Part shown: positions 1-64,000 of the stretch, piece by piece
Numbering within the stretch: the first letter of the stretch is position 1
How the letters are laid out: each line of letters opens with the position of its first letter
Assembly (NCBI RefSeq): GCF_031085375.1
Contig: NZ_JAVCWF010000001.1
Location: 186,001-250,000, forward strand
Origin: Lactiplantibacillus brownii
Lineage (GTDB): Bacteria; Bacillota; Bacilli; Lactobacillales; Lactobacillaceae
DNA: 64,000 nt
Direction: 5' to 3'
Translations under genes and position numbers: made by a program
Notes under the pieces: model-generated
Told to the model about the DNA's origin: nothing
Database searches by the model: none
Seen by the model: only the letters and a program-made list of their open reading frames with translations

Positions 1-1221
1 GATCTAGATCCCGCTGGCACGGGTCAGTATTACTTCCATTTATTTGATAAACGGATGCCTGACTTAAATTGGAAAAATCCAGCAGTCCAGCAAGCGATGC
101 GCGATGTTGCTGAATTTTGGGTCGAAAAAGGGATCGATGGCTTGCGGTTAGACGCCTTTATTCACTTGGCTAAGGCAGACTTCCGGCAAACTTATCCGAG
201 TGAGACTGGTGATCAGACACCTATTATTTCCGATATGTTCTATGCCCATTTACCTAAAGTGCATCAATATTTGCATGATTTTGTGGCGGCAATTAAGGCT
301 AAGTATCCGGAAACCTACGTGGTTGGTGAAGCTTCCTCGGCTGATCCTCATTTGATGGTCGATTACACTAAGCCGGGGACGGATGAATGTGATAATGTCA
401 TCACGTTCAAGACGTTTGCGGATGACGATTCAGTTAATGATCCAAGTTTTACTGACACGTTCCAACCGCGCCCAATGGCCGTTACGACGTACAAGCAGCA
501 TACGGTCGGGATTCAAGCAGCATTAAAGGGCGTTAGTTTACCCACCCTATATTGGAACAATCATGATATGGCGCGCGTTGCCACCCGTTATGGGGATGTC
601 AACTATCCGAAGCAGAGTGCCAAGTCATTAGCAACCGTGCTTTATTTACAAACGGGGATTCCAATCATCTATTATGGTGAAGAAATTGGGTTAACGAATA
701 TTCGCTATACCGATTTGGACGATTTCGAAGATCAGACCGTACCTGAGTTTGCGGCGAGTGCGAAAGCAGCCGGTAAAACGGATACCGAAGTATTAACAAT
801 GCTAAATAAGACTCACAAGATGGCTGGCCGGGGCCCAATGCAATGGGATGCGAGTGCTTATCATGGTTTCTCAGATCACTTACCATGGAAACATGGTGCA
901 ACGGATGAGATGAATGCTGCTGCCGAAGCCGATGATCCCGATAGTGTGCTCAATTACTATCGTCAGTTATTGACATTGAAGCGCCAAGACTTATTTGCGA
1001 CCGGCCAATTCATTATGTTGCCAAGCAATGATCAGCTATTCACCTATGAAATTGATAACGGTCAACAACAGGCTGCAATCGTTTGCAATCTAACGGCCAA
1101 CGAACAAACTTATACGTTGCCATTTACGGCTAAACAAGTTTTGTTAGGCCAAGGCGGTGCGACGGTATCGCAACGGACAGTTAAGTTGCCAGCTTGGAGT
1201 AACTTGGTGATTCAAGCCTAA
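1..1221 (+). CDS. Alpha-glucosidase / oligo-1,6-glucosidase (GH13), 5' end cut by window
   Basis: The reading frame is open from the first base, so the N-terminal part (probably about 150-170 residues) lies outside the window; 406 residues are visible. GH13 catalytic motifs are present: nucleophile Asp in GLRLDAF (about residue 51 of the visible part), acid/base Glu in VVGEASS (about 110) and the Asp of NNHDMAR (about 189). There is no secretion signal in the visible part. The family cleaves terminal alpha-1,4 or alpha-1,6 glucosyl bonds of malto- or isomalto-oligosaccharides in the cytoplasm, which suits its place directly before the maltodextrin transporter. Trehalose-6-phosphate hydrolase is a less likely alternative. 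The exact specificity cannot be read from the sequence. Confidence 0.9.
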   Translation, partial: DLDPAGTGQYYFHLFDKRMPDLNWKNPAVQQAMRDVAEFWVEKGIDGLRLDAFIHLAKADFRQTYPSETGDQTPIISDMFYAHLPKVHQYLHDFVAAIKAKYPETYVVGEASSADPHLMVDYTKPGTDECDNVITFKTFADDDSVNDPSFTDTFQPRPMAVTTYKQHTVGIQAALKGVSLPTLYWNNHDMARVATRYGDVNYPKQSAKSLATVLYLQTGIPIIYYGEEIGLTNIRYTDLDDFEDQTVPEFAASAKAAGKTDTEVLTMLNKTHKMAGRGPMQWDASAYHGFSDHLPWKHGATDEMNAAAEADDPDSVLNYYRQLLTLKRQDLFATGQFIMLPSNDQLFTYEIDNGQQQAAIVCNLTANEQTYTLPFTAKQVLLGQGGATVSQRTVKLPAWSNLVIQA

Positions 1222-1330
1222 TATGCAATGAAATGCATGACTTTTCATAATTGGTCTATATATAATAACGTTAATATTAATAAACGATTAGAATGATTTT
1301 TTGATAAATCGGTCTAATCCTTACAGCGAC

Positions 1331-1370
1331 AATAAATCCCAGCATTTTTCATGGCTGGGATTTATTTATT
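1331..1370 (+). terminator. Rho-independent terminator after the alpha-glucosidase
   Basis: A 13-bp perfect inverted repeat (arms 1331-1343 and 1354-1366, core AAATCCCAGC) is followed by a T-rich run. It separates the upstream glucosidase transcript from the malE promoter about 15 bp further on. Confidence 0.85.
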
Positions 1371-1380
1371 CGTAAATTTT

Positions 1381-1434
1381 GTTAACGTTAACATTACGAA
1401 AACGCTTGCGAAAGCGTTTGCACAGTTGCATAAT
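1381..1434 (+). promoter_or_regulatory. malE promoter with two LacI-type operators (MalR/CcpA-like)
   Basis: GTTAACGTTAAC at 1381-1392 is a perfect 12-bp palindrome. An 8-bp inverted repeat, AAACGCTT / AAGCGTTT (1400-1407 and 1412-1419), lies just downstream and has the central CG of LacI/GalR-family and cre operators. A promoter TTGCGA (1406-1411), 17 bp, CATAAT (1429-1434) overlaps the second operator, so bound repressor would block it. Maltodextrin control with glucose repression is inferred; which protein binds which site is not shown. Confidence 0.7.
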
Positions 1435-1477
1435 AACTTATGTAAACGAATTAAGTTATCCGCAAGGAGGAAGAACT

Positions 1478-2734
1478 ATGAGTACTTGGAAGAAGTTGGG
1501 GATGGGTGTCTTAGCCACTGGCTTGGCACTCACGCTTGTAGGTTGTGGTAATAGTAAATCATCATCGTCAAGTTCATCAAAGATGGATAAGACCTTGAAG
1601 GTATCTGCTGATCCTTCATATAAATCATATATGAAGTCAGTAATACCTAAGTTCGAAAAGAAATACAATGTCAAAGTTAAGGTTTCATACAAGGCCATGC
1701 TTGATGAAGACGATGCTTTGAAGTTGGATGGCCCATCTGGGAAAGGGCCCGATGTTTTAATGGCACCATACGACCGGGTTGGTCAAATGGCGTCACAAGG
1801 TCAATTGACAACGGCTAAGTTAACTTCTGGTCGTTACAATGCTACTGGTAAGAAGTCCGTTACATACAAAGGCAAAGTTTACGCTGCGCCAGTAACGATT
1901 GAATCTGATGTGCTCTATTACAACAAGAAATTGTTGAAGAACGCACCTAAGAACTTCACTGAATTAGAAAAATTAGCTAAGGATAGCAAATATGCTTATG
2001 CTAATGATAAGACTAAGAATGTGGCCTTCTTAACACAATGGACAAACTTCTATAACTCATTTGGTGTGATCAAAGGTTACGGTGGTTATGTCTTCGGCGA
2101 CAACAACACCAATTACAAGAAGATTGGTTTGAACAATGCTGGTGCCGTTGATGGGTTAACCTACATGACTAAGTGGTTCACGAAGTACTGGCCAAGTGGG
2201 ATGCAAAATGTTACTTCAAACGAAAACTTTGTCACTCAGCAATTTACAACTGGCAAGACTGCCGCTGTTATCGACGGCCCTTGGATGGCTGCAACTTACA
2301 AGAAGTCTAAAGTTGATTATGGCGTTGCCGTATTACCAACTTTGACCAATGGTAAGGATTATCAAGCGTTTGCTGGTGGGAAAGCTTGGGCTATCTCAAA
2401 CTACAGTAAGCACAAGACCGCTGCACAAGCTTGGTTAGACTACATTTCTAACAATGCTAACCAAAAGACCTTCTATAAGAAGACCGGCGAAATCCCTGCT
2501 AACACGGTTGCACGTAAATCTGCTTCCGATAGTGGCGATGCCATGGCAGCTGCCGTATCAAAGCAATATGATAAAGATGTTCCTTTGATCAACTTGCCAC
2601 AAATGGCTGAAGTATGGACACCAGCTCAAACGATGATGACCAATGCTGCGGCTGGCAAGATGACACCAAAGCAAGCTGCTAATAAAGCAACTAAGACTAT
2701 CAAGACGAACATTTCACAGAAATACGATAAGTAG
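1478..2734 (+). CDS. malE: Maltose/maltodextrin ABC transporter, substrate-binding lipoprotein
   Basis: This is a 418-residue extracellular solute-binding protein of family 1. The signal peptide ends in the lipobox LVGC with Cys23 as the lipid anchor, followed by a Ser-rich linker. The body has the features of maltodextrin-binding proteins (LKVSADPSYKSYMKSVIPKFEKKY, DGPSGKGPDVLMAPYDR in part, WMAATYKKSKVDYGVAVLP). The ATG at 1478 is chosen over an upstream in-frame start because AAGGAGG sits 8-13 bp before it and the lipobox then has a normal length. It captures maltodextrins outside the cell and delivers them to MalFG. A terminator follows, so it is probably made in excess over the permeases. 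Confidence 0.95.
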   Translation: MSTWKKLGMGVLATGLALTLVGCGNSKSSSSSSSKMDKTLKVSADPSYKSYMKSVIPKFEKKYNVKVKVSYKAMLDEDDALKLDGPSGKGPDVLMAPYDRVGQMASQGQLTTAKLTSGRYNATGKKSVTYKGKVYAAPVTIESDVLYYNKKLLKNAPKNFTELEKLAKDSKYAYANDKTKNVAFLTQWTNFYNSFGVIKGYGGYVFGDNNTNYKKIGLNNAGAVDGLTYMTKWFTKYWPSGMQNVTSNENFVTQQFTTGKTAAVIDGPWMAATYKKSKVDYGVAVLPTLTNGKDYQAFAGGKAWAISNYSKHKTAAQAWLDYISNNANQKTFYKKTGEIPANTVARKSASDSGDAMAAAVSKQYDKDVPLINLPQMAEVWTPAQTMMTNAAAGKMTPKQAANKATKTIKTNISQKYDK

Positions 2735-2759
2735 TCGATCAACTTAAATAGTTCGAAGG

Positions 2760-2796
2760 GGGCTGAAACAAAATTCGTTTTGTCTCAGCCCTTTTC
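2760..2796 (+). terminator. Hairpin between malE and malF (partial terminator)
   Basis: A 14-bp stem with one mismatch (arms 2760-2773 and 2778-2791, TTCG loop) is followed by CTTTTC. With no clear new promoter before malF, it most likely lets only part of the transcription through, giving more binding protein than permease. This arrangement is known in other binding-protein-dependent operons. Confidence 0.8.
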
Positions 2797-2849
2797 AAAA
2801 GAAAAAGTGCACTTAATTTAGGATTTATTCGGAAAGGGGTACGGGCGAC

Positions 2850-4139
2850 ATGCAGAAAAAAGATGTTAAAAAAGCGCAACGCCTGTCAATTATTCCCGGC
2901 CTAGGGCAATTTTATAACGGTCAAACGATCAAAGGTATTATGATGCTGGTCATCTTGGCTGTCTTCATTGCCGAATTTGCCTTAGTTGGGGTTAGTGCGT
3001 TTGCTAACCTGGTTAGTTTAGGTTCAGTATCAATGGAAGATAACTCCCTGTTCATGATTATTTATGGGACGTTACAGATCTTAGTCACCATTGTCTTCAT
3101 CGTGTTCTACATCGCGAACTTATACGATGCTAAACACGTCGCTGAATTAATTAACAATGGGAAAAAAGTTTCACATACGTTTAAAGAACTTGGCTCTAAT
3201 CTGTTGGGTGGCGGGTTCGCTTACCTCCTGACGACGCCAGCCTATCTCTTGATGATTTTCACGATTGTCTTCCCAGTCGTGGTCACCTTACTGATGGCGT
3301 TCACTAACTATGACTTTGCTCACATTCCACCGGCAATGCTGTTGGATTGGGTTGGTTTCAAGAACTTTACGCAAATGTTCTTCTTGAGTAGTTACCGAGC
3401 AACCTTCAGTGCGGTCTTTGGTTGGACCGTTATCTGGACCGTTTGCGCGACAACGTTACAAATTATTATCGGGATCGCCACGGCGGTTATCGCCAACCAG
3501 AAATTCATTAAGTTCAAGCGGATTTTTGGGGTTATCTTCCTATTACCATGGGCGATTCCAGCGTTCGTTTCAATTATGAGTTTTTCAAATATTTTCAACG
3601 ATTCCGCTGGTGCGATCAACGTGCAAGTCATTGGCTTATGGAACACCTTAGTCCCATTTGCTCATATTGCACCAATCCACTGGATGACGGATACGTTCTG
3701 GACGAAAGTTGCTATTATTATGATTCAAGGCTGGTTAGGGTTCCCATATATTTACGTTATGATTACTGGGATCTTACAAGCCATTCCGGACGATTTGTAT
3801 GAAGCTGCCACTCTAGACGGTGCGACGGTCATGCAAAAATTCCGCAAGATTACGTTGCCAACGATCTTTGCGATCGCGGCACCAATCTTCGTAACGCAAT
3901 ACACGTTTAACTTCAATAACTTCTCGATGATCTATCTGTTTAACCAAGGTGGTCCCGGTGATGTCGGTGCCAACGCTGGTGGGACGGATATCCTGATTTC
4001 TTGGATTTACAAATTGACTACTGGGACGTCACCGCAATACTCACTTGCGGCTGCTGTTACCTTGATCATTTCTGTCTTAGTCATTGGGATTTCGTTGATT
4101 GTCTTCAAGAAGACGCACGCATTTGAAATGGAGGACTGA
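2850..4139 (+). CDS. malF: Maltodextrin ABC transporter permease MalF
   Basis: This 429-residue inner-membrane protein has several transmembrane helices and the EAA-type ATPase-contact loop (EAATLDGA, about residue 318, then ITLP). An extra N-terminal hydrophobic region and a periplasm-like loop make it longer than MalG, as is usual for MalF. The ATG is preceded by GGAAAGGGG. It forms the membrane channel with MalG, 4 bp downstream, and is powered by the MsmK-type ATPase at 7602. Confidence 0.95.
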
Positions 4140-4143
4140 TGTT

Positions 4144-5025
4144 ATGGATAATACAGCAGTAGCACCTAAAAATGCCAATTCAAAGCAAAACACCGCGCGT
4201 CGGCATCGTTTCTGGAAGCAATTCTGGACCTACTTTTACATGGTTATCTTGGGAATCATTGTTATTTATCCCGTTTTAATCACGTTTATCACGGCGTTTA
4301 AAGATGCCAACGTCCAAGCTTTCGTTTTAGACTTTGGTGGTAAATGGACTTTAGCCAACTTCAAAACGTTATTTACCTCGACGCTTTATGGTAGCTGGTA
4401 CTTGAACACGATGGTCATCTCCATTTCATGTATGGTCATCCAAGTTATCGTTGTTACTTTAGCCGGGTATGTATACAGTCGTTACCGCTTTGCCGGTAAG
4501 AAATTCAGTTTGACCTTCTTCATCGTTATTCAAATGGTCCCAACGATGGCTGCTTTGACGGCTTACTACGTTTTGGCCAACATGTTAAATGCGTTGGATC
4601 ATTACTGGTTCTTAACCGCAATTTACATTGGTGGTGGGATTCCACAAAACACTTGGTTGATGAAAGGTTACTTCGATAACGTCCCTTACGATTTGGATGA
4701 ATCCGCTAAGTTGGATGGTGCCGGAAACTTCAAGATTTTCTGGTCGATCGTCTTACCATTGGTTAAACCAATGATTGCTGTCCAAGCCTTATGGGCCTTC
4801 ATGTCACCAGTGCAAGATTACCTGATGGCGAAGTTCTTATTGACTTCCGAATCGCATTACACGGTTGCCGTGGGGTTACAAACGTTCATTAACAACGCGC
4901 AGAACCAACAAGTCGTCTTATTCTCGGCTGGTGCCATTCTGGTAGCCTTCCCAATCGCCGCCTTGTTCTTCTACCTACAACGATTCTTCGTTTCCGGCTT
5001 GCTTGCTGGTGGTAGTAAAGGTTAA
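4144..5025 (+). CDS. malG: Maltodextrin ABC transporter permease MalG
   Basis: This 293-residue permease has about six membrane helices and the loop motif [10 protein letters not shown] (about residue 185) followed by IVLPLVKP, which docks the ATPase. The start at 4144 is chosen because GGAGG (4130-4134), inside the end of malF, lies 9 bp upstream; a longer in-frame start would lie within malF. Translation is probably coupled to malF. It partners with MalF in maltodextrin import. Confidence 0.95.
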
Positions 5026-5030
5026 TTTCC

Positions 5031-5172
5031 GTCCACTATCCGCCGTGACGGGCTGGAACGCTGTGGGCAGCGACTTTAAGCCGGAAGACCACGTCTTAAA
5101 GCTCGGCCTTCCCTAAGGCGCCAAGAACGCACCTAAGGGAATTTCACGGCTGAGCCCCGGCTCCTAGTGGAC
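5031..5172 (-). repeat. B-related structured element inside the mal operon
   Basis: This 142-bp element is closed by the perfect inverted repeat GTCCACTA / TAGTGGAC (5031-5038 and 5165-5172) and then GCCGTGA / TCACGGC (5042-5048 and 5144-5150). Three inner hairpins follow: CGCTG/CAGCG, CTTTAAG/CTTAAAG (5074-5101) and TTCCCTAAGG/CCTAAGGGAA (5109-5141, one mismatch). Read on the minus strand it shares the segment around GCTTTAAGACGTGG with module B of the composite repeats elsewhere in the window. It lies between malG and the malA-like gene and would be transcribed as part of the operon mRNA. Confidence 0.75.
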
Positions 5173-5315
5173 TATGATCCAAATATTCATAACGTTGACA
5201 GATATTCAGTTAATTATTATGAGCTGGTGTTGGTTAGGCCGTTGTTCCACCGCGTAGCTGTTTGATCAGTAGCAGTGGCAAAGAACTACTCAAAAAATAG
5301 TAGAGGTGAATTTTG

Positions 5316-6140
5316 ATGCAGACAACAAATAAAGGAACGGTTGCGTTTCCAGTTCGATTTTTTGGCAGCCTCTTCTCACCTCGAAGAATGTTTACGAATC
5401 GAAATAAATATAATTGGTTACAAATTATCGTTTTGTTTATCTTCTTAACGGCCGTGATGGTGATGCCGATTCCGTTTTATTATAATCACCAAACGAATTT
5501 TAATCTCGAACCGTTTTTACCACAGATCGACAAAATGGCAAAGAGTGATCAGATGCAAACGGCTTTAACTAAAATGACCTATCAAGATCGTGAGTTTAAA
5601 GACGTGCAGCATCAAGTGATTATCAAGACTAAAACGAATGTGGCTGGCTTTAACTTGACCAAAGCAGATCGTGCTGGTCGCAAAAATGTGATCAACTTAC
5701 ATGCCACGGGCTTTCAAATCAACTCAGTCGGTAGTGAGTTCCAAGCAAAATATGCCTCCAGACACCAAGTCCGCAAAGATGCGCATGCTTTTCTGGTTGA
5801 TTCTTGGTATCAGAGCAACAAAGTCATGATCGGTCTCTTCATGTTAATGACTTTGGGGATGATCATCGTTGGGGTCAACTTGATTCTAGTGAATGGGGCG
5901 GCAGTCTTCCTGCTACTCTCACGGCACAATAAAATTACTGATATTCGCAATTTCCGTGAAGCGGTCAACACCACGCTCGCAATGATGGGTATCGGTAGTC
6001 TGATTGCGATGGTGATTGGCTTAATTCACTTTGATGTCACAATTGAATTGACCGTTCAATCCTTGAGCCTCGCATTCGTGGTCTTATGGGTTTATATGAA
6101 AACTAAGTTTAAAGATGTTGATAAAACAGCGTTGATGTAA
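5316..6140 (+). CDS. malA: DUF1189 membrane protein, MalA-like maltodextrin utilisation protein
   Basis: This 274-residue integral membrane protein has one hydrophobic helix near residues 32-52, a soluble extracytoplasmic stretch, and three or four helices in the C-terminal 100 residues. It resembles the DUF1189 protein MalA that accompanies malXCD in streptococci; its biochemical role is not known. The ATG at 5316 has AGAGGTG upstream; a TTG one codon earlier is less likely. It sits between the permeases and the intracellular amylase, which points to a job in maltodextrin uptake. Confidence 0.8.
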   Translation: MQTTNKGTVAFPVRFFGSLFSPRRMFTNRNKYNWLQIIVLFIFLTAVMVMPIPFYYNHQTNFNLEPFLPQIDKMAKSDQMQTALTKMTYQDREFKDVQHQVIIKTKTNVAGFNLTKADRAGRKNVINLHATGFQINSVGSEFQAKYASRHQVRKDAHAFLVDSWYQSNKVMIGLFMLMTLGMIIVGVNLILVNGAAVFLLLSRHNKITDIRNFREAVNTTLAMMGIGSLIAMVIGLIHFDVTIELTVQSLSLAFVVLWVYMKTKFKDVDKTALM

Positions 6141-6179
6141 ATTGTCGGCAAGTAATAAAGATAGAAATGAGGAAATTAA

Positions 6180-7502
6180 ATGGCACTTGAAACGAATACG
6201 GATTTACGCAACAAGATGATCTATTCCGTCTTTGTACGTAATTATTCTAAATCTGGAAAATTTTCAGCAGTGACTGCTGATTTGCAACGTATCAAAGATT
6301 TAGGAACCGACATTCTGTGGTTATTACCAATTAATCCGATTGGTGAAGTTAACCGGAAAGGCACGTTAGGCTCACCTTATGCAATTAAAGACTATCGGGC
6401 CATCAATCCGGAATATGGGACGTTAGATGATTTCAAAGCACTGACTGAAAAAGCCCATGAATTAGGCTTAAAAGTCATGCTGGATATCGTTTATAATCAC
6501 ACTTCACCTGATTCTGTCTTGGCAACGGCACATCCTGAATGGTTCTACCATGACGCTGATGGTAATTTGAGTAATAAAGTTGGCGACTGGAGCGACGTTA
6601 AAGATTTGGATTATGGTCATCATGACTTATGGCAATATCAAATTGATACGTTGGTTTATTGGAGTCAATTTGTCGATGGGTTCCGTTGCGATGTTGCACC
6701 ATTAGTTCCACTTGATTTTTGGTTAGCAGCGCGCAAGCAAGTTAATGCCAAGCACCCAGGAACCTTGTGGTTGGCGGAATCTGCTGGCACCGGCTTTATT
6801 CAGGAATTACGGGCACAAGGGTTCACCGGTTTATCCGACAGTGAACTTTATCAAGCCTTTGACATGACTTATGATTACGATGTGTTTGGCGATTTCAAAG
6901 ATTATTGGACTGGCCAAGCCACAGTTGATCACTATATCGACTTACTGCAGCGGCAAGATACTTGGTTCCCAGCCAACTATCTGAAGATGCGGTTCCTTGA
7001 AAATCATGACAATGCGCGGATGATGAGTCTGATGCATAGTGATGCGGAAGCTATTAATAATTTAACGTGGATCTTCCTCCAACGGGGCATTCCGTTGATC
7101 TATGCAGGCCAAGAATTCTTGGCAGAACATCAACCGTCCTTATTTGATAAAGATATCATTGTTGATGATCGTCATGGTGATATGACGGCACTGATTCAAA
7201 AGTTAGCAGCTATCAAACGGTTACCAATCATGCGGGCCGATGACTATCAATTGGCCGTTGTGACTGACGGCATCATTAAAGTGACCTATCGCGGTGACGG
7301 TGAAGAACTGGTTGCTTGGTTACCATTGAAGGGTCAAATGACCACGGTTAAAACGGACTTAACCGCTGGTGATTATGACAACTTATTAACGGCTGAAAAA
7401 GTGACGGTTACGGCCGGAGAATTAGCCGTTAAGGGGCAACCAGTACTAATTAAACACACAATTAAAGCGACAACTGGCAAAGTTGCCGATCAATCAAACT
7501 AG
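6180..7502 (+). CDS. Cytoplasmic alpha-amylase family glycosidase (GH13)
   Basis: This 440-residue protein has no signal peptide, so it acts inside the cell on imported maltodextrins. The catalytic triad is visible: Asp171 in GFRCDVAPL, Glu200 in WLAESAG and Asp277 in FLENHDNAR, with the conserved DIVYNHTS motif earlier in the barrel. It is shorter than most GH13 oligoglucosidases and has a small C-terminal beta domain. Its probable job is to cut longer maltodextrins so that maltose phosphorylase and the glucosidases can finish them. Whether it is an amylase, a maltogenic enzyme or a neopullulanase cannot be told from the sequence. Confidence 0.9.
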   Translation: MALETNTDLRNKMIYSVFVRNYSKSGKFSAVTADLQRIKDLGTDILWLLPINPIGEVNRKGTLGSPYAIKDYRAINPEYGTLDDFKALTEKAHELGLKVMLDIVYNHTSPDSVLATAHPEWFYHDADGNLSNKVGDWSDVKDLDYGHHDLWQYQIDTLVYWSQFVDGFRCDVAPLVPLDFWLAARKQVNAKHPGTLWLAESAGTGFIQELRAQGFTGLSDSELYQAFDMTYDYDVFGDFKDYWTGQATVDHYIDLLQRQDTWFPANYLKMRFLENHDNARMMSLMHSDAEAINNLTWIFLQRGIPLIYAGQEFLAEHQPSLFDKDIIVDDRHGDMTALIQKLAAIKRLPIMRADDYQLAVVTDGIIKVTYRGDGEELVAWLPLKGQMTTVKTDLTAGDYDNLLTAEKVTVTAGELAVKGQPVLIKHTIKATTGKVADQSN

Positions 7503-7534
7503 CTGTTAATTCAGCTTTGTTTTAGCAGAAAAAA

Positions 7535-7546
7535 GCAACCGGTTGC
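7535..7546. promoter_or_regulatory. Palindromic LacI-type operator candidate upstream of msmK
   Basis: GCAACCGGTTGC is a perfect 12-bp palindrome with the central CG step of LacI/GalR operators. It lies in the only sizeable gap (99 bp) between the amylase and the ATPase gene, so it may control an internal promoter. No clear -35/-10 pair was found with it. Confidence 0.45.
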
Positions 7547-7601
7547 GGCCGAGTTGCGTATAGGACGTTCTTAGAAACGACAGACAAGGGAGTGGCTTTC
7601 G

Positions 7602-8702
7602 ATGGTTGAAATGAATCTTGAACACATTTATAAAAAATACGAAGGTAACGAAAAGTATTCTGTTACCGATATGAATCTTGAAATTAAAGATGGTGAATTT
7701 GTCTTCTTCATCGGACCATCTGGCTGTGGTAAATCAACCACGTTACGGATGATCGCTGGTTTGGAAGATATCACTAAAGGCGACTTGAAGATGAGTGGCC
7801 AAATCATGAACGATGTTGAACCTAAGAATCGTGACATTGCCATGGTCTTCCAAACTTACGCGTTATACCCAAATATGACCGTTTTCGACAACATGGCTTT
7901 CGGGTTACAAATTCGGAAGACTTATACGCCTTCTGAAATTAAGAAGCGGGTCGATAATGCTGCGGAACAATTGGGACTAACGGATTATTTACAACGTCGC
8001 CCGGCGAACTTATCTGGTGGGCAACGGCAACGGGTCGCGTTAGGCCGGGCAATTGTTCGTGATGCTGGGACCTTCTTACTTGATGAACCCTTATCAAACT
8101 TGGATGCCAAGTTGCGGGTCGACATGCGGACGACGATCGCCCAAATGCACCAACGTTTAAAGACTAACATGATCTATGTCACTCATGATCAAATCGAAGC
8201 GATGACCATGGCCGATCGAATCGTCATCATGAATGATGGGAAGATTATGCAAGTTGGGACCCCACATCAACTTTACAATGAACCAGTTAACCAATTCGTG
8301 GCTGGATTCATGGGGTCGCCATCGATGAACTTCTTTGAAGCAACATTGCATGATGGTCGGGTGAGTGATGGTAAAGGCCTCGATGTCGCAGTCCCAGAAG
8401 GTCGTCTCAAGACCTTAGGCGCCTACAACGGCAAGCATATTACCGTTGGGATTCGTCCAGAAGATATTCATGCTGAAAAAGTTGCGTTAGATGCTATGGC
8501 TGATCAAGTCGTTCACACCAAAGTCGTTGTTTCTGAATTCTTAGGTGCCGAAACCATGTTGTATTGCACGGCTGGCCAATCGAAGTTCACGGCACGAGTG
8601 GATGCGCGTGATTATCGTAATCCTGGTGAAAACGTGGATGTCGCTTTTGAAATGAGCAAAGCCCACTTCTTCGATCCAGAAACTAAGGACGTTATTCGCT
8701 AA
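7602..8702 (+). CDS. msmK: Sugar ABC transporter ATP-binding protein (MsmK/MalK type)
   Basis: This 366-residue ATPase has Walker A GPSGCGKST (38-46), signature LSGGQ (137-141), Walker B ending in Asp161 (LLDEP), the D-loop SNLDAKLR and the switch His in VTHDQ. The C-terminal OB-like (TOBE) region of the CUT1 sugar-importer ATPases follows, with GIRPEDI. It energises MalFG. In Gram-positive bacteria this ATPase is often shared by several sugar transporters, so it may serve more than maltodextrin. Confidence 0.95.
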   Translation: MVEMNLEHIYKKYEGNEKYSVTDMNLEIKDGEFVFFIGPSGCGKSTTLRMIAGLEDITKGDLKMSGQIMNDVEPKNRDIAMVFQTYALYPNMTVFDNMAFGLQIRKTYTPSEIKKRVDNAAEQLGLTDYLQRRPANLSGGQRQRVALGRAIVRDAGTFLLDEPLSNLDAKLRVDMRTTIAQMHQRLKTNMIYVTHDQIEAMTMADRIVIMNDGKIMQVGTPHQLYNEPVNQFVAGFMGSPSMNFFEATLHDGRVSDGKGLDVAVPEGRLKTLGAYNGKHITVGIRPEDIHAEKVALDAMADQVVHTKVVVSEFLGAETMLYCTAGQSKFTARVDARDYRNPGENVDVAFEMSKAHFFDPETKDVIR

Positions 8703-8734
8703 TAAAGCGGGGTATTTTAGGAGGACGCGAAAAA

Positions 8735-11014
8735 ATGAAACGTATTTTTGAAGTTAACCCGTGGCACGTCATCAGTCATGAATTAGTGCCGACGGATAAA
8801 CGATTACAAGAAAGTATGACCAGTATCGGGAATGGTTATATGGGCATGCGGGGCATGTTCGAGGAACATTATTCTAATGACACCCTGAAAGGGATTTACA
8901 TCGGTGGTGTCTGGTATCCAGATAAGACGCGGGTCGGCTGGTGGAAAAATGGCTATCCCGATTACTTCGGGAAAGTGATCAACGCAGTCAATTTTATCAA
9001 AGTTAATTTGACGATTGATGGTGATCAAGTTGATCTTGCCAAAGATGATGTCAGCGATTTCACGATTGATTTGGATATGCACACCGGTGTCTTACGGCGA
9101 TCATTCATCGTGACTAAGGGTGAAAAACGGGTCCAATTCATGATTGACCGGTTTGTCAGTGTGGCTCAAAAGGAACTTTTCGATGTGCATTACAGTGTTC
9201 ATAATTTGAGTGATGAACCCGTTCAGATTGGCTTCATTTCACAAATTGATGCGGATGTCTTCAATGAAGACGCCAATTACGATGAACAATTCTGGCAAGT
9301 GCTCGATAAAAGTCATGCGGTGACTGGCGGCAGTTTAGTGGCTGAAACCAAGCCAAATGACTTCGGCACGCCCCGGTTTACTTTGGGCATGCAAATGATG
9401 CACGTGACAGATTTCCGCGGCTCGAATGCGCCAGATACCGAAAAAGCGGTAACCAATATTTTCCGTGGGACACTGGCTGCTGACGAGACTAAGAATTTTG
9501 AAAAACGGGTCGTGGTTGTGACTTCACGGGATTATCCCGATATGTCAGCTTTACGATCAGGAATGGCGAAATTAGCCGAGACTGTGCATATGCAAAGTTA
9601 CGAAGACTTGCTCAATGCGCACGTTGCCGTTTGGGAAAAACGTTGGGAATCTGCGGATGTTGCCATTGAAGGTGACGATGCGGCGCAACAAGGGATTCGT
9701 TTTAACTTATTCCAATTGTTCTCCACTTATTATGGCGAAGACAAACGCCTGAATCTGGGACCAAAAGGGTTCACTGGTGAAAAGTACGGTGGCGCGACTT
9801 ATTGGGACACTGAAGCCTTTGGCGTGCCATTCTACCTGTCATTAGCTAAGCCTAAAGTGACCGAAAACTTGTTGGAATATCGTTACAATCAATTGGACGG
9901 CGCTTTCCACAATGCCAAGATGCAAGGCTTAGATGGGGCGTTGTTCCCAATGGTCACGTTTAATGGGATTGAGTGTCATAACGAATGGGAAATCACCTTT
10001 GAAGAAATTCATCGGAATGGGTCCATTGCTTATGCGATTTATAATTATACCCGTTACACCGGGGATGAAACTTACTTGAAAGAAAAAGGTATCGATGTCT
10101 TGACCGCTATTTCACGGTTCTGGGCTGATCGTGTTCACTTCTCCGAACGTAAGCAACAGTATATGATCCATGGTGTCACTGGTCCTAATGAATACGAAAA
10201 TAACGTTAATAATAACTGGTATACGAACTTCTTGGCGCGCTGGACGTTACAATACACGCTGGCCAGCTTGAAGAAAGTTACCGATGACAAACGCACGGCG
10301 TTGGCAGTTAGTGCCGACGAATTAGCTAAGTGGCAAGATATTATTGACCGGATGTACTTCCCACATGATGATGAACTTGGCATCTTCGTTCAAAATGATA
10401 CTTTCTTGGATAAAGACTTGAAGCCAGCGTCATCGATTCCAGCGGATCAACGACCAATTAATCAACACTGGTCATGGGATCGTATCTTGCGGTCACCATA
10501 TATCAAGCAAGCGGATGTGCTACAAGGCATCTACTACTTCATGGATCACTTTACCGCTGAGCAAAAGAAGGCTAACTTTGACTTCTACGAACCCTTAACG
10601 GTTCACGAATCTAGCTTGTCACCAGCCGTTCATGCCATTTTAGCTGCGGATCTGCATTATGAAGATAAAGCAGTTGAGATGTATCAACGGACAGCCCGTT
10701 TAGACTTGGATAACTATAACAATGATACGGTCGATGGCTTGCACATTACGTCGATGACCGGTTCATGGTTAGCGATTGTTCAAGGCTTTGCTGGCATGCG
10801 GGTCCGTGATGGCAAATTATCCTTCGCGCCATTCGCACCAAAGGAATGGTCACATTATCAATTCCATATCAATTTCCGAGGACGGTTATTGAAAGTTGAT
10901 GTTGATCATAAAAACACCAGCGTTGAATTGGTTAGTGGCGAAGCATTAACGATTGAATTAAATGGCAAAGATGTCATCTTAAAAGATAAGGTTGCGGCAA
11001 ATACTGAAGCTTGA
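8735..11014 (+). CDS. mapA: Maltose phosphorylase (GH65)
   Basis: This 759-residue protein has the length and motifs of lactobacillus maltose phosphorylases, including HNEWEITFEE and GPNEYENN. Glu486 in the latter matches the general acid reported for the Lactobacillus brevis enzyme. It splits maltose with phosphate into glucose and beta-glucose-1-phosphate, saving ATP. The start is fixed by AGGAGG 9-14 bp upstream. It is the last gene of the mal block and is followed by a terminator. No beta-phosphoglucomutase gene is present in the window. Confidence 0.95.
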   Translation: MKRIFEVNPWHVISHELVPTDKRLQESMTSIGNGYMGMRGMFEEHYSNDTLKGIYIGGVWYPDKTRVGWWKNGYPDYFGKVINAVNFIKVNLTIDGDQVDLAKDDVSDFTIDLDMHTGVLRRSFIVTKGEKRVQFMIDRFVSVAQKELFDVHYSVHNLSDEPVQIGFISQIDADVFNEDANYDEQFWQVLDKSHAVTGGSLVAETKPNDFGTPRFTLGMQMMHVTDFRGSNAPDTEKAVTNIFRGTLAADETKNFEKRVVVVTSRDYPDMSALRSGMAKLAETVHMQSYEDLLNAHVAVWEKRWESADVAIEGDDAAQQGIRFNLFQLFSTYYGEDKRLNLGPKGFTGEKYGGATYWDTEAFGVPFYLSLAKPKVTENLLEYRYNQLDGAFHNAKMQGLDGALFPMVTFNGIECHNEWEITFEEIHRNGSIAYAIYNYTRYTGDETYLKEKGIDVLTAISRFWADRVHFSERKQQYMIHGVTGPNEYENNVNNNWYTNFLARWTLQYTLASLKKVTDDKRTALAVSADELAKWQDIIDRMYFPHDDELGIFVQNDTFLDKDLKPASSIPADQRPINQHWSWDRILRSPYIKQADVLQGIYYFMDHFTAEQKKANFDFYEPLTVHESSLSPAVHAILAADLHYEDKAVEMYQRTARLDLDNYNNDTVDGLHITSMTGSWLAIVQGFAGMRVRDGKLSFAPFAPKEWSHYQFHINFRGRLLKVDVDHKNTSVELVSGEALTIELNGKDVILKDKVAANTEA

Positions 11015-11094
11015 TTTCGACGCGTCCGTATCTTGCCGGAATCAAGATTTAAACCTAGAATGACCCTGTCGTCGTTCTAACCTACTCCTAAACG

Positions 11095-11127
11095 AAGGCC
11101 GACACTGTGATGGTGTGGGCCTTTTTT
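11095..11127 (+). terminator. Terminator of the maltodextrin operon
   Basis: An AAGGCC... / ...GGGCCTT stem containing ACAC/GTGT is followed by a T run, about 80 bp after the maltose phosphorylase stop. Confidence 0.8.
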
Positions 11128-11253
11128 AGGTTTTAGTGGATCTTAATTGGCTTTTGACGGTAGTAAGCTTACCAATATTCTTTTCCAATTTTTTAGCTTA
11201 AACCAGATGTAAAAGCGTACACTTTCTTACTGAAGTTTTCATATAATAACCCC

Positions 11254-11437
11254 AGGCTCATTTTTTTCTCTAAACTTATATTGCTGTGAAACGTGTGCCA
11301 AAAAGTGGAGCTTGCCACATGTTGGTGAAAAGCTTGTGGGGGGATGCCTAAAGAGTGGTGCAGACATCGTGGGTCACAGCTTGGATAAAGTATAGCCGTA
11401 ATAGAACGTGATAAACGCTGCTATTGCGGCTTTTTTG
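11254..11437 (+). ncRNA. Candidate ~184-nt non-coding RNA
   Basis: A TATAAT box (11242-11247; its -35 is weak) precedes a stretch with no convincing ORF that ends in an excellent terminator: an 11-bp stem AGCCGTAATAG / CTATTGCGGCT (11394-11404 and 11421-11431) plus TTTTTT. Inside, a long-range helix GCTGTGA / TCACAGC (11283-11289 and 11374-11380) encloses smaller hairpins such as GTGG/CCAC. Own promoter, terminator and a closing helix suggest a stable RNA. I cannot assign it to a known family; length alone (similar to 6S RNA) is not enough. Confidence 0.5.
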
Positions 11438-11722
11438 ATGGGACGACTGATTAAGGGGCAAAACCGAAGTGCAGGCTAAATAATCCGATTCTTGAGACCG
11501 AGGCAGGTTTTCCGAAAATAAAACATCGCTGTCTCGGGAGCAACAACGATGTTTGATGGAAATATTAAAGTCACGTCCAGTAACGTTGTGTTGGCTGAGG
11601 AATGTTTCCGCTGACCAAAGTGATTCTCTGATGGCTGTATTGCATATTAAATAGGTGGCAGAAAACCGTTGATTTCAAGTAAAGGATGAGTGTTCATAGC
11701 AGGCACTTAGTCACAGAAATGG
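11438..11722. other. Non-coding stretch with a strong hairpin
   Basis: No plausible gene is seen. It contains the perfect 8-bp inverted repeat AAACATCG / CGATGTTT (11521-11528 and 11547-11554). The loop of that hairpin carries CTCGG, which could pair with CCGAG about 30 bp upstream and so form a pseudoknot. Function unknown; it may be part of the 3' region of the neighbouring GNAT transcript on the minus strand. Confidence 0.4.
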
Positions 11723-12205
11723 TTACAGATCCTTCACGAAAAACAGCGACTCTCGGTCCGGGTAATCGTAATGAATTGGCACCGCCGTTCGCGGAATTTC
11801 AGCAAAGCCGTGCTTCCGGTAAAAATGATGGGCACGCAGACAAGCCGCCGGGGTATCCAACAGAATGTGTTGCAGGTGACTGTCGCTCGCCGCAGTTAAT
11901 AAGGTGGCAAATAACTGATTGGAAACGCCGTGAGCGGTGCCACGATAGTCTTGATGGACGAAAAACTTTTTGAGCACACCGTATTGATTATCTTCTTGCA
12001 GCAGGCCAATCGTGCCGACCACGTCGTCCGTTTCGTTGACGGCCAGCCAGAAGCCACCTCGGCCATTGAGGTAGTGACCCGGAATGTCAGCCATGTCGGG
12101 CTGTTCTTCTAACGATAGATCGACCTTATTGTCAAAGTTCTGGAGATACAAGATCAGGGCAATCACTTGGTTGCGGTATTTAGGCGTATACGATTTGATT
12201 TGCAT
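11723..12205 (-). CDS. GNAT family N-acetyltransferase
   Basis: This 160-residue protein has the acetyl-CoA fold: a central VVGTIGLL strand, FFVHQDYRGTAHGVSNQLF (the R/QxxGxG/A loop, here diverged to YRGTAHG) and the C-terminal HHFYRKHGF motif. The substrate is not predictable. The ATG is preceded by AGAGGATT. It is divergent from a LysR-type regulator whose operator lies in the shared intergenic region, so it is a likely target of that regulator. Confidence 0.85.
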   Translation of the reverse strand: MQIKSYTPKYRNQVIALILYLQNFDNKVDLSLEEQPDMADIPGHYLNGRGGFWLAVNETDDVVGTIGLLQEDNQYGVLKKFFVHQDYRGTAHGVSNQLFATLLTAASDSHLQHILLDTPAACLRAHHFYRKHGFAEIPRTAVPIHYDYPDRESLFFVKDL

Positions 12206-12295
12206 AGTAATCCTCTCTTTTCGGACCCATGATTGACAGGCATTAGGTTATTTCCTATACTAGGTCACAGTAATTATTCAGTCTAGTCAAAACTT

Positions 12296-12312
12296 TCGAA
12301 TTAATAATTCGA
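12296..12312. promoter_or_regulatory. Candidate LysR operator between GNAT and LysR genes
   Basis: A near-perfect 17-bp palindrome, TCGAATTAATAATTCGA, is AT-rich as expected for LysR-type sites and lies in the divergent promoter region, 39 bp before the regulator start. Confidence 0.5.
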
Positions 12313-12350
12313 TAATTTCGATGGTTCGGGCCAAGAAAGGGGACGTTACA

Positions 12351-13277
12351 ATGGATATCAAGGCACTCAAGACGCTTCGGGCAATTGCAGAGACTGGTAG
12401 TTTTCAGGCCGCCGCTAATCAATTGAATTATGCTCAGTCGACTGTGACGTTTCAGGTCCAACAGTTGGAACGAGAACTGGCATTACAACTCTTTGAAAAA
12501 GTTGGTCGCAAGATGGTGTTTACCCAGGCTGGTAAGGACCTTCTGCCAGCAATCGATAATATTTTGGGAACCGTGACCGCCATGAAAAATTATGGCAAAG
12601 CTACCGCCGCATTCACGGGTGACCTACGAATTGCAATTCCGGATACCCTATTGACGTACCGGATGCAGCCGTTTCTGAAGGCCTTCCACGCTGCAGCACC
12701 GGCCGTGCAACTTTCCTTACAGATGGCCAACTGTTTCGCGATTCCCCAGCGGGTCACTAACGGGACGGTTGATGTGGGCGTACATTACGACGTGGGTAGC
12801 TACGGACCGAATCTGGTGGTGGGACGGTTGCGGGACTTTCCACTAGTCCTGGTAGCCAGTGGTCAACGAGACCCAGCAACGGTTAATTTACAAGTCAGTC
12901 ACCAGCGCCTAGATTGCGCGCTGATTACTGATGACCGGGAGAGCATTTATCACAAGCGGTTCTCCGCGGCAATTGCTGAACGGGACATTAGCTTTCCGCA
13001 TTTTTTGGAGATTGGTAGCGTGGAGGCCGTGAAACAGAGCGTAATCAGTAATCTGGGGGTGGCTTACCTACCCAAGTTTGTGGTTCAACCGGAATTGGAC
13101 ACTGGGCAGCTTCAGGTCTTACCTACGGCGTTTGCCCACGAGACGCTCACGGCAGTTTACGTTTACCGGAAGAATAAAGAGCAGTCATCCTTGTTTACAG
13201 AGTTTATTCAGTCGTTAGTGACGGCATTTACGGACAAAAATAAGTCTAAAAATTCAAGTGGATTCGGCTATGACTAA
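12351..13277 (+). CDS. LysR-family transcriptional regulator
   Basis: This 308-residue protein has an N-terminal winged helix-turn-helix (residues 1-60, FQAAANQLNYAQSTVTFQVQQLE) and a periplasmic-binding-like effector domain (about 88-300). The ATG at 12351 follows AAAGGGG by 9 bp; the longer in-frame start is rejected. The ligand is unknown. It is transcribed divergently from the GNAT gene and ends at its own terminator. Confidence 0.9.
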   Translation: MDIKALKTLRAIAETGSFQAAANQLNYAQSTVTFQVQQLERELALQLFEKVGRKMVFTQAGKDLLPAIDNILGTVTAMKNYGKATAAFTGDLRIAIPDTLLTYRMQPFLKAFHAAAPAVQLSLQMANCFAIPQRVTNGTVDVGVHYDVGSYGPNLVVGRLRDFPLVLVASGQRDPATVNLQVSHQRLDCALITDDRESIYHKRFSAAIAERDISFPHFLEIGSVEAVKQSVISNLGVAYLPKFVVQPELDTGQLQVLPTAFAHETLTAVYVYRKNKEQSSLFTEFIQSLVTAFTDKNKSKNSSGFGYD

Positions 13278-13295
13278 ATTAGGTGCAACGCAAAA

Positions 13296-13331
13296 AGGCT
13301 CAACGACCGTCGACAGTCGTTGGGCCCTTTT
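13296..13331. terminator. Terminator after LysR gene
   Basis: The stem AAAGGCTCAACGAC / GTCGTTGGGCCCTTTT lies between the LysR gene and the convergent alpha-galactosidase. T runs on one side and A runs on the other allow it to work in both directions. The next 150 bp hold nothing recognisable. Confidence 0.8.
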
Positions 13332-13489
13332 AATCGGTTACGAACTCGCAAGCTGAGTTCTAAAATACCTCAGGGGGTGGTGCGTTTGTTTCACTATTAA
13401 CTATAGCTAATCAATGCATAGTTTTGATGAAGCTTGTGTATTGAAATTGTAAAGTCGGGACTTTGGGCCGTTTTTTCTAAACGATTCTC

Positions 13490-15655
13490 TTAATCACAAG
13501 CTTTTAACCAAATCAGCTGACTGGCAAAATCATGAGTTGCGGGTGGTAGCGTCAAACCAACTTGATTTAAAGTTTGTCCAGAGAACTGCTGAGCATTGAT
13601 AAGATAGTGGCACTGTGGCTCTAAATAGTGTAAAGGCAATGGTGTGGGCACTTTGACGGCCGAACTGAGTCCACTTGTGTAGAATAAGAGGGCTTGTTCG
13701 CGCTGTGGTGTGACGAGTAACCATGCTTGGCAGGGCGTTTTGCGCCAGTCACGTAGACGATAGAACCGGGCTTGGGTAAAGCTCGGTTGCCACAGTTTGA
13801 CTTGTTCGATCTGAGTGCGAACTTGTTGTCGTTCGGGACCTGTTAAACAATTAAGTGCCATCTCGAAGCCTAGGTTACCGATGCTTGCCAAGTTTAAACG
13901 GGTCTGTAAATCAGTGACGCGGCCATTTTGACCATTGGGTGAGGCCGACACGTGAGTACTGAAACAAGTTGGTGGAAAGAGATAACTAAAGCCATTTTCG
14001 ATGACAGCACGATCAACGGGATCGGTGAGGTCGCTCAGCCAAGTTTGATTGGTATAAGCTAACATGCCGAAATCCAGCCGACCGCCACCTGCGGAACAAT
14101 TTTCAATGATTAACTTTGGAAAACGAGCACGTAGTTGTGCCAGTAGCGCATAAAGCCCTAAAACGTAACGATAATAGAGCTCGCCCTGCTGGTTGCTGGG
14201 TAAGGCTTCGTTGCCGACCTGGGTTAAATGCCGGTTCATGTCCCATTTTAAATAGTCCAAATGATTGTTTTCAATTAGCTTGGTGATTGTTGCTAACAAA
14301 TGTTGACGGACCGTTGCTCGTGACAAATCTAGTACCAGTTGATGGCGCGCCGTAATTGGCGATCGTTGCTGATAATGCAAGGCCCAATCTGGGTGTGCCT
14401 GATAGAGCTGACTGTTGGTGGTCACCATTTCTGGCTCAAGCCATAAGCCAAATTTTAGGCCTTTTTGATGCGCTAAATCAGCGAGGGGCCGTAAGCCTTT
14501 AGGAAACTTGACTGAATCTACTTGCCAGTCGCCTAATTGACCATTTTCGCCATGGCGGTTAACAAACCAGCCATCATCGACTACGACTAACTGAATGCCC
14601 AAGTCATCGGCCTGTTGGATGGTTTGGCTGACTGTGGTTGCTGTAACGTTGAAAAGTGAGCTCTCCCAAGTGTTGACGGTGATGGGGGCTGGGACGAGAC
14701 TTGGCTGTATTTGATTGCCGAAGTCGTGGAAGACTTGTGAGAGACCGTTAAAACCGGCATCTGACCAAGCTAAAGTGGCTTCGGGTGACTGAAAACTTGT
14801 TCCGGGGGTCAGTTGCCATTGGAAAGTTGTGGGTTCTAGACCAATCGTTAAACGGGTGTGGGCATATTGATCGACTTCTACGGCGGCCTGAAAATTACCA
14901 CTCCAGACAAGGGCGGTGCCCAAGACGTCACCACTAAATTCGGTGGTTTGTGGCCGGGCTAATCCCATAAATGGTTGTTGTTGTGGGCCACTGGTTCCAC
15001 GCAAACTACGCTGACATTGAATTCCCGGTCGCAAAGGCGCCAGAGTCGGATTAGCTTCGTGCGCGTGGGTGCCACTGAAAGTTAATGCTTCATATTGGTC
15101 ATCAGGCAAATCGAGCTGCAGACTATTAGCCGTTTGGATAGTGAGCGGCTGTGTCCCTGAATTGGTGAGCGTTGTGCTACGTAAAATTAACGCCGATTGG
15201 TCAAAAAGGGTATAGTTTAACGCTAATTTAAGCCCTGATACCGTGTCAGCTAAATGCAGGGTTAAAGTGGTCACAGCGGTAGTTGGTGCGACGGTTTGCG
15301 GGAACTGATCTGGATTAATCGGGTGGTCTGAAATGGTCATATCGGTATAAGTTAAAATTGGCAATAGTTGGCCCACATTATTTTCAATCAAATAACCCGG
15401 TTGGCGATAATCGCCGCTACCGATCGTCGAATATTCCAAAGGGAGCGAGGTGACTGAATAAGGAAATGCTGAACTAGGATCTACGGCGAAGGCATGATTG
15501 CCAGTTGGTAATGGGGGTAACGTTGTGGCATCAGCCAAAGTTGCGCCAAAGTAGCGTTGAACGGGATAACGCTGGTCGAGAATCTGAATCACATAACTGA
15601 TCTGGTCATTATAAAGGTTAATTAGACCAGTCTTTTTGTCAACTTTAATGGGCAT
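13490..15655 (-). CDS. Alpha-galactosidase (GH36)
   Basis: This 721-residue protein hydrolyses alpha-1,6-galactosides such as melibiose, raffinose and stachyose. The (beta/alpha)8 barrel is recognisable: VVVDDGWF, the nucleophile in LKWDMNRH (Asp472), the acid/base in LSDLTDPVDR (Asp545) and IIENCSAGGGR. No signal peptide is seen, so it acts inside the cell. The ATG at 15655 follows AGGAGG; an upstream in-frame start is rejected. No galactoside permease is adjacent. It reads in the same direction as the sucrose PTS gene, separated from it by composite repeat copy 1. After removal of galactose, raffinose yields sucrose, which the neighbouring locus handles. Confidence 0.95.
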   Translation of the reverse strand: MPIKVDKKTGLINLYNDQISYVIQILDQRYPVQRYFGATLADATTLPPLPTGNHAFAVDPSSAFPYSVTSLPLEYSTIGSGDYRQPGYLIENNVGQLLPILTYTDMTISDHPINPDQFPQTVAPTTAVTTLTLHLADTVSGLKLALNYTLFDQSALILRSTTLTNSGTQPLTIQTANSLQLDLPDDQYEALTFSGTHAHEANPTLAPLRPGIQCQRSLRGTSGPQQQPFMGLARPQTTEFSGDVLGTALVWSGNFQAAVEVDQYAHTRLTIGLEPTTFQWQLTPGTSFQSPEATLAWSDAGFNGLSQVFHDFGNQIQPSLVPAPITVNTWESSLFNVTATTVSQTIQQADDLGIQLVVVDDGWFVNRHGENGQLGDWQVDSVKFPKGLRPLADLAHQKGLKFGLWLEPEMVTTNSQLYQAHPDWALHYQQRSPITARHQLVLDLSRATVRQHLLATITKLIENNHLDYLKWDMNRHLTQVGNEALPSNQQGELYYRYVLGLYALLAQLRARFPKLIIENCSAGGGRLDFGMLAYTNQTWLSDLTDPVDRAVIENGFSYLFPPTCFSTHVSASPNGQNGRVTDLQTRLNLASIGNLGFEMALNCLTGPERQQVRTQIEQVKLWQPSFTQARFYRLRDWRKTPCQAWLLVTPQREQALLFYTSGLSSAVKVPTPLPLHYLEPQCHYLINAQQFSGQTLNQVGLTLPPATHDFASQLIWLKACD

Positions 15656-15795
15656 GGTCGATCCTCCTATCGGTTCATTATTTGGAAATGCTTCAATGGT
15701 AATAGTCAAAACGTGCGATGAAAAACTACTGGGACTGGCAGTTTCTAATCACACGTTTCAATACTAATTTAAGCATACAGAGACTAAGTGTTCAC

Positions 15796-16325
15796 TTGTC
15801 GCTCCGGCTGGTCTGGACTGGTGCTGGAACGTGGTGGCCACGTTTGTGAGCCAAAGGGCGGTCTCACAAGCCGGGCTTTTCCTAAGCTGGAGGTGCACCA
15901 GCAACCGAAACGTGTTCGGTCCAACTGCCCCCTCCGCTTACTACGCCATCACAACCACTCGGAAAACCGCCGGGTAATTGTAATGGCTAGGTAAATGCTC
16001 AGGAGCAACCCGTTGGTCCTCACACTCTAAAAAATTTCACCACTGAGCATCATCCAGCCCAACCTACGCTAAATAGTGAGTCTGATATTAATTGGCTTTT
16101 TGTCGGGTTCTGACTTTACTATTGTCTAAATTACAATCACTATTTGACGTCGTAGTGGACCAGTTCGTTCGCCGTGTCGAGACACTTAGCTGGGTGATAT
16201 TCCCAGGTTAGTGTCTGGCCGACTTTTAAGACGTGGACTTCCGGCTTGAAAGCGCCCTGCAGACCGCTTTTTGGCTGCAGGTCTGCCTCACAGCGAACGT
16301 GCTGGTCCACGGAGACGGACAATTA
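15796..16325 (+). repeat. Composite A-B structured repeat, copy 1 (module A interrupted)
   Basis: Module A (15796 to about 16071) starts CTTGTCGCTCCGG and ends with ACCACTGAGCATCATCCAGC. It is split by about 125 bp (about 15904-16028) not found in the other copies. The linker runs to about 16146. Module B (16147-16325) is closed by GTGGAC / GTCCAC, with CGTTCGC / GCGAACG inside, and ends GGACAATTAA. It lies between the alpha-galactosidase start and the sucrose PTS gene. Short ORFs here are by-products of the palindromes, not genes. Confidence 0.9.
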
Positions 16326-16343
16326 AGAACCTATTTTAAATAA

Positions 16344-18302
16344 TTAAATTGCTGCGGCGACGCCAGTTTGAGCAGGCTCGGTCAAAGCGACTACTTGATC
16401 ACCAGCTGTGACTTGTTTGGCCGTCAAACGTTCAACATTGGCATAGTCAGCGGTATTCGTAATCACTAACATAACCGTTGGATCGTAGTTAGCCGCCTTC
16501 AAAGCTTTAACATCGAAAGTCCCTAATAAGTCACCCTTGTGGACGGTATCGCCTTTCTTAACCTTGGTCGTGAAATGTTCGCCATTTAAGTTGACAGTAT
16601 CGAGACCCAAATGAATCAATACTTCGGCACCATCAGTTGTTTTGATGCCATAGGCGTGCATGCTGTCATAAGTGACGGTGATAGTCCCATCGGCCGGCGC
16701 TAAAACTTGATCATCTGTTGGGATGAAGGCCGCGCCTTTACCCATGATTTCTGCAGAGAAGACTTGGTCGTTAACATCGCGTAAACTTTCAGCAGTCCCA
16801 CTAACAGGGGCAACCAATACTTCATCACTAACCAAACTAGCGGCTGGTGTGACCGAAGCATCAGTTGTTTCAGCTTTATCAGAATCGTCGCCTAAAGTTC
16901 GTTTGGCATAAACAAAGGTTGGAATAAAAGCGATGATAAAGGCAATAACAGCACTTAACATGAACGCTGGAATTGATTTGGAAGCAATTGAGATGAACCC
17001 AATGACGGAAGCAGGTCCCATGGCAACGGATAAGACGTGGAATAGCCCTAAGAAGACACAGGCAATCCCAGAAGCAATCGCACCGAAGACAAAGGGGTAT
17101 TTCATTTTCAAATTGACCCCGAAGATTGCGGGTTCAGTAATTCCAAGTAAGGCTGACAGGCCGGCAGAAGAAGTCAATGCCTTTTGTTTTTGACTCTTAG
17201 TGGCAAAGAAGATGGCTAAAGTTGCGGCACCTTGTGCAATGTTGGCCATGGAAGCTACTGGGAAGATAAATGACCCACCAGTTTTGGCAACGTTGGCTAA
17301 GAGCTGCGTTTCAATTGCCGGGAACGTTTGATGTAGACCGGTAATGACGATGGCTGAATAGAGGAGTCCGAAGATCCCCATGCCGATCCAACCAGTAGTG
17401 TTGTAAAGACCAACTAAGCCGTTTGTTAACCAGTCACTAACGGTCCGTAAGACGGGGCCGACAATCGTGAAGGTTAAGAAACCGGTGATCACAATGGCAA
17501 ACATGGGGGTAAACGTAAAGTCGAAGGCCCCTTTGATGTGTTTGTGGAAAAACTTTTCTAAGGTTGCCAAGATGAAAGCAACTGCTAAGACTGGTAAAAC
17601 TTGACCTTGGTAACCGGCTTGAGAGATGTGTAAGCCAAAGACGTTCCAATAAGGCATTTTACCGGCAGCCATGGTTGCGGCAACACTGTAACCATTAACT
17701 AAGGATGGTAAGACCATGATCATCCCCATGGCCGCACCTAGATAAGGATTACCACCGAATCGCTTGGTAGCTGAAAATCCCAGCAAAATTGGTAAGAAGG
17801 TGAATGGCGCACTTGCCATGGCGTTGATCATTTCGGCGATCCCTTTTAAACCGGGATAAACTTCAACGATGGATTTTGCCATGAAAAGATGTTCAGCAGT
17901 CAAAACGTTGTTCAAAGCCATTAATAGCCCACCAGCGACTAACGCTGGAATAATAGGAATAAAAATATCTGATAGCACTTTAAGAAAGTCCATTAATGGA
18001 TTGCGTTTTTGACCGGCGCTGGCGACCGCTTTAATATCGTCGGGAGTGGCTTCTTTCAAACCGGTTGCAGTGATGAGGGCATCGTAGACATGATCAACAT
18101 CCCCAGGGCCAATGATGATTTGATATTGACCGTTTGTTTCAAAAGTCCCTTTAACATCGGGATCATTGTCTAATGCTTTTTGATCGATTTTTGACTCATC
18201 CTTGATAACTAACCGTAATCGAGTTGCACAATGGGCAGCTGCTTGAAGGTTGTTTTTACCAATTGCGGCTAAGACGCGGTTCGCAACTTCTTGATGGTTC
18301 AT
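16344..18302 (-). CDS. scrA: Sucrose-specific PTS enzyme IIBCA
   Basis: This 652-residue fused PTS permease has an N-terminal EIIB domain with phosphorylated Cys25 (HCATRLRL), a membrane EIIC domain (about 105-460, about ten helices) and a C-terminal EIIA domain with His564 ([14 protein letters not shown]). It imports and phosphorylates sucrose to sucrose-6-phosphate. The start is set by AGGAGTGG about 8 bp upstream. It is divergent from the sucrose-6-phosphate hydrolase gene with a shared regulatory region. Other beta-glucoside-type EIIBCA substrates are possible, but the neighbours argue for sucrose. Confidence 0.92.
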
Positions 18303-18346
18303 TTAAGACCACTCCTTTTGATTTTGACTAATTTAAATTTTCGTTT

Positions 18347-18363
18347 TGCAAGCGCTTTACAAA
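18347..18363. promoter_or_regulatory. cre-like catabolite control site
   Basis: TTGCAAGCGCTTTACAA is a near-perfect palindrome matching the CcpA-site pattern. It lies just downstream of the -10 box of scrA, where bound CcpA would block transcription. Confidence 0.6.
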
Positions 18364-18367
18364 TCCA

Positions 18368-18405
18368 ATCATAACAAGTTTTAAATTTATGTCAAGCGTT
18401 TACCA
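18368..18405 (-). promoter_or_regulatory. scrA promoter and operator
   Basis: On the minus strand TTGACA (18390-18395), 16 bp, TATGAT (18368-18373) forms the promoter. The -35 box is embedded in the operator GGTAAACGCTTGACAT, which is nearly the same as the operator of the divergent scrB promoter. Confidence 0.75.
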
Positions 18406-18480
18406 CAAAAACATTTTGGCTCAAAAAAGACGATACCACCGACACTTTGTCATAAAACATCAAGAATTTAATATAAAAAT

Positions 18481-18519
18481 GATAAACGTTTGACATATCG
18501 ATGAAAGCGGTTTTATAAT
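18481..18519 (+). promoter_or_regulatory. scrB promoter and operator
   Basis: TTGACA (18490-18495), 18 bp, TATAAT (18514-18519). The operator GATAAACGTTTGACAT (18481-18496) overlaps the -35 box and matches the scrA operator in opposite orientation. The likely repressor is the LacI-family protein encoded at 20030. Confidence 0.8.
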
Positions 18520-18559
18520 GGAGCTAACTTAAATTCGTCGTGTAAAGGAGTTTTAACTA

Positions 18560-20008
18560 ATGATCTGGAATCGTGAAACGAGATATACCCCTTATAAAGC
18601 TTGGCCTAAGAACGTCTTACCAGTTTTAAAAGCGCAAGCTAAACGGTCAAAATGGCGGCTACAACATCATATTCAACCAGCTTCCGGTCTTTTGAATGAT
18701 CCGAACGGGTTTACCTATTTTAATCATCAGTGGCATTTGTTCTATCAAGTTTTTCCATATGGCCCCGTGCATGGCCTGAAAGCTTGGCAACATGCCACTT
18801 CAACGGACTTGATTCATTGGCATGATGAGGGTTTGGCGATCCAACCTGATTCCAAATACGATTCACATGGTGCATACACGGGGACGGCGTTGCCTGTTGG
18901 TGATCAGTTGTTCATCATGTATACCGGTAATGTGCGCGACGCTGAATGGCAGCGACATTCCTATCAGATAGCGGCTTGGATGGACCAAGCTAATCAGGTC
19001 AAAAAAGTTACCCCACCAGTGATTGCTGCAGCGCCGGCGGGGTATACGACCTCATTTCGTGATCCACATCTTTTTGAGCGAGACGGCCAATACTACGCGT
19101 TGATTGGTGCGCAGACGACCGCTGAAGTGGGGGCAATCCTGCTTTACCATAGTTCAGATTTGGCGCAGTGGGATTTTCAGGGTGAACTTAATTTACCTGC
19201 CGAGTTACGTGGTTATATGGTTGAATGTCCAAATCTAGTTCAGATCGATGGTCAACCCGTGTTGATCTTCTGTCCACAAGGCTTACCACAGACCACGTTG
19301 GCTTATCAAAATATTTATCCAGATGTTTATTGGGTTGGGGAAAAATTCGATTTGCCGCAAGCTCAATTCACTGCTGCTGGGCTGCCAAATCAATTAGATG
19401 CTGGTTTTGATGTCTATGCGACCCAAGCAGTTAATGCGCCAGATGGTCGGGCACTCGCGATCAGCTGGATTGGGTTGCCAGAAATTGCTTACCCGACGGA
19501 TGCTGAAAATTGGGCCCACTGTTTGAGTTTAGTGAAGGAATTGACTTTAAAAGATAATCATTTATATCAGAATCCCGTTGCTGAAACGACACAGTTACGT
19601 GGCGCTTCACAACCGCTACAAGCGACGGTTAGCGGCTTGACCGGTGCTTTTGAAACAGAATTTACATTGGCTGCGGATGAACAAGTGACGCTAAAAGTTG
19701 CGACGGCTGATGCGCAACACTATCTGGCCGTTAAATTGGACGCTCAAGCGGGAACGGTGACGATTGATCGCCAACAGACCGGTCATCCGTTTGCCGAAAA
19801 ATATGGTCAGACCCGGACCGCTCAAGTTCGGCCGCACGCCGCACTGAAAATTCGGCTCATCATAGATGTCTCGGTCTTTGAATGCTATATTGATAATGGG
19901 TATACCACCATGACCGGTCGATTCTTCTTGGATGATGCCCCGACCCAGTTACGTTTAACTGGGCAAGTTGGGGCGATCAGTGGGACGGTCTGGAATTGGG
20001 ATAAATAA
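18560..20008 (+). CDS. scrB: Sucrose-6-phosphate hydrolase (GH32)
   Basis: This 482-residue enzyme splits sucrose-6-phosphate into glucose-6-phosphate and fructose in the cytoplasm. GH32 motifs are clear: nucleophile Asp47 in LLNDPNG, transition-state Asp168 in FRDPHLF and acid/base Glu222 in MVECPN, then a C-terminal beta-sandwich. AAAGGAG precedes the ATG. It heads the scrB-scrR-agl operon. No fructokinase gene is next to it, so fructose must be phosphorylated by an enzyme encoded elsewhere. Confidence 0.95.
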   Translation: MIWNRETRYTPYKAWPKNVLPVLKAQAKRSKWRLQHHIQPASGLLNDPNGFTYFNHQWHLFYQVFPYGPVHGLKAWQHATSTDLIHWHDEGLAIQPDSKYDSHGAYTGTALPVGDQLFIMYTGNVRDAEWQRHSYQIAAWMDQANQVKKVTPPVIAAAPAGYTTSFRDPHLFERDGQYYALIGAQTTAEVGAILLYHSSDLAQWDFQGELNLPAELRGYMVECPNLVQIDGQPVLIFCPQGLPQTTLAYQNIYPDVYWVGEKFDLPQAQFTAAGLPNQLDAGFDVYATQAVNAPDGRALAISWIGLPEIAYPTDAENWAHCLSLVKELTLKDNHLYQNPVAETTQLRGASQPLQATVSGLTGAFETEFTLAADEQVTLKVATADAQHYLAVKLDAQAGTVTIDRQQTGHPFAEKYGQTRTAQVRPHAALKIRLIIDVSVFECYIDNGYTTMTGRFFLDDAPTQLRLTGQVGAISGTVWNWDK

Positions 20009-20029
20009 GGTGTTATTGGAGCGGTTTGA

Positions 20030-21010
20030 ATGAAACCAAAATTAAACGACGTGGCGCAACTTGCCGGCGTCTCAGTAACGACAGTCTCGCGAGTCATTAA
20101 TGACCACGGCTATCTGAGTGAAAAAACCAAGCAAAAAGTTTTTGCGGCGATGCGTGAGTTACATTATCAACCAAATAATATGGCTCGTTCGTTGCAAGGA
20201 AAGAATACACAACTTGTTGGCTTGATTTTTTCAGATATCAGCAATCCGTTTTTTGCGGAGCTGGTTTCTCGCATTGAAAAGTTACTCTTTGCGAAAAATT
20301 ATAAAGTGATTTTATGTAATAGTGCGGATGATCCGCAAAAAGAACGCGATTATTTGCAAATGTTGATGGCAAATCAAGTGGATGGCATCATTGCTGGAGC
20401 TCATAATCTGGGTATTGAAGAATATAAACAGTACGGCTTACCCATTATTTCGTTTGACCGTTACTTATCGGACAATGTGCCGATTGTCAGTTCAGACAAC
20501 TTTAATGGTGGCTGGTTAGCGGCTCAAACGCTACAACAGGCTGGCGCCGACAAAATTGCGATTTTCACAGGTAAAAGTCATGCGGGTTCACCGACAAATG
20601 GCCGTCGAGAGGGTTATGAAGCGTATTTGAAGCAACACGGCTTAACGCCGCACGTCCATGAATTGCCGTTTGAACTGTCGCCAGCCTTAAAAACGATGGA
20701 GATTCGGACAATTTTAGAAAATCATGCTTATAATGGGGTCTTTTGCAGTGATGATCTGACCGCGTTGCTCACAGCGAACGTGGCCCAACAGCTGAAACTA
20801 GCGGTGCCAGCGACATTACGCCTTGTTGGGTATGATGGCACCGCCTTGATTCGAAATTACCATCCTAACCTCACAACCATTGCGCAACCACTAGCCGATA
20901 TTAGTACGTTACTCGTATCGTTGCTGTTACAGCGGATTGCGGATGCCAATTGTAAGCTAGAACCGAAATACACTTTGCCGGTTAAGCTAATCAAAGGCAC
21001 AACGGCTTAA
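20030..21010 (+). CDS. scrR: LacI-family sucrose regulon repressor
   Basis: This 326-residue regulator has an N-terminal LacI helix-turn-helix (LNDVAQLAGVSVTTVSRVIN, residues 4-23) with the hinge, and a sugar-binding core (VGLIFSDISNPFF onward). It starts 21 bp after scrB with GGAGCGG upstream. Its probable targets are the matching operators in the scrA/scrB region. Confidence 0.92.
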   Translation: MKPKLNDVAQLAGVSVTTVSRVINDHGYLSEKTKQKVFAAMRELHYQPNNMARSLQGKNTQLVGLIFSDISNPFFAELVSRIEKLLFAKNYKVILCNSADDPQKERDYLQMLMANQVDGIIAGAHNLGIEEYKQYGLPIISFDRYLSDNVPIVSSDNFNGGWLAAQTLQQAGADKIAIFTGKSHAGSPTNGRREGYEAYLKQHGLTPHVHELPFELSPALKTMEIRTILENHAYNGVFCSDDLTALLTANVAQQLKLAVPATLRLVGYDGTALIRNYHPNLTTIAQPLADISTLLVSLLLQRIADANCKLEPKYTLPVKLIKGTTA

Positions 21011-21081
21011 ACTAACGGTTGCGACAGATCAGTACTAAAAGAATCTATTAATGAAAATAGTGAAACAAGGAGGCAGATCGT

Positions 21082-22758
21082 GTGACCGAGACAGAAATCA
21101 AATGGTGGCAACAAGCTGTTGTCTATCAAGTTTATCCGCGGAGTTTTCAGGATACGAATGAAGATGGCATTGGTGATTTGCCCGGAATCATCGCGCATTT
21201 GGATTATTTAAAAGCTTTGGGGATTGATGTTATCTGGCTTAATCCAGTTTATCAATCGCCAAATGATGATAACGGGTATGATATCAGTGATTATCAACGA
21301 ATTGCGAGTGACTTTGGCACCATGGCCGACTTTGACAAATTGTTGGCCGCCGCGCATCAACGGGGATTAAAACTGATTATGGACTTGGTCGTTAACCATA
21401 CTTCTGATGAGCATGCTTGGTTTAAACAGAGTCGTGCGAGTCGTGATAATCCGTACCGCAATTTTTACTTTTGGCGCGCTGGTCAAGGTGATAAAGCGCC
21501 CAACAATTGGGATTCGGCCTTTGGTGGGTCCGCCTGGCAATATGATGCACAAACGCAAGATTATTATTTGCATACTTTTTCAACGAAACAACCAGATTTG
21601 AATTGGGAAAATCCAAAGCTACGCCAAAGTATCTATGACATGATGAATTGGTGGCTTGAAAAGGGTATCGATGGGTTTCGGATGGATGTGATTAATCAAA
21701 TCTCGAAGCGTCCTGGTTTGCCGGATGGGCCGCTGAAGCCGCATAGTCAATTTGGTGATTCACAAGTCACTAATGGGCCGCGTGTTCATGAATTTTTACG
21801 TGAAATGCATCAGCAAGTTTTAAGCCGTGCCGATATTATGACGGTCGGTGAAACGCACGGGGTGACGCCAGCTGATGGCTTGAAGTATGCTGGGCGTGAC
21901 CGTCACGAATTAGACATGATTTTTGAATTTCAGCATTTACGTTTGGATAATAGCCAACATGGTTTTGGCAAATGGAGTACCCGCAAAACACCGCTGGTAG
22001 CCCTGAAACAAGTCATCAATGAGTGGCAAACGGGCCTGCATGGTGAAGCTTGGAATAGTTTATTTTGGAATAATCACGACACGCCTCGTGCGGTTTCGCG
22101 ATTTGGCAACGACAGCCCACAATACCGTGACCGTTCGGCTAAAATGTTGGCTACTTGTCTGCATCTGTTACAAGGCACGCCGTATATTTATCAAGGTGAG
22201 GAAATTGGCATGACCAACGCACATTTTAAGCAATTGGCCGATTATCGCGATATTGAGACGCTGAATGCTTATGATGAGTTGGTGACTTCACAACATCAAC
22301 TCACCGCTACGGATATGATGGCCAGAATTGAAGCCAATTCCCGTGATAATTCGCGGACACCGATGCAGTGGGACGCCACTACGCATGCCGGTTTTAGTGC
22401 GGTTCAGCCTTGGTTACGTGTGAATGATAATTACAAGACGATTAATGTTGCCGCGGCTTTAGCGGATCACCAGTCGGTATGGTATTACTATCAAAAGTTG
22501 ATTGCATTACGGCATCAGCAGCCGTTAGTGACGTTAGGTGATTTCAAATTGTTGGCTCCCGCTGACGAAGCCGTGTTTATGTATGAACGTCATTGGCAAG
22601 ATCAAACTTGGCTGATCATTTGTAATTTTACGGCGACCACAATAAAGCGCCAGTTGGAATCGCTCAAGACAGCGCAATCGCGTTTGATTATTGGTAATTA
22701 CCCAACGGATACTGGCGACAAATTGCGTCCTTATGAAGCACGAGTTTATGCTTTATAA
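21082..22758 (+). CDS. Alpha-glucosidase / oligo-1,6-glucosidase (GH13_31)
   Basis: This 558-residue cytoplasmic enzyme has the catalytic triad Asp202 (GFRMDVINQ), Glu257 (TVGETHG) and Asp333 (NNHDTPR), and the family N-terminus WWQQAVVYQVYPRSF. The start is GTG at 21082, 8 bp after a perfect AAGGAGG. Hydrolysis of isomaltose-type bonds or of sucrose isomers is likely. It is the third gene of the sucrose operon. The transcript runs on into composite repeat copy 2, since no terminator is seen before it. Confidence 0.92.
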   Translation: MTETEIKWWQQAVVYQVYPRSFQDTNEDGIGDLPGIIAHLDYLKALGIDVIWLNPVYQSPNDDNGYDISDYQRIASDFGTMADFDKLLAAAHQRGLKLIMDLVVNHTSDEHAWFKQSRASRDNPYRNFYFWRAGQGDKAPNNWDSAFGGSAWQYDAQTQDYYLHTFSTKQPDLNWENPKLRQSIYDMMNWWLEKGIDGFRMDVINQISKRPGLPDGPLKPHSQFGDSQVTNGPRVHEFLREMHQQVLSRADIMTVGETHGVTPADGLKYAGRDRHELDMIFEFQHLRLDNSQHGFGKWSTRKTPLVALKQVINEWQTGLHGEAWNSLFWNNHDTPRAVSRFGNDSPQYRDRSAKMLATCLHLLQGTPYIYQGEEIGMTNAHFKQLADYRDIETLNAYDELVTSQHQLTATDMMARIEANSRDNSRTPMQWDATTHAGFSAVQPWLRVNDNYKTINVAAALADHQSVWYYYQKLIALRHQQPLVTLGDFKLLAPADEAVFMYERHWQDQTWLIICNFTATTIKRQLESLKTAQSRLIIGNYPTDTGDKLRPYEARVYAL

Positions 22759-22793
22759 AAACAACTTGAAATTGGCTATAAGGCTTCCGCTTA

Positions 22794-23190
22794 GCTTGTC
22801 GCTCCGGTTGGTCTGGACTGATGCTGGAACGTGGTGGCCACGTTTGTGAGCCAAAGGGCGGTCTCACAAGCCGGGCTTTCTCTAAGCTGGAAAGTTCACC
22901 AGCAAAGAGAAATTTCACCACTGAGCATCATCCAGCCCGCCCTGCGCTAATTAGTGATGCTAATTTTTAAGGCTCTGGTTTTACTATTGCCTAAAAGATA
23001 ATTACTATCTAAAGTTGGAGTGGACAAGTTCGTTCGCCGTGTCGAGACTCTTAGCTGGGCGATTTTACCCATGTTAGTGTCTGGCCGACTTTTAAGACGT
23101 GATTTTCGGTTTGAAAGCGCCCTGCAGACCGTTCTTTGGCTGCAGGTCTGCCTCCACGGCGAACGTGCTGGTCCACGGAAACGGACAATT
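22794..23190 (+). repeat. Composite A-B structured repeat, copy 2
   Basis: Module A is 22794-22951, the linker runs to about 23010, and module B is 23011-23190. Module A has the outer helix CTGGA..TGATGCT..GTGGTG with CACCAC..AGCATCA..TCCAG and the inner helices TTGTGAG/CTCACAA, TTTCTCT/AGAGAAA and GCTGG/CCAGC. Module B has GTGGAC/GTCCAC and a perfect CGTTCGCCGTG/CACGGCGAACG. It lies in the 3' region of the alpha-glucosidase transcript, before the terminator at 23242. Confidence 0.92.
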
Positions 23191-23241
23191 GACCAACCGA
23201 ATTGGCAAGTTAAGCCTGATAACTACTAGGAATAACAAAAA

Positions 23242-23274
23242 GAGCTTGGGATTTTTATCCCAGGCTCGATTTTT
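23242..23274. terminator. Bidirectional terminator
   Basis: The hairpin GAGCTTGGGAT / ATCCCAGGCTC (23242-23252 and 23257-23267) is flanked by A and T runs. It can end both the sucrose operon transcript, including repeat copy 2, and the convergent oxidoreductase gene. Confidence 0.8.
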
Positions 23275-24188
23275 TATTTTTTGACGACGATTCGACCATC
23301 GTGTGGCTGATCAAGTAACTGGTGACCGTGAATGAAGCCGGCCAAGTTAAATGGTAATTCGTAGCCAACATGCGTCTGTAATTGTTCGGTACTGAGTAGT
23401 TTGAACAACATCTGTAAGGCCGCTTGATCTGAAATCGCGTTAGTCGCATGAATTGACCGGAATCGAATCGACTTGCTAGTGGCAGGCAAATGTTTCGCAA
23501 CTGACGCAATCGTCGCGTCAAATTTTGCCATAGCTAGGTCAGCTTTCCCATCCACCCCGTTTAATGACACGTTGATGACCACGTCACCGCTGTCCGCTAA
23601 GACATGGGCCGGATCTTGATGATCGTAGGCGACAAACTGACTGATTCCTAAAGCCATTAATTCATCCGCATGACTTTGACGCGCCACGGCGATAACTTTG
23701 GCGCCTAAACGTTTGGCTAATTGAACAACCAATTCGCCAACGCCGCCCCCCGCACCTTTAACAATCACTGTTTGATCAGGCTGAATATCCGCGAAGTAAC
23801 GAACTGCCTTATAAGCCGTAATCCCCGGCGTAATCAAACTGACCGCTTGGGTGGGCGTTAAATTATCCGGCACTGCCACGGTACTGTCAGCGTCGACGCA
23901 AACTTGTTCAGCGTAGGTGTGTTCTGTGTGAGCGGCAACAATGGTGCCCACCGGTAAATCGGTGACTGCCGCTCCAATTTGACTCACGCGGCCCACAACA
24001 TCGTGACCGGGAATCATCGGTAAAGGTGTGGTCGCATTGATGCCTAAACGTTCAATACGATCCTCATCGTTCAAATTAACCGCTAAAGTTGTTAAAACTA
24101 CTTGGCTGGCCGCTGGTTTTAAATCCGGTTGGTCAAGGGTTTCAAATACAGCGGGTCCCCCAAATTTTCGATAACCATATGCAAGCAT
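23274..24188 (-). CDS. Zinc-type alcohol dehydrogenase / quinone oxidoreductase family protein
   Basis: This 304-residue NAD(P)H-dependent medium-chain reductase has a GroES-like N-terminal fold (LPMIPGHDVVGRVSQIG) and a Rossmann motif VKGAGGGVGELVVQLAKRLGAKVI. The zinc-ligand cysteines of true alcohol dehydrogenases are not evident, which favours the quinone or enone reductase subgroup. The ATG at 24188 has AAGGAGG upstream; the longer ORF is rejected. Substrate unknown; it stands alone. Confidence 0.88.
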   Translation of the reverse strand: MLAYGYRKFGGPAVFETLDQPDLKPAASQVVLTTLAVNLNDEDRIERLGINATTPLPMIPGHDVVGRVSQIGAAVTDLPVGTIVAAHTEHTYAEQVCVDADSTVAVPDNLTPTQAVSLITPGITAYKAVRYFADIQPDQTVIVKGAGGGVGELVVQLAKRLGAKVIAVARQSHADELMALGISQFVAYDHQDPAHVLADSGDVVINVSLNGVDGKADLAMAKFDATIASVAKHLPATSKSIRFRSIHATNAISDQAALQMLFKLLSTEQLQTHVGYELPFNLAGFIHGHQLLDQPHDGRIVVKK

Positions 24189-24318
24189 CGTGTGCCCCCT
24201 CCTTGATATAAAGTCCTTTTGATTAATTGTAGGGGGGAAGGGGGCATAATCACAAGTGGCGACCATCGGAATCGGATTTGTGTTTACTGATTAACTTAGT
24301 AAGGGCATTTGCTTGCTT

Positions 24319-25716
24319 TTAAGCTTTAGCGACCTTTTGACGTTTGAGACCCCAACCGGTAAAGCCACTAATGATTGAGAAAAGTGGGGACAGCAAGCTG
24401 AAGAAACAGAATGGCAAGTAAGCCAAGGTCGAGACGCCTAGTGTACTAGCCGCAAACGCGCCGGCCACTCCCCAAGGAATCAAGTAGTTGATGACTGTGC
24501 CGCCATCTTCCAGGACGCGACTGAGGGCCAAGTTAGCAAGCCCTTGGTCGTTAAAAGTCTTCTTGAAAGCTTTACCGGGAAGAATCACGGATAAGTATTG
24601 TTCACCAACGAAAACATTGACGCCAATACCGGCTAGAATGGTTGCGGTGACAGTCATACCAGCGTTTTGTAGGCGCTTAGCCAATGGCACCATTGCCGTT
24701 TGAATCAAGTTGAAACGCATCAATAAGCCCCCTAGAGCTAGGGTCAATAAGATTAAGGAGACTGTTCCCATCATGGCACTGATTCCACCACGGGAAAGTA
24801 ATTGGTCGACGCCAGCATTGCCTGTTTTAGAGACAAAGCCAGTTTCAATCATGTTGGCGATCTTAACGAGCGGTGTCTTAGGATTTTGAATAAAGATCAT
24901 GATGATCGCTAAAGTGATGTTCATCAGTAATGTGGCGATGGCTGGAATCTTGCGCACGGCACAAACGAGCATTAAGACTAATGGTAACGCGGCCCACCAA
25001 CTAATCGTGAAGTTTTGATTTAGGACAGCTAAAGTGGTGTTGATTTTGTCTAAATGTGTTTCAGTTGCAGCACCAGCGCCCAAAACGGTGTATAAAATCA
25101 AGGAAACCACGAAAGCGGGAATCGTTGACCACATCAAGTTACGGATGTGATCAAAGAGGTCACTTTCCGCAATCGCAGCGGCTAAATTGGTTGAATCTGA
25201 AAGGGGAGATGTCTTGTCGCCAAAAATGGCGCCAGAGATAATTGCTCCCGCAATCAAAGCCGGATTGATACCCATGGTCGTTCCAATCCCAAACAGGGCA
25301 ATCCCAATCGTAGAAATAATTGTAAAGGCACTACCGATAGAAGTCCCGATGATGGCACAAACTAGGAAGACGGATGGGACGAACCATTGTGCGGAAATTA
25401 AGTGAAAGCCGAAGACCATCATGGATGGAATAATTCCGGCGGCAATCCAAACACTGATCAAGGCGCCAATGAGTAAGAAAATAAAAATGGGAATGATCCC
25501 GGTTTTGATCCCCTCGATGATGCCACCATGAATATCATCCCAAGCAGCCCCGCGAACACGGGCCCACAAAATGACTAATGCAATGACGACAATAACGGGG
25601 GTTTGTGGTGACAACCCAAATTTGATGACGCCAAGTCCCATGACGGCTAGCATGATTAATAGAACCGTTAAGGCTTCCGGCAAACGAACCGGCCGCCAAT
25701 TATCTGTATTTTTCAT
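24319..25716 (-). CDS. NhaC-family Na+/H+ antiporter-like transporter, T-box controlled
   Basis: This 465-residue membrane protein has about 11-12 helices, the NhaC-family stretches GAIFGDKTSPLSDSTNLAAA and VFVGEQYLSVILPGKAF, and a short basic C-terminus. The true start is the ATG at 25716 with AGAGGAG upstream; the longer frame runs into the T-box leader. NhaC relatives include Na+/H+ and malate/lactate antiporters, but control by a T-box points to amino-acid uptake. The leader's probable UAC specifier suggests tyrosine. Confidence 0.9.
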   Translation of the reverse strand: MKNTDNWRPVRLPEALTVLLIMLAVMGLGVIKFGLSPQTPVIVVIALVILWARVRGAAWDDIHGGIIEGIKTGIIPIFIFLLIGALISVWIAAGIIPSMMVFGFHLISAQWFVPSVFLVCAIIGTSIGSAFTIISTIGIALFGIGTTMGINPALIAGAIISGAIFGDKTSPLSDSTNLAAAIAESDLFDHIRNLMWSTIPAFVVSLILYTVLGAGAATETHLDKINTTLAVLNQNFTISWWAALPLVLMLVCAVRKIPAIATLLMNITLAIIMIFIQNPKTPLVKIANMIETGFVSKTGNAGVDQLLSRGGISAMMGTVSLILLTLALGGLLMRFNLIQTAMVPLAKRLQNAGMTVTATILAGIGVNVFVGEQYLSVILPGKAFKKTFNDQGLANLALSRVLEDGGTVINYLIPWGVAGAFAASTLGVSTLAYLPFCFFSLLSPLFSIISGFTGWGLKRQKVAKA

Positions 25717-25743
25717 TAATGAACACTCCTCTAAAATTTTTCG

Positions 25744-26000
25744 ATAAAAAAATCGTCCCCGCTGCAATAATTGCAACAGGGACGATTGATTAGACCGTGG
25801 TACCACCCAGCTTGAAAAGACCATTGTCCTTTCCACTCACTAGTTGATAACGGCACTAGTTACTATCCGCCGGGCGCACCCCGGACCTGGTCTACCGTAT
25901 TTCATGATGAAACACCTGATCGGTTCGCAGCAACCACCGACTTCCTGACACACAGTGTTTATCCTACTTGAAGTAGCTTTATCGTTCATTATGAAGTTAA
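25744..26000 (-). promoter_or_regulatory. T-box riboswitch (probable tyrosine specificity)
   Basis: Reading the minus strand, the leader has a stem I with the GGTGGTTGCTGCGAACCG pattern and a probable specifier TAC (25899-25897) in the context GAAATACGG. It then has the conserved T-box sequence AAGCTGGGTGGTACCACGG (within 25792-25813) and a terminator stem AATCGTCCC / GGGACGATT (25751-25787) with a U run. Uncharged tRNA would stabilise the antiterminator and switch on the transporter gene. T-box identity is certain; the Tyr assignment is inference. Confidence 0.9.
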
Positions 26001-26005
26001 GTGTG

Positions 26006-26034
26006 ATGATAGCATGAACTTTTGAGGGCGTCAA
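26006..26034 (-). promoter_or_regulatory. Promoter of the T-box/NhaC transcript
   Basis: Minus strand TTGACG (26029-26034), 17 bp, TATCAT (26006-26011) with an extended -10 TG. Transcription would begin near 26000, directly before stem I. Confidence 0.75.
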
Positions 26035-26065
26035 GGAAGTTTAGTGTGATGAAAGTTAGTTGTTG

Positions 26066-26222
26066 GTTGCCACTTCGGTTGGTCTGGATCGATGCTGGAA
26101 CGTGGTGGCCACGTTTGTGAGCCACAAAGCGGTCTCACAAGCCGGGCTTTGACTAACCCGAGCAAACCCCACTCGGCTAAGTCAAATTTCACCACTGAGC
26201 ATCATCCAGCCCGCCCTCGTTA
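26066..26222 (+). repeat. Solo module A of the composite repeat
   Basis: The full module A outer helix is present, but two inner helices have been completely rewritten while staying complementary: TTTGACT/AGTCAAA and CCGAG/CTCGG, in place of TTTCTCT/AGAGAAA and GCTGG/CCAGC. No module B follows. The next 280 bp (26223-26499) have no gene and nothing else recognised. Confidence 0.9.
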
Positions 26223-26499
26223 AATGTGCGCTAATTTCCAATCAACTTTAGTACAAAAATTATTTCTAAATAGCTTAATTTTGCTCGATCCTATCGAGAC
26301 CATGCTGTTTAAAGACAGCGAGTTTTGCATTAAGAACAAGGTAAAAGAGAGTCAACTTTAGTTGGATTACTAGTATGGTATTTAGCGTTTTAATATGAGG
26401 GGGATCTCCTGCCTTTGTCAAGAGTTTTGAATAACTGTTTATCAGTCATTCATCTTCAATTTTACTTTTAAATGGCTAGGTCATATTAAAAATAAGTCA

Positions 26500-26840
26500 T
26501 TAATGGTCTGTCTCCATATGACCAGCGCGTTGTGAAGCAAACCTGTAGCCAAAAATCGGCCAGTCACCAATCTGGGTAGCTCATCCCGCTAAATGACTCG
26601 ACACGGTAAACGAATTGGTCCACTTCACCGCTGAGTAACGATTTAATCAAAAGAACATTGATAAATTGATATTAGGACCACTAATTAGCGTAGGCGGGGC
26701 TGGATGATGCTCAGTGGTGACCTTTTCCTTGGCTGGTGAACTTCCAGCTTAGGAAAAGCCCGGCTTGTGAGACCGACCTTTGGCTCACAAACGTGGCCAC
26801 CACGTTCCAGCATCAGTCCAGACCAACCGAAGCGGCAATT
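26500..26840 (-). repeat. Composite A-B structured repeat, copy 3 (module B shortened)
   Basis: In minus orientation module A is 26840-26682 and the degenerate module B is about 26628-26500. Module A has TTTTCCT/AGGAAAA in its third helix. Module B has lost the hairpin around CTTTTAAGACG and is otherwise worn. The linker shares ATCAATGTTCTTTT with copy 4. Together with the solo A at 26066 it forms a pair of inverted A modules about 460 bp apart. Confidence 0.85.
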
Positions 26841-26910
26841 AATCGCTATCAATGCCACTTTACTAAACTGGAATATTTTTCAAAATTAGAAATAGTTCCG
26901 TCAATAATGA

Positions 26911-26950
26911 AGCCGGTTCAATGGTAAAATGAAACCGTTGGAACCGTTAA
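26911..26950 (+). promoter_or_regulatory. Putative operator region of the alpha-glucosidase gene
   Basis: Repeated half-sites CCGGTTCA (26913-26920), TGAAACCG (26930-26937) and GGAACCGTT (26940-26948) stand 30-65 bp before the start codon. They look like LacI-family half-sites. No confident promoter boxes were assigned. Confidence 0.35.
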
Positions 26951-26978
26951 CATAGACACATAAAGAGGAGTGATTTTC

Positions 26979-28655
26979 TTGGCAACTAATCAATGGTGGC
27001 AAAAAGCCGTCGTCTATCAAGTTTATCCACGGTCGTTTCAAGATTCAAATGGTGATGGTATCGGTGATCTACCGGGGATAACCAGTCGGCTCGATTATAT
27101 TAAAAAGTTGGGCGCGGATGTGATTTGGCTCAATCCGGTTTATCGGTCACCGGGGGTTGATAATGGTTATGACATTAGTGATTATTACGATATCAATCCG
27201 GAATTTGGAACAATGGCGGATTTTGATCAACTGCTAGCCGCGGCCCATCAGCGTGGTTTAAAGATCATGATGGATATTGTTGTTAACCATTCGTCAACTG
27301 AAAATAAGTGGTTCAAGGAAAGTGCCAAGAGTAAAGATAATCCCTATTCGGATTATTATATTTGGCGTGATCCTGTTGATGGGCATGCACCTAATAACTG
27401 GGGTGGCTTTTTCGGCGGGTCCGTTTGGGAATACGTTGAAAGTCGCCAGCAGTATTATCTGCATTCCTTTGCGGTTGAGCAAGCAGATCTAAATTGGGAG
27501 AATCCTAATTTGCGGCAAGCCGTCTATGACATGATGAACTTTTGGGTCAATAAGGGCGTGGATGGATTCCGATTAGATGTGATTAATCTGATTTCTAAAC
27601 CGGCTAGTTTTGCAGATGGACAACCTAATCCTGGTGAACCATACGCTGACATCGGCCCAATTATTGCTAACGGGCCGCGGTTGAGCGAATTTTTGCAAGA
27701 AATGAATGCAAACGTTTTAGCCGGTCATGATTTGATCACCGTGGGCGAATCGCCAGCTGCTACAATCAAAGACGCGGCCCAATCAGCCGGGTTGACGACC
27801 CATGAGTTAAACATGGTCTTTGAATTTGAACATATGGGTCTTGATGGTAATCCGGCACCTGAATTAGGCAAGTGGAATGATCAGCCCGTTAAGTTGGTTG
27901 ATTTAAAGGCTAGTTTGACGAAATGGCAGAATGGCCTTCATGGTACCGCTTGGAACAGTTTATATTGGAATAATCATGACCAGCCGCGCATCGTGTCACG
28001 CTTTGGTAATGATGCGCCGCAATATCGGGAACGGTCAGCGAAAATGTTAGCGACGCTGCTGCATTTTCTTCAAGGCACCCCATATGTGTACGAAGGTGAA
28101 GAATTGGGAATGACCAACGCGCATTTTAAAAAGCTAGCTGACTATGAAGATCTGGAATCCTTGAACGCCTATCATCACTTTGTGGATGATGAAAAACGAG
28201 TCTCGGCACCGACAATGTTAGCTTATTTAGCCCACATTTCGCGAGATAATGCGCGGACCCCTATGCAATGGAACGCTAATTTGAATGCGGGATTCTCAAC
28301 TGGGACGCCTTGGTTGAAAGTTAATCAAAACTATCCAGAAATTAATGCCGAACGTACTTTGGCACAGCCAGATTCAGTCTTTAGTTACTATCAACAGTTG
28401 ATCAAGTTGCGGCACACGCTGCCGGTGATCACTACTGGTAACTATCAGTTGCTGGCGCCGGACGACGCTGAAGTTTATGCCTATTTACGTCAAGATGACC
28501 AACAAACGTTACTGGTCGTCTGCAACTTTACGGCGATGGCCCAAACGCGTCATTTTGCACAACTACCGGCGCAGGCTAAGTTAGTGATTAGTAACTATGC
28601 TGATGATCGTGGCGATCAGTTACGACCTTATGAAGCGAAAGTCTATGAATTTTAG
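26979..28655 (+). CDS. Alpha-glucosidase / oligo-1,6-glucosidase (GH13_31), second full paralogue
   Basis: This 558-residue cytoplasmic enzyme is close in length and motifs to the enzyme at 21082: Asp200 (GFRLDVINL), Glu257 (TVGESPA), Asp334 (NNHDQPR). The start is TTG at 26979, 8 bp after GAGGAG; an upstream GTG overlaps the ribosome binding site. It stands alone between repeat copy 3 and a terminator and has its own promoter region, so it is probably regulated separately from the sucrose operon. Confidence 0.9.
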   Translation: MATNQWWQKAVVYQVYPRSFQDSNGDGIGDLPGITSRLDYIKKLGADVIWLNPVYRSPGVDNGYDISDYYDINPEFGTMADFDQLLAAAHQRGLKIMMDIVVNHSSTENKWFKESAKSKDNPYSDYYIWRDPVDGHAPNNWGGFFGGSVWEYVESRQQYYLHSFAVEQADLNWENPNLRQAVYDMMNFWVNKGVDGFRLDVINLISKPASFADGQPNPGEPYADIGPIIANGPRLSEFLQEMNANVLAGHDLITVGESPAATIKDAAQSAGLTTHELNMVFEFEHMGLDGNPAPELGKWNDQPVKLVDLKASLTKWQNGLHGTAWNSLYWNNHDQPRIVSRFGNDAPQYRERSAKMLATLLHFLQGTPYVYEGEELGMTNAHFKKLADYEDLESLNAYHHFVDDEKRVSAPTMLAYLAHISRDNARTPMQWNANLNAGFSTGTPWLKVNQNYPEINAERTLAQPDSVFSYYQQLIKLRHTLPVITTGNYQLLAPDDAEVYAYLRQDDQQTLLVVCNFTAMAQTRHFAQLPAQAKLVISNYADDRGDQLRPYEAKVYEF

Positions 28656-28671
28656 GCCATTTTAGTCAAAA

Positions 28672-28726
28672 AAAGCAGGCTTGACAGTCACCGACACTTT
28701 AAGTGTTGTGATTGTGAAGTCTGTTT
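28672..28726. terminator. Terminator between convergent alpha-glucosidase and LysR genes
   Basis: A long stem around CAGGCTTGACAGTCAC / GTGATTGTGAAGTCTG, with an inner ACACTT/AAGTGT hairpin, is flanked by an A run on the left and TTTTG on the right. It can serve both genes. Confidence 0.75.
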
Positions 28727-28729
28727 TGA

Positions 28730-29635
28730 TTACTCTTTGGTAACGGCGTCTTCAGCCTTAAAAGTTTGTTCCACAATATCCATAATTTGCTTAAATAACC
28801 CGATTGGAAATTGGTGAGCCCGACGAATCAAATTGATATGCACACTAGGCACTTGGACGTCTTCAATAGGAATTTCGACGAGATCGTCAGCGGGAGGCGT
28901 TGCGATATCTGAAATAAAGCCTAGCGCAAGATTTTCACGAACGAGTCCGCTGATTAAGGTGCTGTTGTCAGATTCAAATAAGACTTGCGGCTCAATTGAC
29001 AATTGTTCGGCCAACTGATGGAAAACCAGTTTGTTTAAGTAAGTGGCATTCAAAATGACAAAAGGCGATTTAAGCGCTTCTTTGAACGTTGGATGGGCCA
29101 TTTTAGCCAAAGGATGTTCTGGATTTGCCAAAATTTTGAAATGGAATGGCCGCAACGGGGTGACCGCTAAACGTTCATCCAACGTTTGATCCAAATTACC
29201 ACTGACCGCTAAATCAAGTTGACCACCAAGCACTTGTTTGACCAGCTGATTAGCACCCATTTCAACGGTGTGCACGCTGCTCAAGAGATCTTGTTCAATG
29301 ATTGGCTTGGTCAGAGCGGGCAGATAGTGTTCCCCCACGGCAGGTTCAATGCCAAGTCGCAACGTATGTTGGCGTAAATGGCCAATTGATTCGTTGACAT
29401 GTTGCCAGTTGGAAATAATATCATTGGCCGCTAACAAAAGTTGCTGACCACTAGGCGTCAGCACTAAGGCCTTAGTTTTAGCTTGTCGGAAAAAGAGCGT
29501 CGTTTGAAAGTGACGTTCCAATCGTTTAATAGCTTGTGAAATGGTGGGCTGACTGACATGGAAATCAGCAGCGGTTTGTGTGTAACTTTGAGTACTGATT
29601 AGACGCTGGAAGTAATACAAATCCTTAATATTCAT
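28730..29635 (-). CDS. LysR-family transcriptional regulator (CysB/CynR-like)
   Basis: This 301-residue protein has an N-terminal helix-turn-helix (YTQTAADFHVSQPTISQAIK, residues 16-35) and a type 2 periplasmic-binding-like effector domain. The ATG at 29635 is preferred, with GGAGG 11 bp before it; the ORF extends six codons further, but that ATG lies over the binding site. Targets are unknown: no divergent gene is close, only the long non-coding stretch. Confidence 0.88.
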   Translation of the reverse strand: MNIKDLYYFQRLISTQSYTQTAADFHVSQPTISQAIKRLERHFQTTLFFRQAKTKALVLTPSGQQLLLAANDIISNWQHVNESIGHLRQHTLRLGIEPAVGEHYLPALTKPIIEQDLLSSVHTVEMGANQLVKQVLGGQLDLAVSGNLDQTLDERLAVTPLRPFHFKILANPEHPLAKMAHPTFKEALKSPFVILNATYLNKLVFHQLAEQLSIEPQVLFESDNSTLISGLVRENLALGFISDIATPPADDLVEIPIEDVQVPSVHINLIRRAHQFPIGLFKQIMDIVEQTFKAEDAVTKE

Positions 29636-30650
29636 GAAAAATGCAGCCTCCATAAAAATAATTAATGTTAAGTCGGAACTTAACGACAGTCGATTAAATA
29701 AAATTTGGTTTTGGTTGGGCGTTTATCAATTTATTTATTAGTTAAGGTGCTCCGCAATTCTAAGCACTTAACAATTAAGCTACCAACTAATCATACCACG
29801 GAAAAATTAATTAAGTCGGGTGGACTAATAATGAAGAAAATTAACAAAGTAGTTAACGCCTTAAACGGATAAGCTTTACTAATGTTCATTTAAATTGAAT
29901 TTATCTGAACCTTGATATCATCAACTTTAGGTAAATCTTCCCCTTATCCTAGCTTATCAGTTAAGGGGGTGTCTAATCATATGCCCACGAAATATCAAAA
30001 TAATATTTATTTATGTTGCTTTATCAAATCTTTTTAGAATAATTATTAAATAATGATGATTGAGACTTGATGATTTTAATAAAGCTTAAAGGGGTGTATT
30101 GATAACGAAATCTTATTGGCTTCGGCTAAGGCTCATTCGTGATAACTGAAAATAATGATTAACTGATAAAAACAGTATAAATTATATTTATCGGTTAAAG
30201 GCCTGTCATATATCAAGTGATAATTGAATGGGTATGACGACACGCCTATTAACAATGGGATACACCCATCTTATCGTATTTTGGTACGGATTGCGCAAAC
30301 AAAGGTTGACCCCTTGAAGCTATAAATGAGTCTAATAGTCATTTTAAACGGTCCATATAAGACTGAAGCTTAGTTATTAAGGTTCGTTCTGATGGGCATA
30401 ATGACCACTTATTAGTTAAAGGGGTGCTACGGTTTGCGCTTTTAAGGACTTCGTTACAAGCAAACGTTAATTTACACTAAAAACAATAATAACGACAATT
30501 TAGATTGACATAAATTATTATAATACTGATAAATGATAAAAGCCCGTAAAATGCAATCCGGATTAATGTTTGTTAACTAAACATAAATATTTATTATAGT
30601 TATTCGAGTAATAAAAAAGTGTGAGTGGCATACTCACACTTAAAGTGACT
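29636..30650. other. AT-rich ~1 kb non-coding region with degenerate direct repeats
   Basis: No gene was found on either strand. A motif close to TTATTAGTTAAAGGGGTG recurs at about 29735, 29954, 30083, 30190 and 30409, spaced irregularly by 107-220 bp. It could be worn repeat material or several small RNA or peptide units; a Shine-Dalgarno-like GGGGTG before an 18-codon ORF at about 29981 is the only coding hint and is weak. Confidence 0.5.
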
Positions 30651-30872
30651 TTAAGCATCATCGTCATCGGAATCGTCGGTGGCTAAATGACGTAATTTTA
30701 TCCGACCGAAAATATCTAGGCCGATGCCAAGAAGTACCATGCCAGTGAGATAGTATCGTAACGTGGGGTAAAGTGTGGCGGGGTCATCGCGCACGGTAAT
30801 GACGGCAGCACCAATCACACTAATTAAAGCAAAGAATAGTCGACCGTTCACCAGTATCAATTTTTGATCCAA
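30651..30872 (-). CDS. Small membrane protein of unknown function
   Basis: This 73-residue protein has two hydrophobic helices (about 12-26 and 41-58) and a very acidic tail (DDSDDDD). The start is TTG with AGAGGA about 9 bp upstream. No family recognised. It precedes the long non-coding stretch and may be co-transcribed with the MFS gene 98 bp upstream. Confidence 0.65.
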   Translation of the reverse strand: MDQKLILVNGRLFFALISVIGAAVITVRDDPATLYPTLRYYLTGMVLLGIGLDIFGRIKLRHLATDDSDDDDA

Positions 30873-30970
30873 ATCAATTTTCCTCTCAGTTATGCGAACA
30901 AACTTACCAATTGGAAAGATTATAAATGTGAGAACGTTTGCAAGTCAATTCCTTTGACTAATGACAATTT

Positions 30971-32152
30971 TTAAGGCCTTTGCTGGGAATTTTGACGCAT
31001 TACGTGATTTAAAACTAAGACGGTCAGTAAAGCTAAGCCGGCGAAAAGTGCGGCACCATCGCCTAACCGCATTAAGCCACCGTGAGCCAACACACCAGCA
31101 GCGGTCGCCGAACCGAGGGAAATACCGATATTAAAGAAAATCGCATTGAGCGACGAGGCTAATAAAATAGCTTGCGGATAGTCGGCTTCTGCCACGTCCA
31201 GAAAGTGAATCTGAATGGGTGAATTTACGACGGAAATGATCAGCGCCAAAATCAAGAATACGAGCATACCAGTCAGTTTAGTCGTCATTGCCAATGGTAG
31301 AAGTAATAGTAGCACAATGTCTACCAGATAAAAGCGTGGCAGGGTGGTCAAGCCATGGCGTTGCGCAATCGTTCCTGAGAGGCGATTGCCTAAGATACTC
31401 ATGATACCGAGAGCTAGTAGGAGCCAATTTAAGGCAGTCGTGCTAAAGCCTAGGCCAGTCGTTAGCAATGGGCGAATATAGGTATAGTACGCATACAGCG
31501 CTGCGGCGGAAAAGAGAATCAACAGTGCACCGAGGCCGACACGACGATCGGTCAATAAGACGAGCTGACCCTTGAGATTGCTACTAGGAGCCTTTGGGAG
31601 ATGTCGCGGCAAGATAAAAGCTAAGGCAATGCAGGTCAACAGGCTTAGCCCTGAAATAAGATGAAAGGCGACATGCCAACTGGTTGCTGTGCTGACGGCC
31701 GTCCCAATTGGTAAACCAATGACTGAAGCGATACTAAAGCCGGCCGCAATCCAAGAAATCAAAATGGCTCGTTTGTGGCGGGGTGCCAGGTCATTGGCAA
31801 ATAGGGTGATCAAGGATTCAATCGTACCAGCGACTGCCGCCGTTAATAGTCGGGAGATTAAGAACCAAGTATAGGTCGTTGCGAAGCCACTGACGGTATT
31901 CCCAATCAAAAAGAGGCCCATCAGGACCATCAAAGTTTGATAACGATCAAACCGATTGGCGAAAAGCGTAATGATGGGGGTACTGATGGCATAAACGATA
32001 GCAAAAATGGTTACTAAGTAGCCCGCACTAGCGACGGTGACCTTTAGCGATTGGGCAATGTCGGAGATGACGCCCACGACCATAAATTCGTTACAGCCCA
32101 GCATAAATGAAACTAAAACTAAAGCACTGGCTTGCCAGCGATATTTATTCAC
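30971..32152 (-). CDS. MFS transporter, AraJ/drug-efflux type
   Basis: This 393-residue protein has 12 predicted helices and the DHA1-family features FMLGCNEFMVVGVISDIA at the N-terminus and a loop 2-3 variant of motif A (NRFDRYQTLM). The start is GTG at 32152 with TGGAGG 10 bp before it; the annotated longer frame begins inside the binding site. It probably exports sugars or toxic compounds; substrate unknown. Confidence 0.88.
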   Translation of the reverse strand: MNKYRWQASALVLVSFMLGCNEFMVVGVISDIAQSLKVTVASAGYLVTIFAIVYAISTPIITLFANRFDRYQTLMVLMGLFLIGNTVSGFATTYTWFLISRLLTAAVAGTIESLITLFANDLAPRHKRAILISWIAAGFSIASVIGLPIGTAVSTATSWHVAFHLISGLSLLTCIALAFILPRHLPKAPSSNLKGQLVLLTDRRVGLGALLILFSAAALYAYYTYIRPLLTTGLGFSTTALNWLLLALGIMSILGNRLSGTIAQRHGLTTLPRFYLVDIVLLLLLPLAMTTKLTGMLVFLILALIISVVNSPIQIHFLDVAEADYPQAILLASSLNAIFFNIGISLGSATAAGVLAHGGLMRLGDGAALFAGLALLTVLVLNHVMRQNSQQRP

Positions 32153-32390
32153 GGTTTTGTAACCTCCAATCAAATTTAGTGATTGTTTTAATTATACTAT
32201 GAGATTAATTACCATAGACCACGTTTTTTAAGAAAGCCTGAATGCTAGTGTTTATCGTGTGCAATCGTCTGAATTTGCCAGCCAAACCTGGTGACAAATC
32301 AACCAATCAATAAAAATGGTTAATGCAATTGATAATATCGCATTATGATTGTTGTTATACTCAGCCAAATGGGATTATAATTGTAAGGTC

Positions 32391-32415
32391 AGCTAACATT
32401 GACATAATGTTAGCT
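32391..32415. promoter_or_regulatory. Perfect inverted repeat in the adhesin 5' UTR
   Basis: AGCTAACATT, 5 bp, AATGTTAGCT (32391-32400 and 32406-32415) lies about 20 bp before the adhesin ribosome binding site. It may be an operator or an RNA hairpin that limits expression. Confidence 0.5.
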
Positions 32416-32447
32416 ACTGAATTAAAAAAGAGGGGAGGGAAAAAACG

Positions 32448-35400
32448 ATGATTTTAAATAAAAAGCAGACGCAACACCGAATCCAGACTTTTATTGCTGG
32501 GGCCGCGACGTTGCTAACGTTGTTAGTCACGTCGACGATCACTGCTAAAGCGGATGACACCGCGACAACTAGCGCTACGTCGACGAGTGAGGCCACGATG
32601 ACAAGCAGTCATTCGACGACTCCTGATAAAACGGTGGTGTTACCCGCTAGCAAGACTGCAACGAGTTCTTATTCTGAACCACAAACGAGTTCTGCCAGTA
32701 CAACGACGTCAACTAGTCAAGCGACAAGTCATTCAGCAACGGTAACGACGTCAATGACCGCCACAAAAGCACCATCAACCAGCTCCGATACGACGGAGTC
32801 AGTTGATGTGGCTAAAGGCAGTTCAGTTGATGCTAGTGGTCAAAGTGACGCGAATCAAGTTCAGGCTAAAGCCAAAGCAACTAGTGCTCAGAATCATAAT
32901 CAACAATCAAATTCACAGCAATACTCGGCAGTGACAACTAGTCAAAAGGATTCGTCAGCTCAGCCACTTCAATCGCAAGCCAGCCTAGCACGATTAAGTT
33001 ATACGACCTTAGCCACCTTGGCGGCACAAGCAAAACAGGCTGTTAATGGATTGACAGCGGCTGATGCCACGGTGACGGATAGCGATGGCAAAATTTACAG
33101 TGCTAGCGATGCCTTGAGTTTATATGCGACTTATCTCGCTAAATACCACTGGTCCATTGATAATGGTGTCACAATCAAGGCCGGCGAAACGGCGACTTTG
33201 ACGTTACCCAACAATGTGTTATTTACGACGGGGACCACCGATATCAACATGATGAATAGTGAGGGGCAGTCGATTGGGACTTTCTCAGCAGCGGCTGGGT
33301 CACAAACGGGGACGTTAACCTTTAATGATTATTTTGCCGTACATGAGGTTTCTGAACGGCAAGGCAGTTTGAGCTTCAATGTCACCGGGACGGATACGAC
33401 CATTGGTGATAGTTCTGCTAAAATCAATAAGGTTGGTTGGCCGGTCCAAAATGGGACTCAAACCGATATGGAGTGGCAGGCGGTCGTTAACCTTGGCAGT
33501 GAAGCCTGGAACGACGTCACGCTGGTCGATCAATTAGGGCAGTACCAAACCCACAACAGTGCCATCACATTTGAAAAAGGTCAATATGTCGATGGTAGCT
33601 TTTCTGCAACGGCTAAGTTGGGATCTTATGATTTTGAGACGGACCACTTTACGCCAGCCACTGATGTGTCAGCGACGGCGGTGATAGTTACTGTCGATGG
33701 GAATCAGATGACCATTAAGTTGGGCAATATCACGACCGCCATCAATTTATATTATTCAGTCGCGCTTGAAGCTGGACAAACTTACACGAATAGCATCAGT
33801 GCAACGTACACGCCCGCGACAACGACTGATCCTGGTGATGGTGGTACGACCGATCCTGGCAGTGGCGACGGCGACGGTGGTAACACGCCTGACAAGTCGC
33901 AAACGGTCAATTCACGACCATCTTATAGTTATGGTGGTAGTGGTTCTGCGGAATGGCAGACCTACAGTTTGGTGATCAATAAAACGGATCAGCAGACTGG
34001 CGCTGCGGTAGTTGGGGCCACTTATCGGTTACAAACGACCACTGGGACGGTCTTGCAATCAGGCTTAGTCACTAATCAGGCTGGGCAGATCGTCATGACT
34101 AACTTAGCAGCTGGAACCTACGTTTTGGTTGAAACAGCGGCGCCTACTGGTTATCTGGTTGATCAAACGGCCTATTCAATTTTGGTTGGTGCCGAAACAG
34201 CCGTTAGTGGTGTTGTTTCAAAAGCTGTCACGGATACGGCGATTGCCAAGACGACGGTAGTGGTTAAAAAAGTTTGGCAAAATGTGCCTAAACAGGTGAC
34301 GACACCGGCTGTTACCGTTCGACTGATCTTGAATGGCACACCAACGGCTCAAACCTTAACGCTAACCGCGGCTAACGGGTATCAGGGCTCATTTGACAAC
34401 TTGGCAGCGACGGATGCTAATGGCCAATTACTTCAGTATACGGTCGTTGAAACGCCGTTAACAGGCTATACAAGCACGCAAACCACGACTGATCAAACGG
34501 CGACGTTAACGAATACGTATCAAACTGGTACGTTAACCCTGATCAAGACGGATACGACTGGTCAGAAACGCTTGGCTGGTGCGACCTTTACACTGACTAA
34601 TGCTGCGGGAAATGTCGTGGCAACCGTTGTTACCGATAAAACTGGTCAAGCGGTAGTCACTGGCTTAACCCAAGGCACGTACACGTTGCGGGAAACGCTT
34701 GCGCCAACCGGTTATGTTGTCGATACCACGCCACAGACGGTCACTTTAACGAACGAAACCAACTATCAAACAACAGTGACGGTTGCGGATGCCTTAGAAC
34801 CAACTGGCAGTGTAACGGTAATCAAAATTGATGGTGCAACGCAAGCTAAATTGTCCCAGGCCAAATTTGAGTTGCGTAACGCTCAAGGTCAGGTCGTCAG
34901 AACGGGTGTAACTGGTGCCAACGGTCAATTACGTTTTAGTGATCTAGCCGTGGGCACCTACACGTTACATGAAGTGACGGCACCGACTGGCTACGACCTG
35001 AATTCAGCAAGTCAAACGGTCACGATCAATCGTGATAACCAGTATCAAATGACCGTGACAATAGCGGATACGGCGACACCAATCGTTCAGCCAACTGGCA
35101 GTCTAACCCTGACAAAAGTCGATCATGAGACGACTGTACCATTAGCCGGGGCGACATTTGATTTAATGACGTCAGCTGGCAAACTTGTGGCAACGGGGAC
35201 AACGGATGCGGCTGGTCGATTAACATTTACAGATTTAGCACTTGGCACTTATACGTTAGTTGAACAGAAAGCACCAAGTGGTTATTTAGTGGCAACGCAA
35301 GCAAGCACAGTGACGCTGACGACCACTAAGCTATTAGTTGCGATCACGGTGACGGATGCCAAGTTGCCAACTGGTGTCACGCCAGTTGTGCCGGAACAGC

Positions 35401-35819
35401 CAACTGAACCCGTGAAACCAGTTGAACCTGGCAAGCCGACCGAACCAGAAACACCGACTGAGCCAGAACAACCTGTTGAACCAACGCAACCAACTGAACC
35501 TGAAGACTCAACTCAACCAGCGAGTCCCAAAGCACCAACTGAGACGACTGCGGCAGATAAAATTCAGCCTTCAGAAACGGGATCTGTGATGGTAACTAAC
35601 CCAGCTCGCTCGACAACTTCGACTACTGGCGAGTTAGCTAATATGGCTACAACTCCTGTGAAAGCAGCGATGACAGCCAAAATTGTTACACGTGAAACAT
35701 CGAAATCAACGTCAACCTCACCTCAGACCGGTGAAAATAAGTCGGTTTGGGTCACCATGATTGGTTGGCTAATGTTTGTATTAGTCGGCTGGTTTATAGA
35801 ACGACGTGTTCGAGTTTAA
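32448..35819 (+). CDS. Cell-wall anchored adhesin with Cna-type B domains
   Basis: The protein has 1123 residues: signal peptide (about 1-35, ending AKA), Ser/Thr-rich stretch (36-190), a collagen-binding/adhesin-like domain (about 190-455), a Gly/Asp linker, five Cna-B/SpaA-like domains (about 500-985) that repeat Lys..AGATF..GTYTL.E..PTGY, a Pro-Thr-Glu wall-spanning region (PTEPVKPVEPGKP) and a C-terminal sorting signal. The sorting motif is SPQTG at 1091-1095, followed by a hydrophobic helix and ERRVRV. Cna-B domains usually carry Lys-Asn/Asp isopeptide bonds. Sortase attachment to peptidoglycan and binding to host matrix or mucus are inferred. The ligand is unknown. Confidence 0.93.
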   Translation: MILNKKQTQHRIQTFIAGAATLLTLLVTSTITAKADDTATTSATSTSEATMTSSHSTTPDKTVVLPASKTATSSYSEPQTSSASTTTSTSQATSHSATVTTSMTATKAPSTSSDTTESVDVAKGSSVDASGQSDANQVQAKAKATSAQNHNQQSNSQQYSAVTTSQKDSSAQPLQSQASLARLSYTTLATLAAQAKQAVNGLTAADATVTDSDGKIYSASDALSLYATYLAKYHWSIDNGVTIKAGETATLTLPNNVLFTTGTTDINMMNSEGQSIGTFSAAAGSQTGTLTFNDYFAVHEVSERQGSLSFNVTGTDTTIGDSSAKINKVGWPVQNGTQTDMEWQAVVNLGSEAWNDVTLVDQLGQYQTHNSAITFEKGQYVDGSFSATAKLGSYDFETDHFTPATDVSATAVIVTVDGNQMTIKLGNITTAINLYYSVALEAGQTYTNSISATYTPATTTDPGDGGTTDPGSGDGDGGNTPDKSQTVNSRPSYSYGGSGSAEWQTYSLVINKTDQQTGAAVVGATYRLQTTTGTVLQSGLVTNQAGQIVMTNLAAGTYVLVETAAPTGYLVDQTAYSILVGAETAVSGVVSKAVTDTAIAKTTVVVKKVWQNVPKQVTTPAVTVRLILNGTPTAQTLTLTAANGYQGSFDNLAATDANGQLLQYTVVETPLTGYTSTQTTTDQTATLTNTYQTGTLTLIKTDTTGQKRLAGATFTLTNAAGNVVATVVTDKTGQAVVTGLTQGTYTLRETLAPTGYVVDTTPQTVTLTNETNYQTTVTVADALEPTGSVTVIKIDGATQAKLSQAKFELRNAQGQVVRTGVTGANGQLRFSDLAVGTYTLHEVTAPTGYDLNSASQTVTINRDNQYQMTVTIADTATPIVQPTGSLTLTKVDHETTVPLAGATFDLMTSAGKLVATGTTDAAGRLTFTDLALGTYTLVEQKAPSGYLVATQASTVTLTTTKLLVAITVTDAKLPTGVTPVVPEQPTEPVKPVEPGKPTEPETPTEPEQPVEPTQPTEPEDSTQPASPKAPTETTAADKIQPSETGSVMVTNPARSTTSTTGELANMATTPVKAAMTAKIVTRETSKSTSTSPQTGENKSVWVTMIGWLMFVLVGWFIERRVRV

Positions 35820-35844
35820 CTTTTTTGAAATTTAGCACTAAATT

Positions 35845-35895
35845 AAAACAGTTCGTCGGGATTATGAAGATTAATCCTAACGAACTGTTTTTTTA
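35845..35895 (+). terminator. Terminator of the adhesin gene
   Basis: A 12-bp stem AAAACAGTTCGT / ACGAACTGTTTT (35845-35856 and 35880-35891) is followed by T residues. Confidence 0.9.
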
Positions 35896-35907
35896 AGTCA
35901 CTTAATT

Positions 35908-36039
35908 TTAGCGACGATTTTGGCCTGAGCGTTCGTCGTGTCGTACTCTGACTGGCTGCGCTGCTGGCACACGATTGCCGGCGACCACGCCAGCAACTGC
36001 GGCTAGCCCAGCCGCTGCTAATAAACCTGCTAGTAACAT
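35908..36039 (-). CDS. 43-residue membrane peptide
   Basis: A perfect AAGGAGG lies 8 bp before the ATG at 36039. The peptide is a single Ala/Gly/Leu helix (LLAGLLAAAGLAAVAGVVAG) followed by an Arg-rich tail (RVRHDERSGQNRR). A longer in-frame ORF exists, but the binding site fixes the short start. Function unknown; such single-helix cationic peptides include membrane-protein partners and toxin-like peptides. No antitoxin is evident. Confidence 0.65.
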   Translation of the reverse strand: MLLAGLLAAAGLAAVAGVVAGNRVPAAQPVRVRHDERSGQNRR

Positions 36040-36129
36040 GTGCAGGACCTCCTTACCGTCCAAATCAATTCTATTTCTTACTTTTAGTTTAGGCGATATT
36101 TTGGCGAGAAGCAATTAATAAGCAAGGGC

Positions 36130-36972
36130 TTAACGAGATTTTGAGAAACTTGAAATTTTCTTAATTAATTGGCGATTATTGTTGATTCGTGCAAAGGCGG
36201 TCGCGTCATTTAACAACTCGGTCGTTTTGGCGGGTTCAATGCTTAATTGTGCCTGCAAAAACTTAATTTTGGCCACGTAAAAAGTGACATGGAATTGAGC
36301 GCAAATCTTAATTGCGTAGGCGAGAAGCTTGTTGCTGGCAGCATTTTCATTAATACTAGCGTAGAAATTGCCAGTGTAGTAAGCCAAGTTGATGACGCGC
36401 CAAACACTTGCGGTCGTTTCCAAAGATAGATTTGGTAAGGCGTGGCGAACCTTTTCAAAATAATATTGTGCTTTATCTGGTTCGTGGTTGTTTTGATAGG
36501 CAATCCCGGTGCCACAATAAGCCAGTTGGGTATAAATCGTGGCATGTTGCTCATCAAGTTCAGTAATAATTTGGTCAAAGTTAAATAAGACGTCGCTGAT
36601 TGGGTGTTGGTTCAATGCGGCAACGTACCCCTTTAAGAAGCAGTATTGTAACTTTGTTTCTTGATCATGACGTGGTTCGTTAGCAATCTTAGTTAACCGC
36701 TTTTCAGCATCCGCGTACTCACTAGTGATCAGGTCGAATTCAATCTTTGTCATTTCTGTTAAAACGGCGGCATCGGCGACACGCTCCGTTGGAAAAACAT
36801 CCTCTAACTGGAGATGTAATCGTTGGCAAAGTTGCGCAACAATCCGAATGGCAGGGGCTTTCCCGTTGTTTTCGAATTTGCTTAGCGTTGCCTGGGTACA
36901 AATTCCCGCTGATAATGCTTTTTGCGATAAGCCTAAAGCCTTCCGGCGGGCGATGAATAGTTCAATGTTCAA
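36130..36972 (-). CDS. XRE/Rgg-like regulator with TPR-type C-terminal domain
   Basis: This 280-residue protein has an N-terminal helix-turn-helix (GLSQKALSAGICTQATLSKFEN, in residues 14-35) and an all-helical C-terminal part of the peptide-sensing Rgg/PlcR type. The start is TTG with AAGGGGGG upstream. Regulators of this kind often respond to small peptides, but no peptide gene is obvious beside it. The 43-residue gene downstream on the same strand is the only nearby short ORF. Confidence 0.85.
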   Translation of the reverse strand: MNIELFIARRKALGLSQKALSAGICTQATLSKFENNGKAPAIRIVAQLCQRLHLQLEDVFPTERVADAAVLTEMTKIEFDLITSEYADAEKRLTKIANEPRHDQETKLQYCFLKGYVAALNQHPISDVLFNFDQIITELDEQHATIYTQLAYCGTGIAYQNNHEPDKAQYYFEKVRHALPNLSLETTASVWRVINLAYYTGNFYASINENAASNKLLAYAIKICAQFHVTFYVAKIKFLQAQLSIEPAKTTELLNDATAFARINNNRQLIKKISSFSKSR

Positions 36973-37149
36973 GTGACTGACCCCCCTTAAAGGTTATCGC
37001 ATTAACTTTAGCAGACTTAGCCCCGCACGACAAGTTAAGTTCTGGATAGCAAGGCTTATCTACCGGCATTGGTATCGCCACCAAAATTTTTATTTACAAA
37101 TTGGGTACTTTGGTTAGTGGTCATAATCGAGCTATTTTAAATGTTGGCT

Positions 37150-37203
37150 AAAAAAGATTGATAACGACTCAGAAAAGTGCGAGCCGTTATCAATCTTTTT
37201 TTT
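37150..37203. terminator. Strong hairpin terminator, one of two similar copies
   Basis: The arms AAAGATTGATAACG and CGTTATCAATCTTT enclose CTC..GAG, with T residues after and A residues before. It follows module B of copy 4 when read on the minus strand, so it could end the oppA transcript. A very similar hairpin lies at 54668. Confidence 0.85.
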
Positions 37204-37250
37204 GAAATCAGCTAACTGTCAGGAAAGCTGACCATAGCCGAAGTGAGTTA

Positions 37251-37662
37251 TTAATTGTCCGTCTCCGTGGACCAGCACGTTCGCTGTGGGGCAGACCTGC
37301 AGCCAAAGACCGGTCTACAGGGCGCTTTTAAGCCGAAACCCGCGTCTTAAAAGTCGGCCAAACACTAACCTGGGAAAGCCGCCCAGCTAAGTGTTTCGAC
37401 ACGGCAAACGAGCTAGTCCACTCCGAAGTTAAACAGGAATTTAACAAAAGAACATTGATAAATCCCTGTTTAACGAAAAATCAATTGTTATTAAGAATCA
37501 CAGATTAGCGCAGGGCGGGCTGGATGATGCTCAGTGGTGAAATTTCTCTTTGCTGGTGAATTTCCAGCTTAGAGAAAGCCCGGCTTGTGAGACCGACCTT
37601 TGGCTCACAAACGTGGCCACCACGTTCCAGCATCAGTCCAGACCAACCGGAGCGGCAAGTTA
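37251..37662 (-). repeat. Composite A-B structured repeat, copy 4
   Basis: Minus orientation: module A 37662-37504, linker, module B 37430-37251. Module A helix 3 is TTTCTCT/AGAGAAA. Module B has AACACT/AGTGTT where copies 1 and 5 have GACACT/AGTGTC, a compensated change, and a perfect CTTTTAAG/CTTAAAAG. It starts about 60 bp after the oppA stop on the same strand and is followed by the terminator at 37203. Confidence 0.92.
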
Positions 37663-37719
37663 AGTGGGCACTGAACGTTACAAAAATATTAGCGTGATTC
37701 AAACACAAACAGTAATGCG

Positions 37720-39375
37720 TTACTTAGCCATGTAAGCTTCTTTGAAGTTGTAGTTGATGCCGGCAGTGTTGTAGACCAAGCCTTTCAACTTAGGATTGAC
37801 CATTTGTGCAACGACATTTTGTGACAATGGTGCGACACCTTGATCAGTACCAATTTCTTTTTCAGCCTTTGCTAAAGCCGCCCAACGTGCTTTGGTGCTC
37901 GTGGTACTGTTGGCAGTGTTGATGGCTTCATCGTAGGACTTATTAGTCCATTTACCGAAATTGTAATCGTTGGTCGAGGTCATGATACCTAAATCAGAGA
38001 TTGGGTCAGCGAAATCCGCTTGCCAAGCTGAGATGACCAATTCGAAATTACCAGCGACTTCACGAGCAATCCGGGTCTTATAAGGAACGGTGACACTTTT
38101 GACAGTTAATCCGGGGAGCTCTTTTTCCAATTGGCCTTGAAGATATTCAGATAAAGCTTTCATCTGATCCGTGTCGTCATGGGTCAAAGTTAAGGTCAGT
38201 TTCTTTTTGCCAACTTCTGCTAAACCAGCTTTCCAAAGCTTTTTAGCCTTAGTTGGATTGTAGCTGACAGCACTGGCGACTTTGTTTTCTGTGGCGAAGT
38301 CTTTACCCGTCGTGGGATCGTTGGCAAGTCCAGCCGTGACGAAACCTTGTGGTGTGACTGAACCATCGCCGAGCACGTTGTTGACGAGCTGCTTCCGATT
38401 CAGTGTTAACGACATCGCTTGCCGGAGTTTCTTGTTGCTTAATTCTTTGACTTTCTTTTGGTTAAGTTCCAAATAGTTTAAGCGTGATGACTTGCGGATC
38501 ACAAGCTTTTTATTGTGTTTCTCGTTTTTGACTTGTTGGCCAGATAGGGTCGCCATGTCAAGCTTGCCACTTTGGAATAAATTGAACCCGGTCGTGGTAG
38601 ATTTGACGACTTGATCGTGAATCTTGGTCAAGTGGACGTGGGTTTTGTCCCAGTATTGGTTGTTCTTAACTAAGGTCCAAGTTGAATTAGTTCCTTGCCA
38701 GCCCGTCATTTTAAATGGCCCATTATAGACCATCTTACTGGAGCTCGTGCCGTATTGCTTACCATATTTTTCTACGGCGTGTTGATTTTGCGGGAAGAAG
38801 ACTACGAAGCCCATCAGGAGCTTGAAATATTGGATAGGTTTTTCGAGGGTTACGGTTAGCTTATATTTACCATCAGCCTTGATGCCTAAGCTGCTTGCTT
38901 TGGCCTTCCCATTAGTGATCTTATCGGCGTTCTTGATTCCTGAATACAGATAGGCATACTGTGAGGCCGTCTTAGGATTAACGGTGCGTCGCCAACCATA
39001 AACAAAATCGTTAGCGGTAACTTGATCACCGTTACTCCATTTGGCATTCTTGCGTAGCGTGAAAGTATAAGTCTTTTTATCTTTGGAGACTTTCGTGCTA
39101 GTCGCAATACCGGGAGTGACTTTACTGTTGTTTCCTAAGCGATAGAGGCCTTCTTGCGAGTTGTTGATCATCGTGCCACTGATGACATCAACGGCGAGAG
39201 ACGGGTCTAACGTGGAGAGATCTTGACCATTTTCGGACCAATTTAAAACCTGTGATTTTGCTAAATCGCCACTCGTTGAACTGGTAGCAGAACTTGATTT
39301 GGTGCCGCAACCTGTGAGTAGAAAGCCGGCTGTGGCAGTAACGGCAACGGCCGTTGAAACTAATTTCCATTTCAT
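37720..39375 (-). CDS. oppA: Oligopeptide ABC transporter substrate-binding lipoprotein
   Basis: This 551-residue protein has a signal peptide ending in the lipobox LLTGC (Cys23) and the SBP_bac_5 body (LNWSENGQDLSTLDPSLAVD near the N-terminus, ANDFVYGWRRTVNPKTASQYAYL in part). It binds peptides outside the cell. No permease or ATPase gene is adjacent, so it works with an Opp system encoded elsewhere. AAAGGGG precedes the ATG. Confidence 0.93.
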   Translation of the reverse strand: MKWKLVSTAVAVTATAGFLLTGCGTKSSSATSSTSGDLAKSQVLNWSENGQDLSTLDPSLAVDVISGTMINNSQEGLYRLGNNSKVTPGIATSTKVSKDKKTYTFTLRKNAKWSNGDQVTANDFVYGWRRTVNPKTASQYAYLYSGIKNADKITNGKAKASSLGIKADGKYKLTVTLEKPIQYFKLLMGFVVFFPQNQHAVEKYGKQYGTSSSKMVYNGPFKMTGWQGTNSTWTLVKNNQYWDKTHVHLTKIHDQVVKSTTTGFNLFQSGKLDMATLSGQQVKNEKHNKKLVIRKSSRLNYLELNQKKVKELSNKKLRQAMSLTLNRKQLVNNVLGDGSVTPQGFVTAGLANDPTTGKDFATENKVASAVSYNPTKAKKLWKAGLAEVGKKKLTLTLTHDDTDQMKALSEYLQGQLEKELPGLTVKSVTVPYKTRIAREVAGNFELVISAWQADFADPISDLGIMTSTNDYNFGKWTNKSYDEAINTANSTTSTKARWAALAKAEKEIGTDQGVAPLSQNVVAQMVNPKLKGLVYNTAGINYNFKEAYMAK

Positions 39376-39908
39376 CTATGTATGCCCCTTTTTGATATGA
39401 GCTGCCGTTACGTGAAGGAAACGACAAGTTCATTGATTTATGATATGTTAATGAGAATACATTAAAAACAAATTAAAATCAACATTAAAATTTTCACATT
39501 TTATTCAAAAAGGCACTCAAAAACGCTCGGAAAGGACAAATCCGGGCGTTTTAGTATAATATCAGTAACACAATTAAGCCCAATATATTCATAAAAATCA
39601 GCCAAGTGACTTATCGTCTAACGACTCAAAGGTACTTGGCTGATTTTCGTGAATATATTGGGACGATAAATAATGAACAAGGGCTTAGAATACACATGAC
39701 AAGTATATGAAACAACGCTCAAGTGCCGAAACCTTGTTAAAACGCCACCTGTGTAAGATTGAGGCAGTGTTTTCACAACTATGCTGGTTATTTAGTATAG
39801 AGCCTGAAAATTCCGTCCTCTAAAGGGATTTTCTCCGTAGCACATCACCCCTTAGGCTGATTATGCTCAAAACATGTTAAACCAAAATCTTTTGCATCAG
39901 AACCTTTT
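39376..39908. other. Intergenic region with a long inverted repeat
   Basis: It holds the oppA promoter region and the 29-bp inverted repeat described separately, then 245 bp without a gene. GC content drops here, marking the left edge of the low-GC island. Confidence 0.5.
39579..39662. repeat. 29-bp imperfect inverted repeat
   Basis: Arms 39579-39607 and 39634-39662 (cores CCCAATATATTCA and ATCAGCCAAGT) match except for two bases, around a 26-bp loop. Part of the arm, ACTTGGCTGATTTT, recurs at 54648. It could be a worn mobile-element end or a terminator for the Rgg-like gene, but no T run follows. Confidence 0.7.
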
Positions 39909-40805
39909 CTATATTCTTTGACGATGATAGGTTTCACTTAACGATAGGTGGTAGTTATAAATAGCCTGAAAAACTCTAAAATCAGGAAACTTCAATTTTT
40001 GTAAAGTACGTAAAAATTCATAACATTCTGTTCGTGCATGATTTAAATCGTAATCAAAATAAAGATTAAATAGCAAATCACTAAACTTTAGTGTCAGTAC
40101 TGCGGTAAAGTCTGTCAATTCAATAACAAAAGTATGACTTAATTTCAAATAGTTATTTATAAAATTATACTTCTTATTTGTTAACTGAATTTGCAAATAA
40201 TTTAAAATTATACTTCCCATATTTTGATCAATTTCCACTTTAGAATCAACCAAATTTTTATATTTTGAATAAGCTTTAACAGCTCGATTCATACACAAAT
40301 CTAAATTAAAATTTTCTAATCTAAAAATAAAGATTCCATCAACAAATTCTCTAAACTCAATAAGCGACCATTCAGAAGATTCAAGCAAATGTATCTTCAA
40401 TGGATACGTTGGCTCTAATTGCATATTTAGAGGATTATTTCCGTGCACATATATTTTTACATATGCTAGTGCTGAGATCATTTGACTATCCAGAGAATCC
40501 TCCAAATGATACTGCTCATATATGCACTTCAATTCAGAAAAATTGTTTGACGAAGACGCATTGTCGATGTCACGCAACATCTTTTTGAACTTATATTCAT
40601 TATTTCTATAGTGGATATATTCAAACTCATTTGGAGAAACGTTTAGCCTTTTTAAAATTTCGAAAAATTTACTAGTCTCAATACCTGAAAGTCCATTCTC
40701 AAATCGAGATGCAAAGTTTCGTGAAATTATTCCAGTATAAACCATACTTTGTGTTAATTTCCGTTGTTTACGAATTAATCGGATGCTTTCCCCAATTTTT
40801 TTCAA
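39909..40805 (-). CDS. Rgg/MutR-family transcriptional regulator
   Basis: This 298-residue protein has an N-terminal XRE helix-turn-helix (SIRLIRKQRKLTQ, residues 7-19) and a long helical domain typical of Rgg regulators that bind short peptides. The start is TTG with GGGGAG upstream. Its GC is clearly lower than in neighbours, as for the divergent MFS gene, suggesting joint transfer. It probably controls that exporter from the 118-bp shared region. No short hydrophobic signal-peptide gene was found beside it. Confidence 0.85.
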   Translation of the reverse strand: MKKIGESIRLIRKQRKLTQSMVYTGIISRNFASRFENGLSGIETSKFFEILKRLNVSPNEFEYIHYRNNEYKFKKMLRDIDNASSSNNFSELKCIYEQYHLEDSLDSQMISALAYVKIYVHGNNPLNMQLEPTYPLKIHLLESSEWSLIEFREFVDGIFIFRLENFNLDLCMNRAVKAYSKYKNLVDSKVEIDQNMGSIILNYLQIQLTNKKYNFINNYLKLSHTFVIELTDFTAVLTLKFSDLLFNLYFDYDLNHARTECYEFLRTLQKLKFPDFRVFQAIYNYHLSLSETYHRQRI

Positions 40806-40923
40806 ATAACCACACTCCCCTTAAGTAACAGCATTTATGCTATATAACGTAACCTTTATGCAACAAAATAACAAATGGATTAAAAATTAGAGTGATAAAT
40901 TTAATTTAGCAAAGGAGGCAGAC

Positions 40924-42132
40924 ATGTTAAGAAATATTTCGCTAATTTCAGCAACCAATATTCTATTTAATCTATCTGTAACAACACTTAATTTTGTGTT
41001 TGGCTTATATTTTTTTGAGTTAACGGGATCTGCCTTCATCTTTGGTACATTAACAATTATTGGTCCTATAGTAAGCCTATTACTAACTCCAATAATGGCC
41101 AATATTGTAGATCGTATCAACCACAAAAAAATATTGATTTACTCACAATTACTTGCGGCTATTTTTCTTCTTATTTACGAACTTTTTTCTGTTCTTATTA
41201 GCTCTAAAAAGCTGCTACTAACTTATGTTTTAATGATTTTAATTCGGATTTGTGAGGAATTGTTTAGTGTCACCTTGAAAGCGACTGTCACGCAGCTAAC
41301 CATTAAAAATAATTATCAAAAATTCAACAGTTTGATTCAATCCACTACGGCAACAGCAAACATTCTAGGCCCCATCTTGGGTGGCATTGCATACAGTTTA
41401 ATTGATATAAACATATTTACATTAGGTAGTATTGCTCTTCTTCTAACATCAATACTTTTTACTCGCCATATTTACTTTGAATTTGAGCCTACTCAAGAAA
41501 AGCAAGAAAAGATAAACTTTCTTTCTGTCATAGACCTTATTAAACATCGTCCGGAAATCTTTTCCTTAATAATCATTGCAATGTTTCTTAACTTTTTTGC
41601 CTCTTCAATTAATATTGGATTACCTGTACTTATTTTGCAGAAATTAAAGTTATCGAAGTTAATTTATAGCTTTTTAGAGAGTCTAACTAGTATAGCTATG
41701 CTTGGCGGTGGCATGTTGCTTGTAGTTCTACAAATAAAAGATCAATTAAAATCTATTTATACTTCAATGTTAGCATTTACTATTATCTTAGTGCTATTTG
41801 GGATTCCTTTACAAAATTTCGGAGTATTTATTACGATTAGTTATATCAGTGTTCTCGTACTTTGTTTCGGTTTGATAATCGTCTTTGCGAATACTGCAAT
41901 GACTACTTATTTGCAAGATACTGTACCAACTAATCAGCAGGGCGGAGTTTATTCAATTATCAATGCAATTTCTCAACTATTTGTCCCTTTAGGAGCACTG
42001 GGTTATGGACTATTATTTGATAAATTTGACTATACTTTTGTTTTTTTCATCTCAGGAATAAGTGCATTTTCCTTAGTTGTTCCATTACTACTTAGAGGCA
42101 AAAAGACTGTTCTTAAAGGAGATAAATCATGA
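40924..42132 (+). CDS. MFS exporter of the low-GC island
   Basis: This 402-residue protein has 12 predicted helices and resembles MFS_3-type efflux proteins (LFNLSVTTLNFVFGLYFFELTGSA, DRINHKKIL). AAAGGAGG precedes the ATG. It is divergent from the Rgg-like regulator, a pairing seen in peptide-sensing and bacteriocin or efflux loci. Its stop codon overlaps the start of a truncated third gene (ATGA). Substrate unknown. Confidence 0.88.
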   Translation: MLRNISLISATNILFNLSVTTLNFVFGLYFFELTGSAFIFGTLTIIGPIVSLLLTPIMANIVDRINHKKILIYSQLLAAIFLLIYELFSVLISSKKLLLTYVLMILIRICEELFSVTLKATVTQLTIKNNYQKFNSLIQSTTATANILGPILGGIAYSLIDINIFTLGSIALLLTSILFTRHIYFEFEPTQEKQEKINFLSVIDLIKHRPEIFSLIIIAMFLNFFASSINIGLPVLILQKLKLSKLIYSFLESLTSIAMLGGGMLLVVLQIKDQLKSIYTSMLAFTIILVLFGIPLQNFGVFITISYISVLVLCFGLIIVFANTAMTTYLQDTVPTNQQGGVYSIINAISQLFVPLGALGYGLLFDKFDYTFVFFISGISAFSLVVPLLLRGKKTVLKGDKS

Positions 42133-42256
42133 AACCATATCTAATGCAAAGATCTACTGCAAAGATCTACTGGTTATCAATCAATCGGCCAGTCAAAAGA
42201 TATCGACTTTAAATATTTGTTAAATGGTCAAAATACACCTATAAATTACTGGTCAG
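42129..42256 (+). pseudogene. Truncated and frameshifted third gene of the Rgg-MFS island
   Basis: The ATG overlaps the MFS stop and has AAAGGAG upstream, so it was a translated operon gene. As it stands it stops after 27 codons because of a 13-bp tandem duplication (42146-42171). With one repeat unit removed the frame continues MKPYLMQRSTGYQSIGQSKD and beyond for 42 residues, then meets the group II intron remnant. The family cannot be recognised from 42 residues. Confidence 0.7.
42146..42171 (+). repeat. 13-bp tandem duplication causing a frameshift
   Basis: GCAAAGATCTACT occurs twice in direct succession (42146-42158 and 42159-42171). Thirteen is not a multiple of three, so the duplication breaks the reading frame of the gene it lies in. 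Confidence 0.9.
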
Positions 42257-42968
42257 TCGAGGCCACCAATTTGTACGCTATGCGGACGACTGTAACATTT
42301 ATGTCAAAAGTAAGCGTGCTGGTGAGCGAGTCCTGAGGAATATTACTAAATTCCTAGAAAACAGTTTAGAAGTGACAGTCAACAAGAAGAAAACAACGGT
42401 TGGGTCACCATTAAGACTAAAGTTCTTGGGATTTACGCTGGGTGTTGATCGAAATGGGGCGTATCCGCGTCCACATGGAATTGCCAAGCAATGTGTCAAA
42501 CAGTCACTTAAAGTTATGACAGGTCGAAGCCGAAGTATCAGTTGGCAACAATTGATGAAAGAAATTCGTCAGAAAATGCGAGGATGGTTGCAATATTATG
42601 GGATTGGTAAGTTGAAGACGTTTATTCAGCAATTGGACACATGGCTTAGAAGTCGTATAAGACAATTGATTTGGAAACGTTGGAAAAAGGCCAAAACCCG
42701 AATTCGTCAACTGATGAAAATAGGCATGACAGTAGAGCAAGCCAAGACCAATGCCAATACCCGAAAGGACTATTGGAGAACAGCGCATAGTAAGACGATG
42801 TGCTATACGTATACGAATGAAAAGCTGGAGTGTTTTGGACAGATTTATCAGTCCAAGACACTCCAGCTTATTCAGAATACTTAAATTATTGAACCGCCGT
42901 ATACGGATCCGTACGTACGGTGGTGTGAGAGGTCGGTAATTGAAATAATCAATTACCTCCTACTCGAT
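42257..42968 (+). mobile_element. 5'-truncated group II intron
   Basis: The remnant carries the end of an intron-encoded reverse transcriptase and, after it, domain V (42891-42934, GCCGTATACGGATCCGTACG and the matching TACGGTGG) and domain VI (hairpin GGTAATTG / CAATTACC, 42936-42958), ending near CTACTCGAT. Domains I-IV and the first half of the protein are missing, so it cannot splice or move by itself. Confidence 0.88.
42258..42884 (+). pseudogene. Group II intron reverse transcriptase/maturase, C-terminal part
   Basis: The readable frame begins RGHQFVRYADDCNIYVKS, holding the catalytic YADD, and runs through the maturase (GIIM) region (MRGWLQYYGIGK) to a stop at 42884, about 208 residues. 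Full-length proteins have 420-600 residues, so the N-terminal fingers and palm motifs are gone and there is no proper start. Confidence 0.9.
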
Positions 42969-43012
42969 TGATTATGGTATAGGGCTTTTAGGATGCTGTT
43001 GAGAATTTGCAA

Positions 43013-43447
43013 TTAAGCCCGCCAACGCATGTTGTATTCTGGTTGATTCACGGCCTTATCGATCGATTGTCGATGAACTTGAAAGTCGCTGTGATGGTAA
43101 AACGCGACTGCTGAACGATTAGCCACATAGACATCAAGTTGTAGCTTGGATTGTTGTGTCTTAGCAGCGTTTAATAGTGCGGTTCCGACGCCCTGTTTTT
43201 GGGCTGTAGCGGTTACGAAGATACCCGCAATATAATTGCCTTGTAACCCCAGAAAGCCAATTAACTGGCCCGTCTCGATGGCAATAATCAAGCGTGCGGC
43301 CGGTAAAGCAGCCCGCACAGCTGGCAGTTGTTTGCGCCAATAGTCGGCTTTAACAAAGGGGTGGGCGGCCAAGTTCCCAGCCAGCCAAATCGCCATTAAT
43401 TGATCTAATTGTGACTCAGTTGGTTGTTTCAACGTTTCGATTTGCAT
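43013..43447 (-). CDS. GNAT family N-acetyltransferase, third gene of the ser operon
   Basis: This 144-residue protein has the acetyl-CoA loop QKQGVGTALLNAAK (about residues 82-95) and VAFYHHSDFQV near the end. It starts 9 bp after serA with AAGGAAAT as ribosome binding site, so it is co-transcribed with serC-serA. The substrate is unknown; its place suggests a link to serine metabolism, but that is only inference. Confidence 0.85.
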   Translation of the reverse strand: MQIETLKQPTESQLDQLMAIWLAGNLAAHPFVKADYWRKQLPAVRAALPAARLIIAIETGQLIGFLGLQGNYIAGIFVTATAQKQGVGTALLNAAKTQQSKLQLDVYVANRSAVAFYHHSDFQVHRQSIDKAVNQPEYNMRWRA

Positions 43448-43456
43448 AGGATTTCC

Positions 43457-44626
43457 TTAGTGATGGATTAACAGTCGGACGCGATAGACTGCCGGAATTT
43501 TATTTAACGCGTCAATCAATTGTTGGCTACTTTCGTGATCGAGGTCGTCAACATCGATGATGGTGTAAGCCGTATGATCTTTAGCAGCATTGGCCATGGT
43601 GGCAATGTTTAGACCGGCCTCAGCCAATTTTGTCGTGATCTGGCTAACCATGTTGGGCACATTTTGATGCATCACCGTGAACCGGTAAGCGGCGTTAAAA
43701 GGCACGTTTAAAGTGGGTAAATTGATGGCGTATTGAACATTACCAGTCTCCAAATAAGTCATGATCGTGCGGGCAGCCTGGGTGGCGCCATTGACTTCTG
43801 CTTCCAGTGTTGAGCCCCCAATATGAGGCGTGACAGTCACTGCGGTTTGGTTCGCTAATTGGGGTTCACCAAAATCTGTGTAATAATGGGCCACTTGTCC
43901 AGCTTTGATCGCGGCGAGTACGGCAGTATTATCAACGATGCCACCGCGTGAGTAATTGAATAATTTGACTCCCGCTGGCATGGCGGCTAAATCCGCCGCA
44001 CCAATCAGATTTAAGGTGTCTTTACTCTTAGGTACGTGAACGGTCACATAATCCGCGTTTTTGACAGCCATTTGTAAAGTTGCGGCTCGTTGGACTTGTT
44101 TGGAGATGTTCCACGCGGCATCCGCTGAAAGATAAGGATCGTAGCCAATAACGTGCATTCCTAAGTCTAAAGCAGCGTTCGCAACTAGTGAGCCAACGTG
44201 GCCTAAGCCAACAACGGCGAGTGTTTTTCCAAGGAGTTCTGTCCCGTTAAATTTGGTCTTATCGTGTTCCGTTCGTTGTGAAACATCCGCTTCGGTATGT
44301 TCAGCCGAATAGTCAGCGGCGGCGATTAAATTTCGTGAGGCGATGACCAGTAAAGCGATGACCAGTTCTTTGACCGCGTTGGCATTGCTACCAGGCGTGT
44401 TAAATACCGCCGTCCCATTAGTCGTGGCAACTTCGAGGGGAATATTATTGACTCCTGCACCGGCCCGCGCGATGACCTTGAGTGAGCTAGGTAACGCTTG
44501 ATGATGAAGGTCGACGGAACGAATCAAATAAGCATCTGGTTGGTCGGATTGATTAAGGGCATAGTTGCTAGTGAAAGTATCGAGTCCAGCTTGGGCAATC
44601 GCATTATAAGTTTTAATTTGATACAT
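43457..44626 (-). CDS. serA: D-3-phosphoglycerate dehydrogenase
   Basis: This 389-residue enzyme oxidises 3-phosphoglycerate to 3-phosphohydroxypyruvate, the first step of serine synthesis. It has the NAD-binding motif VGLGHVGSLVANAALDLGM, the active-site stretch NYSRGGIVDN and a C-terminal ACT domain (about 315-389) that usually binds serine for feedback control. The ATG at 44626 follows AAAGGAG inside the serC end; the longer ORF is rejected. Only 1 bp separates it from serC. Confidence 0.93.
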   Translation of the reverse strand: MYQIKTYNAIAQAGLDTFTSNYALNQSDQPDAYLIRSVDLHHQALPSSLKVIARAGAGVNNIPLEVATTNGTAVFNTPGSNANAVKELVIALLVIASRNLIAAADYSAEHTEADVSQRTEHDKTKFNGTELLGKTLAVVGLGHVGSLVANAALDLGMHVIGYDPYLSADAAWNISKQVQRAATLQMAVKNADYVTVHVPKSKDTLNLIGAADLAAMPAGVKLFNYSRGGIVDNTAVLAAIKAGQVAHYYTDFGEPQLANQTAVTVTPHIGGSTLEAEVNGATQAARTIMTYLETGNVQYAINLPTLNVPFNAAYRFTVMHQNVPNMVSQITTKLAEAGLNIATMANAAKDHTAYTIIDVDDLDHESSQQLIDALNKIPAVYRVRLLIHH

Positions 44627-44627
44627 T

Positions 44628-45716
44628 TTAGTTTTCTCCTTTAGCATGGTTAGCTTCAAATGTTGCGAGATAATCAACAAGAGCCTGGACACCGGCCAGT
44701 GGCATGGCATTATATAGACTTGCACGCATGCCACCAACTAATCGGTGACCCTTTAAGTTTAATAAACCTTGTTTAGTGGCACCCGCAATCACTTGCGCGT
44801 CAATCGCGGGGTCGCCGGTGACAAAGGGCACGTTCATCATTGAACGATCGGCCGGTTTCACGTGACAGGTGAATAATTTTGACTGATCTAAGAAATCATA
44901 AAGCAGGGCGGCTTTAACTTGATTACGTTTAGCGATGACGGTCAGACCGCCTTGGGCTTTGAGCCATTTCAACACGAGCCCTGCAGCATAGATGGCGAAT
45001 ACGGGTGGTGTGTTGAACATTGAACGTTTATCGGCAAAAAGCTGATAATCCAGCATGCTTGGTAAGTTTTGCGCTTGACCAATGAGATCTTCACGAACGA
45101 TGACGATTGTTAAACCAGCGGGGCCAAGATTCTTTTGTGCGCCGGCAAAAATCATGCCAAAATCAGTGACGTTGTAAACTTGACCTAGAAAGTTTGAGGA
45201 CATATCCGCGACTAACGGCACCCGTCCCGTTTGCGGCAAAGTGGTATAAGCCGTCCCTTCAATGGTGTTGTTCGTTGTGAGGTGAACGTAATCTAGGGCT
45301 TGATCGACCGGTGCGTTCAAGGTTGGTAGCGCGGTAAAATGATTACCCGCCGCCGTCGCCAGAATATCAACTTGGGTCTTGACCCGCCGTGCTTCATCGG
45401 CGGCGCGACTAGCCCAATGACCACTGTCGAGTAGGCCAATATGATGATGTTTGGTGGCTAAGTTCAAAGGGGCTGCGGTGAATTGCAAGGTCCCGCCGCC
45501 TTGGAAAAAGAGTACCCGGTAATTGTCGGGAATCTGCATCAGCTCACGCAGATCGGCTTCAGCATCGTTAATGACTTGATCAAATAGTTGAGAGCGATGG
45601 GAGATCTCCATGATACTCATCCCAGAGCCTTGAAATGATGGTAATTCAGCCTGAATTTGATCAATAACTGGCTTAGGCATGACAGCCGGACCAGCAGAAA
45701 AGTTATACGTTGTCAT
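44628..45716 (-). CDS. serC: Phosphoserine aminotransferase
   Basis: This 362-residue PLP enzyme converts 3-phosphohydroxypyruvate to phosphoserine. FSAGPAVMP at the N-terminus, the HRSQLF and QGGGTLQF motifs, and the PLP lysine in GAQKNLGPAG are typical. The ATG at 45716 has AGTAGGGA upstream. It is the first gene of serC-serA-GNAT and lies behind a leader peptide and attenuator. No phosphoserine phosphatase gene is nearby. Confidence 0.95.
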   Translation of the reverse strand: MTTYNFSAGPAVMPKPVIDQIQAELPSFQGSGMSIMEISHRSQLFDQVINDAEADLRELMQIPDNYRVLFFQGGGTLQFTAAPLNLATKHHHIGLLDSGHWASRAADEARRVKTQVDILATAAGNHFTALPTLNAPVDQALDYVHLTTNNTIEGTAYTTLPQTGRVPLVADMSSNFLGQVYNVTDFGMIFAGAQKNLGPAGLTIVIVREDLIGQAQNLPSMLDYQLFADKRSMFNTPPVFAIYAAGLVLKWLKAQGGLTVIAKRNQVKAALLYDFLDQSKLFTCHVKPADRSMMNVPFVTGDPAIDAQVIAGATKQGLLNLKGHRLVGGMRASLYNAMPLAGVQALVDYLATFEANHAKGEN

Positions 45717-45756
45717 AAAAAAATCCCTACTTTCAAATTTAATCATTTATTAACTA

Positions 45757-45794
45757 CAAAAAAAGTCCTAATGGTCATGATTGACCACGAGGAC
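45757..45794 (-). terminator. Attenuator terminator upstream of serC
   Basis: On the minus strand GTCCT-CG-TGGTCA, ATCA loop, TGACCA-TT-AGGAC (45794 to 45765) is followed by a run of U. It lies 41 bp before the serC start, so it must be overcome for serCA expression. Confidence 0.85.
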
Positions 45795-45825
45795 GGTTGA
45801 TTTCAGTAATAGTTCGGCCCTCGTC
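45787..45825 (-). promoter_or_regulatory. Putative antiterminator of the serC leader
   Basis: ACGAGG (minus strand, in 45825-45819) can pair with CCTCGT (45792-45787), which is part of the terminator's upstream arm. GGCCGA (45819-45814) can also pair with TCGGCC at the end of the leader ORF (45884-45879). These mutually exclusive pairings are what a ribosome-controlled attenuator needs. The direction of control is not settled by the sequence. Confidence 0.5.
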
Positions 45826-45875
45826 ATCGAATGTTAGTGGACATCCGTGTTCGGGCTGCATAAGTTCAGACGAAT

Positions 45876-45944
45876 TTAGGCCGACACAGATGTTTGTGTT
45901 GACCAGGAGGAGACGATTAAGTTAGCATTACGATTGATAAACAT
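45876..45944 (-). CDS. Serine-rich leader peptide of the serCA operon
   Basis: This 22-codon ORF begins 7-9 bp after AGGAG. Five of its last eleven codons are serine (positions 12, 13, 15, 19, 21), in the context VSSWSTQTSVSA. It lies directly after the promoter and before the attenuator terminator of serC. Such enrichment is the hallmark of leader peptides that sense charged tRNA-Ser by ribosome stalling. Confidence 0.75.
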   Translation of the reverse strand: MFINRNANLIVSSWSTQTSVSA

Positions 45945-45974
45945 ACTGACCACTCCTAAAATTTCGTTGCCTTA

Positions 45975-46003
45975 AATCTACCAAGTTGGTAAACTTTTGT
46001 CAA
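45975..46003 (-). promoter_or_regulatory. Promoter of the serC leader transcript
   Basis: Minus strand TTGACA (45998-46003), 17 bp, TAGATT (45975-45980). It would start transcription near 45968, giving about 250 nt of leader before serC. Confidence 0.65.
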
Positions 46004-46092
46004 GACGAAAAATTAGAAATATTAATCTAAGTATTAGAAGTACGTGAATTCTTTTAACGAAATATTAATTTGAAAGTGAGGTAGTTTACGTT

Positions 46093-46716
46093 ATGACAAC
46101 CTTTTACATTGTTCGCCACGGTCAAACGACCGCCAATGCGCAGGATTTGAAGCAAGGAACGATCAATACGGCCATCACGCACCTGAATGCGGTGGGGGAA
46201 CAACAAGCACAGGCCCTACAAGCGTCGTTTGATATCAGCTTTGCGGACCGCTTGATCTGTAGCCCGTTAGCGCGGACACAAGAAACTGCGGCAATTTTGA
46301 ACCATGGCCGTGATTTACCAATCAAAACGGATGACCGCTTGCTAGAAATTTCATATGGACAGTGGGATGGCTTGAAAAATGATGATTTGAAGGCCAAGTA
46401 TCCGCAGTGTTTTGATGCCGCGTTACAAGATGTTTTGCCGCAATACGTTGAAGTTGCGACCAAAGGGGAGACCTTTGATCACGTGATTGCCCGGGTTCAG
46501 CGTTTTCTAACGGAGACTGCCAAGCAGTTTCCAAACGAAAAAATCGTGGTGGTAACGCATGGCTTCACGGTGAAAGCGATGGCGCTCGCGGTGCTACAAC
46601 CGCGTGATCTGATGAGTTTTCCAGAACCGGAAAATACTAGTGTGACTAAAATTACGGTGGATGCAGGATTAAACCGGTCTTATCTGACTTATTACAATCG
46701 GCAAGTGGGCTACTAG
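46093..46716 (+). CDS. Histidine phosphatase family protein (phosphoglycerate mutase-like)
   Basis: This 207-residue protein has the phosphohistidine motif VRHGQTTAN (His9-10 region), CSPLARTQET, Glu of ISYGQWDG and the second His in VVTHGFTVK. The size fits broad-specificity phosphatases of the PhoE/GpmB type rather than the glycolytic mutase. It is divergent from the serC leader. Substrate unknown; a role as the missing phosphoserine phosphatase is conceivable, but nothing in the sequence shows it. Confidence 0.88.
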   Translation: MTTFYIVRHGQTTANAQDLKQGTINTAITHLNAVGEQQAQALQASFDISFADRLICSPLARTQETAAILNHGRDLPIKTDDRLLEISYGQWDGLKNDDLKAKYPQCFDAALQDVLPQYVEVATKGETFDHVIARVQRFLTETAKQFPNEKIVVVTHGFTVKAMALAVLQPRDLMSFPEPENTSVTKITVDAGLNRSYLTYYNRQVGY

Positions 46717-46750
46717 TGAGCCTAACATCGTACTAGGAGGTATGTTAATT

Positions 46751-47386
46751 ATGACAAAATATGAATGGCGCAAACAAGACCGTGCGTTGTATTTACCGAA
46801 AGCTGAGCCAACGCCGCTACACGTGCCAACGTTCAATTATTATACGATTGCCGGCCATGGTGATCCCAATGCGGCGGATTTTGGTGAGCGGACGGCGGCC
46901 TTGTATCAAGCCGCTTACGGGATTCGGATGATGCCGAAAAGTGGTCTAACACCGGCCGGCTATTATGAATACACGGTTTTTCCATTAGAGGGACTATGGA
47001 CACTTGATCCTGCTAATGTCCGAGCTGACGGCAACTTTGATAAAGCTGATTTAGACTATCAGCTGATGTTACGTCAACCTGATTTTGTGACGCCCGCTTT
47101 AGCTGCCGAAAATATTGCGCGGGTGCAAGCGAAGAAAGCTGAGCCATTATTGATGGCGGTTAAGTTTGAAGCGTTGACGGATGGCGACTGTTTGCAAATC
47201 TTGCATCGCGGGTCATACGATGATGAACCCGCGACATTCCAACGATTAGCGGACTATGCTGCCGACCGTCAATGGGAACGGCGTACGTTGGCACATAAAG
47301 AAATTTATTTGTCTGATCCGCGTCGAACCGTGGCGGCTAAACGTCAAACCGTCTTGCGTTGGCTCATGACGCCACCAAAAGCTTAA
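46751..47386 (+). CDS. GyrI-like small-molecule-binding domain protein
   Basis: This 211-residue protein has the GyrI/SOUL-like fold of regulator effector domains without a DNA-binding domain (HVPTFNYYTIAGHGDPN; then FPLEGLWTLD). The ATG at 46751 is chosen because AGGAGG (46735-46740) is 10 bp before it; the ATG at 46742 is too close. It forms a two-gene operon with the phosphatase. Function unknown. Confidence 0.8.
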   Translation: MTKYEWRKQDRALYLPKAEPTPLHVPTFNYYTIAGHGDPNAADFGERTAALYQAAYGIRMMPKSGLTPAGYYEYTVFPLEGLWTLDPANVRADGNFDKADLDYQLMLRQPDFVTPALAAENIARVQAKKAEPLLMAVKFEALTDGDCLQILHRGSYDDEPATFQRLADYAADRQWERRTLAHKEIYLSDPRRTVAAKRQTVLRWLMTPPKA

Positions 47387-47422
47387 CGAATCCGCGATTT
47401 GGTTCTACAATGGACTATGTTG

Positions 47423-47485
47423 ACTTGGGTCACCCTAGCCTGTTGCTCTCGGGCCCAAGTTGGAACACGTTAGTAGCAGCAACAG
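47423..47485 (+). other. Potential H-type pseudoknot in the 3' UTR
   Basis: Two perfect helices interlock: ACTTGGG/CCCAAGT (47423-47429 and 47454-47460) and CTGTTGCT/AGCAACAG (47440-47447 and 47478-47485), the second using bases in the loop of the first. It lies between the GyrI-like gene and the terminator at 47518. Function unknown. Confidence 0.45.
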
Positions 47486-47517
47486 CAGACATCACATATC
47501 TGCAAACTCCTAAGTGA

Positions 47518-47555
47518 AGGCAATCCTGACGTTTCGCGAGGACTGCCTTTTTATT
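47518..47555 (+). terminator. Terminator of the phosphatase-GyrI operon
   Basis: The stem AGGCAATCCT / AGGACTGCCT (one mismatch; 47518-47527 and 47539-47548) is followed by a T run. Confidence 0.85.
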
Positions 47556-47605
47556 TTTGGCAAATTATCATAAAATAATTCTATTAACCAGAGGAGGAAA
47601 AAACA

Positions 47606-48595
47606 ATGGCATTTTCAGCAGCCACGACCCGTTATGAGACGTTACCCATTCGACGGGTCGGTAAGACCGGGTTACAATTACCGGCAATTTCATTAGGATT
47701 ATGGCGCAACTTTGGTGACGAAGCGCCGTTTGAAAATTCACGACGGGTGGTTTTAGACGCCTTTGATCATGGTATTTTTAGTTTTGATTTAGCAAATAAT
47801 TACGGTCCATCAAAAGGCTCAGCTGAGGAGACCTTTGCCAAGATTTTAGCGCAGGATTTAAAGCCTTACCGTGAAGAATTGGTGATTACGACCAAAGCAG
47901 GTTATCCAGCGTGGCCGGGACCATATGGCGCTTTCGGCTCACGAAAAGCACTGATTGGGTCATTGGATCGTAGCTTGCGCCGGATGGACTTAGATTATGT
48001 GGATATTTTTTATTCACATCGGCCTGATCCAAACATTGATTTGCAAGAAACCGCGCAGGCTTTAGATTTACTGGTACGGCAAGGAAAAGCTCTGTATGTT
48101 GGTATTTCGAACTATACGAAAGCGCAGACGGCTGAAATGATCGGTTATTTCAAGGACATGCAGACGCCCTTTACTGTGAACCAAGTTTCTTATAATATGT
48201 TGAATCGCCAAGCAGAAAGCACGGGCTTATTGGATTATTTAGGCCAAAATAATGCCGGTCTAGTGGCTTATGGCCCATTGGCGGAAGGGTTATTGACGCA
48301 ACGCTATCTCGATGGGATACCGGCCGACTTTCCAATTCATCGTACCAATAAGTATTTGTTGGCAGCAGGCGCAGATACCGTTGTGAAACGTTTAAACGCG
48401 CTGAATGCTATTGCCAGTCAACGGGGCCAAACCTTAGCACAGTTGGCGTTAGCTTGGTTATTACGATCAAAAACGGTCACGAGTGTGATTATTGGGACGA
48501 CGAGTGTGGCACATTTACACGCAAATTTAGCAGCGACACAGCAATTAGCCTTTAGCGATGATGAAGTGCAGCAAATTAAGCAAATTTTAGGTTAA
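47606..48595 (+). CDS. Aldo/keto reductase (YghZ-like)
   Basis: This 329-residue NADPH-dependent reductase has the catalytic Tyr in LANNYGPSKGSAE, Lys in VITTKAGY and His in YSHRPDP, and the cofactor motif SVIIGTTSVAHL near the end. The GPSKGSAEE stretch is typical of the YghZ / L-glyceraldehyde-3-phosphate reductase group that detoxifies aldehydes. AGAGGAGG precedes the ATG; single-gene unit with its own terminator. Confidence 0.9.
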   Translation: MAFSAATTRYETLPIRRVGKTGLQLPAISLGLWRNFGDEAPFENSRRVVLDAFDHGIFSFDLANNYGPSKGSAEETFAKILAQDLKPYREELVITTKAGYPAWPGPYGAFGSRKALIGSLDRSLRRMDLDYVDIFYSHRPDPNIDLQETAQALDLLVRQGKALYVGISNYTKAQTAEMIGYFKDMQTPFTVNQVSYNMLNRQAESTGLLDYLGQNNAGLVAYGPLAEGLLTQRYLDGIPADFPIHRTNKYLLAAGADTVVKRLNALNAIASQRGQTLAQLALAWLLRSKTVTSVIIGTTSVAHLHANLAATQQLAFSDDEVQQIKQILG

Positions 48596-48598
48596 CAA

Positions 48599-48642
48599 AA
48601 ACGGCTCTGGATTTTCGTCGATGACGAAATCTTGGGCCGTTA
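48599..48642 (+). terminator. Terminator after aldo/keto reductase
   Basis: The stem AACGGC..GGATTTTCG / CGAAATC..GGGCCGTT has a short loop and a weak T stretch. Confidence 0.65.
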
Positions 48643-48705
48643 TTGGGTTGAAGGTAGCGGACTAAAAGTCGCAAAAAATAGTCATCAAAATGTAATTATA
48701 AGTAT

Positions 48706-48735
48706 CGAACACACGTTCTAAAAGTGTGCTATGAT
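48706..48735 (+). promoter_or_regulatory. SOS box and promoter
   Basis: CGAACACACGTTCT (48706-48719) fits the Gram-positive LexA (DinR) consensus CGAACnnnnGTTCG in all but the last base. It overlaps the -35 position of a promoter whose extended -10 is TGCTATGAT (-10 hexamer 48730-48735), so LexA would repress the gene at 48766. Confidence 0.8.
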
Positions 48736-48765
48736 TAGGTTACTATTTTCGATGAGGTGATCTGA

Positions 48766-48987
48766 ATGGAACAGTTGAAAACGCTGGAAGCATCATTATT
48801 ACAAGCATATGAATTGAATTGTGTCGTACGTTTGACCCTGACGGATGGTCAGCGACCGAGTGGCTTAATTGCAGCGGTTGATGACGAAAACGTCTTTCTG
48901 AATCAACAGGCTGGGGTCGTCAATCAAATGAAAATCAGCGATGTGACTGAGATTGCCTTTTTGAAAGAACCTTGGTGGCAACGTTAA
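48766..48987 (+). CDS. Small YolD/Sm-like protein under SOS control
   Basis: This 73-residue protein has a short N-terminal helix followed by a small beta-barrel pattern (VVRLTLTDGQRPSGLIAAVD, then VVNQMKISDVTEIAFL), as in YolD-like and Sm-fold proteins. YolD proteins usually accompany Y-family DNA polymerases in SOS operons, and the SOS box fits. No polymerase gene is adjacent, so it is an orphan. GAGGTG precedes the ATG. The family assignment is by pattern only. Confidence 0.65.
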   Translation: MEQLKTLEASLLQAYELNCVVRLTLTDGQRPSGLIAAVDDENVFLNQQAGVVNQMKISDVTEIAFLKEPWWQR

Positions 48988-49029
48988 AAAATCGGGTGGA
49001 TTTGCCAATGACAGATCACCCGATTTTAG

Positions 49030-49380
49030 TTACAGTTGATATTTTTGACGAATTTCTTGTTTCCGAAATTCCGTGATTCGACGTACTAGGTCAAGTGGTA
49101 AGGGCTGGTCTAATGGCAATTGAATGGCCCCTTTGCTGGTCTTGTAAGGTGTCAGTTCTGTCGCAAAGGCCGCCACGCCGCTGGCAGTTGGATACAAGCC
49201 AATGTGATGTTTGAATAGGGCGAAGTGGATCACATTCTCGTGCCAATAAAAGGTCGGCATCTGGTATTTGAGTTGTTCTGCTGCCGTCGGTAAGCTGGTC
49301 AGAATCGTTGTCCTCAGCGAATTCAACGCAGGTTGATAAGCACTGGGGGTTGCAGCAATATACTTTTCAATAGGGGTCAT
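49030..49380 (-). CDS. DUF1801 / YdhG-like protein
   Basis: This 116-residue protein has the DUF1801 pattern: YIAATPSAYQPALNSLRTTI, YQMPTFYWHENVIHFALF and HIGLYPT. The ATG at 49380 is preferred because AAGGAG, in the end of the preceding gene, lies about 11 bp upstream; a GTG three codons earlier is too close to it. Iron-related or unknown function in relatives. It is co-transcribed with the NFACT-R gene upstream. Confidence 0.8.
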   Translation of the reverse strand: MTPIEKYIAATPSAYQPALNSLRTTILTSLPTAAEQLKYQMPTFYWHENVIHFALFKHHIGLYPTASGVAAFATELTPYKTSKGAIQLPLDQPLPLDLVRRITEFRKQEIRQKYQL

Positions 49381-49388
49381 AGCAGTCA

Positions 49389-50252
49389 CTACTCCTTAAC
49401 ACGTAATTGTTTTACTAGTTCAGCATCTGGTCGCACCGTGATCGTGCTGGCTTTGCCAGAAAAAGTAACTAAGCCAGATTTAGCCCCCTTAGGCTTACGC
49501 AATTGGCTGACTTTGAGTACGTCGACAGGCACCCGTGATTGCTTACGCCCCTTACTGTAATAAGCGGTTAGGACCGCCGCTTCCTGAAGCGTCTGTTGAC
49601 TAGGCTGATTGCTGTGGATAACGACATGTGATCCCGCGAGCTCGCTCACGTGCATCCAGTAATAGTCTTTGCGTGCAGTCAGCGTTAGGTGATCGTTTTG
49701 TTCACTGTTTTTACCGACTTCAACTAAGACGTGGTCACTCGTATAAAAACGGCGTGGATGTGCTGGCTCAGGGGCTTTTGAGGAATGTAGGACTTTTGTT
49801 TTGAGTGCGCCTTCGGTAATGAGTTCTTGTTTGACGGTTGCGACTTGATCAGCGTCTTCGGCCTCGAAATTTTTCTGACGGGCTACTTGTTGCTTGAGCT
49901 CGGCTTCAGCTTGGTCACGATTGCTCATGACGGTCTGAAGGCCCCGCTTATCTTTACGATACTGATGAAAATAAGCTTCAGCGTTAGCCATAATTGATTT
50001 GGTCACATCAAGTTGAATGGCTAGTTCTTGACCAGGATTACGATAATCAGGCAAAACGACAAAGTGATGACGGCCCTCAATTTGGCTGGCATAAGTTTTG
50101 AGTAGGGTGCCTTTCACTTGTAATTCAGTAGCATCATCAACGCGGTCAATGGCGCGAGTTAAGGCTTCAATTTGTTTGTTGGTTCGATGGATCTGCCGAG
50201 TCATCGCTTGTTGAACTAAGGTGGCATCGGTTGTTTCGGCTTGGTTTGACAT
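49389..50252 (-). CDS. Stand-alone NFACT-R (DUF814) protein
   Basis: This 287-residue protein has an N-terminal coiled-coil part (about 10-170) and a C-terminal NFACT-R domain (VLVEVGKNSEQNDHLT, YYWMHVSELAGSHVVIHS, KPKGAKSGLVTFSGKAST). It corresponds to the second half of RqcH, the ribosome quality-control factor, and lacks the NFACT-N and HhH domains. A role in RNA or stalled-ribosome handling is inferred. The ATG at 50252 has AAGGATGGG upstream; the longer ORF is rejected. Confidence 0.82.
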   Translation of the reverse strand: MSNQAETTDATLVQQAMTRQIHRTNKQIEALTRAIDRVDDATELQVKGTLLKTYASQIEGRHHFVVLPDYRNPGQELAIQLDVTKSIMANAEAYFHQYRKDKRGLQTVMSNRDQAEAELKQQVARQKNFEAEDADQVATVKQELITEGALKTKVLHSSKAPEPAHPRRFYTSDHVLVEVGKNSEQNDHLTLTARKDYYWMHVSELAGSHVVIHSNQPSQQTLQEAAVLTAYYSKGRKQSRVPVDVLKVSQLRKPKGAKSGLVTFSGKASTITVRPDAELVKQLRVKE

Positions 50253-50361
50253 AATTGCCCATCCTTTTTTGAAATTATTGCTATTTTTAGTATACCGCAG
50301 GCAAAATAATCCAGCAGGCTTCATGAAAATTCGGTATCCTAGTAGAGGGAGTGTGATTGTG

Positions 50362-51549
50362 ATGCAAAAAACGTTAATTATTAATGCTGGGAGCTCGTCT
50401 CTGAAATGGCAGTTATTTGAAATGCCAGCAGAAACAGTCCTAGCTAGTGGTATGGTCGAACGGATCAGTATGCCAGGTTCGATTTTTACGATTAAGTATG
50501 GTGACCATCAAAAATTTGAAACAACAGTTGATAATTTAGATCAAGGTCAAGCGGCCAAAATGATGTTGACAGAATTACAACGCTTGGCAGTTATTCAATC
50601 GTTAAGTGAGATTACTGCCGTGGCCCACCGCGTCGTTGCCGGTGGCGAAACTTTTAAGCATGCGGTCGAAGTCACGCCAACGGTGCTAGCTGAGATCAAA
50701 GGGTTAAGTGATTTTGCACCATTGCATAATCCAATGGAAGCCCAAGGCATTGAAACAATGGCCCAAACCTTGCCTAACGTGAAACAATATGCGGTCTTTG
50801 ACAGTCAATTCTTTACTGATTTGCCTGAAATGAACGCCATTTATAGCTTACCTTATGAGTTAACCCAAAAATATCATATTCGACGTTATGGCGAACATGG
50901 TATTTCTCACGGTTATTTAACAGGTCGTGCAGCTGAATTATTGAACAAACCTAAGTCAGACGTTGATTTGGTCACGTTACACTTGGGAAGTGGCGCGTCA
51001 TTGGCAGCCGTCAAAAATGGCAAAGCTTTCGATACGTCGATGGGCTTTACCCCATTGACAGGGGTGACCATGGGAACGCGAGCCGGCGATTTAGATCCGG
51101 CGGTCCTACCATTCTTGATGAAAGAATTGAAGATCAGTGATCCTAATGAAATTATGATGATGTTTAATAACGACTCCGGATTACTAGGTGTTTCTGGCAT
51201 TTCACCAGATATGCGTGAGATTAAAGCTCAGGAACAGACGAATCCACGTGCAAAATTAGCCATTGATATTTTTGTTAATCGTATTGCGAAATACGCTGGC
51301 AGTTACTTGACTGAATTGCACGGCGCCGATGCCGTCATTTTTGCTGGTGGTATTGGTGAACATAACGCTGAGTTGCGGCAACAAATTATCACTGAACTAC
51401 AAGTCTTTGGCGTTAAATTGGATGCTAAGTTGAACGCTGCCGGCCATGAAGGTGTGATTAGCGCGGCTGATTCAGCCATCAAAGTCCTATTGATTCCAAC
51501 GAACGAAGAATTGGCGATGGTTCGACAAGTTGCCGCCTTACAACAGTAA
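50362..51549 (+). CDS. ackA: Acetate kinase
   Basis: This 395-residue enzyme makes ATP and acetate from acetyl phosphate. Family motifs: NAGSSSLKWQLFE (N-terminal), HRVVAGGETF, GEHGISHGYL and TPLTGVTMGTRAGDLDP, then FAGGIGEHN. The ATG at 50362 gives the family's usual length; upstream in-frame starts overlap the promoter of the divergent NFACT-R gene. Single-gene unit; lactobacilli often have several ack paralogues. Confidence 0.95.
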   Translation: MQKTLIINAGSSSLKWQLFEMPAETVLASGMVERISMPGSIFTIKYGDHQKFETTVDNLDQGQAAKMMLTELQRLAVIQSLSEITAVAHRVVAGGETFKHAVEVTPTVLAEIKGLSDFAPLHNPMEAQGIETMAQTLPNVKQYAVFDSQFFTDLPEMNAIYSLPYELTQKYHIRRYGEHGISHGYLTGRAAELLNKPKSDVDLVTLHLGSGASLAAVKNGKAFDTSMGFTPLTGVTMGTRAGDLDPAVLPFLMKELKISDPNEIMMMFNNDSGLLGVSGISPDMREIKAQEQTNPRAKLAIDIFVNRIAKYAGSYLTELHGADAVIFAGGIGEHNAELRQQIITELQVFGVKLDAKLNAAGHEGVISAADSAIKVLLIPTNEELAMVRQVAALQQ

Positions 51550-51639
51550 ATTAAGCTTTTTTAAAACTGGAACAAGTTACTAGGTATCATGCTGATTACC
51601 ATGCTAAACTAATTTCCAAGAGCAGGAATGTTCAACCAG

Positions 51640-51690
51640 CGGTCGTGACGACCGTAAGGAGGGAAGCGCCTTAGTTGGCGCGGATAGATG
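51640..51690 (+). promoter_or_regulatory. Leader with hairpins on both sides of the ribosome binding site
   Basis: A perfect palindrome CGGTCGTGACGACCG (51640-51654) is followed by AAGGAGGG (51656-51663). Then comes a hairpin GCGCC/GGCGC (51666-51670 and 51677-51681) and ATG at 51688. Folding of the second hairpin shortens the distance from binding site to start from 24 bp to about 8. Confidence 0.6.
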
Positions 51691-51882
51691 ATCGGTTTAT
51701 TGATTGCTTTGGTAATTGGATTCTGGTTGCTGAAAGTTGTCTTTAAAGTTGGTTTTTGGCTACTAGGATTAGTGGCAATGGTCGTGATTGGCTTATTTCT
51801 CATTCGAGTGGTTTTATGGCTTGGATTAGCAGTAGCAGCAATCGGCGGCCTAGCACTCTTAGCGATACCATTTCATAGCTAA
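51688..51882 (+). CDS. Small hydrophobic membrane protein
   Basis: This 64-residue protein consists almost wholly of two or three hydrophobic segments (GLLIALVIGFWLLKVVFKVG; then GLVAMVVIGLFLIRVVLWLG). No family recognised. The ribosome binding site is unusually far from the ATG, with a hairpin between. A strong terminator follows, so it is its own transcription unit. Confidence 0.7.
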   Translation: MIGLLIALVIGFWLLKVVFKVGFWLLGLVAMVVIGLFLIRVVLWLGLAVAAIGGLALLAIPFHS

Positions 51883-51892
51883 ACGATAAAAA

Positions 51893-51945
51893 ATAATAGG
51901 GTCTGAATTTAGTGATTGCTTGCTAATTCAGGTCCTATTTTAATT
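51893..51945 (+). terminator. Terminator after the small membrane protein
   Basis: A long stem AATAGGGTCTGAATTTAG / CTAATTCAGGTCCTATT with nearly full pairing, followed by TTTTAATTTT. Confidence 0.9.
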
Positions 51946-52071
51946 TTATCGTCAAATTAACGAACTAATGAGTCTGCTGCAAGGTGGTTAACGGCATCGC
52001 TACTTCTGTGAGAGTAACTGGTTTGCCAGTCTCGGCAGTTAACTGATTTGTAAAGAAATGTCATTGAAGGA

Positions 52072-52425
52072 TTACAGCAAAGTCCCCAGCCAGACCATGG
52101 CTAAGCCACCCACTAAGCTCAAGCTAAGATACCAACTAGCCGTTTGGTAATGACGACTTTGAACGAGGAGCACGATTTCATTAATCATCGTGGAAAAGGT
52201 GGTCAAGCCACCCATAATACCGGTGCCAAGAAATAACTGCCAAAGCATGGGTAGCGAGCTGGTCATATCCCAGCCCAGTAATAAGGCGCCAACTAAATTA
52301 AGGCTTAGGGTTGCCCAAGGGAGGGCGTGGCGCTGATTCAATGGTTTGGTGAGTTGCATGACCGTGTAGCGAATCAGTGCTCCTAGAGCAGCACCTAAAC
52401 TGACAATACTGATCATGATTAACAT
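52072..52425 (-). CDS. crcB: Fluoride channel FluC/CrcB subunit 2
   Basis: This 117-residue protein has four helices and the family motif GGLTTFSTM (about residue 72). It exports fluoride through dual-topology pores. Its ATG overlaps the stop codon of the upstream crcB gene by one base (TAATG), so translation is coupled. Pairs of adjacent crcB genes in Firmicutes are thought to form heterodimers. Confidence 0.92.
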   Translation of the reverse strand: MLIMISIVSLGAALGALIRYTVMQLTKPLNQRHALPWATLSLNLVGALLLGWDMTSSLPMLWQLFLGTGIMGGLTTFSTMINEIVLLVQSRHYQTASWYLSLSLVGGLAMVWLGTLL

Positions 52426-52808
52426 TAGAATTTGCCCTCCGGTAACCAGTGTGTGCTCAATAAATTACCGGCAATGCCGGCTAACAGACCCAAGCCTAGA
52501 CTGGCCGAAATATAGGCCAACACTAAAACGCTATGTCCTTGTTGCATGAGCTGTAGCGTTTCAAATGTGAATGTTGAGAAAGTGGTGAAACTGCCAATTA
52601 GGCCGACACTCATACCGGTAATCACTGATTCAGATAATGGCAATTTTGCCGGAAGTAATGTTGTGACGAGGCTGAGTAGAAAGGCTCCCGTGATGTTAAT
52701 CAGAACGGTGAGCCAGAAATGTTGTGGCCAGCTGACAAGTAGATTGAGCCACTCCCGTAACCCACCACCCAACAGTGCGAAAATGATAATTGCAAAAACT
52801 TTTTTCAA
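52425..52808 (-). CDS. crcB: Fluoride channel FluC/CrcB subunit 1
   Basis: This 127-residue protein has four helices and the motif GSFTTFSTFTFE (about residue 73), with an invariant Asn in the first half (VLINITGAFLLS). It is the partner of the overlapping downstream subunit. I looked for a fluoride riboswitch upstream and found no convincing one. Confidence 0.92.
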   Translation of the reverse strand: MKKVFAIIIFALLGGGLREWLNLLVSWPQHFWLTVLINITGAFLLSLVTTLLPAKLPLSESVITGMSVGLIGSFTTFSTFTFETLQLMQQGHSVLVLAYISASLGLGLLAGIAGNLLSTHWLPEGKF

Positions 52809-53016
52809 TGGGCGTCATCCTTTCAGAAAATAAGTCTAGTTTACACTAGATCACTTACTTGTGTGAGTTGCAAAACAAGTTAAAACATGCTAATCTATGA
52901 ATCAACTTATGAAAACACGGGGTATTCAGCCAATGCGTAACTAATTAATTCTAGTAAATTACCAGTCAATCACCTAATCAACAGGGGTGGACTGTCTTTT
53001 TCGGGATTAATTCGTT

Positions 53017-53106
53017 ATGCTGGCGGAATACCAATGCCAGCGGTCTCTAATCGAGAGCGTTTTTTTGTGCATAGCTTTAATCCCTGAACCTAAGGGGGAA
53101 TTTTGA
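53017..53106 (+). promoter_or_regulatory. Leader ORF and attenuator-like hairpins before the ABC-F gene
   Basis: A 29-codon ORF starts at 53017 and its TGA touches the ATG of the ABC-F gene. It spans a hairpin GCTGGC/GCCAGC (53019-53041) and a small hairpin TCTC/GAGA (53044-53056) followed by TTTTTTT. This is the layout of ribosome-mediated attenuators that induce antibiotic-resistance ABC-F genes. The ORF's own ribosome binding site is weak. Confidence 0.5.
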
Positions 53107-54621
53107 ATGACTGAAATAAAATTATCAAATATTGAAAAACTAATTAATGGCCGACTGTTATTTACCATTCCGCAACTATTAGCGACTGGGCGCGATCATA
53201 TTGGCATTGTTGGCCGGAATGGTGCTGGCAAATCGACATTAGCACATCTGTTAACAGGTGCTGACCAAGACTACACCGGTCAACGATTGGTGGACGCACC
53301 AGTAACTTATGTGACGCAGATTGCGCCAACTGAAGACCGAAGCGGTGGGCAAGCGATGATGGCACGTGTTCGTGAGGCACTTAGTGGGCGCCCTGAAATT
53401 TTAATTTTAGACGAACCCTCATCAAATTTGGATGAACCTCACCAAGCTTGGCTGATTAAAAAATTGCGTCAGTATCACGGGTTACTATTATTGATCTCAC
53501 ATGATCGTCAACTATTGAACGCAGTCACAACACAGACTTGGGCAGTGAGTCATCAAGTCTTTACAGCATATGCTGGCAATTATGCGGCATACATGGCGCA
53601 AAAGGCACAAACGATCGCCACGCAGCAGGCGGCTTATACACGCCAAAATCGGCACGAACATGATTTGAAATTGGCGATGCAAGCGCGCAAAGAAAAAGCT
53701 CAGCGTATTCGGAAAGGCAACCGGCGCATGACGGCTAGTGAACGGTCAAATTCTAAGTCGCTTCGTGAGGCCACCGCTGCTAAGATGGATCGGACAGCGA
53801 AGAATTTGATGACGCGGGCCGCTCGTGAAGCGACCGTTACTAAACCTTTTACCCAAGTTGGGTTTAAACTAGTTGCGACCGATTTTCCAGCTTTTACTGG
53901 GAAAACAGTTGTCTCAGCTAGTGATTTAACGCTACATGAATATGATGAAACGCTACTCAAACAAACCAGCTTTCAAATTAAGCCTGGTGACCGTGTCGCT
54001 TTAACGGGTCCAAACGGTTGTGGTAAAACCACTTTATTGACTGCTATCTTGACCGGTCATCCCGGGTTATCAGTCTCACCATCGGCTAAAATTGGGGTCT
54101 TCAAGCAGGACATGACTGCGTTAGAGGGTCACCTGACTGTTTGGCAGACTGTGCGTGCGGCTAGTCAATTGCCGGACCAAACGATCCGTAATATTATGGG
54201 TGCGCTAGGCTTGCCGGCAAGATTTTACGAGCAAGCTGTCGCAGGATTAAGCGGTGGTGAATTGGTTAAGTTACAGTTGGTTTGTATCTTAGTGGGCGCC
54301 TATAATGTTTTGATGCTAGATGAGCCCACGAATTACTTGGACGTGGATGCCTTAGATGCGTTGGCGGACTATTTACAAAACTATCCGGGCACGATTATCT
54401 TTGTTTCCCATGATGTGGTTTTTCGGCAACAAGTGACGACACGAACTTTAGCTTTTAAACAACAACACTTAGTTGATCCTGATCAAGTGGCAGTGAAGGC
54501 TAGCGCCCCATCTGATTTACCCTTACTACAATTTAAGTATGACCAATTGATGGCTGACCCCGAAGCATCTACGGCTGATATTCAAAAGTTGCGTGACCAA
54601 ATTGAGGCGGCAAAAAAATAA
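53107..54621 (+). CDS. ABC-F family ATPase (ribosome protection / translation factor type)
   Basis: This 504-residue protein has two ABC domains and no membrane helices. The first domain has GRNGAGKST and SGGQ; the second has GPNGCGKTT, LSGGE and LMLDEPTNYLD. A basic linker lies between (residues about 170-270, KEKAQRIRKGNRRMT). ABC-F proteins act on the ribosome E site; the shortened first domain and a leader ORF resemble antibiotic-resistance members such as Lsa/Msr. Drug specificity is not predictable. AAGGGGG precedes the ATG. Confidence 0.9.
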   Translation: MTEIKLSNIEKLINGRLLFTIPQLLATGRDHIGIVGRNGAGKSTLAHLLTGADQDYTGQRLVDAPVTYVTQIAPTEDRSGGQAMMARVREALSGRPEILILDEPSSNLDEPHQAWLIKKLRQYHGLLLLISHDRQLLNAVTTQTWAVSHQVFTAYAGNYAAYMAQKAQTIATQQAAYTRQNRHEHDLKLAMQARKEKAQRIRKGNRRMTASERSNSKSLREATAAKMDRTAKNLMTRAAREATVTKPFTQVGFKLVATDFPAFTGKTVVSASDLTLHEYDETLLKQTSFQIKPGDRVALTGPNGCGKTTLLTAILTGHPGLSVSPSAKIGVFKQDMTALEGHLTVWQTVRAASQLPDQTIRNIMGALGLPARFYEQAVAGLSGGELVKLQLVCILVGAYNVLMLDEPTNYLDVDALDALADYLQNYPGTIIFVSHDVVFRQQVTTRTLAFKQQHLVDPDQVAVKASAPSDLPLLQFKYDQLMADPEASTADIQKLRDQIEAAKK

Positions 54622-54667
54622 AAGTGTTCAAAATTGGATTAGGACGACTTGGCTGATTTTGGATAAT

Positions 54668-54718
54668 AAAATAGATTGATAACTACTCAAAAGTTGAGTG
54701 GCTATCAATCTATTTTTG
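54668..54718. terminator. Bidirectional terminator, second copy of the 37150 hairpin
   Basis: The stem AAATAGATTGATAAC..ACTC / GAGT..TATCAATCTATTTTT closely resembles the hairpin at 37150-37203. It separates the ABC-F gene from the convergent ykoEDC operon. Confidence 0.85.
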
Positions 54719-54750
54719 TCAGACCCGTATTAAGGCGAGCGCTGCCCCGC

Positions 54751-55410
54751 TTAATGCCAAGGAATGACGAAGATTCCGAGTTGCATGAGAATTAGCCCAA
54801 TGATGAAAATGGCCCAATCCTGCCAACGTAAGACACAGTGACGGTAGTGTGTGCGGGGAGCATCTTCAACAAAGCCATGCGAGATCATTGCCTGTGCTAA
54901 ATTCTGTGACCAATTAATGGAAACTAAAACGGCTTTGAAATACAGTTTGGGCGACCAGAAAGAAAGTTGCTGCCCGCGCATCAAGCCAGCTGCGCGAATG
55001 ATTTGTACCTCATGTTGAATCTTAGGTACCAAATTGTAGGCAGCTAAGACACCATAAGCGAACTTGGCAGGTAAATGCCAGTTTTGTTCCAGGGAGTCGG
55101 CCAGTTGCAAAATATTGGTCGTTAACGTAAAAGTGGCACCCGTAAACACAAAAGCATAGATTCGTGTAAATAAGACCCAAGCCATGAGTGTTTTATCGCC
55201 GCTACCATTAATGTATTGGGTACTCCAAAGACCAATAGCGGGTAAGAGGGGCACAATTAACAGCCAGCCAATCGTTCGTAACTTGATGCGATGCGCCAGC
55301 AAATAAATAATGGCGAGGCCGACTAAAGCGACGTTCAAACTAATCACTAGGCTAAAAGAAATTTCGAGCGCAATCACGAATAACAATAAGAGTTTGATAC
55401 TGGGATTCAT
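54751..55410 (-). CDS. ykoC: ECF-type transporter transmembrane component YkoC
   Basis: This 219-residue protein has about five membrane helices and the EcfT coupling motif GLMRGQQLSF (an A-R-G type helix, about residue 145), followed by a second short motif near SHGFVED. It couples the substrate-binding YkoE to the ATPase YkoD. Its ATG overlaps the ykoD stop (ATGA). Part of a thiamine-precursor uptake system. Confidence 0.9.
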   Translation of the reverse strand: MNPSIKLLLLFVIALEISFSLVISLNVALVGLAIIYLLAHRIKLRTIGWLLIVPLLPAIGLWSTQYINGSGDKTLMAWVLFTRIYAFVFTGATFTLTTNILQLADSLEQNWHLPAKFAYGVLAAYNLVPKIQHEVQIIRAAGLMRGQQLSFWSPKLYFKAVLVSINWSQNLAQAMISHGFVEDAPRTHYRHCVLRWQDWAIFIIGLILMQLGIFVIPWH

Positions 55411-56825
55411 CTGAGCGCCCCCCGGTATTGCAATTGATGGTGATCAAAGCGCAAATGATAATCAATGAGTGGTGTTAATCCAGTCAATTGATGACTAATG
55501 ATAACAAGCGATTGCTGCGTGACCGCGATGGTGTTCTGTAAGAGTGCCACCAGCGCTTGTACCGATTTCAAATCCAATCCCTTTAATGGTTCATCCATCA
55601 GTAGGACTGGTGATTGCATGATTAGCATCAGTAGAATTTGCAGCTTCTTTTTTTGCCCCTCGCTCAAGGTATAAATGACTTGATCTTCGTGACCAACGAG
55701 GTTCAGCTGCTGCATTGCCGCGGTAATGCGTGCGGATGTAAAATAATTTCCGTAGGCATATTTCTGACTTTGCGCCAGTTCTTCGGCAACGGTAATCGTT
55801 AAGAATTGCGTCTCAGCGTCTTGAAATAATAGCGCTACTTGACGGGCATAGCGTTTGCGGCGAAGTCGCTGAATGTCATCACCTAAATAAGTAATCTGTC
55901 CGGTATAGCTGGTTAGACGAACGAGACTTTCAAATAAGGTCGATTTACCACTACCATTAGGCCCAGTAATTAAGGTATTCCGATGTAACCATAGTGTCAG
56001 ATCAGTTGGCTGTAACAGTTGATGGCGGCCTTGTTCTAACGCTACTTGTTGTAAGTGAAATAGTGGTTGGTCCTGATTGGTCGGTAGCGGCCACAGTTGA
56101 TCCGGTTGATTAGCCCGTGCAAAGGCCGCAAATAGTGCTGGCCAATCGGCAGTTGGTAGCGTGGTTAATTGCCGCGTTGGGGTAATCTGAACGACTTGAT
56201 CGACCAACGTCGCGTAGTCCGTTAAATCATGATCTGCTAAAATAATAGTTTTACCTGCTTGGTCGCGCAACTGAACGAGTCGTTTCAATAAACTTGCTCT
56301 GGCTGCGGGATCGACGCTGGCGAAAGGTTCATCTAATAAGATGACATCACTATCCATGGCAACGATTACTGCGAGGGCCACTTTTTGTTTTTCCCCACCG
56401 GATAAGTGGTTGAGCTGACGTTGCCGCAGCGCGCTAATGCCAACGAAATTAAGGGCTGTCGTAATTTTGCTATCAATCGCTGCAGGCGCAACTTGCTGAT
56501 TCTCTAACGCAAAGATCAGCTCGTTTTCAACGGTATCCATGGCAAATTGTTGATTTGGATTTTGAAACATTAAAGCGACTTGGTTAGCACGCTCAGTGGG
56601 TGCAATTGAGGCGAGATCCTGTCCGTCGTAGCGGATAACGCCTTGTGCATTTGGCAACGGCATTAGGCCAGTCATTAACTTGAGTAGCGTTGATTTACCC
56701 GTACCTGAAGGACCAGTGAGCAATGTAAATTGGTGCGTTTTAAACGTTAGGTTAACGTGATTCAAGGTTGGCGCTTGCGCCTCCGGGTACGTGTAAGATA
56801 GATTTTCCAGCGCAATGTTCGCCAT
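55407..56825 (-). CDS. ykoD: ECF-type transporter duplicated ATPase YkoD
   Basis: This 472-residue protein has two fused ABC domains: Walker A GPSGTGKST (residues about 39-47) with LSGGE and DEPFASVD in the first; GPNGSGKST, LSEGQ and MDEPLKGLD in the second. The duplication is typical for YkoD. It energises uptake of hydroxymethylpyrimidine or thiamine together with YkoC and YkoE. Confidence 0.92.
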   Translation of the reverse strand: MANIALENLSYTYPEAQAPTLNHVNLTFKTHQFTLLTGPSGTGKSTLLKLMTGLMPLPNAQGVIRYDGQDLASIAPTERANQVALMFQNPNQQFAMDTVENELIFALENQQVAPAAIDSKITTALNFVGISALRQRQLNHLSGGEKQKVALAVIVAMDSDVILLDEPFASVDPAARASLLKRLVQLRDQAGKTIILADHDLTDYATLVDQVVQITPTRQLTTLPTADWPALFAAFARANQPDQLWPLPTNQDQPLFHLQQVALEQGRHQLLQPTDLTLWLHRNTLITGPNGSGKSTLFESLVRLTSYTGQITYLGDDIQRLRRKRYARQVALLFQDAETQFLTITVAEELAQSQKYAYGNYFTSARITAAMQQLNLVGHEDQVIYTLSEGQKKKLQILLMLIMQSPVLLMDEPLKGLDLKSVQALVALLQNTIAVTQQSLVIISHQLTGLTPLIDYHLRFDHHQLQYRGALR

Positions 56826-56840
56826 AACGATTCCTCGATT

Positions 56841-57416
56841 CTAGTTCGTGTGTGTGAACTTCAAGACGTGACTTCGGTCCAACATATTTGTGATTAAACG
56901 GGTCAGAACGCCGCCAAACAAGAACATTGAACAGAAGCGCACCACGAAGTATAAGATCAGTAGCCATAATTGTAGTTTGAAGTAGCCATTACGAGCGAGG
57001 TCCCAACCAAAAGTAATGATCGTGGTCGTGAATGCCGAAGCGGTTAAACCCAGCCAATCATAGTGTTTGTAACGGGTGACGATGTAGCCAAGTTCGGCAC
57101 CGAAACCTTGGGTCACACCAGAAATTAAAGTTGAAATGCCCCATTGACCCCCGAAAAACATTTCAACGGTGGCAGCAAGCAATTCGCCCAATGTGGCAGA
57201 ACCCTTTAAACGTAAGAGATAGCCAGCCAACATCCCTGGCATACACCAGAGCCCCAATAAAATCTCATTAGCGAGCCCCGATAAACCGACGGGTGCGAGG
57301 GCGGCGGTTAGAACGTCGTAAACGTAGTTAGTCCCCATAAAGATCGCACCAAAGAAAATCCCAATTAACGCGATTAAGATAATGTCACTTAATCGCCATG
57401 CTTTTGCCCATTTCAT
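56841..57416 (-). CDS. ykoE: Thiamine-precursor ECF substrate-binding membrane protein YkoE
   Basis: This 191-residue protein has about six helices and matches the YkoE family (LSDIILIALIGIFFGAIF; GGQWGISTLISGVTQGFGAE). The ATG at 57416 follows GGGAGG by 10 bp. It is the first gene of ykoEDC and is directly preceded by a TPP riboswitch, which fixes the substrate class as thiamine or its pyrimidine precursor. Confidence 0.92.
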   Translation of the reverse strand: MKWAKAWRLSDIILIALIGIFFGAIFMGTNYVYDVLTAALAPVGLSGLANEILLGLWCMPGMLAGYLLRLKGSATLGELLAATVEMFFGGQWGISTLISGVTQGFGAELGYIVTRYKHYDWLGLTASAFTTTIITFGWDLARNGYFKLQLWLLILYFVVRFCSMFLFGGVLTRLITNMLDRSHVLKFTHTN

Positions 57417-57469
57417 AATCAAAAAACCTCCCAAAGTTGTTATCATTCATGCCACCGTGCGACAAAAAA

Positions 57470-57505
57470 CGGTCATCACTAGTTTTGACAACTAAGTGAT
57501 GACCG
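57470..57505 (-). terminator. Expression-platform terminator of the TPP riboswitch
   Basis: On the minus strand CGGTCATCACTT..AGTGATGACCG is followed by TTTTTTG, between the aptamer and ykoE. Confidence 0.85.
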
Positions 57506-57527
57506 GCTAAAGTCTGTTTGATGGTTC

Positions 57528-57613
57528 TCCAAATAAGCATTGCTCCCTTGCGCTGGCATTATCCAGATCAGGTTCAATGGGTATTATCTCAGCCGAATGG
57601 CACCCCAGTTGCT
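57528..57613 (-). promoter_or_regulatory. TPP riboswitch (THI element)
   Basis: On the minus strand the conserved parts read GGGGTGCC, GGCTGAGATAATACCC, TGAACCTGATCTGGATAATG and CCAGCGCAAGGGAGCA, in the right order and spacing. Bound thiamine pyrophosphate favours the terminator at 57470-57505 and shuts off ykoEDC. Confidence 0.96.
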
Positions 57614-57768
57614 ATGAATGATTAGTTTCAGTGTAAACGAATTCAGGGTGCAACGCAATTAACAATTTTGCCTAGTGAGCAAAGTTCATTGGAAAATCAT
57701 GATTTTGTGCTTTACTTAAGTTAGTAAACCTCGCAGATTAATTTTTTAACGGATTGGAGGGGAAAATC

Positions 57769-58242
57769 ATGACAACAATTTACGATTTTAAAGAAACTGA
57801 AATGAGTGGCGCCGACTTAGACCTAGCCGAATATCGTGGGCAAGTTTTGTTAATCGTCAACACGGCGAGCAATTGTGGGTTAGCGCCCCAGTTTAAAGGC
57901 TTAGAAACCCTTTATCAAAAGTATCAAAGTGAAGGCCTGGTCATCTTAGGATTACCTTCAAATCAATTTCATCAAGAAAAAGCGGATGATGCTGAGACGC
58001 AGGATTATTGTCAGCGGCATTACGGGGTGACCTTTCCAATGACTAAGCGTGTGATGGTCAATGGGGAAGCTGCTGATCCGTTATTTGCTTACTTGAAACA
58101 AGCTGCGGGTCATGGTCGCATTAAATGGAATTTCACGAAATTCTTAATTGGTCGTGACGGGCAAGTCTTACAGCGTTTTGCCCCCACGACACGGCCGCAA
58201 ACTTTTGAAACGGCGATTCGAGATGCTTTGGCAGATCGTTGA
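57769..58242 (+). CDS. gpo: Glutathione peroxidase-like thiol peroxidase
   Basis: This 157-residue protein has the peroxidatic Cys36 in VNTASNCGLAPQ, Gln in LPSNQF and the WNF motif (IKWNFTKFLIG). It reduces peroxides with thiols; Cys instead of selenocysteine is normal for bacteria. The ATG at 57769 has TTGGAGGGG upstream. It lies 39 bp before an aldo/keto reductase; both would handle oxidised lipids or aldehydes. Confidence 0.92.
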   Translation: MTTIYDFKETEMSGADLDLAEYRGQVLLIVNTASNCGLAPQFKGLETLYQKYQSEGLVILGLPSNQFHQEKADDAETQDYCQRHYGVTFPMTKRVMVNGEAADPLFAYLKQAAGHGRIKWNFTKFLIGRDGQVLQRFAPTTRPQTFETAIRDALADR

Positions 58243-58281
58243 ACCTTTAGAATGAAGAAACGAGTTAAGGAGGAATTTTTG

Positions 58282-59112
58282 TTGGAAACTTATACCTTAC
58301 GAGATGGGTTAACTTTACCCAAAGTTGGTTTTGGGACCTATAAATTAAATGGTGCGCATGGTGTTGATGTGATTGATTCAGCGATTGATCGCGGTTATCG
58401 GTTATTAGATACGGCGTTTAATTATGAAAATGAAGGCGCTGTTGGTGAAGCGGTTCGACGGTCGTCAGTCCCCCGTTCTGAACTGTTGATTTCTTCTAAA
58501 TTACCCGGCCGTCATCAGACTTATCATGAAGCCATCGCAACGATTCAAGAATCGCTGTATCGTGCTGGACTGGATTATTACGATTTATACTTGATTCATT
58601 GGCCGAACCCCAAAGAAGATCATTACGTTGAAGCTTGGCAAGCGTTGATTGAAGCGCAAAAGTTTGGCTTAGTCCGTTCAATTGGCGTTTCTAACTTTTT
58701 ACCGGCTCATTTGGATCGCTTGAAAAAGGAAACGGGTGTGATGCCGGTCATTAACCAAGTTGAACTCCATCCATACTTTAATCAACAGGAACAACGTGAC
58801 TACGACGCCGCGCATGACATCTTGACGCAAGATTGGAGCCCACTAGGTCGTGCGAGTGAGATGTTAAAGAATGAAACGTTGAAACAACTGGCAACTCAAT
58901 ATGGTAAGAATGTTGGTCAATTGATTCTGCGCTGGGAACTTCAGTTGGGGACCTTGCCAATTCCAAAGTCTTCAACGCCAAGCCGTCAGCTAGGCAATCT
59001 TGACTTATTTGACTTTGAAATTTCGGCGGCGGATATGACCACAATCAATGGGCTAAGTTCGGCCACGGGTCGTTTGAATAATCAAGATCCGGCTGTTTAT
59101 CAAGAATTCTAG
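58282..59112 (+). CDS. Aldo/keto reductase (2,5-diketo-gluconate reductase type)
   Basis: This 276-residue NADPH enzyme has the catalytic set Asp/Tyr in LDTAFNYENE, Lys in ISSKLPG and His in LIHWPNP, with IPKSSTPSRQ near the end. The start is TTG at 58282, 8 bp after AAGGAGG (58267-58273); the ATG at 58252 lies upstream of that site. Co-transcribed with the peroxidase. Confidence 0.88.
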   Translation: METYTLRDGLTLPKVGFGTYKLNGAHGVDVIDSAIDRGYRLLDTAFNYENEGAVGEAVRRSSVPRSELLISSKLPGRHQTYHEAIATIQESLYRAGLDYYDLYLIHWPNPKEDHYVEAWQALIEAQKFGLVRSIGVSNFLPAHLDRLKKETGVMPVINQVELHPYFNQQEQRDYDAAHDILTQDWSPLGRASEMLKNETLKQLATQYGKNVGQLILRWELQLGTLPIPKSSTPSRQLGNLDLFDFEISAADMTTINGLSSATGRLNNQDPAVYQEF

Positions 59113-59116
59113 TAAT

Positions 59117-59150
59117 AAAGATTGGCTGTAGCTGGTCAATCTTTTTTGTT
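59117..59150 (+). terminator. Terminator of the peroxidase-reductase operon
   Basis: AAAGATTG...CAATCTTTTTTG with a short loop, directly after the stop codon. Confidence 0.75.
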
Positions 59151-59162
59151 AGCGATGAAAAA

Positions 59163-59200
59163 GCCCTGAAGTTGGGCAGTGATGCCAAGCTTCAAGGGAG
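59163..59200 (-). terminator. Minus-strand hairpin terminator
   Basis: On the minus strand CCCTTGAAGCTTGGC..GCCCAACTTCAGGG is followed by CTTTTTC. It lies 60 bp after the terminator of the small ORF at 59339 and may be a second stop or end an unseen short RNA. Confidence 0.6.
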
Positions 59201-59257
59201 GATGAGGTCAAACTACGCCGAGCCATTTTTGTCTCAAAATCAGCGCAAAATAAAACT

Positions 59258-59302
59258 GACTAGCAGGTCTCCAATGGTGTCATGGAAACAAGCTAGTCAG
59301 TA
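59258..59302 (-). terminator. Terminator after the 51-residue ORF
   Basis: The perfect 9-bp stem CTGACTAGC / GCTAGTCAG is followed on the minus strand by TTTTATTTTG. It lies 37 bp after the small ORF's stop, supporting transcription of that ORF. Confidence 0.75.
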
Positions 59303-59338
59303 AACAATGTCTATATTTCAAAAGCCCAACTAAATGAC

Positions 59339-59494
59339 CTAAAGAAAGTCGATTTGGTGGAGATTTGCGGGCATCTTACTATTGTGATGGTTTACTGTCT
59401 TCACTTGCATTGCCCGTGAGGCATTCACAAAATGGACACCCGTTGCTGCAATCAAACCCATACCTAAAATCGTAATAATACTCAATACCATCAT
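59339..59494 (-). CDS. 51-residue single-helix membrane protein
   Basis: The ORF starts MMVLSIITILGMGLIAATGV, a clear membrane helix, followed by a polar tail with HH and several Lys/Asn. A weak AGAG-type ribosome binding site is 7 bp upstream and a terminator follows. No family recognised. Confidence 0.55.
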   Translation of the reverse strand: MMVLSIITILGMGLIAATGVHFVNASRAMQVKTVNHHNSKMPANLHQIDFL

Positions 59495-59677
59495 TATTCA
59501 CTCTTTTCTGATTACTTTATGGGTCTATTTTAGCGCTTACATGAATTCCGTCATTTGAGAGCCATTAAAGAAAGATTAGGGTTTCCTTTTTTTAGTGTTT
59601 TACGTCAAAAACGTTAGATTATTAAGTTTTAGGTACTGATAACTATTGAATTAGTGCTTTGGGGCTTTATAATATAA

Positions 59678-59757
59678 AGTCGTTTTTCACGGTAATTGTC
59701 ATCAAAAACACAAAAATAGGATGAGACTGAAAAAATTCGGCCTCATCCTATTTTAAA
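59678..59757 (+). ncRNA. Possible ~80-nt small RNA upstream of greA terminator
   Basis: TTGAAT (59646-59651), 16 bp, TATAAT (59668-59673) faces right. The terminator at 59713-59755 comes about 40 nt after the expected start, and no ORF fits between. It may be a short RNA antisense to nothing known, or a promoter of no consequence. Confidence 0.35.
59713..59756. terminator. Bidirectional terminator downstream of greA
   Basis: The stem AAATAGGATGAG / CTCATCCTATTTT has A and T runs on both sides. On the minus strand it ends greA. Confidence 0.85.
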
Positions 59758-59800
59758 AGTGACATCGCACGATTGATTATTGAGCGGTGTCGTTATTTTT

Positions 59801-60271
59801 TTAGCTACGGTGAATTTCGATAATCTTAACTTGGTAGCTGCCATTTGGCGCTGAAACTGTCACAACATCGTTGACGGTATGGTGGTTAAGCGCGGTGCCA
59901 ATTGGGGAAGTGAAAGAAATCTTGTTTTCGTCTAAGTTGGCTTCTTGCTTGCCGACCAGTTGATAGGTGACTTGATCGTGATCATCCATAAATTCTAGTG
60001 TGACGGATTTACCGATGTCTAGTTGATCATTGTCGGCCGGTTCGACAACTTTAGCATATTGTAGTTGCTTATTTAAGAAACGTAGGCGACTCTCCAAACG
60101 ACCCAAGTCACGTTTAGCATTGGTGTATTCAGCGTTTTCGGACCGATCACCAAGCGCGGCCGCGGCAGCTAAAACTTTGATGCGGTGTGGTCGTTGCGCA
60201 ATCAGATCAGCGATTTCTTGTTCAATGGCGTGATAGCCCGCTGGCGTCATTTTATTAAAGGTTGGTTCCAT
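59801..60271 (-). CDS. greA: Transcript cleavage factor GreA/GreB family
   Basis: This 156-residue protein has an N-terminal coiled coil with the tip residues GDRSENAEYTNAK (Asp/Glu that reach the RNA polymerase active site, about 42-54) and the C-terminal FKBP-like domain (SFTSPIGTALNHHTVNDVVTV). It rescues backtracked RNA polymerase. The ATG at 60271 gives the family's normal length. Confidence 0.92.
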   Translation of the reverse strand: MEPTFNKMTPAGYHAIEQEIADLIAQRPHRIKVLAAAAALGDRSENAEYTNAKRDLGRLESRLRFLNKQLQYAKVVEPADNDQLDIGKSVTLEFMDDHDQVTYQLVGKQEANLDENKISFTSPIGTALNHHTVNDVVTVSAPNGSYQVKIIEIHRS

Positions 60272-60436
60272 CTGATCAAGCCTCGGATTTCGTGGATTTT
60301 ACTGGGAATAGTTTAACGCATTTTGAGAAAAATTTGTATTTTGTTTTAGAAAAATATTTTTAGGCGGTGTTTAGTGGTGACCTGCTAGCCAAATAGTGGC
60401 GATCCTCAGAAGTTTCTTGCTGATTTTGCCAATGAT

Positions 60437-60506
60437 AAAAAAATAGCCAACGACTTTACAGCCTTGGCTAGTCGTAGAGTTTCTCACGCTCTACGGAGTT
60501 ACGAAC
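60437..60506 (-). ncRNA. Candidate small RNA between greA and nagB
   Basis: On the minus strand TTGTAT (60536-60541), 17 bp, TATACT (60513-60518) predicts a start near 60506. The ~70-nt product folds into three consecutive hairpins: GAGTT/AACTC, CGTAGAG/CTCTACG (60473-60479 and 60489-60495) and the terminator TAGCCAA/TTGGCTA (60444-60470), followed by seven U. No ORF fits. I do not recognise a family. Confidence 0.6.
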
Positions 60507-60578
60507 TCTTTAAGTATATGCAAATTAATTACATAATACAATTAATTTGTTATGAAAAGCAGTCGAAATTCGTGCATT

Positions 60579-60665
60579 TGGGAACGGTTGCAAATAAAAA
60601 CTTGAAGTATTTCGAACAAACCCCTTGAATTTTAGTCTAGACCAATATACAATTGGACTATACCA
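60579..60665 (+). promoter_or_regulatory. nagB promoter with two NagR (dre) sites and a weak cre
   Basis: TTGAAT (60625-60630), 17 bp, TACAAT (60648-60653). AGTCTAGACCAAT (60634-60646), between the boxes, and ATTGGACTATACCA (60652-60665), over the start, match the NagR/YvoA dre pattern ATTGGTCTAGACCA. TGGGAACGGTTGCA (60579-60592) is a weak cre. Induction by glucosamine-6-P or GlcNAc-6-P is inferred. Confidence 0.75.
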
Positions 60666-60688
60666 AATAAAGAGGGAGTCAGTTAATT

Positions 60689-61402
60689 ATGAAAGTTATC
60701 GTAGTAAAGGATCAAGCTGCCGGCGGTGTAGAAGGATACAAAGTATTTAAGAATGCCTTGGACAATGGGGCTAAAGTATTTGGGTTGGCAACTGGTTCGA
60801 CACCCGTTACAACTTATCAAGAAATCGTAAAGAGTGACTTAGATTTCAGTAACTGCACATCCGTTAACTTGGATGAATATGTTGGTATTGCACCAGACAA
60901 CGAACAAAGCTACAAATACTTTATGCAATCACATTTATTTGACCAAAAACCATTTAAACAATCATTCTTGCCAAACGGTTTAGCTGCTAATCCAGCTGAA
61001 GAAGTTAAGCGTTATGACAAAGTGATCGATGAACACCCAATCGACTTACAAATCTTAGGTATTGGCCGTAATGGTCACATTGGTTTTAACGAACCAGGGA
61101 CTTCTCGCGATGTCACGACTCATGTTGTTGACTTAACAGAATCTACCATCGAAGCTAACGCACGTTTCTTCGAAAGTGAAAACGATGTTCCTAAGCAAGC
61201 CTTCTCAATGGGCTTAGCTTCAATCATGAAGAGCAAACACTTAATCCTTGAAGCCTTTGGCGAAAACAAGGCTGATGCCGTTAAGGGTATGATCGAAGGC
61301 CCTGACACCGTTGATTGCCCAGCTTCAATCTTGCAAAACCATCCTGACGTTACGGTTATCATTGATGAAGCCGCAGCCAGCAAGTTAAGCAAGAAGTACT
61401 AA
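60689..61402 (+). CDS. nagB: Glucosamine-6-phosphate deaminase
   Basis: This 237-residue enzyme converts glucosamine-6-phosphate to fructose-6-phosphate and ammonia. Motifs: [19 protein letters not shown], and the active-site [14 protein letters not shown]. The short length (no allosteric C-terminal tail) is typical for Firmicutes. AGAGGGAG precedes the ATG. Strong codon bias suggests high expression. Confidence 0.96.
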
Positions 61403-61447
61403 AATTTAAACTTAACTAAATTTAAAAATTAATGCGTGTATACTTTA

Positions 61448-61490
61448 AAAGACTATTCGAAATCCAACGATTTCGAATAGCCTTTTTTTT
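61448..61490 (+). terminator. Terminator of nagB
   Basis: The stem GACTATTCGAAATC / GATTTCGAATAGCC is followed by eight T. Confidence 0.9.
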
Positions 61491-61499
61491 ATCTGCATA

Positions 61500-61841
61500 A
61501 TGGCAACCATTGGTTATATCATCCTATTATCAATCATGCGAAACAACTTCGAGATGCTCTTGGCGGCTGGGCTAATGGCGGTTGGTTTTGGTGTGATGGT
61601 TTCTGTTTCTCAATCAACAGCTCTCCTGTTAGCTCCCATGGAAGAACAGGGACTTGCTAATGCCACTTATTATTTAGGAAGTGATATTGGTATGTCGATC
61701 GGGCCAATTATTGGTGGTATTTTACCAACTATTTTGCCACTAAAGTTCTTTTACCCAGTGATGTTAGTCGTCGTTCCTTTGACAGCAATTATCTATTTAG
61801 TTAATCGTCGTAAGCTCAATGCCGCAGTACAATACAATTAA
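61500..61841 (+). pseudogene. C-terminal remnant of an MFS transporter
   Basis: The 113 residues cover about the last four helices of an MFS drug transporter (MAVGFGVMVSVSQSTALLLA, GSDIGMSIGPIIGGILPTIL) and a basic tail. There is no ribosome binding site before the first ATG, and the front two thirds are missing, cut by the nagB terminator. It is most likely a deletion remnant. Confidence 0.8.
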
Positions 61842-61904
61842 AGTGGCATTATTACGAAATTGATTGCTTGGTAGTGTTTAAAGCAAACAATTACTGAGAC
61901 AAAA

Positions 61905-61951
61905 AATAGGCGACTGTCATCGTTAAACTCACGATGACGGTGGCCTATTTG
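61905..61951 (-). terminator. Terminator of the TauE/SafE gene
   Basis: On the minus strand ATAGGC..CCGTCATCGT / ACGATGACAG..GCCTATTTTT forms a long stem with a T run. Confidence 0.85.
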
Positions 61952-62689
61952 CTAAATAAACATTTTGATACCAAAGTAAATAATCAGTAAACCAAGAAAT
62001 GGTGTTAGCACCCGATTGACTTTGGCTAAGTCCAATCGACGGATGACTAGCGGCATGATGATTGCGCCGATGATGGCACCAATCATCAATAGCCAACCGG
62101 CTTGCCAAGCAAAGGTGCTGGTAAACAGGTGTCCGACCAGACTAATGGCCGACATGGTAGTGAGGACGTAGGTGGCAGTTCCGGCAGCTTCAACTGCAGT
62201 TAAGCCCAAGATAGTGAGTCCGGCAGCGGTCGTGGCCCCACCGCTTAGTCCGCCGATACCGACCATTAAGCCGCTAAGTAGACCGAAGCCGCGCGCAATC
62301 CAGATTTGTTGAGCCGATTCACGTGACTTCTTTTGACGGCGGATGGCTTTAAGCAACACCATGCCACCCATGACAATAAAGATCGTGCCGACGATCCAGT
62401 TATATAGCTTTTGTGGAATGAATTGTGCACTGATCGTCCCGACCAAGATACCGGGAATCGCCGCTAGAATCATTTGGTTGCCAACGTGAAAATCAACATT
62501 TTTGATGCGCATTTGAGTTAAAAAGCCGAAAAATAACGCAGGAAGGGCAACCAATAGTGAAGTTGGCACTGCTACTGCGGTGGCTAAACCCAGCTGGCTG
62601 GTGAGAACGCCGAGGTACAAGGCCGCGCCACCGCCACCGATTAAACTGACAAAAATACCAATCATTAAACCATAGCTGAAAACGAGCAT
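61952..62689 (-). CDS. TauE/SafE family membrane permease
   Basis: This 245-residue protein has eight predicted helices and the repeated family motif GGGGAALYLGVL / GGLSGGATTAAGLTILG. Members export sulfonates or sulfite, or are of unknown substrate. GAAGGTC precedes the ATG. It is divergent from a TetR-type regulator with operator-like palindromes between, so that regulator probably controls it. Confidence 0.88.
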   Translation of the reverse strand: MLVFSYGLMIGIFVSLIGGGGAALYLGVLTSQLGLATAVAVPTSLLVALPALFFGFLTQMRIKNVDFHVGNQMILAAIPGILVGTISAQFIPQKLYNWIVGTIFIVMGGMVLLKAIRRQKKSRESAQQIWIARGFGLLSGLMVGIGGLSGGATTAAGLTILGLTAVEAAGTATYVLTTMSAISLVGHLFTSTFAWQAGWLLMIGAIIGAIIMPLVIRRLDLAKVNRVLTPFLGLLIIYFGIKMFI

Positions 62690-62724
62690 TTAGTTGACCT
62701 TCTTTAAAAAGTAAAAGTAAGTCA

Positions 62725-62757
62725 ACTATAAACGGAGCATGCTCCACTTGTCAAGTG
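62725..62757 (-). promoter_or_regulatory. Promoter of the permease gene with palindromic TetR operators
   Basis: Minus strand TTGACA (62749-62754), 18 bp, TATAGT (62725-62730). GGAGCATGCTCC (62734-62745), a perfect palindrome, fills the spacer, and CACTTGTCAAGTG (62745-62757) covers the -35 box. Both would be blocked by a bound repressor such as the divergent TetR protein. Confidence 0.75.
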
Positions 62758-62804
62758 AGTTTAGTTAGCGTAAGCTGAAAGAAAACGTGTGAGGTGGTGT
62801 CAAA

Positions 62805-63377
62805 ATGCGTAAAGATGCAGCACAAAATCGTGCCAAAATCTTGGTTACAGCAGCTAAGTTATTTCAACAACGGTCAGTTAGTACGGTGAGTATGAAAGAT
62901 ATTGCCAGCGCAGCGCAGATTGGCACTGGAACACTTTATCGTAACTATCCTAATAAGAGCGAATTATGCTTGGCCTTGTCATTCGATTTTATTCAACAGT
63001 TCATCACAACGAGTCAAAATTATCTCGGTCAAACGACAGCCAAACCAGTGGTTCAATTTCAGCAGGTGTTAGCGCAGTATTTGGCTTTTCGTGAGCGACG
63101 GCTACAATTGTTAACAGCGATTGAAAGTGGCCCAACAGTGATGGCCACTTATTACCAGAGTACGTTGTACCAACAATTGGTCGCGTTATTCAAACGAGTA
63201 TTAGCACCAGTCAGTGGCGATATTGAGGATGACGAATTGACTTTTCGAGCGGACATGGTCATTGCGATGCTCAAAAGTAATAGCTATGCCTATCAGCGAC
63301 AACAACAAGGGTTATCACGGGAGCAAATTGCTAACAATATCAGTCACTTAATGATCAGAAATGAAAAGGGACTTTAA
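62805..63377 (+). CDS. TetR-family transcriptional regulator
   Basis: This 190-residue protein has an N-terminal TetR helix-turn-helix (VSMKDIASAAQIGTGTLYRN, residues about 28-47) and a helical ligand domain without recognisable specificity. GAGGTGG precedes the ATG. It is divergent from the TauE-like permease and probably represses it, and perhaps itself. Confidence 0.9.
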   Translation: MRKDAAQNRAKILVTAAKLFQQRSVSTVSMKDIASAAQIGTGTLYRNYPNKSELCLALSFDFIQQFITTSQNYLGQTTAKPVVQFQQVLAQYLAFRERRLQLLTAIESGPTVMATYYQSTLYQQLVALFKRVLAPVSGDIEDDELTFRADMVIAMLKSNSYAYQRQQQGLSREQIANNISHLMIRNEKGL

Positions 63378-63380
63378 AAA

Positions 63381-63427
63381 TAGCGTGTCATTACTCTAGC
63401 TTTTCGAGTAATGGCACGCTGTTTTTT
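63381..63427 (+). terminator. Terminator of the TetR gene
   Basis: The stem AGCGTGTCATTACTC / GAGTAATGGCACGCT is followed by TTTTTT. Confidence 0.9.
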
Positions 63428-63492
63428 AAATGTGATCATTTAAATTGTTGAAACTAATGTGGTGTAGCTCTCATATTTATAAGTATCCGCTT

Positions 63493-63903
63493 AACTTGCC
63501 GTTCCGGTTGGTCTGGCTTGATGCTGGAACGTGGTGGCCGCGTTTGTGAGCCAAAGTGCGGTCTCACAAGCCGGGATTTTCCTAAGCTGGAAAAACCACC
63601 AGCAAAGGAAAATTTCACCACTGAGCATCATCCAGCCCGCCCTGCGCTAAATAGTGGATCTAATATTAATTAGCTTTTTGTCAGGTTCTGACTTTACTAC
63701 TACCCAGATTAAAATCACTGTTTGACGTCGGAGTGGACTAGCTCGTTTGCCGTGTCGAGACACTTAGCTGGGTGATTTTCCCAGGTTAGTGTCTGGCCGA
63801 CTTTTAAGACGTGGGCTTCGGCTTGAAAGCGCCCTGCAGACCGGTCTTTGGCTGCAGGTCTGCCTCACAGCAAACGTGCTGGTCCACGGAGACGGACAAT
63901 TAA
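63493..63903 (+). repeat. Composite A-B structured repeat, copy 5
   Basis: Module A is 63493-63651, the linker runs to 63723, and module B is 63724-63903. Helix 3 of module A is TTTTCCT/AGGAAAA. Module B has CGTTTGC/GCAAACG where copy 2 has CGTTCGC/GCGAACG, a compensated change. The linker shares GCTTTTTGTC with copy 1. The remaining 97 bp to the window end hold no feature I can support. Confidence 0.92.
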
Positions 63904-64000
63904 TGAGCTATTTTAATAAATATAATAGCTTCACCACACTAAAGGTTTTGACCCTTTTCCCAGCTTGTCTTCGATAAAAGCAAACCGTGTTTAACGAGTT

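Follow-up and report, generated by a model that had tools for sequence, protein, structure and literature searches.

An inverted pair of branched, covarying units dispersed in Lactiplantibacillus brownii: a candidate foldback mobile element

What kind of element repeats itself between the genes of Lactiplantibacillus brownii, and why do its copies change on both sides of their helices? The locus at issue lies near the end of the window (the whole 64,000-nucleotide stretch of DNA analysed here), where the original prediction placed one of five copies of a two-module element of undescribed type. Structured RNA, a non-autonomous transposon with folded ends and a REP-like protein target were all proposed. 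Our best explanation, to which we give a probability of roughly 0.5, is a non-autonomous foldback mobile element whose folded single strand (most likely ssDNA) would be recognised by a trans-acting protein.

Copies in the window and parts of the element

With positions 63401-64000 as BLAST query against the window, matches were obtained at 37667-37250 and 22786-23190 and, each split in two, at 15791-15910 with 16031-16353 and at 26845-26551 with 26553-26484. All five copies originally predicted were thus recovered, in full or in part. With a covariance model of arm A, made from 85 arms (R1), the window yields seven units of A type (at 5025, 15795, 22795, 26066, 26688, 37508 and 63495), two of which, at 26066-26221 (+) and 5025-5173 (+), had been omitted from the predicted list. 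By BLAST and covariance model the window holds five two-arm elements and two further arms.

The relation between the two modules is also not as first supposed. Both are present, but they are not unrelated: four elements have an R1 match in arm B with the strand reversed (E 6.3e-11, 3.4e-9, 5e-8 and 6.8e-5), and A is therefore homologous to the reverse complement of B. On this sequence homology the element is best described as an inverted pair of one multi-branched structured unit of ~155-185 bp. By eye, A and inverted B have in common a hairpin loop GCCAAAG..CGGTC and a second hairpin of the CTAA..CTAAG type, and arm B has one hairpin more than arm A.

The best-kept copy reaches further than the limits first proposed (63493-63903): its ~28-bp inverted ends adjoin TA at 63455-63456 and at 63940-63941, and the whole element, terminal repeat to terminal repeat, is the 483 bp from 63457 to 63939, with TA on both sides. 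The left outer terminal inverted repeat is at 63457-63484 (+), where 63463-63486 fits the repeat pattern with 2 mismatches, and the right one at 63912-63939 (-). Arm A (63495-63647, +; R1 171 bits) comprises a closing helix (63506-63525/63624-63641), the GTGGTG/CACCAC helix (63531-63536/63616-63621) and hairpins H1 (63537-63576) and H2 (63577-63612). A variable linker (63648-63722) separates it from arm B (63723-63908, +), the inverted homologue with the extra hairpin, in which R1 matches 63754-63834 on the minus strand (E 3.4e-9); here the closing helix is 63726-63754/63866-63894 and the hairpins are 63758-63794, 63795-63834 and 63836-63863.

Two other copies have the same plan. The element at 37246-37667 consists of arm A at 37508-37659 (-; R1 178 bits) and arm B at 37246-37431 (-), and that at 22786-23197 of arm A at 22795-22947 (+; R1 177 bits) and arm B at 23010-23197 (+). 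In the element at 26484-26845, arm A (26688-26839, -; R1 166 bits) is accompanied by an arm B with an internal deletion (26484-26633, -), whose inner limit of ~26633 is taken from the BLAST pieces. The nearby unit at 26066-26221 (+; R1 161 bits) is of A type, with the H2 variant TTTGACT/AGTCAAA and tip CCGAG/CTCGG; the unit at 5025-5173 (+; R1 65.6 bits, E 5.9e-19) is a diverged one. No arm in the window is crossed by an ORF of 80 aa or longer, and one such ORF ends at 5025, the start of a unit.

The copy at 15796 has an alpha-galactosidase gene on one side and a PTS gene on the other. Its arm A is interrupted: the 5' part (15795-15904, +) is followed by an extra module C of ~130 bp (15905-16034, +), which begins CCGAAACGTGTTCGG, and arm B is at 16145-16331 (+). 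The extra module is also found within arm A of loci L061 (incomplete), L065, L066 and L067; in elements of genome G003 a stretch like module C adjoins the second arm (by eye). Units of the L. brownii genome that score 62-93 bits may carry it too.

Covariation and the conserved fold

If it is the fold, more than the sequence, that is maintained, as originally claimed, paired positions should change together. In the genus alignment of arm A (85 rows), both sides vary in 25 of 46 pairs, for a total of 317 cells where shuffling gives a mean of 73. For arm B (53 rows) the corresponding figures are 31 of 62 pairs and 136 cells, with a shuffled mean of 22. In neither case did any of 500 shuffles reach the observed count. 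Sliding the 3' partners gave at most 39 cells for A and at most 24 for B, a control that is partly favoured because both structures were derived from the consensus. Individual pairs illustrate the range of substitutions: A columns 99/137 hold UA 35, CG 25, AU 15, GC 9 and UG 1, and A columns 100/136 hold AU 34, UA 31, CG 19 and one other (85 rows each); B pair 26/158 holds CG 24, UA 24 and UG 5 (53 rows). The helix variants named in the original prediction are in the sequence and hold over the many more copies of these alignments (85 rows for A, 53 for B). Since both-side counts exceed all 500 shuffles in both arms, the compensatory changes are real and chance is excluded.

The same is evident across Lactobacillaceae. 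A family alignment of 127 matches was condensed at 85% identity to 70 clusters. Over these divergent clusters 41 of the 46 model pairs keep at least 75% Watson-Crick (2635 of 2795 cells in those 41 pairs) and three or four Watson-Crick types occur in 33 of the 46 (counted by eye), although the alignment was fitted to the model and the counts lean towards it. The unpaired motifs and loops GCTGGAACG, GCCAAAG..CGGTC and CTGAGC are conserved across genera, as is the branching. A model-free test of the closing stem gave a similar picture: of 14 positions beside the core, 11.55 were Watson-Crick within a copy, against 8.36 between copies, where the left side of one unit was compared with the right side of another (161 units, found by pattern), so that this stem is copy-specific. 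In L327 and L328 (genome G086) closing stems of ~15-20 bp vary by copy and pair well, and have runs of A and T on their flanks, like bidirectional terminators (all by eye). Together these data show strong covariation within genus and family – not the lack of it that would have spoken against a structured element – and agree with maintenance of the fold more than of the sequence.

Conservation along the element follows the arms. Of 39 L. brownii copies retrieved, 33 could be aligned without a break. Their two arms average 0.94 and 0.93 identity to the consensus, the linker 0.75 and the outer parts 0.59 and 0.58: the arms stay alike while the other parts drift.

Distribution, ends and orthologous sites

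In the L. brownii genome R1 finds at least 123 units at E at or below 0.001, all on the 3.0-Mb contig C1. The figure is a lower bound, since 150 of 1159 first-look candidates were scored. These units correspond to about 100 places (82 without a detected neighbour and 21 neighbour pairs); many B arms are missed by R1. Units are present in 19 of 21 genomes of the genus sample, R1 finding none in G001 and G002. In the family sample, with stricter filters and 25 candidates scored per genome, 25 of the 121 genomes, from 10 of the 40 genera, have them, one of the ten genera being represented by a single match (E 4.8e-4). The order sample, an undercount with 15 candidates scored per genome, gave matches in at least 5 of 198 genomes; two of the five lie outside the family and have one weak match each. 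Among the matches listed in a pattern scan are Lactiplantibacillus songbeiensis, dongliensis, nangangensis, daoliensis and pingfangensis, and Companilactobacillus furfuricola and zhongbaensis. In another family of the order, L394 and L395 each hold a single weak relative (1501-1671 in both; E about 2e-5 to 3e-5), which in L394 follows a long ORF for a putative ABC transporter; these units are possibly an older single-copy form.

Plasmids, too, carry relatives, and a restriction to the chromosome, which the placement of all 123 L. brownii units on C1 and a plasmid search with the L. brownii element had suggested, was rejected as a rule for the family. That element itself had no match among plasmids and phages. 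Elements of G003 and G016, used as queries, each matched 26 plasmid records, from Lactiplantibacillus (19) and Ligilactobacillus (7), including plasmids of L. plantarum and L. salivarius; the matches cover at most 41% of the query, at 86-87% identity for the G016 element. A stretch of ~345 bp that contains one arm is 86% identical between the two genera. The G091 element matched 7 plasmid records in short pieces. No element was found in phage sequences, nor in viral contigs with one exact 23-base pattern. No empty site was found on plasmids, where there are deletions inside an element only: L410 (L. plantarum plasmid pPLAN563) differs from L405 by deletions of 279 bp and 160 bp, the latter spanning an arm core, with overlaps of 10 and 8 bp at the joints.

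Neighbouring units are almost always convergent: 104 neighbour pairs 61-900 bp apart (from partly overlapping sets) comprise 93 '+-', 8 '++', 3 '--' and no '-+'. Direct repeats of units are seen in G121 (L325 and L326: '++(+)' then '-') and in G010 (L335: '++' then '--'). The element seems to insert between genes. By a simple picking of neighbours that is blind to ORFs across the element, the ORFs flanking 39 L. brownii copies are convergent in 12 cases, tandem in 23 and divergent in 4 (14 '>E>', 12 '>E<', 9 '<E<' and 4 '<E>'). Units are sparse between 1.4 and 1.8 Mb of C1 (3 of 123, against about 16 expected). The GC skew of sampled C1 loci is positive to 1.5 Mb and negative from 1.8 Mb, and the unit-poor region is presumed to surround the replication terminus.

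Ends like those of the best-kept copy are recognisable elsewhere. Of the 78 ends of the 39 L. brownii copies, 34 agree with a 24-bp terminal core at no fewer than 16 positions (shuffled left flanks reach 13-14 at the 95% level). TA abuts the core in 14 of these 34; at eleven other offsets it is found in 1-6 of the 34 each. The terminal-repeat pattern, at up to 3 mismatches, has 13 matches in the genome (0 for the reversed control), every one of which adjoins a unit (twelve from the R1 list, the thirteenth a weaker B-type unit); none was found in this genome away from units. The TA could be part of the repeat rather than a target duplication: the sequence read at the orthologous place in G009, the one relative used for this comparison, is highly diverged. 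Two C1 copies, beside 2128857 and 2562501, have ~13 bp in common outside the terminal repeats. Copies within G019, G003 and G016 are 70-92% alike over longer pieces and therefore give no clean target duplication; near-identical recent copies that would fix the exact ends were not found in these three genomes.

Between the BLAST matches of the PTS and alpha-galactosidase genes there are 676 bp in L. brownii and 8 bp in both G011 and G009: the 15.8-kb copy is absent from both relatives between otherwise adjacent genes. The 37-kb copy is absent from G009 (93 bp between BLAST matches, against 683 bp), as is the 63-kb copy from its orthologous place. At the roughly 70-85% identity of these comparisons, absence is visible and the exact joint is not. 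Insertion would be the simplest reading at all three sites, loss in the relatives being possible, and the absences in G009 make the element look like a mobile foldback element. Not every site in the window is free in relatives. At 26 kb R1 matches are present in both G011 and G009, in G011 to another subtype directly after an identical flank; at 22.8 kb R1 finds nothing in either, and G009 has a stretch resembling hairpin H1 (by eye). Sites can therefore be shared, reused or decayed.

Candidate mechanisms and known systems

The two strands of a unit tolerate mismatch differently. In the genus alignments, GT and AC cells number 29 and 71 in A-sense and 61 and 28 in B-sense, and because A and B are inverted homologues these biases concern the same homologous strand, whose 3' end is at the outer end of the element. 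The 70 divergent clusters agree (A-sense GT 31, AC 63; p 0.0013), whereas the L. brownii A arms alone show no bias (7 to 7). This strand also folds more stably when each is folded separately. With the 75% filter its GT:AC ratio is 1.8 to 4.2, against 72:7 (~10) for RNase P RNA of 30 Lactobacillaceae. Unfiltered genus alignments give 177:27 (A) and 261:24 (B), against 342:17 for RNase P, and unfiltered unit ratios range from 2.1 to 10.9, B being highest, against 20; alignment errors may lower the filtered unit ratios. As far as alignments can tell, the constraint is strand-specific and weaker than in RNase P RNA. We read the strand data as tending towards single-stranded DNA, RNA being possible too, and the unfiltered counts shift the odds slightly to RNA and away from a foldback element.

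A structured RNA – the units being transcribed outward from the linker or within neighbouring mRNAs, with the fold selected for 3'-end protection, termination or protein binding – is the alternative best placed to account for a wobble-tolerant, more stable strand homologous in both arms, for unfiltered ratios nearer to that of RNase P, for arms kept while flanks decay and for the terminator-like A and T runs of the two G086 copies. One G003 linker (and a second, by eye) also carries a sigma-70-like TTGACT-16-TATTAT facing the second arm. We consider it possible but doubtful: the filtered ratios fall well short of RNase P, the L. brownii A arms are unbiased, no conserved promoter is evident by eye in the inspected part of the L. 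brownii linkers, the units face no consistent way relative to tandem neighbours (14 against 9) and, with the arms opposed, no single transcript has both in the favoured sense. Alternatively, selection for function may have played no part in the compensatory changes: cruciform or hairpin intermediates, together with gene conversion between arms, would re-template stems from one side and homogenise the copies within a genome. Stems so restored to perfect pairing would have few wobbles, and GT and AC cells are indeed rare in the well-paired columns of the family alignment (94 of 2795); signatures are common to copies within species, and the joint overlaps of the L410 losses are as expected of hairpin slippage. 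Such an origin is nevertheless unlikely, since stems alone leave unexplained the unpaired motifs, loops and branching conserved across genera, and the strand asymmetry would still need a strand-specific constraint.

The remaining alternatives turn on the mobilising enzyme. Y1_Tnp (PF01797) has no match at E 0.001 in the L. brownii genome; a Y1 transposase is present in 13 of the 21 genus genomes, including both element-free ones, whereas 8 of the 19 genomes with elements, L. brownii included, gave no match. DDE_3 (IS630 type) is present in 1 of the 21, not L. brownii. Neither being found in L. brownii, both were rejected as mobilisers. Strict REP/BIME repeats maintained by a domesticated Y1 transposase (RAYT) would share the high copy number, the inverted pairs of hairpin units, the location between genes and the scarcity near the presumed terminus. 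This reading is the least probable of all, given that no Y1_Tnp was found in L. brownii and seven other element-bearing genomes, its presence in both element-free ones, and units that are multi-branched and 150-185 bp long, not 20-40 bp. A REP-like target in the strict RAYT sense, one of the options first proposed, is thus unsupported. The element might also be an ordinary MITE, a shortened form of a known insertion sequence of which this strain lacks the transposase; that would account for outer inverted repeats beside TA and for element-free sites in relatives. This reading too is very unlikely: a search of the L. brownii genome, allowing 3 mismatches, found no insertion sequence bounded by these ends, DDE_3 occurs in 1 of the 21 genus genomes, and the outer repeats are the least conserved part of an element whose hallmark across genera is its structured arms. 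No autonomous version was seen beside units in the stretches inspected from other genera, and the idea that the longer G003 and G016 linkers contain the remnant of a gene was rejected, their translated frames being interrupted by stops. Two inverted unit pairs of G086 (L327, 8137-8807; L328, 7910-8538) each enclose a small ORF; one product, of 86 aa, is weakly RelB-like (E 0.018, below cut-off) and the other, a hydrophobic peptide of 39 aa, has no Pfam match and presumably resembles Fst-type toxins.

Of the explanations first offered, a non-autonomous transposon with folded ends fits best, given inverted arms, terminal repeats and element-free orthologous sites. In such a foldback element each copy would be an inverted pair of the branched unit, which would act as a folded single strand, most likely ssDNA, at the element ends; a trans-acting protein, none being found here, would recognise the fold and so let the element be copied into intergenic DNA; and in L. 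brownii the ends would bear short outer inverted repeats beside TA. This reading is supported by covariation in A, in B and across Lactobacillaceae, by the match of R1 to the reverse complement of B and the predominance of '+-' pairs, by intergenic placement and the copies absent from G011 and G009, by the TA abutting a terminal repeat whose pattern occurs only beside units, by relatives on plasmids of two genera and by the copy-specific closing stem. Against it stand the failure to find an autonomous relative, a mobilising enzyme or near-identical recent copies (70-92% alike), the units that relatives have at the 26-kb site and the H1-like stretch seen by eye in G009 at the 22.8-kb site. Nor does selfish decay after insertion predict arms 93-94% like the consensus with ends at 58-59%; such conservation calls for selection on the resident copies, for gene conversion or for lineages that stay active over long periods. 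More tentatively, the family may be a novel class of foldback transposon, with branched ssDNA ends of ~155 nt, an enzyme that reads shape and strand, and a spread over at least 10 Lactobacillaceae genera and plasmids.

As predicted, no named Rfam family matches the element at gathering score, and the hits of a permissive scan (E 0.89 and 9.9) fall well short of gathering scores. Elsewhere in the window, at gathering score, a TPP riboswitch lies at 57525-57617 (-) and a Group II intron match (RF00029) at 42892-42968 (+). Full-text searches outside subscription journals returned no description of such a repeat in Lactobacillaceae. The accessible portions of PMC2267715 and PMC1590033 list L. johnsonii, do not name L. 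plantarum and contain no description; that of PMC3733652 has none of a Lactobacillaceae repeat. Provisionally, the repeat family is apparently undescribed. It would represent an annotation gap in a much-used food and gut family, with more than 100 structured, strongly covarying units per genome and members in 10 of 40 sampled Lactobacillaceae genera and on plasmids. It also makes a question testable: is a DNA fold of this size and branching read by some protein, in recombination or through an RNA pathway?

Several known systems bear comparison. Bacterial MITEs, including those of IS630/Tc1 type, are short and non-coding, with terminal inverted repeats and TA targets. The present element is likewise short and non-coding, has terminal inverted repeats beside TA and is missing at orthologous sites; it differs in having no matching transposase or insertion sequence here, and in that the folded arms, not the ends, are conserved. 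Integron attC sites, which stand in cassette arrays beside an integrase gene, are recombined as folded single strands and have copy-specific complementary stems; the element may be analogous in both respects, but its variable stem is at the base and its conserved core distal. The BOX repeat of pneumococci is modular. BOX and RUP are interspersed repeats of a Gram-positive chromosome, as described in the accessible part of PMC3049150, and belong to another group of organisms; the likeness drawn here is one of description. REPs, according to the accessible portions of PMC2817692, PMC3116915 and PMC3733652, are palindromes of 20-40 bp tied to a Y1 transposase; as there described, REP/BIMEs and REPINs resemble the present element in exceeding 100 copies per genome, in alternating or inverted pairs of hairpin units, and in being intergenic and non-autonomous, whereas the units here are branched, ~155-185 nt long and found in genomes without a detected Y1. 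With the structured RNAs of Rfam, finally, the element shares extensive covariation and a multi-branch fold, but it stands at about 100 dispersed places, in inverted pairs.
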